Assembly: GCA_003695725.1 (NCBI GenBank)
Contig: RFHX01000153.1
Coordinates: forward strand, 1 to 8,514
DNA from: J061 sp003695725 [NCBI: Candidatus Schekmanbacteria bacterium]
GTDB lineage: Bacteria > Schekmanbacteria > GWA2-38-11
Reading direction: 5' to 3'
Length of the DNA stretch: 8,514 nucleotides
In this document: positions 1-8,514 of the stretch, piece after piece
Numbering within the stretch: the first letter of the stretch is position 1
Layout of the letters: each line of letters begins with the position of its first letter
Notes under the pieces: generated by a model
The model's input: the letters and a program-made list of their open reading frames with translations, nothing else
What the model was told of the DNA's origin: nothing
Database searches by the model: none
Program-made: the position numbers and the translations under genes

Positions 1-298
1 CTCTATTATAACTGTAATGGAATTTGTTAAAAAGGAGAGTTTTATATTTCATCCTTCTTTTATGCTATTTGGCAAAATTCAAATCAGTACATATTCTTTG
101 TCTCAATCATAACAAATAACAGGAGCTGACTTCTATCCGCTCTTTTGCCATCTGATATCTTGACAGGCATATTTAGCATAATGCCCTCTTTTCATTTGGA
201 AATTCTACTCAAAACAGAAAATTTCAAAATAGGGAATCTTCCTCCTAAGGTAAGTTTTAATCGATTCAGGAAAGCAGTATAATTAAATGAAAGAGCAT
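1..298. other. AT-rich region without a convincing gene
   Basis: No frame carries a recognisable protein. A plus-strand frame open from base 2 stops at 110-112 after about 36 codons and resembles nothing I know. A TTGACA at 160-165 has no suitable -10 at 16-18 bp. GGCAT (166-170) and ATGCC (181-185) form a 5-bp inverted repeat with a 10-nt loop, too weak to call a terminator. The stretch may be the intergenic tail of an upstream neighbour, or part of an interspersed repeat that cannot be recognised from one copy. Confidence 0.5.
84..179 (-). CDS. Doubtful 31-residue small ORF
   Basis: A minus-strand ATG at 179-177 is preceded by GAGGG (complement of 184-188) at a short 4-nt spacing and opens a 31-codon frame ending in TGA. 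The product begins MLNMPVKISDGKRADRSQ and ends LFVMIETKNMY. It has a basic middle and a short hydrophobic patch (LLLFVM), which is too short for a confident membrane segment. I do not recognise it. It lies in the same direction as the CbiX-like gene but beyond that gene's terminator, so it would need its own promoter, and I see no good one. It could equally be chance or part of a non-coding repeat. Confidence 0.15.
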   Translation of the reverse strand: MLNMPVKISDGKRADRSQLLLFVMIETKNMY

Positions 299-331
299 AA
301 AAAAAGCAGAGAGGGTTAGATACCTCCCTGC
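299..331 (-). terminator. Rho-independent terminator of the CbiX-like gene
   Basis: Read on the minus strand, GCAGGGAGG (complement of 323-331) pairs with CCTCTCTGC (complement of 306-314) in a 9-bp GC-rich stem with one G-T wobble. The loop is 8 nt, and seven T residues (complement of 299-305) follow directly. It lies about 20 nt past the TAG stop of the minus-strand chelatase gene, the expected place for an intrinsic terminator. Confidence 0.87.
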
Positions 332-350
332 CTTAAATATGTGGACAAGT

Positions 351-842
351 CTATTCGTCTCCAATTGATTTATCAATCTTCTTGATCAATATCTCTGCTA
401 AAAGATTCTTTATTTCATCATCCCCCGGCTCCAAATAGGAAACATCTGCATTTGGATTTTTTGCCTTTGCTTTTTCAACGATTTGCGGAATATCAACAAC
501 CGAATGTTTACTTTTGACATTAAAAAGAGGAATTACTAATACCTTTTCTGCTCCATTCTTTAGAGCATTCTCCACAGCTTCAGGAATCGAAGGACCGCAA
601 AAACTCATATATCCTGCTTCAATGGATTGATATTCTCTTTTTTCCTTAATCTTTTCAATCAAATCTTCAACATCATATTTAAAAGGGTCTGTTTCCCTTG
701 TGCGCGGCAAATCACGGGTATTATTGGAAAGTACTTCTATATGTGATTCAGCCATTTCAAATGCTTCTTTATTTTCCTCTATATAATCAAGAGGCACATC
801 TCCATGACAGGCAATGATAACTCCAACTTTCTTTTTGCTCAT
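351..842 (-). CDS. CbiX/SirB-like single-domain tetrapyrrole chelatase
   Basis: This 163-residue protein looks like a class II chelatase of the CbiX/SirB/CfbA family, cytoplasmic enzymes that insert Co, Fe or Ni into sirohydrochlorin. Visible marks are the N-terminal beta strand with HG (VGVIIACHGD, His13) and the segment around residues 83-118: GPSIPEAVENALKNGAEKVLVIPLF, then KHSVVDIP with His113. These two His are the expected metal-insertion residues. Residues 43-66 (RDLPRTRETDPFKYDVEDLIEKI) are longer than in minimal CbiXS and recall the PRT-x-DPF/Y segment of ferrochelatase-like proteins. One domain implies a working dimer. The start is backed by AAGGAGAA (complement of 850-857) 7 nt upstream. 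No other cobalamin, siroheme or F430 gene is adjacent, so the metal and pathway are open. Confidence 0.72.
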   Translation of the reverse strand: MSKKKVGVIIACHGDVPLDYIEENKEAFEMAESHIEVLSNNTRDLPRTRETDPFKYDVEDLIEKIKEKREYQSIEAGYMSFCGPSIPEAVENALKNGAEKVLVIPLFNVKSKHSVVDIPQIVEKAKAKNPNADVSYLEPGDDEIKNLLAEILIKKIDKSIGDE

Positions 843-897
843 CTGAATTTTCTCCTTTTTTTACCTTTTGATTTAATAATCTTAATGTATCGAGGTG

Positions 898-931
898 CTT
901 ATATAATATTTATTGATTTCTGCAAGTCCAA
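898..931 (-). promoter_or_regulatory. Candidate sigma-70 promoter for the CbiX-like gene
   Basis: On the minus strand TTGGAC (complement of 926-931) is followed after 17 bp by TATTAT (complement of 903-908). An overlapping alternative is TTGCAG (920-925), 16 bp, TATAAG (898-903). Each -10 matches the consensus at five of six bases and each -35 at three. Either would give a leader of about 50 nt before the ATG at 842. AT-rich DNA yields such matches by chance, hence the moderate score. Confidence 0.4.
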
Positions 932-985
932 TTTAAAATCCCCTATTCTACAAAGAGTTACAATTTCAATCCTATCTCTAATTTC

Positions 986-1014
986 TTGACTAAATGATTT
1001 CATTTTTTTATTTC
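986..1014 (+). promoter_or_regulatory. Weak candidate promoter for the five-gene operon
   Basis: TTGACT (986-991) is a good -35 element (five of six). The only hexamer at 17 bp is TATTTC (1009-1014), matching at three positions. It lies 38 bp upstream of the first operon gene. The poor -10 means that it may need an activator, use another sigma factor, or be spurious. Confidence 0.28.
992..1005. promoter_or_regulatory. Small inverted repeat, possible operator
   Basis: AAATGA-TT-TCATTT has perfect 6-bp arms around a 2-bp spacer. It sits in the -35/-10 spacer of the candidate promoter upstream of the operon. A further ATCATTT occurs at 1021-1027. A dimeric repressor could bind here, but no regulator gene is present in the window and AT-rich DNA makes such palindromes fairly common. 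Confidence 0.25.
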
Positions 1015-1051
1015 AAATACATCATTTCTAATTCAAAAAAAGGGAGATGAT

Positions 1052-1663
1052 ATGAAAAAGGTAAGTGTATCCCCAAATGAATTTCGGTGGTTTAAATTAT
1101 ATCTTCCAATCCCAATGGGATGCTGCATCATCACCACCGTCAATGAAAAAGGACAAATAAACGCCGCTCCCTTTGCAATGTGCTTTCCGTGGAACAACAG
1201 CGAAGAAAATCCACAGCTTATCGTTATGGCGTACAAGGGATGGCACACATCCCAAAATATCGAAAAAACTGGCGAATTTGTAGTCAATTGGCCAGAAGCC
1301 AAGCTCATTAAAGAAACGATGATTACAGGACGCCATTATGATGAAGGAGTAAATGAGCTTGAAAAGGCCGGTCTAACTGCAATCCCGGCACAGAAGGTAA
1401 AACCGCCGCGCATCGAAGAATGCGTAGGACATTACGAATGCACGCTCGACAGAATTATACCAATGGGAAAGTCAGGATATCACATAATAGGCAATGTAGT
1501 TGATATATCTATAAATGAAAATATAGTCAATATGACGCGGGAAGAGAAACTAAAAAACATAAAACTTCAGATTGGATTCGGAGGACCTGTAGGTGAAAAC
1601 TACTATTTCTTCGGCATCCCATCTGATGAAATTGTAAAGGCATATTACAATGAAGAAAATTAA
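1052..1663 (+). CDS. Flavin reductase-like FMN-binding protein (DIM6/NTAB type)
   Basis: The 203-residue protein has the split-barrel flavin-reductase-like fold, which binds FMN and usually passes electrons from NAD(P)H to flavin or a partner. Visible family marks are PMGCCIITTVNEKGQINAAPFAM (residues 21-43, the flavin-facing strands), the P-x-x-IV pattern at residues 54-58, GWHTSQNIEKTGEFVVNWP (63-81), the common (K/H)-T-x-x-N-I-x-x-T-G-E-F-V-V-N signature, and KPPRIEEC (117-124). There is no signal peptide, so it should be cytoplasmic. GGGAG at 1042-1046 lies 5 nt before the ATG. It is the first gene of the operon and its last 14 bp overlap the thiamine diphosphate enzyme gene, suggesting translational coupling. 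Many members are not true flavin reductases, so the substrate is open. Extra cysteines (24, 25, 44) may be of interest. Confidence 0.8.
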   Translation: MKKVSVSPNEFRWFKLYLPIPMGCCIITTVNEKGQINAAPFAMCFPWNNSEENPQLIVMAYKGWHTSQNIEKTGEFVVNWPEAKLIKETMITGRHYDEGVNELEKAGLTAIPAQKVKPPRIEECVGHYECTLDRIIPMGKSGYHIIGNVVDISINENIVNMTREEKLKNIKLQIGFGGPVGENYYFFGIPSDEIVKAYYNEEN

Positions 1664-3275
1664 AACTCCTCGATTGGTTTTAAAGTCACTTGCGAATAAT
1701 GGTGTTACAGAAATCTTTCATCTGCCGGGAAGCTCAATTGCTCCTATTTACGGAGCAATTGAAGGAAAAAGCCGAATAAAGCCTATTCTCTTAAAACATG
1801 AACAGGCGGCATGCTTTGCTGCAACAGGCTACGCCCTTACTACAAATAAGCCCGGTATATGTATGGTTATGGGAGGTCCCGGAATAACAAATCTCGTTTC
1901 AGCAGTTGCAGAGTGCTATTATCAGTCTGTGCCTCTTGTTTTTATCACTGTTGACCATCCTCGAGAAAATCTGGGCAGCGAAGGATTCCACGAAATCGAC
2001 TCTTTCACAATGCTTTCACCGATTACAAAAAAGATTATTACCCCCAAAAAAGCATCAGATGTGGAGAAGTCTGTAGCTGACGCAATTTCAATTGCGTCGA
2101 GCGGGCGTCCCGGACCGGTTTATCTCAATATACCGAACACAATAATAGATGAATCTGCGCCCTTTAAAAACATAAGGATAAAGAACAAAACAGCAAAACC
2201 GTCAGCAGCACAAATCGCAAAATCAGTTGAAATGATCAAAAGAGCTGAAAATCCTATGCTCTTTTTGGGAAGCGGTGTAATAAGAAGCAGTGCAGAAGAA
2301 GAGCTCAAAAAATTCATAAAACTAACAGGAATTCCAGCCCTATCATCACTTGGCGGAAGAAACTCGTTGCCCCCCGACTTTCCTCTTTCAATAGGTATGC
2401 CTCCTTACACATTCAATACAGACATCATAAATAGGGCTGATTTATTCATTGCCTTGGGTGCTCGCCTAAATCCAGTTAACTTACGAATGGGAATGTTGAA
2501 ACTTCCTGAAAAAATAATTCGAGTTGATATCGACAATGAAAATCCCCGATTCAGAAAAGCAAATCTCTATATAAAAGCAGATATCAAAGAATTTCTGAAT
2601 GCAATAAATAAAAAGGTTGCATCGATGAGCAAAGATTTTCCCATTGCTTCCGGAAAAAAGATCTATGAAGAATACCAAAAAGCGTACAACTCTTATAAAA
2701 ATGAAGAATATAAAAAATTGAAGAAGGATAAAAGTACACTCACATCAAAAAGATTTTTGCTCGAGCTTTCAGATTTTATAAAAGATAAAAAAGCGAGCTT
2801 CTTTACTGATTCAATATGGATTCCATATTCTCACCTTATGCCCGAGATGAAACATAAACGCGCATTTTTTTCTACTCGCTCATTTGGTTGTCTCGGATTT
2901 GCGCTTCCAGCGGCAATTGGAGCCTCTTTCTCACAAAAAGATAGAAAAATCATAAGTCTTTCAGGCGATGGTGGCTTTATGTTCAACTGTCAGGATTTAT
3001 CCACAGCCGCAGATTATCGATTGAAAAACTTCGTTCAGATTATCCTCAACAACAATGGATATTCTTCTCTCAATTATCTTGCAAATATGAAGTATCGGAA
3101 ACAGGATGATTATTATATGTGGAAGAAAATTGATTTTTCCGCACTGTCAAAATCTATGGGCGTCAAACCAATAGAAATCAAATCTCCATCAGGAATAAAA
3201 AAGGCATTAAAGAAGGTCTTTTCTGAAAATGGTCCACATCTCATAAATGTTATTACGAAGGAAAAAGGAGTCTAA
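1650..3275 (+). CDS. Thiamine diphosphate-dependent enzyme, acetolactate synthase-like
   Basis: The 541-residue protein has the three-domain layout of the acetolactate synthase/benzoylformate decarboxylase superfamily. The N-terminal Pyr domain (about 1-165) carries the catalytic Glu51 in KHEQAA, GGPGITNLVSAVAE (75-88) and GRPGPVYLNIP (152-162). The central domain (about 185-320) includes LFLGSGVIRSS and ADLFIALGARL. The C-terminal PP domain has GCLGFALPAAIGA, with Leu415 where acetolactate synthases have the Met that bends the cofactor, and the metal/diphosphate motif GDGGFM (439-444) to NNN (467-469), with Asp440 and Asn467. FHE (113-115) replaces the usual FQE. AAAGG at 1636-1640 lies 9 nt before the ATG. 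No regulatory small subunit follows, so branched-chain amino acid synthesis is unlikely. The reaction probably makes or breaks a C-C bond beside a carbonyl. Cyclic 1,2-dione hydrolysis, decarboxylation and carboligation are all possible. Confidence 0.85.
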   Translation: MKKIKTPRLVLKSLANNGVTEIFHLPGSSIAPIYGAIEGKSRIKPILLKHEQAACFAATGYALTTNKPGICMVMGGPGITNLVSAVAECYYQSVPLVFITVDHPRENLGSEGFHEIDSFTMLSPITKKIITPKKASDVEKSVADAISIASSGRPGPVYLNIPNTIIDESAPFKNIRIKNKTAKPSAAQIAKSVEMIKRAENPMLFLGSGVIRSSAEEELKKFIKLTGIPALSSLGGRNSLPPDFPLSIGMPPYTFNTDIINRADLFIALGARLNPVNLRMGMLKLPEKIIRVDIDNENPRFRKANLYIKADIKEFLNAINKKVASMSKDFPIASGKKIYEEYQKAYNSYKNEEYKKLKKDKSTLTSKRFLLELSDFIKDKKASFFTDSIWIPYSHLMPEMKHKRAFFSTRSFGCLGFALPAAIGASFSQKDRKIISLSGDGGFMFNCQDLSTAADYRLKNFVQIILNNNGYSSLNYLANMKYRKQDDYYMWKKIDFSALSKSMGVKPIEIKSPSGIKKALKKVFSENGPHLINVITKEKGV

Positions 3276-3295
3276 AAATATCTTTTCAGTGTTAT

Positions 3296-3302
3296 GGAAG
3301 GA
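3296..3302 (+). promoter_or_regulatory. Ribosome binding site deciding a TTG start
   Basis: GGAAGGA lies 5 nt upstream of the TTG at 3308-3310. The nearby ATG at 3294 is out of frame and meets a stop after five codons. No in-frame ATG lies near the start of the open frame, so the TTG is the best start for the fused flavoprotein. Confidence 0.7.
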
Positions 3303-3307
3303 TTGTT

Positions 3308-4243
3308 TTGAAAAACTTTGAATTTGATGAAAAGGCGAAAGAGCTTCTTCAAAGGATTTTAGCTATTTGGCCCTCTATTGTTCGCAACTCATGGAAGGAA
3401 AAGATTCTTTCCTACACAAAACTTATAGCATATGAAAACAATGCAGATGTCATAACAGAAGAAATTCTTTTCAGCGGAGCAGTAAAAGCCCTACCAAAAT
3501 CCTATGAACCACTTCTTCTTAGAGTAAAGGCGCCCCAAGAATTTGAGCGCAAGAAACAGGCACAGGAAAAAGTCGATGAAAACAAATGGCTCATAGAAGT
3601 AAAGAGATGGCACAGAGAAGATGACCCTACGGAACCAAAACCATCAAAAAATCCATCTGAGCAGAGGATTGTCGCTATTCTTACAAGTCCAAGAAAAGGA
3701 GGAAATACAGAAATTCTTCTCGACACCTTCTTAGAAGGAGCAAAATCAGAGGGTGCAAATATTGAAAAATTCTTTCTTCAGAAAATGAAAATATCCCCCT
3801 GCATAGGCTGTATGAAATGCAAAGACGAGGAGATACCCGAACTTTGCATCTTACGTGATGATATGACGCCAATCTATCACTCCTTTATCGAAGCAGACAG
3901 TGTTGTCCTTGCTTTCCCTATATACACAGGAAGAGAATGCTCCATAACTTCGGTCTTTTTTGATCGTCTTGATGCTCTTCGTTCACCTCTTCACTTTCCT
4001 AAGCTCAAAGAGCAAAAACGCGGTGCAATAATAGGCACATGGGGATGGCCTAGTAATGATGCATACAACCATATCATTGAATTTCAGGTCATACTCCTGA
4101 AGCTTTTTCAGGTCATAACAACAGAAATTATTACTGCCTGTGGTTTTTGGGGTGAATACTATAAAAAAGGGATAATCAGAAAAGACGAAAAAGGACTTGC
4201 TATTGCCTATGAAGCAGGAAAAGAATTTGTAACACCCCTGTAA
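3308..4243 (+). CDS. PCP-reductase-like domain fused to iron-sulfur flavodoxin reductase
   Basis: This 311-residue protein has two parts. Residues 5-62 follow the PCP_red pattern (named after the C-terminal piece of protochlorophyllide reductase subunits): alternating helix residues, WPSIVRNSWKEKI, then ADVITEEILFSGAVKAL. A charged linker, about 75-117, follows. Residues 119-300 form an NADPH-dependent FMN reductase/flavodoxin domain with the FMN phosphate loop SPRKGGNT (127-134), PIYTG (204-208) and GTWGW (243-247). Four cysteines (165, 168, 171, 180) in a C-x2-C-x2-C-x8-C array recall the compact cluster motif of archaeal-type iron-sulfur flavoprotein Isf, so a [4Fe-4S] centre next to FMN is plausible. 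It probably relays electrons in the cytoplasm, perhaps to the Mo/W enzyme encoded 53 bp downstream. The start is a TTG with a strong ribosome site. The N-terminal domain call is less sure than the flavodoxin call. Confidence 0.75.
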   Translation: MKNFEFDEKAKELLQRILAIWPSIVRNSWKEKILSYTKLIAYENNADVITEEILFSGAVKALPKSYEPLLLRVKAPQEFERKKQAQEKVDENKWLIEVKRWHREDDPTEPKPSKNPSEQRIVAILTSPRKGGNTEILLDTFLEGAKSEGANIEKFFLQKMKISPCIGCMKCKDEEIPELCILRDDMTPIYHSFIEADSVVLAFPIYTGRECSITSVFFDRLDALRSPLHFPKLKEQKRGAIIGTWGWPSNDAYNHIIEFQVILLKLFQVITTEIITACGFWGEYYKKGIIRKDEKGLAIAYEAGKEFVTPL

Positions 4244-4285
4244 AAGCCACAATGGCAGGCAAAAGCGCTCGTCAGACACATAGTC

Positions 4286-4291
4286 GAGGAG
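4286..4291 (+). promoter_or_regulatory. Ribosome binding site choosing the start at 4297
   Basis: GAGGAG lies 5 nt before the ATG at 4297. An earlier in-frame ATG at 4252 would add 15 residues (MAGKSARQTHSRGDN) but has no comparable site upstream, and the family normally begins just ahead of the first cluster cysteine. The later start is therefore preferred. Confidence 0.75.
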
Positions 4292-4296
4292 ACAAT

Positions 4297-6312
4297 ATGG
4301 AAAAGATTGAAAAAATAAAAACTGTATGTGGAATATGTGTTGACAACTGCGGAATGGAAATAGAAAAATCAGGAGACAAAATAACGAAGATAAGCGGTCT
4401 CAAAGAGCATCCCTTCAGTAAAGGGAAGCTCTGCATAAGAGGTATGAATGCTCTCGACATAGCAAACAGTCCCTCAAGAATAAAAAAGCCGCTGATAAAG
4501 ATTAACGGCAAATTAACAGAGACAGATTGGGACGATGCAATCAACGAAGTATGCCGCCTTCTCGAAAAATTGAAGAACGATAAGGGACCACAATCCCTTG
4601 CCGTATATTTTGGTGACCCAATAATTTGTCAGGGCTTGACGCTTTATCTCCTTCGCCTCTTCTGTTATCTCTATGGCACTCCAAACCTTTGCTGTACCGG
4701 TTCAATCTGCAATATATCGAAAGTAATGGCTAATATGGTTACCTATGGAAGATGGACTTCCCCGCATTATGAGAAGACAGACTATATTATTCTATGGGGC
4801 ACAAATCCCTTAGTATCATCGCTTCGCACAAGGAATAGATTGCTCGAGGCAAAAAAAAGAGGAGCAAAAATCACAGTTATAGACCCAAGAATAACAGAAT
4901 CAGTAAAAATAGCTGACAAACATATTGCTCCAAAACCCGGCACAGACGGAGCGCTTGCCCTTGGAATGATAAAAACAATCATTGAAGAACGGATATTTGA
5001 TTTTGACTTTGTTGAAAGATATACAGTCGGATTCAATGAAATATTGGCATTGACAGGGAATATCAGTTTTGAAGAAATTGAATCGCTAACCGGGATATCA
5101 GCAGATGAAATAAAAGCACTTGCAAGAGAGTTTGCAATGATTGAAAAGGCATCAATTGAACAAGGAAGCTCTCTTGACCAGCATACCAATGGCAACCAAA
5201 CTGTGCGCGCCGTTGCTGTCCTTCTTTCAATAACAGGTAAAATCGACCGCGAAGGCTGCAATGTCTTTTTAAAAGTAGCCCCAACTTCACAGCCCTTGAC
5301 AAAAGATATGCCTCCTCTTTCCACACCTCCTGTTGGAACGAAAGAGCATCCAATATTTACAAGATATTTTAGGCAGGCACAAGCAATGACATTTCCGGAA
5401 TATTCTGAAAAGAAAGATAGCAATCAAATCAGAGGACTTATTGTTGACGGCAGCAATATCGCTCTTACTTGGCCAAACTCTGCAAAAACAGTGAATTTTC
5501 TGAAAGGCCTCGATTTTTTGGTTACCATAGACACAGTTATGTCTGAAACAGCAATGCTTTCCGATATTGTACTGCCTGCAGCCGGCTTTCTTGAAAGAGA
5601 CGAGCTTTCCATTCAACAGCCACTTTCATTGCAAAGAAAAGTCCTACAGATTGGCGAAGCAATGGCTGACAATCTCATATGGGAAAGGATATTCGACGGA
5701 CTTGGATTAAGAGACAAAATTCCATGGTCAAATATTGAAGAAGGAATTACATATCTCTTGAAGCCCACAGGAAAAACATATTACGATTTACTTGAATCGT
5801 CTCTCGATGAAAGTTTTCATACACCTGATATTGGAAAAAGTCTTGAAAATGGGTTTCCGACAAAATCCGGAAAAATTGAACTTTCATCTTCCATTTTCAA
5901 GGAAACAGGCTACTCACCCGTGCCGAAATTCGAATTGCCTGCAGAAATACCTGACAAGGAATATCCCTTTATTCTTACAACAGGAGGAAGAATTCCTCAA
6001 TTCAACCATTCACAATTCAGAAATATAGCATCTCTTAATAAGACAAACCCAATTCCTTCATTTGAAATAAATCCTGACGACGCAGAAGAGAGAGGAATAA
6101 GCAATGGTGATGAATGTTATCTTTCATCGAGAAGAGGAAAAATCAAAGTAAAAGCAAAAGTTACTGATAAAATAATGAAGGGAGTTATTCATATGCTTCA
6201 CGGCTGGAGTGAAGCTAATATAAATTTATTGACGGATATCGAGGCACGAGACCCAATATCTGGATTTCCTTCATTGAAATCACTTTCGTGCAGGGTTGAC
6301 AAGATAGGATAA
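4297..6312 (+). CDS. Molybdopterin/tungstopterin oxidoreductase, acetylene hydratase-like
   Basis: The 671-residue protein is a DMSO-reductase-superfamily catalytic subunit binding a bis-pterin guanine dinucleotide Mo or W cofactor. Its N terminus carries a [4Fe-4S] site: Cys11, 14, 18 and 46 (C-x2-C-x3-C-x27-C), followed by IRG. GTPNLCCTGSIC (127-138) places Cys138 as the likely metal ligand. Pterin-contact segments include WGTNPLVSS (167-175) and, in the middle, an EQGSSLDQHTNGNQT segment and an LPAAGFLERDE segment. The C-terminal dinucleotide-binding barrel has TTGGR, FNHSQFRN, HGWSEANINLLTD and DPISGFPSLK, as in acetylene hydratase and transhydroxylase relatives. No twin-arginine signal is present, so it should be cytoplasmic. 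The residue after the second cluster Cys is Val15, where acetylene hydratase has its catalytic Asp, so hydration of acetylene is unlikely. Electrons may come from the upstream flavoprotein. The substrate is unknown. Confidence 0.85.
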   Translation: MEKIEKIKTVCGICVDNCGMEIEKSGDKITKISGLKEHPFSKGKLCIRGMNALDIANSPSRIKKPLIKINGKLTETDWDDAINEVCRLLEKLKNDKGPQSLAVYFGDPIICQGLTLYLLRLFCYLYGTPNLCCTGSICNISKVMANMVTYGRWTSPHYEKTDYIILWGTNPLVSSLRTRNRLLEAKKRGAKITVIDPRITESVKIADKHIAPKPGTDGALALGMIKTIIEERIFDFDFVERYTVGFNEILALTGNISFEEIESLTGISADEIKALAREFAMIEKASIEQGSSLDQHTNGNQTVRAVAVLLSITGKIDREGCNVFLKVAPTSQPLTKDMPPLSTPPVGTKEHPIFTRYFRQAQAMTFPEYSEKKDSNQIRGLIVDGSNIALTWPNSAKTVNFLKGLDFLVTIDTVMSETAMLSDIVLPAAGFLERDELSIQQPLSLQRKVLQIGEAMADNLIWERIFDGLGLRDKIPWSNIEEGITYLLKPTGKTYYDLLESSLDESFHTPDIGKSLENGFPTKSGKIELSSSIFKETGYSPVPKFELPAEIPDKEYPFILTTGGRIPQFNHSQFRNIASLNKTNPIPSFEINPDDAEERGISNGDECYLSSRRGKIKVKAKVTDKIMKGVIHMLHGWSEANINLLTDIEARDPISGFPSLKSLSCRVDKIG

Positions 6313-6317
6313 GTAGA

Positions 6318-7370
6318 ATGAAAGCGCTATATGCAAGATTGAGCGATTCGAAGTTTATCATTGAAGATATTCCTCGTCCAAAAGCAGGAAAAACCCCCTA
6401 CTCCCCTGAAGATGTTATCGTAAAGGTTGAATATTGTGGAATCTGCGGCACCGAATTGATGCTGTATAGGAAAGGATTTCCAAAGGGAGTAATAAATAGG
6501 GAAAAGGTTGGGCTTGGCCATGAGTTTTCAGGTATCGTAGAAGAGGTTGGCAGTGCAGTAGAAAATATCAAAAAAGGGGACAGAGTCGTAGGAGAAGTTA
6601 CAACTAATCCCTGCGGTAAATGTATCTTCTGTCAAGACGGCAAAAACAACTTCTGTCCCACAGCAGGTGCATATATGCTGGAACAGGGAGCATACAGTGA
6701 ATATCTGCCAATTCCAGCAAAGAATCTTCATATTATTCCTGACAATGTATCCCTAAAGTCAGCCGCAATGTGTCAGCCGTTGAGTCTTTCTGTAAATGCA
6801 TTAAAAGTCGTGGGAAAAATAAAAGAAGGTGAAAGCATTGCCATAATAGGTCCCGGACCGATTGGACTTCTTATGCTAATACTTGCTCGATATTACGGCG
6901 CTGGAAAAATTTTTGTTGTTGGGCTCACAAAAGATGAAAAACGCCTCAAACTTGCAAAATCATTAGGCGCTGATTTTATTTTCACAGCTGACAAAGATGA
7001 TGCGCAGAAAGAAATAAAAAAGCAAACCAATGGATTCGGTGCAGATATTGTTGTGGAGATAGCAGGTGCAGCAGAAGCAGTCAAGTCCGCTTTCAAAATA
7101 GTTAGAAACTGCGGACGAATCGTATTGACCGGAGCTGGCTATGAACCTTTTGAGATTTCACTTGCAGACGAAGTTATGATAAGACAGCTATCGGTGCTTG
7201 GATGTCGTGGTGACCCCACTCCCTGCTGGAATGAAGCAATTGATATACTTGCAACCGGGAAAATTGATATTGAGCCAATTGTAAGCCATATTCTCCCATT
7301 AGAAAAATGGGAAGAAGGATTTAAGCTCTCGATGAGCGGAGAATCGTTGAAGGTGCTGATTAAACCCTGA
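6318..7370 (+). CDS. Zinc-dependent medium-chain alcohol/polyol dehydrogenase
   Basis: The 350-residue protein belongs to the zinc-containing medium-chain dehydrogenase family (alcohol, sorbitol and threonine dehydrogenases), which interconverts alcohols and ketones or aldehydes with NAD(P). Catalytic zinc residues visible are Cys40 (YCGICGTE) and His68-Glu69 (GLGHEFSG). The structural zinc site is Cys99, 102, 105 and 113 (NPCGKCIFC, then NFC). GPGPIG (178-183) is the dinucleotide loop. The second strand ends VVGLTKDEKRL without the usual acidic residue, so NADP use is possible. Where polyol dehydrogenases have a zinc-binding Glu in VEPL, this protein has MCQPL (Cys152-Gln153). It starts 5 bp after the Mo/W enzyme gene, with AGGA at 6306-6309, so the two are surely cotranscribed. 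It closes the operon and may make or use a carbonyl handled by the other enzymes. Confidence 0.85.
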   Translation: MKALYARLSDSKFIIEDIPRPKAGKTPYSPEDVIVKVEYCGICGTELMLYRKGFPKGVINREKVGLGHEFSGIVEEVGSAVENIKKGDRVVGEVTTNPCGKCIFCQDGKNNFCPTAGAYMLEQGAYSEYLPIPAKNLHIIPDNVSLKSAAMCQPLSLSVNALKVVGKIKEGESIAIIGPGPIGLLMLILARYYGAGKIFVVGLTKDEKRLKLAKSLGADFIFTADKDDAQKEIKKQTNGFGADIVVEIAGAAEAVKSAFKIVRNCGRIVLTGAGYEPFEISLADEVMIRQLSVLGCRGDPTPCWNEAIDILATGKIDIEPIVSHILPLEKWEEGFKLSMSGESLKVLIKP

Positions 7371-7393
7371 AGAATTTTAATACTACATTCCAT

Positions 7394-7424
7394 TTATCAA
7401 ATATTTTAGATAATTTTTGTTTTT
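7394..7424 (+). terminator. Weak AT-rich terminator candidate after the operon
   Basis: TTATC (7394-7398) pairs with GATAA (7409-7413), with two more A-T pairs inside, and is followed by TTTTTGTTTTT. The U-tract is good but the stem is short and has only one G-C pair. It lies 23 bp past the dehydrogenase stop, in the gap between convergent genes, where termination is expected. I see no better hairpin in this 70-bp gap. Confidence 0.3.
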
Positions 7425-7440
7425 AGGAATTTTTCTATAA

Positions 7441-8493
7441 TTACTCGGTTTGTTTTTTCCCGAAAACAAAATCAAGATGCCATATTTTTTCAGCTTTTGT
7501 TCCAAGATACCAGAAACTCAACGCAAGGATGGCAAAAAATATAGCTTTATGAAGACTATCCCAAAAGTACTCAAAAAAACGCGTATATAAGTTGAGAAAT
7601 AAATATGTTATACCAAAACCTCTTGTCATAGCATCATCGTTTTTCAGTCCATAATAAATCGAGGCAATAGCTGCAACTCCAAACAATATCGACCAATAGA
7701 ACAATTCTATCTGTTTGACTTTCTCCCATTCATCTATGGATCCATAGTTGCCGAATATTGACAGAATCCATAATGCATTGAATAAATAGAGCAGTCCCAT
7801 TATTCTCGTTGACTTTAAAAAATCTTTGGATATCTGCCATTTGCCGAATAAACCGCTAACAGCAGTGAGGACAAGCCCAAAAAGAACAAAACGCAAAGGG
7901 TAATTCATACCAAGATAATATGCCTTCCATTCAGAAACATAACCTGTTTCAGCACCGAACCATCCTCCTAATGAAAGGAGCGAAAAAATCCACACGAGTT
8001 TTGAAGGAAAGAGCAAACCAAGAATTCCATATACTATTGCGAGAAGCAAAATAAGCAAGGAGAAATGTCCGCTTCCAGTATCCAACGCTTTGCCAAGACA
8101 TGCAACTGAAAGCGCCGTCGTAAATACACCGAGAAAAAAAATTGCTTCGTTGCTAAAAACTTTTTCCGGCCACTTTTCCTTTCTTTTAATGCCATAATTA
8201 TAAATCAAAGCAGCAATCAACGCCGCAAACAGTGCTTTTACAAAATAGGAAACATCAAATAATGTAAATAACAGTTCTACCAAGAAATCATCGGTAACAA
8301 TTGCACATATCGAGGTTATGATACAAATGATTGCCACCCAAAAAGAATACTTTGCCAACCTTTTCCAATCAAATGACGATACCTCGAAACTTTCTATAAG
8401 CATCTTGCCCTGATCTTTGGAAATGAGATTTTCCTCAACCCATTTTTCTATTGCCGATGTCAATATCTGTGCATTCTTTTTTGAGAGCTTCAT
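7441..8493 (-). CDS. DUF2157-like multi-pass membrane protein
   Basis: The 350-residue protein has a soluble N terminus of about 45 residues (KLSKKNAQILTSAIEKWVEE, NLISKDQGKML), the short helical region typical ahead of DUF2157-type membrane domains. About ten hydrophobic segments follow, for example YSFWVAIICIITSICAIV, FSLLILLLAIVYGILGLLF, IMGLLYLFNALWILSIF and AIFFAILALSFWYLG. The C-terminal NLYTRFFEYFWDSLHKAIFF followed by a last helix resembles the conserved end of that family. The function of the family is not known to me. It would sit in the inner membrane. A TTG 12 bp further upstream (8505) would add MIYY, but AAGG there touches the TTG with no spacer, whereas it lies 12 nt before the ATG at 8493, so the ATG is preferred. 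It is convergent to the operon and probably unrelated. Confidence 0.65.
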   Translation of the reverse strand: MKLSKKNAQILTSAIEKWVEENLISKDQGKMLIESFEVSSFDWKRLAKYSFWVAIICIITSICAIVTDDFLVELLFTLFDVSYFVKALFAALIAALIYNYGIKRKEKWPEKVFSNEAIFFLGVFTTALSVACLGKALDTGSGHFSLLILLLAIVYGILGLLFPSKLVWIFSLLSLGGWFGAETGYVSEWKAYYLGMNYPLRFVLFGLVLTAVSGLFGKWQISKDFLKSTRIMGLLYLFNALWILSIFGNYGSIDEWEKVKQIELFYWSILFGVAAIASIYYGLKNDDAMTRGFGITYLFLNLYTRFFEYFWDSLHKAIFFAILALSFWYLGTKAEKIWHLDFVFGKKQTE

Positions 8494-8514
8494 ATAATAT
8501 ATCAACCTTATGGA

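Follow-up and report, generated by a model that had tools for sequence, protein, structure and literature searches.

The genes for a ThDP enzyme (g2), a Mo/W-bisPGD oxidoreductase (g4) and a Zn dehydrogenase (g5), accompanied in one family by that for an iron-sulfur flavoprotein (g3), have been inherited as a linked block in the lineage considered here, and the module they form corresponds to no characterised pathway found in our comparison; searches of the literature for a published account of this gene combination likewise returned nothing relevant. We propose, with a probability of roughly 0.4, that the block is an operon confined to this lineage and that the g2–g5 enzymes make up a carbon pathway in the cytoplasm, probably an anaerobic one, with the steps outlined below. 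The operon probably serves a reaction sequence that is undescribed but chemically conventional. The window is the whole contig of 8514 bases, to which our statements on the genes around the module in the source genome (G000) are limited, and the lineage sample behind the proposed pathway consists of four genomes: G000, one of the same family (G001) and two of the same order (G002 and the 70% complete G003).

Five ORFs lie on the forward strand of the window where the first-pass annotation had placed them, with Pfam families in agreement with those it had named. A split-barrel flavin reductase-like FMN protein (g1, 1052..1663; Flavin_Reduct, 4.7e-16) is followed by g2 (1650..3275), a ThDP enzyme with three TPP Pfam domains that forms its own subfamily within the acetolactate-synthase (ALS) superfamily; by g3 (3308..4243, TTG start; FMN_red), a flavodoxin-fold FMN protein of the iron-sulfur flavoprotein type; by g4 (4297..6312, in an ORF that opens at 4252; Molybdopterin, Molydop_binding and Fe4S4), a single-chain Mo/W-bisPGD oxidoreductase; and by g5 (6318..7370; ADH_N and ADH_zinc_N), a medium-chain Zn dehydrogenase nearest to the threonine dehydrogenases. 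The first two genes overlap by 14 bases and the subsequent gaps are 32 (g2–g3), 8 (g3–g4) and 5 bases (g4–g5), the g3–g4 gap becoming 53 bases if g4 begins at ATG 4297, which has the Shine-Dalgarno-like GAGGAG immediately 5' of it and appears to be the more likely start compared with 4252. Such close spacing suggests cotranscription of g1–g5; that it shows joint action, as had been claimed, is an overstatement, and it is the core synteny kept in G001 and G002 that makes joint action likely. A promoter scan of the window gave 16 candidates against a shuffled mean of 24.8, i.e. below the shuffled level, a terminator scan gave 7 against 7.1, i.e. at that level, and no RNA family was found at E<=1 in the window or at loci L033 and L034. 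As the first-pass annotation had stated, neither a small subunit nor a CoA ligase or a transporter is encoded by the window ORFs with Pfam matches; the ORF at 7441–8505 has no such match.

The genes that would have been found scattered in relatives, had the linkage been fortuitous, are linked in both G001 and G002. G001 has g2-g3-g4-g5 in identical order and strand, with protein identities of 59, 63, 55 and 74%, respectively, and G002 has g2-g4-g5, again in identical order and strand, at 44, 49 and 54%, with g3 not linked. The Mo/W gene sits between g2 and g5 in all three genomes, and synteny of the core extends to three of the four lineage genomes; in the 70% complete G003, searched for g1 to g4, neither a module-type ThDP gene nor a Mo/W gene was found, but only more distant relatives of g1 and g3, at other sites. 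The conserved unit is a core of three to four genes, smaller than the five-gene unit originally described: g2-g4-g5 stood, together with g3 in G001, and g1 dropped out as a conserved member.

Beyond the lineage, the survey covered 382 further genomes (386 in total), with the best first-pass candidates of each genome, mostly three, scored for the Mo/W and ThDP proteins. The Mo/W proteins of the three lineage genomes scored 1303–1323 bits versus <=501 for any other match, and the ThDP proteins of the lineage 965–1043 versus <=362; no orthologue of either was present among the scored candidates of the 382 further genomes. When the phylum to which G178 belongs was searched for the Mo/W protein in 195 genomes, none appeared at E<=1e-140, and two very small phyla, represented by 1 and 3 genomes, gave none at E<=1e-150, the same query having given matches in the known positives G000–G002. 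Neither g3 by itself nor the Mo/W alignment retrieved a confirmed relative from GTDB genome contigs. Among plasmid records, the top-ranked ThDP and Mo/W matches were each at 31% identity, and dehydrogenases reached 33.6–36.3% among the matches listed (25 of 3810 records). Nine Mo/W neighbourhoods were read, eight outside the lineage and one around a second copy in G001; at one of them, L063, a ThDP-like ORF of 25% identity lies ~4.4 kb off on the opposite strand, which we judged a chance occurrence.

The first gene, which matches PDB 1eje at E=1.4e-25, is linked to the module only in G000. A flavin reductase gene near the module of G001, on the opposite strand and ~2.5 kb away, was considered as its counterpart and rejected, pairwise comparison identifying it as the orthologue of another G000 gene (68%, compared with 46% to g1), and no relative of g1 was found in G002 at E<=1e-5. 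A CbiX-type chelatase-like gene (351..842, minus strand; Pfam CbiX, 63.7 bits, NCBIfam chelatase models below cut-off) diverges from the operon. It is possibly a neighbour of the module, as a homologue of 46% identity lies divergently beside the ThDP gene of G002; G001 and G003 have none at E<=1e-5. A 12-pair hairpin is located directly 3' of the CbiX gene, at 334–303 on the minus strand.

In a 24-row alignment, the three module ThDP proteins all keep the catalytic Glu51, which we take to be E47 in AHAS II numbering, and the GDG...N ThDP motif. These features, the fold family and the best profile score (NCBIfam TIGR00118, 324 bits against a cut-off of 538) are shared with the ALS large subunit (IlvB/IlvG). 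In contrast, the column of ALS Arg276, presumably the residue that binds the acceptor carboxylate, holds Val in 3/3 module proteins and Arg in 10/10 ALS rows; GMHG, which we assume to be the FAD-binding segment and which is present in 10/10 ALS rows, is GMPPY/ASPSF in the module; and ALS Lys159 and Gln110 are also replaced in 3/3. In the tree the three group together (100/100), apart from the ALS clade (97/91), no ALS small-subunit ORF adjoins g2 in the window, and two separate IlvB genes lie elsewhere in G000, each with a downstream ORF that by eye resembles an ACT-type small subunit. We accordingly rejected g2 as an acetolactate synthase, and the earlier view that the module does not serve amino-acid synthesis is borne out. 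Single-sequence structure predictions of g3 and g2 had mean pLDDT of 36 and 34.

The Mo/W protein has one N-terminal [4Fe-4S] motif with its cluster cysteines kept, and has no room for a signal peptide; as judged by Pfam, none of the window genes encodes an Fe-S partner subunit for it. It shares the single-chain [4Fe-4S] plus bis-PGD layout with formate dehydrogenase (FDH) alpha and HDCR FdhF, as well as Cys in the metal-ligand column (3/3; Cys153 aligns with the FdhF ligand). Unlike in these enzymes, the column of FDH His141 holds Asn in 3/3 and that of Arg333 holds Val, Met or Phe, the latter column lying in a gapped region, though with the same outcome for the window protein when it is aligned with HDCR alone (both residue numbers are those we presume for FDH), and the score against TIGR01591 (cytoplasmic FDH alpha) is 350 bits versus a cut-off of 666. 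Acetylene hydratase (PDB 2e7z) aligns in two stretches and is similar in its Cys ligand column, single [4Fe-4S] cluster and length of ~700 residues. It differs in what we take to be its catalytic Asp13, next to the second cluster Cys, where the module proteins have Val (two) or Phe (one), with Asp/Glu one place later in 3/3. According to PMC10100899, the metal ligand is Ser in both resorcinol hydroxylase and pyrogallol transhydroxylase, and the ethylbenzene enzyme EbdA belongs to an Asp-ligand group; the Cys column speaks against membership of g4 in either group, and the suggestion of a (de)hydroxylation of known kinds finds no support in this comparison.

In the dehydrogenase, the catalytic and structural zinc ligands (C43, H68, E69 and C99/C102/C105/C113) are kept, with Gln153 at a further acidic zinc-ligand position in 3/3. 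Its best NCBIfam match is L-threonine 3-dehydrogenase (214 bits, cut-off 380). Taken together, the alignments show g2, g4 and g5 to retain the cofactor-binding residues of their superfamilies but to lack those that set the specificity of the characterised members compared.

The flavoprotein g3 has a Cx2Cx2Cx8C motif in its flavodoxin fold (FMN_red, 5.1e-13, above cut-off). The fold and the compact Cx2Cx2CxnC motif, which we take as the mark of the Isf type, are shared with iron-sulfur flavoprotein (Isf); unlike Isf, g3 has an additional N-terminal domain of ~75 residues, weakly like PCP_red/DUF2621 (DUF2621: 6.7e-4; PCP_red: 15.6 bits versus a gathering score of 32.5, E=0.016). The four Cys are kept in 11/11 aligned copies, one of them without the N-terminal domain. 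The full-length family was seen in the four lineage genomes only, of 386, and g3 lies directly before the Mo/W gene in two of three. Because the core of G002 has no linked g3, its closest relative being at another site with 40% identity, g3 may not be an obligate electron carrier, and because each genome has two to three full-length g3-like copies, some adjoining CoA-transferase genes, its role may be general. On contig C86 of G000 (L104), a g3 paralogue likewise has as neighbours, on the other strand, genes that by eye resemble those of Mo enzymes.

In the pathway we envisage, g5 would use NAD(P) to oxidise or reduce a hydroxyl/carbonyl group, giving a 2-oxo or 2-hydroxy-oxo compound in which g2 would cleave or make the adjacent C-C bond; g2 would do so with ThDP, having neither FAD nor the Arg that holds the acceptor carboxylate in ALS. 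A two-electron step on substrate or product might take place at the Cys-ligated Mo/W of g4, from which electrons would pass to its [4Fe-4S] cluster and on to g3 in place of the usual Fe-S/NADH subunits; in G000 only, g1 may add or exchange flavin. A vicinal diol or dione is a possible substrate. More tentatively, and with the odds somewhat against us, we suggest that a ThDP carboligase/lyase that lacks FAD and is not an ALS shares its substrate, in an undescribed pathway, with a Cys-ligated Mo/W enzyme of a new functional class, and that a lineage-specific iron-sulfur flavoprotein with a protochlorophyllide-reductase-like domain connects the two to NAD(P); all three enzymes would have activities new to their superfamilies.

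Other scenarios need to be weighed against this. One could regard g2 as a diverged third acetolactate/acetoin enzyme paired with a butanediol-type dehydrogenase, with the Mo/W gene an unrelated passenger; the ALS profiles are indeed the best for g2 and butanediol dehydrogenases are among the g5 matches, but the loss of Arg276 and the FAD clamp, the lack of an adjoining small-subunit ORF and the retention of the Mo/W gene between g2 and g5 in 3/3 make this unlikely. The cleavage of a ring or dione in the manner of cyclohexane-1,2-dione hydrolase (CDH) or IolD, combined with a transhydroxylase- or resorcinol-hydroxylase-like Mo enzyme, was the idea of the first-pass annotation, and the scyllo-inosose dehydrogenase (IolM) model, third-best for g5 at 197 bits (cut-off 450), agrees with it. 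However, IolD approaches the module only via open forks of 46/80 with long branches, its model is absent from the best 25 of 55 NCBIfam matches of g2, CDH is absent from the best 60 of 126 PDB matches, and the g4 ligand column is Cys, not Ser; we consider the analogy unsupported and the scenario very improbable. The anaerobic resorcinol pathway of Azoarcus anaerobius does bring together a DMSO-reductase-family enzyme and a ThDP-dependent enzyme, the latter of the pyruvate-dehydrogenase kind. Its hydroxylase, unlike g4, is Ser-ligated according to PMC10100899.

In a route of organosulfur or sulfite chemistry, g2 would be an Xsc-like enzyme and g4 a Mo enzyme resembling thiosulfate/polysulfide reductase, both acting on a sulfonate, and the divergent CbiX-like gene would have to do with sirohaem. 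This would account for ARLNP/TRLNP around ALS Arg276 being common to g2 and the Xsc row, for the presence of thiosulfate reductase in the top five PDB matches to g4, and for the CbiX-like neighbour in two of three genomes. The grouping of Xsc with g2 is, however, an open one on long branches (46/80), and with the PhsA model, whose cut-off is 694 bits, g4 reaches 242, so that we regard this route as quite unlikely. We are equally doubtful of a ketone activation like that of sulfate reducers which degrade acetone. Here the ThDP enzyme would attach a C1 unit to a ketone, with the alcohol/ketone handled by the Zn enzyme and the C1 unit supplied or removed by an FDH-like Mo/W enzyme. According to PMC4103992 and PMC7888143, acetone induces both a TDP enzyme of ALS type and a threonine-dehydrogenase-type Zn dehydrogenase in the anaerobe Desulfococcus biacutus, a likeness of description; the mutase family PF01642 is also present in 4/4 lineage genomes. 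Yet the mutases occur in G003 too and on contigs apart from the module, and g4 is without the FDH His and Arg. The CdhD matches, above the Pfam cut-off in 4/4, are partial (<=~120 of 387 positions, 18.7–51 bits), so there is no clear CODH/ACS route. The D. biacutus genes, moreover, lie in different clusters, the system includes a B12 mutase, and no Mo/W enzyme is mentioned, the string 'molybd' being absent from the text of PMC4103992. We lowered our estimate of ketone activation further because Desulfosarcina cetonica, with the same pathway, is without that dehydrogenase (PMC7888143), which is thus dispensable in a relative; the same source notes an earlier proposal that the D. biacutus-type dehydrogenase detoxifies.

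Returning to the carbon pathway of g2–g5, the residue comparisons narrow its chemistry: they argue against acetolactate synthesis with bound FAD, against a formate dehydrogenase and against hydroxylation of the Ser or Asp type. If the core is one pathway, it would represent a new activity for both the ThDP and the Mo/W-bisPGD superfamilies in a thinly sampled lineage, and would offer a small, cloneable gene set for finding that activity.

The five genes that the first-pass annotation had placed at 1052-7370 were all recovered as plus-strand open reading frames (ORFs) whose Pfam families agree with those it had named: a split-barrel flavin reductase-like protein (g1, 1052-1663), a ThDP enzyme (g2, 1650-3275), a flavodoxin-fold FMN/Fe-S protein (g3, 3308-4243), a Mo/W-bisPGD oxidoreductase (g4, 4252-6312) and a medium-chain Zn dehydrogenase (g5, 6318-7370). 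GAGGAG precedes an ATG at 4297, probably the true start of g4. The minus strand carries a CbiX-like gene (351-842, Pfam) and an ORF (7441-8505) that matches no Pfam family. The window is the entire 8514-base contig C153 of a 2.77 Mb genome, 98% complete.

Among the 60 genomes listed, G001 shares the family of the source genome, G002 and the 70% complete G003 share its order, and the rest share only the domain. G001 keeps the order g2-g3-g4-g5 on one strand, and G002 keeps g2-g4-g5 with a CbiX-like gene divergent to the block as in the window. Identities to the window proteins in G001 and G002, respectively, are 59% and 44% for g2, 55% and 49% for g4, and 74% and 54% for g5, with g3 at 63% in G001; as a yardstick, biosynthetic IlvB pairs of the source genome and G001 are 74-75% identical, and IlvC and IlvD 81%. 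In the 70% complete G003, profile searches gave no Mo/W match at E<=1e-110 and only acetolactate synthase (ALS)-type ThDP matches, none of module-type g2. The flavin reductase, proposed earlier as part of the set, did not hold up as a conserved member: the copy near the G001 module is orthologue-like to a source-genome gene on contig C116 (68% pairwise identity, against 46% to g1), and G002 has no g1 relative at E<=1e-5. The 126-base ThDP-Mo/W spacer of G002 lacks g3, with no remnant discernible by eye, and the closest g3 relative of that genome (40% identity) adjoins other genes. Because conservation of the block does not extend to g1, and g3 is absent from it in G002, the core is g2-g4-g5, plus g3 in one family. 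Single-domain chelatase homologues of the CbiX-like kind stand upstream of the operon, in divergent orientation, both in the window (351-842) and in G002 (L034, 11405-11890), and none was found at E<=1e-5 in G001 or G003. Directly after the G001 module comes another Zn dehydrogenase, distinct from g5 (31% identity; L033, 8064-9161).

We then consider 386 genomes, four of the lineage and 382 others, a sample broad but thin inside large phyla. Among the few first-look candidates scored per genome, mostly three, the Mo/W model gave 1303-1323 bits in the source genome, G001 and G002, with no other match above 500.6 (20/386 genomes at E<=1e-110); the ThDP model gave 965-1043 bits in the same three and otherwise at most 362 (212/386 at E<=1e-75). 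Full-length g3 is confined to the four lineage genomes, with 2-3 copies each; in the other 24 of the 28 matching genomes essentially the flavodoxin part was matched, the longest such match reaching back to position 40 across a stop codon. The core was not found repeated in eight Mo/W neighbourhoods read outside the lineage, one of which has a ThDP-like ORF (25% identity) 4.4 kb away, and a deeper search of 195 genomes of one phylum gave no Mo/W match at E<=1e-140. The first-listed plasmid Mo/W protein (31% identity; Rhizobium sp. CB3090, L163, 2651-9320) neighbours aldehyde dehydrogenase, ferredoxin, FAD/NAD(P)-binding protein and MoaA genes, an electron-carrier solution different from that of the module.

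The suggestion that the module does not serve amino-acid synthesis is borne out by g2. In a 45-row tree, for which the program warned of long branches, the three module ThDP proteins form one group (100/100) outside the ALS clade (97/91) of Klebsiella ilvB, Citrobacter ilvG, five lineage IlvB and 24 matches from other genomes. In a separate 24-row alignment (three module and 21 other rows, ten of them ALS), the module rows retain the catalytic Glu and the GDG...N motif, and ALS positions (AHAS II numbering) are replaced: Arg276 (10/10 ALS rows) by Val, Lys159 (9/10) by Asn, Ile or Ala, and Gln110 (10/10) by His, found there in 0/21 other rows, while GMHG (10/10) is lost. The proposed ring-dione cleavage finds no support in the residues, and the position of the group among Gcl, Xsc, IolD, Oxc, PoxB and others reaches only 46/80, with long branches a danger. 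Residues 169-229 of g2, in the central-domain region, match Pfam CO_dh (PF02552; 22.1 bits, cut-off 21). A further ThDP gene of the source genome (L037, 143-1777, contig C319) groups with catabolic AlsS (100/95, under the long-branch warning).

The g4 protein retains the cysteines of the [4Fe-4S] motif, and Cys occupies its metal-ligand column. Module Mo/W proteins carry Asn in place of His141 of formate dehydrogenase (FDH) and Val, Met or Phe in place of its Arg333; where acetylene hydratase has an Asp beside the second cluster Cys, they have Val or Phe, followed at the next position by Asp or Glu. Of 27 NCBIfam models, the 25 shown all stay under their cut-offs, Fdh-alpha scoring best among them (350 of 666 bits). 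According to a MopB review, resorcinol hydroxylase and pyrogallol transhydroxylase belong to a Ser-ligated group and EbdA/CmdA to an Asp group (PMC10100899), unlike the Cys of g4, so that the (de)hydroxylation suggested for this enzyme is not supported by its residues. Because the protein begins just ahead of the cluster motif, g4 is probably cytoplasmic.

Four cysteines in the arrangement of the iron-sulfur flavoprotein Isf are present in 11/11 aligned g3 copies, and the N-terminal domain resembles DUF2621 (E=6.7e-4) and PCP_red (E=0.016), each under the Pfam cut-off. On source contig C86 (L104, 28-3281), a g3 paralogue has Mo-enzyme-like genes as neighbours on the opposite strand; the adjacent ORF matches g4 over 104 residues (31%), and by eye ferredoxin-like and chaperone-like ORFs also adjoin it. 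This proximity gives a weak hint that the g3 family may serve Mo enzymes. In all four lineage genomes another paralogue is flanked on one side by a CoA-transferase family III gene and on the other by the gene of a small PNPOx-type flavin protein, adjoined by a TetR-like ORF (L105, 8132-10874; L106, 7659-11094; L108, 7549-10969; L109, 2481-5805); CoA-transferase and PNPOx rest on Pfam at L106 only, TetR and the remainder on sequence likeness. This setting is a second conserved context for the g3 fusion protein.

The dehydrogenase g5 is a Zn medium-chain enzyme close to both L-threonine dehydrogenase and IolM by NCBIfam score (214 of 380 and 197 of 450 bits, respectively), with the structural zinc cysteines and Cys43/His68/Glu69 kept. 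At the position of the acidic catalytic-zinc ligand, 3/3 module dehydrogenases (6318-7370 in the window) have Gln153, whereas E. coli Tdh has Asp and a butanediol dehydrogenase Glu.

The analysis shows that the genes are linked, that cofactor-binding residues are kept and that the specificity signatures tested fail. We infer a scheme in which g5 would interconvert hydroxyl and carbonyl, g2 would cleave or ligate a C-C bond, and g4 would perform a two-electron step with electrons carried by g3. The resorcinol route also has a Mo enzyme and a ThDP enzyme in one pathway. It does not match the module, because its enzyme is Ser-ligated (PMC10100899) and g4 has Cys. In Desulfococcus biacutus, acetone induces a TDP enzyme and a Zn enzyme of the threonine-dehydrogenase type (PMC4103992, PMC7888143); this pair is no match either, since the string 'molybd' is absent from PMC4103992 and a relative does without that dehydrogenase (PMC7888143). 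The mutase family PF01642 occurs in 4/4 lineage genomes, outside the contigs that carry the module, and PF03599 (CdhD) gave only partial matches in these genomes, over cut-off; a ketone-activation reading gains no support from these Pfam results, nor do they exclude it. Irrespective of the chemistry, the module is a real, conserved and lineage-restricted gene set.
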